Source: Nitrososphaerales archaeon TH5895 (GTDB taxonomy: Archaea > Thermoproteota > Nitrososphaeria > Nitrososphaerales > Nitrososphaeraceae). From it: a stretch of DNA of 10,464 nucleotides. How positions within the stretch are numbered: position 1 is the first letter of the stretch; each line of letters opens with the position of its first letter. Under the pieces are notes generated by a model. That model saw only the letters and a program-made list of their open reading frames with translations, was not told where the DNA came from and ran no database searches. Below, piece after piece: positions 1-10,464 of this stretch. The stretch is from assembly GCA_014523695.1 (NCBI GenBank), contig JAATVS010000482.1:1-10464 (forward strand). Reading direction: 5' to 3'. Position numbers and translations under genes: made by a program.

Positions 1-362
1 CTATAGCCACGCCAGCTCATGACGGTTTTCTCCCTATTTATGTCATTAGTGATAGCAAAATCTAGATCAGATGTTATAAGATGAGTATCAGAACCAGTAT
101 CCATATCTGCCCTTCGATTTAGATACCACGAAGGCATTTTTATTTTTGATGGATTTTTCACCGCGTCCTCAATCTCTTGTATTTCACTATCGGCAAGATA
201 CCCTACTCTTATCGACGGACTAATGTTAAGCGATTGTAATAATACTTGCGAGTAATTATATCCCAGTCCTCTAATACTACTAAGCGCAACAATTGATTTT
301 TTGCTGCCATCTATGTCCTTTCCCGCAATTCTAAGTATATATTTATATTCGCTACTTGACAC
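1..362 (-). CDS. rps13: Small ribosomal subunit protein uS13 (S13p/S18e), C-terminus cut off by window edge
   Basis: Reading the minus strand from a GTG at 360-362 gives about 120 residues that begin MSSSEYKYILRIAGKDIDG and run to SWRGYR at the window edge. Archaeal uS13 landmarks are present: the RIAGKD..G..K opening, the IRGLGYNYS helix-turn segment, GYL.D.EI..IE, then NPSK...PSW..NRR.D..TG and finally the conserved SWRGYR just before the basic tail. The protein sits in the head of the small subunit and contacts 16S rRNA and the P-site tRNA. Family members are roughly 150 residues, so about 30 basic C-terminal residues are missing. A TAG lies in frame ten codons upstream of the GTG and there is no ATG between them, so GTG is the best start. 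In many archaea this gene heads a uS13-uS4-uS11-rpoD operon, which would lie to the left. Identity is secure; the start is likely. Confidence 0.93.
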   Translation of the reverse strand, partial: MSSSEYKYILRIAGKDIDGSKKSIVALSSIRGLGYNYSQVLLQSLNISPSIRVGYLADSEIQEIEDAVKNPSKIKMPSWYLNRRADMDTGSDTHLITSDLDFAITNDINREKTVMSWRGY

Positions 363-384
363 GCACTCAATCCGTATTCGTTCC

Positions 385-395
385 TAAATAAAAAC
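385..395 (-). promoter_or_regulatory. Archaeal TATA box of the uS13 gene
   Basis: On the minus strand this reads GTTTTTATTTA, an A/T-rich TATA-like element centred about 28 bases upstream of the GTG start at 362. That spacing puts transcription start at or next to the start codon, so a leaderless mRNA is expected. The core GTTTTTATTT recurs in the promoter of the pentose phosphate operon. Assigned from pattern and spacing only. Confidence 0.55.
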
Positions 396-421
396 CATGC
401 TAAGATTCTGTGAAACCACAT

Positions 422-433
422 GAAGATATCTTC
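422..433. repeat. 12-base perfect palindrome upstream of uS13
   Basis: GAAGATATCTTC reads the same on both strands and lies about 60 bases upstream of the uS13 start, beyond its TATA box. It could be a binding site for a dimeric regulator, but a 12-base palindrome is expected a few times by chance in 10 kb, and I saw no second copy. Confidence 0.2.
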
Positions 434-803
434 CCTTCGTTGAACATCAATAGGGTGCTCTAAGAAGTATCAGAATATCAAGGATCCATGATATTATACA
501 TCAGAGCTCGGACTAGGGGGGGTGTCCTTACATTGAATTCTGGCAAATTTAATTATCCTTCACAATAATGAGCCCTTTTTGATATTTAATTTGCTTTAAA
601 AGGCCTAATTGTTTGGGGTTTCCGTTGCACTAGGATCCTGTACCAGAACCTTATTCTATTCCCATTAACATGAATTGGATGTCAACGCGAAATATTAACT
701 CTGCAAGGCTTACGAGAGTTTCTTTCTATCTTTTATTGACTCGGAGTCGCCTTCGAAACCCAATGACCTTCAAAGTTGCGGTAGGTCTCTGCTAAAATTT
801 AGG

Positions 804-890
804 TGGCTCAGGGTCCACAGCCAATAATTTACGTTCTATAACACAGTACATCGTTCGTTTTTGGCCGTGGACTAGAAATAGGCTACGGTC
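804..890 (+). ncRNA. Possible structured RNA element with GAAA tetraloop hairpin
   Basis: Positions 863-874 can pair with 879-890: twelve pairs including two G-U wobbles and one A-G mismatch, closed by a GAAA tetraloop at 875-878. GNRA loops are typical of real RNA hairpins. A second hairpin is possible just upstream, TGGCT at 804-808 with AGCCA at 819-823. In addition, 813-822 (GTCCACAGCC) can pair with 863-872 (GGCCGTGGAC) with one mismatch, which would compete with both hairpins. The TATA box of the downstream gene lies at 995-1001, after this element, so it would not be part of that gene's leader unless an upstream promoter exists. It matches no RNA family I recognise. Folding only; no promoter or ends identified. 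Confidence 0.25.
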
Positions 891-994
891 TCCCGTTCAA
901 CTCAGATACGATTCTTTATTGTCATTGGTCACAAATTAGGTACGTAGAACCCCTTACAAGATCAATTTTATTCTCATTCTTCCTTCTGCGTCTC

Positions 995-1001
995 TTATAT
1001 A
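995..1001 (+). promoter_or_regulatory. TATA box of the ATPase/VWA cluster
   Basis: TTATATA at this position would place transcription start near 1023-1025, about ten bases ahead of the ATG at 1034. It argues against the in-frame TTG at 1010, which would lie upstream of the transcript. I saw no strong Shine-Dalgarno sequence before the ATG, as is common for short-leader archaeal mRNAs. Confidence 0.55.
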
Positions 1002-1033
1002 CAACCCAATTGTATCTGATTTCGCGGATCGAA

Positions 1034-2704
1034 ATGGACCCCCACGAGAAAACAAGAAAACTTGTCCATCGTTCATACACTTCAGAGCCTAATTACAATG
1101 AGATCATGTCTGGATTACCCGATAACTTTAAGCAGTTAACCAAGTTGAAAGATCTGTTAGATATCAATTACAAATATGTTTCTGTTCAAGACCAAATAAG
1201 GCAAAATCTTGTTGCAAGGTTAAGGAGTGGCACTACACCTTTTCCAGGGATAATTGGTTACGAATTAGACGTTCTCCCGGCATTGATTCGTGGTATATTA
1301 GCCGGACACGACATCCTGCTCATTGGGGAAATTGGCCAGGCTAAGACCCGAATCGCAGAAAGTGTTGCAAAACACCTACTTTCTCCTATCCCAGTTGTTG
1401 AAGGCTCGCTAATGCACGATATTCCAACAAGTATCCCAGAACAGAGTCTTGCAGCAATGCTATCCGATGAAGAGATCCAAAGAACGAGTCCTGATTTCAC
1501 TTTCTCAACTGAATGCGAGAATTCAATTAGAAATAACAAGTTAGATACGCGCATAAAATGGGTGGAGGGACTTGATCGCTATCGATATTTTCTAGCCACT
1601 CCTGATGTCTCTGTTAAAGATTTAGTTGGTCAAATAGATGCGATGAAGATCGCGAAGAAAGGTATTGAAATTTACGACATCGAATCCTATACCCCAGGTT
1701 ATCTTCTTCAAGCAAACCACGGAATGTTGTGTATAGATGAACTACCAGTACTCGATCCCAGAAAACAGGTAGCGCTACTTAGCGTACTGCAGGAAGGAAA
1801 ATTCACTACAGGATCGTACCCGATTACGTTTAGACCTGACGTTAGCATTTTTGCAACAGCTAACCCGACTGATTATACCCATTCTGGAAGAATTATTGAA
1901 CCTCTTTCCGATCGTCTAAGAAGCCATATTAAAACACATTATCCGGTTAGGTTGGAAGACGAGATCATGATTATATCACAGGAGACTAGGGGATTAAATT
2001 CGTCACAGGCTTTTGTACCAATTTTTATTCTCAGAACAGTAGCTTCAATAGTGCAACTGGCGAGATCTAGAGATGAGATAAATCAAGAGAAAGGGGTAAG
2101 CGTTAGGATGGGCGTCCACTCGACGGAGTTACTCATAAGTGAATCGGAAAGATGCAGATCAATTTTCAATGCGGTGACTAGTGTTCCTAGGTTTTGTGAT
2201 TTTGACAGTATATTTCAAGCCGTGAAGTTTGAACTTTCCGAAATAGATGACAACTTTGAATCGAGATCGAAGCTGTTAAGGAAGCTTATCGATGAGGCAC
2301 TGAAAAAGGTTTCAATGGCGTATTTGGATTCCATCGATTTAAATGAACTTCAACTCGTGCGTAAGGATTTTTCGGAAAACAACAGATTTCTCGTGTCACA
2401 AAAAATGTTAGGTGTTGATCCCTCTTCAGCACTTGACTATCAAGTTCAACTTAGAAAGGTACCACATCTAGATCAAATAGTTGTCAAGATAATCGATCGG
2501 ATACTAAAGGAACAGCAAGAAATCGTAGAAGAGCTAAGTAGACATGACATAATCGTCCATTTCATTTCGATTCCCCCTAAATTGGATGGAGAACTCATGG
2601 CCTCGGTTATTGAACTAGTACTAGAAGGATTAACATGGATTGAACCGGCTGTACTCGAAAAGAAGAGCCAGGGTGAGTATGGATTACAGGATTCAAATGA
2701 ATAA
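1034..2704 (+). CDS. AAA+ ATPase of the ChlI/BchI-related MoxR type (COG1239-like)
   Basis: This 556-residue protein is an AAA+ ATPase related to the magnesium-chelatase I subunit. Visible motifs, numbered from the ATG at 1034: Walker A GEIGQAKT at 98-105 (the last P-loop Gly is Ala), Walker B MLCIDE at 231-236, sensor-1 Asn in TANP at 275-278, a likely arginine finger in LSDRL at 291-295, and a sensor-2-like Arg in GVSVRMG at 354-360. An insert of about 85 residues separates Walker A from LATPDVSVKDLVG (187-199). The C-terminal 190 residues are mostly helical with no domain I can name. It resembles the ATPase I remember beside COG4867 VWA proteins, such as mycobacterial Rv0958, and here too the next gene is COG4867-like. 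ChlI-type ATPases form hexameric rings that drive a VWA partner during metal insertion; the client is unknown, so a magnesium-chelatase label would overstate it. A longer reading frame opens at TTG 1010, but the TATA position favours 1034. It overlaps the next gene by about 26 bases. Confidence 0.85.
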   Translation: MDPHEKTRKLVHRSYTSEPNYNEIMSGLPDNFKQLTKLKDLLDINYKYVSVQDQIRQNLVARLRSGTTPFPGIIGYELDVLPALIRGILAGHDILLIGEIGQAKTRIAESVAKHLLSPIPVVEGSLMHDIPTSIPEQSLAAMLSDEEIQRTSPDFTFSTECENSIRNNKLDTRIKWVEGLDRYRYFLATPDVSVKDLVGQIDAMKIAKKGIEIYDIESYTPGYLLQANHGMLCIDELPVLDPRKQVALLSVLQEGKFTTGSYPITFRPDVSIFATANPTDYTHSGRIIEPLSDRLRSHIKTHYPVRLEDEIMIISQETRGLNSSQAFVPIFILRTVASIVQLARSRDEINQEKGVSVRMGVHSTELLISESERCRSIFNAVTSVPRFCDFDSIFQAVKFELSEIDDNFESRSKLLRKLIDEALKKVSMAYLDSIDLNELQLVRKDFSENNRFLVSQKMLGVDPSSALDYQVQLRKVPHLDQIVVKIIDRILKEQQEIVEELSRHDIIVHFISIPPKLDGELMASVIELVLEGLTWIEPAVLEKKSQGEYGLQDSNE

Positions 2705-4073
2705 TTCTGAAAAAAGTTACCTTTTTCAGCTCGCCTATTCTATAGATGAATCTAGAAAATCCAAATTTGCCAAAAATTTTGGAAGTTCGCCTAAACCAGG
2801 TATCGACCTCTTGTTGAGTATTGTTGGAAGAGAAGCACTACGGGAAAATAGACCCAACCTTCAAGAATTAGATCGAATAATAAAGAATCTATTAGAGCAA
2901 GACAGTATCGGCGAGGATTCCACACACAGGCAAGATACAAGTAACAATAGCAGAGAGGAAGAGAATGCCCGCGCTCTGAGTCTCCCTTCTCCAATCCTTC
3001 AAATGCTTCTTCATGAAGGCTATTTAAAAAATGATGAGAAATGGCTTACTTCTAGAGGATTTTCTAGGATTGGCAATATGATACTCGATGACGTAATGAG
3101 GGCACTGAAGCTCGGAGAAGCAGGTGGGCATTCCACAAAAACACTAGGCGCAGGATCTGTCTTACTAGATACCACTCGTAAATATGAAGATGGGAACGAT
3201 GTACGGCTGGTCAATATACCATTATCGCTACTTAATTCCGTTCTCAGAGTACAAAAGGAGTTTGGCAGAATTGAGATTCCAGTGCAAATGAAAACGGAAG
3301 ATTTGGAAGAATATGAAACCTTGCAAGATGTTCGAGCCAGCGTAGTATATTGCATCGACTTGAGCTCGACTATGAAATACTCTAGAATGTTTGGGGATTT
3401 GAGTCGAATTGAAGCAGCAAAGAAGGCTCTGTGGAGCCTGGTGATGCTTAACAAAAAATTCTATCCAAATGATTCTGTTTATATCGTTGGCTTCGGCTCG
3501 CTCGCGTCCCGTGTGAAAATTTCCGATATACCATATCTAAAGACTTTTGATGCCGGCTCGGATTTCTTGCATTACACCAACTATCAAGCAGCATTTAGGC
3601 TATCAAAGAGAATATTGCTTAATGACGGTTCAGCAAACAAGCGGATTATTCTCGTGACAGATGGTCATCCCAGCGCTTGCTTTATGGATGACGTGAAGCA
3701 ACAAGAAAAAATCTTGAAAATCAGGCCATACTCGCATTTTTACAAACCTGATGCTTTGAGCGTGGATAGCGTTCGGGCCGAATATGATTTGAGACTCAAT
3801 GTTTCAGCTGGAAATCTAGTCTACCTCTGTTATCGCTACAGGCAGGTCGATAGCTACATTGCTGAGCAGACTATTATTGAGGCAGAGAAGTGCCTCAAGA
3901 AAGGGATATACATCGACACTCTAATGATTAGTGAAGAAGATTCGTTACTAGGTTTTGTTAACGAAATGGAAAGGAGAGTGAAGGGAAGATCTTATTATGT
4001 GAGTCCTGAGGCTTTGGAGACGGCCCTACTTAGTGACTTCATAAGGAACAAGCGTGCAATCCTGCGTGCCTAA
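2679..4073 (+). CDS. VWA-domain protein, COG4867-like partner of the upstream ATPase
   Basis: About 464 residues. The N-terminal half carries family-like segments LLHEGYLKNDEKWLTSRG (110-127) and, after GGHSTKTLGAG (149-159), a stretch ending PLSLLNSVLR. A von Willebrand factor A domain follows from about 220 to the end. The metal-ion-dependent adhesion site is complete with one conservative change: D227-L-S229-S-T231 instead of DxSxS, T300 in HYTNYQAA, and D328 in VTDGHPS. The end, LSDFIRNKRAILRA, matches the usual COG4867 tail as I remember it. Between VTDG and GIYIDTLMI lies a Tyr- and charge-rich segment (about 333-405) that seems longer than in the actinobacterial proteins I recall. The likely role is as VWA adaptor for the ATPase encoded by the overlapping gene upstream, as ChlD serves ChlI. 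The start is uncertain: ATG 2679, GTG 2673 or ATG 2697 are possible, and GGTGA at 2672-2676 lies too close to 2679 to decide. Confidence 0.85.
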   Translation: MDYRIQMNNSEKSYLFQLAYSIDESRKSKFAKNFGSSPKPGIDLLLSIVGREALRENRPNLQELDRIIKNLLEQDSIGEDSTHRQDTSNNSREEENARALSLPSPILQMLLHEGYLKNDEKWLTSRGFSRIGNMILDDVMRALKLGEAGGHSTKTLGAGSVLLDTTRKYEDGNDVRLVNIPLSLLNSVLRVQKEFGRIEIPVQMKTEDLEEYETLQDVRASVVYCIDLSSTMKYSRMFGDLSRIEAAKKALWSLVMLNKKFYPNDSVYIVGFGSLASRVKISDIPYLKTFDAGSDFLHYTNYQAAFRLSKRILLNDGSANKRIILVTDGHPSACFMDDVKQQEKILKIRPYSHFYKPDALSVDSVRAEYDLRLNVSAGNLVYLCYRYRQVDSYIAEQTIIEAEKCLKKGIYIDTLMISEEDSLLGFVNEMERRVKGRSYYVSPEALETALLSDFIRNKRAILRA

Positions 4074-4086
4074 CTTTGCAAGTTGC

Positions 4087-4101
4087 TATATACCTTTTTA
4101 A
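4087..4101 (+). promoter_or_regulatory. Possible internal promoter before the second ATPase/VWA pair
   Basis: The 59-base gap between the first and second gene pair contains TATATA (4087-4092) and TTTTTAA (4095-4101). Either would place a start of transcription 8-17 bases ahead of the TTG at 4133. The second pair may therefore be transcribed on its own as well as by read-through from the first. Confidence 0.4.
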
Positions 4102-4132
4102 GTCCACAAATCCGAATCTAAGTTATTAGTGT

Positions 4133-4948
4133 TTGTCATTGACCCTACCATCGTCACCCCAGTATTTAGATTGGAATGGCGCATTGCCAGTTCTAAGAAA
4201 AGCCTATGATATTGGACTATTTGCCATGATTATTGGACCAAAAGGAACCGGCAAGACGACATTAGTGAAAGCATTTGGCGCCGAGATTGGGAGAACATTA
4301 TATCCCGTTAATTTTAGCCTTAGAACTAGAGAGTCCCATCTCGTAGGAACTAAGACTCTTGAAAATGGAGAGGTGGGATTTGTAGACGGAATTTTGGTGG
4401 AATCCATGAAGCTTGGAGGATTGCTGTACCTCGACGAGCTGAACGCTGCTGAGGCAGACGTGCTTTTGCGACTGGATGAGGCCCTAGATGATAGAAGACA
4501 AGTCGTGTTAAAGGAATCCGAAGGTCAAACAATCACTGCATCCAAAGGGTGGACCGTTATCGCCACAATCAACCCGTTATCCCACGTAGGAACCAAGGAA
4601 CTTCCCCCGCAATTACTCAGCAGATTTCCTGTTCGTCTCAGGTTGGAATACCCTCCAGAAGAAATAGAACTAGATATAATAAGAAGGCATACTTCGATAG
4701 GGGACTCTGCGTTGGCATCCGTGAGCACCGGTGTCAAACTTGCCAACAAGCTTCGTGAGGCTGCCGCTGTTGAGGAGCTTTACTATAGCCCTAGTATGAG
4801 GGAGACTATTGCCTTCTCCAAACTTATAGAATCGGGAAGTGAAGCGAAGTATGCAGCACAATTAGTCTTTGCAAATGTCTACGGTCAATGGGGCGATGTC
4901 GAGTATCAAAAGGTAATGGATATGATTACCTCTATGTTTGGAAACTAG
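4133..4948 (+). CDS. MoxR-type AAA+ ATPase, CobS/NorQ/CbbQ-like
   Basis: A compact AAA_5 ATPase of 271 residues, the usual size for CbbQ/NorQ-type proteins. It shows Walker A GPKGTGKT at 35-42, Walker B LLYLDE at 97-102 followed by LNAA, sensor-1 N147 in TINP, a likely arginine finger R164 in LLSRF, and a sensor-2 Arg in SPSMRE (219-224). The segment FSLRTRESHLVGTKTL after Walker A is the region that in CobS/NorQ proteins holds the substrate-facing loop. Relatives assemble as hexameric rings and work with a VWA protein to remodel metalloenzymes (NorQ/NorD, CbbQ/CbbO) or drive cobalt insertion (CobS/CobT). The next gene is such a VWA protein and follows within about 8-17 bases, so the two are almost surely a functional pair. 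No ATG lies near the front: a TAG at 4127 is in frame just upstream, leaving TTG 4133 or TTG 4139 as start. Exact subfamily is not certain. Confidence 0.88.
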   Translation: MSLTLPSSPQYLDWNGALPVLRKAYDIGLFAMIIGPKGTGKTTLVKAFGAEIGRTLYPVNFSLRTRESHLVGTKTLENGEVGFVDGILVESMKLGGLLYLDELNAAEADVLLRLDEALDDRRQVVLKESEGQTITASKGWTVIATINPLSHVGTKELPPQLLSRFPVRLRLEYPPEEIELDIIRRHTSIGDSALASVSTGVKLANKLREAAAVEELYYSPSMRETIAFSKLIESGSEAKYAAQLVFANVYGQWGDVEYQKVMDMITSMFGN

Positions 4949-4956
4949 ATAGGTTT

Positions 4957-6588
4957 TTGATTAGTGTGTCCGAATACAAGTACAATAAATTTAACTTGAC
5001 CCATAGCTCTACTTTAGAGGGTTTAACCGTCAGGGACGATGTTCTAGTAGAAATAGCTACATTTCTGTCACGCAGATGGTCTGACAAACCCAAAGCGCTT
5101 GTAACGTTCACCGAGGAAGCAAATCCAAAGACGAGTCCTGATAAAAACCAGATTGTACTACCTCACCTTCGTGGGTATGCTGGAAATCGATTTCAAAAGT
5201 ATCGCCAGTGGCGTGTGTCTTTGTGGTACGAGTCTATGAGACTAAAATACTCAACTAGAGTACTTAGTTACGATCATGCATTCGGGTTCGTGCTCAATGC
5301 ACTCGAAAAGAAGCGTATTGAATCGATAGGCCTTGATGAATGGAAGGGGATGATGGATGAAATCATCTTTGACGAAGGAATATCCTGGCTAAATCGACCT
5401 CTCCTAAACTCGTTGTACGGTGTCCAAAAGCTACTCGAGGGCTTCGGCCAGATGTTTTTGACTGGGTACATAAAAGGAGAGCTTTTCTCGTCCGAACACG
5501 ATAAAGTGTCCAAAGCGGTCGAATTGGCTACGTCGGTAGTGCAGGAAGCCCTTGCCTCTCAGTATCAAACAAAGTGGATAGAAGAACAGGTCCCCCGAAT
5601 AATAAAGATCTTGCAGGTCGATCCCTTGGTCTTGATCCCTTTTTCAACCATACGTTCGAGGTTTGGAATTTCTATGAGTGAATCGGAATTATCTCGACAG
5701 ATTGAAAAAATAATCAGGAGAAGGCGAACTGCAGAGAAGAATATTGAAAAGAGCGTCAACGTGATAGTCGAAGGCACAGATATACTTTCTGAGTACGAAA
5801 CCCTAGTCCGAGAGAGCAAGAGACATGAGAATGAAGGGTACGAGAATTTGGAAAATATGGGAATCAGCATCCCACATCGGCTGGATGTTAACGAGAGCGA
5901 AGTTTACGACACTAACCTAATCCACAAGACAAAGGCAAAATTCAAGGAGTGGCGTACGGGCTGGATTGAAAGACATGATCGATCCGGAGACGAGTTCGAT
6001 TCAGAAGCATTCGTCGAATTTATACCCACACCATTCATTGTTGATTTGAAGCTTACTATTAAGACTAGAGTAATGATACTTCTCGACCATTCCAGTAGTA
6101 TACAGGAAGTCGAACTGAAATACAAACAGGTAACTAACGCTCTTTGCGAAGCCCTTTCCTTCTTAGGCGTAAGATTCGCTGTTTATGCCTTTAGTACTGA
6201 TGGCAAACAAGTGAAATGTTGGTTAATAAAACCGCCAAACTACAGGTGGTCTTCAATTTGCACAAAGAGGCTGGCGCAGATAAGGGCAAGTGGGGGGACG
6301 CCACTTGCGGAGATCTATGGTTTGCTCGAACCAATGGTAAGGTCATTCAAACCTGAAATCTTTTTCACCCTAACAGATGGTGAACCTTCTGACACTGATG
6401 CAGTACGTCATATGGTATTGTCTTTTCGGAAAATTGGCAGTCACATGGTCGCTCTTGGTTTGGGAAGAAATATAGATGAAGCTATATCAATCGGTCAAAA
6501 TCTGAGATATCTGGATTATGAAAGGAGCCTGGCCGTGAGTAAATTAGAAGATATTCCAAGAAAAGTAATTGGATTACTGAGAAGCTGA
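4957..6588 (+). CDS. CobT-like VWA-domain protein, partner of the CobS/NorQ-like ATPase
   Basis: About 543 residues with the VWA domain at the C-terminus (about 368-543), the arrangement seen in CobT and NorD. The metal-ion-dependent adhesion site is fully canonical: D377-H-S379-S-S381, T448 in GGTPLAE and D474 in LTDGEPSD. The N-terminal half is helical; ALEKKRIESIGLDEWKGM (115-132) resembles the VEQARVEAIG segment of cobaltochelatase CobT as I remember it, supporting a CobT-like reading. The middle (about 245-345) is strongly charged, including RRRR at 254-257, which fits a flexible linker between the helical half and the VWA domain. It probably couples ATP hydrolysis by the upstream ATPase to a client enzyme. 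No CobN or other large chelatase subunit lies nearby, so cobalt insertion is only one option. An ATG at 4888 would overlap the ATPase gene by 61 bases; TTG 4957 (after AGGT at 4951-4954) or GTG 4966 is more likely. Confidence 0.82.
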   Translation: MISVSEYKYNKFNLTHSSTLEGLTVRDDVLVEIATFLSRRWSDKPKALVTFTEEANPKTSPDKNQIVLPHLRGYAGNRFQKYRQWRVSLWYESMRLKYSTRVLSYDHAFGFVLNALEKKRIESIGLDEWKGMMDEIIFDEGISWLNRPLLNSLYGVQKLLEGFGQMFLTGYIKGELFSSEHDKVSKAVELATSVVQEALASQYQTKWIEEQVPRIIKILQVDPLVLIPFSTIRSRFGISMSESELSRQIEKIIRRRRTAEKNIEKSVNVIVEGTDILSEYETLVRESKRHENEGYENLENMGISIPHRLDVNESEVYDTNLIHKTKAKFKEWRTGWIERHDRSGDEFDSEAFVEFIPTPFIVDLKLTIKTRVMILLDHSSSIQEVELKYKQVTNALCEALSFLGVRFAVYAFSTDGKQVKCWLIKPPNYRWSSICTKRLAQIRASGGTPLAEIYGLLEPMVRSFKPEIFFTLTDGEPSDTDAVRHMVLSFRKIGSHMVALGLGRNIDEAISIGQNLRYLDYERSLAVSKLEDIPRKVIGLLRS

Positions 6589-6647
6589 GTATTTAGTACG
6601 ACTGTTGTGATTTGATGCATGTCTAGACGTATCTTTTAACCGCCGAA

Positions 6648-7313
6648 TTATTTTCTCAACTTTGGAGATTCGTTCCCAATCCTTTCCCAATCAGAAAGAA
6701 ATGCATCCAGCCCCTTGTCTGTAAGCGGATGTCTCATCATCTTGCCAAGGATATCAGGTGGAAGGGTTACGACATCAGCCCCAATTTCAGCAGCCTGGAC
6801 TACATGGTCCGGATGACGTATGCTAGCCACCAAAACCTGGGTCTTAAACTGATAGTTGCTGAAAATGTTTACTATACTTTTCACAATTGACATTCCGTTG
6901 TGTCCGATATCGTCAAGTCTGCCAATGAACGGACTCACATACGTGGCTCCTGCTTTAGCAGCTAACAATGCTTGATTAGCTGAAAACACTAGAGTGACAT
7001 TCGTAGAGATTCCTTCGCTGGAAAGTATCGTCAAGGCCTTCAAACCTTCAGGGATCATTGGAATTTTTACTACAACGTTCTGCCCATATTTTTTCAGGTG
7101 GTGAGCCTCTTCAATCATTTGTGCTGATTCTGTTCCTATCACCTCGAGGCTTACATCGCCTCTCACCATACCCACGATTGCCCTCATTATCTCTTCGGGT
7201 GAACCCTGTTCCTTTGATAGAAGCGTTGGATTTGTAGTAATCCCATCCAAAACACCCATATCATTGTACTTTTTTATGGATTCTAAATTGGCAGTGTCTA
7301 AAAAAATCTTCAT
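6648..7313 (-). CDS. tal: Transaldolase, small TalC/FSA-size type
   Basis: A 221-residue TIM-barrel aldolase that moves a dihydroxyacetone unit between sugar phosphates (sedoheptulose-7-P plus glyceraldehyde-3-P to erythrose-4-P plus fructose-6-P). Visible signatures: D6 in FLDTANL, TTNPTLL (26-32), the Schiff-base lysine K83 in VVVKIPM, and S164 in ASIRHP. The short form is shared with fructose-6-phosphate aldolase, but three positions separate the activities. Here they are E57 (SLEV), N105 (STNVTL) and F129 (SPFIGR), the transaldolase set; E. coli FSA has Gln, Thr and Tyr there. I therefore call it transaldolase rather than FSA. It is the last gene of the pentose phosphate operon, seven bases after the transketolase C-terminal subunit gene, and ends close to the convergent VWA gene (59-base gap). 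The length matches the family and the ATG start is clear. Confidence 0.93.
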   Translation of the reverse strand: MKIFLDTANLESIKKYNDMGVLDGITTNPTLLSKEQGSPEEIMRAIVGMVRGDVSLEVIGTESAQMIEEAHHLKKYGQNVVVKIPMIPEGLKALTILSSEGISTNVTLVFSANQALLAAKAGATYVSPFIGRLDDIGHNGMSIVKSIVNIFSNYQFKTQVLVASIRHPDHVVQAAEIGADVVTLPPDILGKMMRHPLTDKGLDAFLSDWERIGNESPKLRK

Positions 7314-7320
7314 CTACTCT

Positions 7321-8295
7321 TCATTTCCTCTTTTCCGCCGCTTTAGCGACCCGTTTTGCCACTTTTGCAGGACTCAATCCATAGACGTCCAGGAGCAATT
7401 CTAATTCTTCGTCTCTTGCTGATTCACCGAAAACATCCGAAACGCCAATCCTTTCAACTGGTACGGGATAATGAGCAGAAGCAGATTCAGCTACTGCACC
7501 TCCAAGACCTCCAAAGATATTATGTTCCTCTACGGAGACTAACAAACCAGTGTCTCTGGCGGCCTTCTCAAGCAATTCATCATCAATAGGTTTTACATTA
7601 AACATATCAATTACCCGACAGTTCAATGCGTACTTCTCTCTTAAAATTTCTGCTGCTTTTAACGAAGTGGAGACCATCAAACCACATCCAACCAAGGTTG
7701 CATCGGCACCTTCACGGAGAAGATTTCCCTTGCCTAGACCGAATTCAGTCGGGGTGGTGTCATCGTACAAGACCTCACTTGGAGGGCGTGCAAGTCTCAC
7801 ATAGACAGGTCCTCTGATATGGACAGATGTATGGACAATCTTTTTGGCTGAAATGGCATCAGAAGGTACCATGACCTTCATATTTGGAATTGCTCGCATC
7901 GTTGCAAGATCTTCTATTTGTTGATGAGATGCACCGTCTGGACCGACGGTCAATCCAGCGTGAGAGACAACAAGTTTCACATCCAGGTTAGGAAAGCATA
8001 TTGCATTCCGAATTTGGTCGAGGCATCTACCCGGAAGGAATGCCGCGTATGTGCTTGCAAAGGCGATCTTCCCTGCCATGGCTAGGCCAGCGGCTACAGA
8101 GACTAGATTCGCTTCTGCTATTCCCAAGTTAAAAAATCGTTCAGGAAATTTATTCCCAAAGTTCTTTGTCTTAAGCGAATCAGTGGTATCCGCCCCAACA
8201 CAAACTATCTCGGGATATTTTAGCCCAGCCTCAACGAGACTATCCCCGTACGCACTCCTCATGTCAAGCCTTGTCTGTTCTCTACTTAAGAGCAT
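7321..8295 (-). CDS. Transketolase, C-terminal subunit
   Basis: 324 residues covering the pyrimidine-binding and C-terminal domains of transketolase, a separate subunit in many archaea. Key residues: E61 in LGIAEANL, the glutamate that activates the aminopyrimidine ring of thiamine diphosphate; FASTYAAFL (79-87) around the cofactor; GPDGASHQ (118-125) with the substrate-contacting His124; and RLARPPSE (167-174). The C-terminal domain runs from about 190 with VGCGLMV and SVEEHNIFGGLGGAVAE. Together with the N-terminal subunit encoded just upstream it would form the complete enzyme, with the active site at the interface between the two polypeptides. Its start overlaps the fusion gene by 14 bases, pointing to coupled translation and balanced production. 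ATG 8295 has GAGG nine bases ahead; ATG 8262, at MRSAYGDS, is a second possibility. Nothing essential seems lost. Confidence 0.94.
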   Translation of the reverse strand: MLLSREQTRLDMRSAYGDSLVEAGLKYPEIVCVGADTTDSLKTKNFGNKFPERFFNLGIAEANLVSVAAGLAMAGKIAFASTYAAFLPGRCLDQIRNAICFPNLDVKLVVSHAGLTVGPDGASHQQIEDLATMRAIPNMKVMVPSDAISAKKIVHTSVHIRGPVYVRLARPPSEVLYDDTTPTEFGLGKGNLLREGADATLVGCGLMVSTSLKAAEILREKYALNCRVIDMFNVKPIDDELLEKAARDTGLLVSVEEHNIFGGLGGAVAESASAHYPVPVERIGVSDVFGESARDEELELLLDVYGLSPAKVAKRVAKAAEKRK

Positions 8296-9922
8296 GAATC
8301 TCTTCCTCTATGTCCAATTCGTTTGCAAATGGAATCAATATATGTTTACGTGTCTTAAGCCAATCATTTCGTATACCAATGCTAGTCGATAAATCGAGAA
8401 GCTTTTTTTCTAAAACTACATTTGCTGTATGCTTCAATTGCAGTATTGCCCCTTGAATGTCTGGAGTCCCGTAGACCGCATTGCCTGTAACAAGAATTCT
8501 AGCTCCAGCCTCATAAACCTGGGGGAGGGTTATCGAATCTATTCCACCATCTGCTTCAATATAGCCTTTGTACCCATTTCCTCTGAGCTCCTCCACTGCA
8601 CTGATCATCTTTGGAAGCACCTTCGGTATAAATTTCTGTCCGGGGAATCCAGGATTCACTGACAATATGTTTACGACGTCTATCGAATTCAGGTAATCCC
8701 ATATCCAATCAGGTAGTGCTGTGTCCGGATTAATTGCGATCCCTGGACTAATCCCGTTTGAAATAAGCTTCCTATTGATTTCTGCAAATTCGGATTGCGA
8801 ACACGCCTCGGCGTGGACAGTGATAATATCGCACCGGGCTGATATATATTCATCGACCACAGCTGCGGGATTTTCTATCATCAGATGTGTATCAAATGGC
8901 ATCGAAGTAATTTTTCTCAATCTATGGATAGTGTCTGCCAGAAAAGTATGATTAGGAACGAATCGTCCATCCATGACATCTAAATGGATCATGTCTGCTC
9001 CGCCCCTCTCGGCCATTCTTATCTTCTCCTCGTAATTCTCCTTTCCCCCAGCTATTATGGAAGGAGCAATTAGAAACTCGCAGTCAAGCTCTTCCAGTAG
9101 TATGGGTGTCTGCTTCCTCCCCGGAGCCTTGCCGTGCCACTGCGGATTATTAGTCATATGTTTGATGCCATAGCCTTTGATAGTATTGGCTATAATGATC
9201 GTAGGCTTGTCCTTCACTGCCAACGACTTGTTAACTGCATCTATCACCTGCTCAACCCTGTGTCCATCTATTTCAATCACGTTCCAATTGAAAGCAACCC
9301 ACTTGTCACGGACAGGATCGAGTGGCATTATGTCTTCAGTGAATCCATCTTGCTGAATCCTGTTTCGATCCAGTATTGCAGTCATATTATCCAATCCGAA
9401 TTTGGACGCCGACATTGCGGCTTCCCAAACCTGACCTTCATTTGATTCTCCATCTCCAATCAAAGTAAATATATGATTTGCATTTCCATCCAGACGGTTA
9501 GCCAACGCTAGACCTACAGAAACGGATAGCCCTATCCCTTCTGAACCTCCAGAATACTCGATGCCAGGTACGCTCCATTTGCTTTGCTCTTCAGAATAAC
9601 GTACTGGATGACCCTGTAGCCTAGAACCAAAGCCACGGAGCGATTTGATCTCCTCGGCTGGGAAATAGCCGGATACGGCTAACGTAGCATAAAAACCCGG
9701 AGCGGAATGACCTTTAGAATTTATGAAATAGTCTCTCCCTTTCCAGAAAGGATCTTTTTGATTATGTACTAATTTCCTGAAGTAAAGCGCGCCCATTATT
9801 TCGGCGGCCGAAAACGAGGCCCCAGGATGACCTGAACCAGCTTCGGCGATCCCTTCTATTGCGAGCATCCTGACAGCACGGATCTTTGTCTTGAGGTCTA
9901 AATACCGCATTTTTAGTGTCAT
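8282..9922 (-). CDS. Fusion: transketolase N-terminal subunit + ribulose-phosphate 3-epimerase
   Basis: One uninterrupted frame of about 546 residues encodes two enzymes. Numbered from ATG 9922, residues 1-270 are a transketolase N-terminal (thiamine-diphosphate binding) subunit: SGHPG (30-34), GHSAPG (71-76), QGHP (103-106), GDGESNEG (156-163) with Asn187 completing the GDG...N cofactor motif, and WHGKAPG (262-268). Residues 283-500 are a full ribulose-phosphate 3-epimerase barrel: APSIIAG, the metal ligands H313 and D315 in HLDVMDGRFVPN, H346 in DTHLM and D458 in EADGGI, plus NPGFPGQKF and GNAVYG. No metal ligand is missing. About 45 residues with no recognised domain follow. The epimerase product, xylulose-5-P, is the donor substrate of transketolase, so channelling is plausible. 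The partner C-terminal subunit gene follows with a 14-base overlap. A longer frame opens at TTG 9964; ATG 9922 gives a front end of normal length. Domain identities are secure; the start is likely. Confidence 0.92.
   Translation of the reverse strand: MTLKMRYLDLKTKIRAVRMLAIEGIAEAGSGHPGASFSAAEIMGALYFRKLVHNQKDPFWKGRDYFINSKGHSAPGFYATLAVSGYFPAEEIKSLRGFGSRLQGHPVRYSEEQSKWSVPGIEYSGGSEGIGLSVSVGLALANRLDGNANHIFTLIGDGESNEGQVWEAAMSASKFGLDNMTAILDRNRIQQDGFTEDIMPLDPVRDKWVAFNWNVIEIDGHRVEQVIDAVNKSLAVKDKPTIIIANTIKGYGIKHMTNNPQWHGKAPGRKQTPILLEELDCEFLIAPSIIAGGKENYEEKIRMAERGGADMIHLDVMDGRFVPNHTFLADTIHRLRKITSMPFDTHLMIENPAAVVDEYISARCDIITVHAEACSQSEFAEINRKLISNGISPGIAINPDTALPDWIWDYLNSIDVVNILSVNPGFPGQKFIPKVLPKMISAVEELRGNGYKGYIEADGGIDSITLPQVYEAGARILVTGNAVYGTPDIQGAILQLKHTANVVLEKKLLDLSTSIGIRNDWLKTRKHILIPFANELDIEEEIHALK
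8305..8308 (-). promoter_or_regulatory. Shine-Dalgarno site of the transketolase C-terminal subunit
   Basis: GAGG on the minus strand, nine bases before the ATG at 8295 and inside the 3' end of the fusion gene. It supports the upstream ATG rather than ATG 8262 and shows that internal genes of this operon use Shine-Dalgarno pairing, unlike the likely leaderless first genes in the window. Confidence 0.5.
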
Positions 9923-9983
9923 ATTAAACCCCAATCTCCGAGCAACGCACCAATTCTTGTTCAATAAGATTGCGAAATGATCG

Positions 9984-9994
9984 AAAATAAAAAC
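9984..9994 (-). promoter_or_regulatory. TATA box of the pentose phosphate operon
   Basis: The minus strand reads GTTTTTATTTT, sharing GTTTTTATTT with the uS13 promoter. It predicts transcription start near 9963, leaving about 40 bases before the preferred ATG at 9922, or a leaderless TTG start at 9964. A GGAG at 9936-9939 lies 13 bases ahead of ATG 9922, a rather long but usable spacing. Confidence 0.5.
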
Positions 9995-10081
9995 ATTAGG
10001 TTTCTTCCAGTCATCATTAATAGTTGGTCACTAGTTTACCGGCTTATCTCCTTGTAAATTTAGGACTAGATGTATGATATA

Positions 10082-10094
10082 CCTTAAAATAAAG
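10082..10094 (+). promoter_or_regulatory. TATA box of the leucyl aminopeptidase gene
   Basis: CCTTAAAATAAAG is centred about 26 bases ahead of the ATG at 10114, so transcription should begin at the start codon and give a leaderless mRNA. This promoter and that of the pentose phosphate operon share a divergent intergenic region of about 190 bases. Confidence 0.55.
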
Positions 10095-10113
10095 TCCTAA
10101 TAATGAGCACTTT

Positions 10114-10464
10114 ATGGTTAAACTTGTTGCAGAGCAGATTCCTGCTAGTACTAAGCGAACGCCGCTATTGGTTTTAGGTGTATTCGAGGACGAAGTTGAG
10201 GGTATAAGAAATCAATTGGATGGGATTAACTCAACGACTGTCGAACTGGTGGATCGAGTAATCCAGGAAAAGGAACATACTGGATCATTTGGGAGTATCT
10301 GCATTGTCCATTGCTTCACAGGCCCAATACAGAGAATCATGCTTTTAGGGTTAGGGCAGAGGGCAAGTCTTGACAATGAAAAAGTTAGAGTCCTTGCAGG
10401 AAAGGCCTCAGTGAAAGCAATGGAGATCAACGTTACTGAATATAGCATCAAACCCTTTACCCAA
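10114..10464 (+). CDS. pepA: M17 leucyl aminopeptidase, N-terminal part, cut off by window edge
   Basis: The ATG at 10114 opens 117 codons that stay open to the window edge. The translation fits the N-terminal regulatory/oligomerisation domain of cytosolic M17 aminopeptidases: TPLLVLGVFEDEVEG (16-30), GSFGSICIVHC (61-71), then IQRIMLLGLGQRASLD (76-91) and the helix EKVRVLAGKAS. These are the family's usual v.G.f.d, G..G......, r.ll.GLG....l pattern. The two-zinc catalytic domain with its lysine, aspartates and glutamate would lie to the right and cannot be checked. The enzyme releases N-terminal amino acids from peptides and forms hexamers in known cases. An ATG at 10103 is in a different frame. 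The call rests only on the less conserved N-terminal domain, so it is good but not certain. Confidence 0.8.
   Translation, partial: MVKLVAEQIPASTKRTPLLVLGVFEDEVEGIRNQLDGINSTTVELVDRVIQEKEHTGSFGSICIVHCFTGPIQRIMLLGLGQRASLDNEKVRVLAGKASVKAMEINVTEYSIKPFTQ

Follow-up and report, generated by a model that had tools for sequence, protein, structure and literature searches.

The window, that is, the whole stretch of 10,464 nucleotides analysed here, encodes on its minus strand a single protein (8282..9922) in which a transketolase N-terminal subunit (TktN) is joined in frame to a ribulose-phosphate 3-epimerase (Rpe) and a C-terminal tail. Judged by its sequence, the protein is most likely a bifunctional enzyme, and very probably one of the non-oxidative pentose phosphate pathway, uniting the N part of a split-chain transketolase with the cell's epimerase and born by the merger of neighbouring tktN and rpe genes. 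The fusion as such is already published: the transketolase N-terminus was reported fused to Rpe in 73 of 98 Thaumarchaeota assemblies (cluster 341.1; PMC11237513, mSystems 2024), and the preliminary description, which took the fusion for undescribed, fails on this point. In the available parts of that paper, the likeness lies in an identical domain pair in the same archaeal group, and the window's protein, with both parts in one chain in a Thaumarchaeota-type genome, agrees with what is described there. The junction, the tail, the origin from neighbouring genes and fusions of reversed order were not found in those parts; relative to them, we add the neighbour-gene origin with a linker of about three residues, the conserved tail and the reversed Rpe-TktN fusions, of which our literature search, those parts included, found no published mention. 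The same search, over titles, abstract starts and term counts, found no other paper bearing on the fusion and, mostly at this depth, no published enzyme assay of it.

The open reading frame starts at the ATG at 9922, ends with the stop codon at 8282-8284 and encodes 546 amino acids with no internal stop. A longer form from a TTG at 9964 is unlikely, because most aligned relatives begin at the position of the ATG. Residues 12-273 (9104..9889) form a thiamine diphosphate binding Transketolase_N domain (PF00456, E 5.6e-49), whose 167.4 bits against a cut-off of 22 place it in the family. Residues 285-484 (8471..9070) belong to the family Ribul_P_3_epim (PF00834, E 3.7e-53, 180.3 bits against a cut-off of 21.1) and align to the epimerases 1rpx, 2fli and 1tqj. 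Between the two lies the junction, residues 281-284 (9071..9082), placed by model secondary structure, by alignment and by the junctions of separate genes. At E 0.001, the source genome gave one PF00834 match and one PF00456 match, both within the fusion gene; this genome is a 3.88-Mb draft (719 contigs, 92% completeness), from which a second copy of either domain may be absent. The in-frame fusion claimed in the preliminary description was thus borne out by the reading frame, by the Pfam domains and by equally long frames in relatives.

An epimerase search of 101 genomes gave a strong match in 76, only a weak match in 12 and none in 13. Of the 61 genomes in f1, the family of the window, 55 had the strong match in one frame of 468-612 amino acids, among them three of the same genus (G001, G003, G004) and several one-contig genomes; the TktN half was checked to share that frame in 40 of these 55 (34 matching frames and 6 loci), and the other 15 were assigned by frame length. 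The remaining six genomes of the family had no epimerase match (G002, G034, G054, G056) or only a weak one (G036, G060), and the TktN domain was only partial in G034 (a 194-aa frame) and G036 (contig bases 1-708). All four genomes of family f9 had a long epimerase frame, each with the TktN half in it. Short epimerase frames of 222-294 amino acids were found in 17 genomes of families f2, f3, f8, f10 and f14. In a sample of 398 genomes of the phylum, at least 62 f9 genomes had a match, in frames of 551-605 amino acids, and 116 genomes had none. The fusion-bearing relatives carry the names Nitrososphaeraceae, Nitrosocosmicus and Nitrosopumilus; publicly named loci connect f1 with Nitrososphaeraceae, and since Nitrosopumilus-named rows share one clade with f9 rows on the tree, we infer that Nitrosopumilus belongs to f9. 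The fusion-bearing families are presumably linked to ammonia oxidisers.

Two separate genes in the order tktN-rpe, overlapping in some genomes and spaced by a gap in others, do occur in f2, f3, f8 and f10, but there is virtually no chance that an assembly or sequencing error merged such a pair here, since the long frame recurs in f1 and f9 across many assemblies and the best 120 database matches all have the order TktN-Rpe, which excludes both error and chance. The preliminary description had looked to repetition in related genomes for support, and this was found; separate genes with a stop codon near 9080, which it named as contrary evidence, turned up solely in families of the order that are less closely related to the window's.

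Conservation of residues was counted over 167 distinct fusion sequences, an uneven sample of fetched loci and best-scoring database matches. In the transketolase half, H32, H72, H105, H221, H263, the GDG at 156-158 and N187, which we take to be catalytic and cofactor residues with GDG...N as the thiamine diphosphate motif, were kept in 166-167 of the 167 fusions, with G156, D157, G158 and N187 present in all. In the epimerase half, H313, D315, H346 and D458, presumably the metal-binding His/Asp set, were kept in all 167. Both halves are predicted with high confidence to fold (AlphaFold, mean pLDDT 91.4, pTM 0.91, from an input alignment of 57 rows with single-domain proteins among them). A fold search matched the model's N part to 6yak (rmsd 1.6), a split transketolase described in its title as active and alpha2beta2, and the model's barrel to solved epimerases. 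6yak is also the closest solved relative of the TktN part by sequence (241 bits over residues 7-280), and its C component is separately encoded, as in the operon of the fusion; its N component, however, is a chain of 309 residues matched by the TktN part alone. Likewise, the entire barrel aligns with 1rpx, 2fli and 1tqj with the metal-binding positions matched, whereas these are chains of 220-230 residues with neither tail nor transketolase part.

These results leave the idea of a decayed domain unsupported. It is also very improbable that the barrel is now a structural or regulatory part and no longer an epimerase. Its 195.0 bits do fall below the cut-off of 212.6 of the strict rpe equivalog TIGR01163, but it passes that of the broader epimerase subfamily NF004076 (192.1 over 165), the four metal-binding positions are invariant, and the genome holds no second PF00834 match. 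A working bifunctional enzyme with its catalytic and cofactor residues retained in both halves, as the preliminary description had proposed, therefore appears the best reading of the kept residues, the fold model, the single genome matches and the adjacent gene of the C-terminal subunit.

This adjacent gene (tktC, 7321..8295, minus strand), identified by its reading frame and Pfam (Transket_pyr PF02779 and Transketolase_C PF02780), has its ATG at 8295, so it overlaps the end of the fusion gene by 14 bases, and the coordinates confirm the overlap noted earlier. It is followed by a gene for a transaldolase / fructose-6-phosphate aldolase family protein (tal, 6648..7313, minus strand; TAL_FSA, TIGR00875 with 300.9 bits over 245.95). 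In all 57 fusion loci tabulated, tktC follows the fusion gene. We also compared 12 separate-gene loci of the same order, two of which come from one genome and several of which are short: tktN was followed by rpe in 12/12, tktC came next in 11/12 and tal after tktC in 8/12. Ahead of tktN, 11/12 of these loci have a gene for a pfkB-family sugar kinase (L042:1826-2869, plus strand, where Pfam identifies PfkB, and the same place in L002-L007, L019, L043, L045 and L047), and no pfkB gene was found beside the fusion in the 57 tabulated fusion loci. Upstream of many of these 57 fusions there is an M17 peptidase gene in divergent orientation. The window has a partial gene with the M17 aminopeptidase N-terminal domain at the contig end (10114-10464, plus strand). 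At the other contig end lies a partial gene of ribosomal protein S13 (3-362, minus strand). On the plus strand, genes for AAA ATPases and for VWA-domain proteins, two of each, alternate (1010-6588; Pfam AAA_5, VWA_2, AAA_5 and VWA, the last slightly below its cut-off) and converge on the transaldolase gene; many relatives have some of these genes beside the operon. Two genomes of the order with separate genes showed extra or split Transketolase_N pieces (contigs C113 and C54 of G083, C93 and C191 of G081), which may reflect broken contigs or additional copies.

The junctions of separate genes indicate how the frame was joined. At locus L045, the TktN frame ends in KEELGL followed by a stop, and an epimerase start is possible at an overlapping ATG in another frame, MSIKIAPSILAG, whereas at the equivalent junction the fusion reads ...ILLEELDCEFLIAPSIIAG. 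L004 and L005 have a gap between tktN and rpe. In the model, the last TktN helix (269-280) leads to the first barrel strand (284-289) through a linker of about three residues. Comparison of these junctions suggests that the stop and the new start gave way to one continuous frame, with about three residues added. On both domain trees, the TktN-Rpe fusion rows formed one clade (SH-aLRT 99 and 97), which stands beside or within the separate-gene rows; as far as sequence relationships can tell, this fits a single fusion event. The order tktN-rpe-tktC-tal would have existed in the ancestor, the adjacent tktN and rpe would have become one frame, and the merger would have occurred in the last ancestor that the window's family shares with the Nitrosopumilus-type family. 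The fusion is old within these two families.

A fusion of opposite order, Rpe-TktN, followed by tktC and tal, was found in G411 and G417 (f18 g93), at L032:3187-4797 and L033:3099-4715, both on the minus strand. TktN-Rpe belongs to the window's group, and Rpe-TktN to another archaeal family and other lineages. Among the best 120 database matches of the reversed query, 70 were Rpe-TktN and 50 TktN only, some of them fragments; the Rpe-TktN proteins from the database (P0125-P0168, P0176, P0205-P0211 and P0213-P0222) are mostly without a named source. Our guess is that f18 and one database match, from a source whose name starts with 'Candidatus B', are Bathyarchaeota. The reversed protein found matches in 257 of the 398 genomes sampled from the window's phylum, and full-length matches among those listed were in G411, its source, and G417. 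In the phylum of Yonathbacteria, 269 of 379 genomes had an epimerase match, and the matches listed included frames of 706, 431 and 372 amino acids and none of 500-550. As separate genes, the order rpe-tktN-tktC was seen in six Patescibacteria-type loci and one Micrarchaeota locus. On the TktN tree, the reversed rows require five label changes, at least three of them forced by well-supported branches, which may represent one gain and losses; P0170, a TktN-only row among them, may be a fragment. On the Rpe tree, they require three changes, at least two of them forced, with long branches and unsure placing. On both trees, the reversed rows lie outside the TktN-Rpe clade; the two orders therefore arose in separate events.

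The fusions extend about 45 residues past the barrel as a conserved C-terminal tail (residues 499-546; 8285..8428, minus strand), recognised by alignment and in the model. None of eight aligned separate epimerases has a similar tail, and two of the separate-gene loci (L014 and L042) each have a short tail of another kind. Leu508 and Trp521 are invariant over 167/167 fusion rows; the rest of the tail is largely divergent in Nitrosopumilus-type rows. The model places helices at 489-515, 518-524, 526-536 and 539-544, with pLDDT block means of 91-97 as far as residue 540 and of 83 beyond. The tail gave no Pfam match at an E limit of 10, with program filters that drop most weak matches. Its best PDB sequence match, a polyketide synthase at E 0.49, was read as chance, and the fold-match list, mostly of TktN-domain matches, is uninformative on it. 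At a guess, the tail holds the barrel in place on the transketolase core or on the C subunit.

The glucose-6-phosphate dehydrogenase family PF02781, the one oxidative-branch family searched, was matched in 0/41 genomes and in 9/14 control genomes, and one RpiA match was found, at a contig edge. From the former result, the pathway probably runs from fructose-6-phosphate to pentoses via transketolase, and we infer that the epimerase probably acts mainly by consuming xylulose-5-phosphate released by transketolase. The emphasis of the preliminary description on an epimerase that makes xylulose-5-phosphate is accordingly doubtful, but its argument from the closeness of the two enzymes stands in either direction. 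In the proposed arrangement, the N part and the separately encoded C subunit would assemble into a split-chain transketolase, presumably a heterotetramer, and the joined barrel would be the cell's ribulose-phosphate 3-epimerase. The gain would be a fixed one-to-one supply of epimerase and transketolase, and with the sites close together, xylulose-5-phosphate from one might be taken up by the other through channelling.

Separate transketolase and epimerase are enough for most organisms. This favours the explanation that the fusion provides only equal dosage and shared expression, with independent sites and no channelling, as does the fact that the genes are already adjacent in one order in related families, where joining them may add little beyond stoichiometry. 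On the other side, the short linker and the conserved tail suggest a fixed geometry, and the reversed fusions in other lineages indicate that joining occurred more than once. Taken together, we put the dosage explanation a little short of an even chance. The more ambitious proposal is that TktN and Rpe were welded at least twice, in opposite orders that each mirror the order of the neighbouring genes in related lineages, and that a near-zero linker with a barrel-fixing tail marks a complex selected for transfer of xylulose-5-phosphate; we offer it tentatively, as possible but on the doubtful side.

Whichever of these applies to the bifunctional enzyme, the transketolase-epimerase-transaldolase group could make pentoses and erythrose-4-phosphate in these archaea, in which PF02781 was unmatched. 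Because the two genes occur separate, fused in the forward order and fused in the reverse order, and these versions can be compared, the fusion would be a handy test of whether joining genes of a central pathway brings metabolite transfer or only equal dosage.
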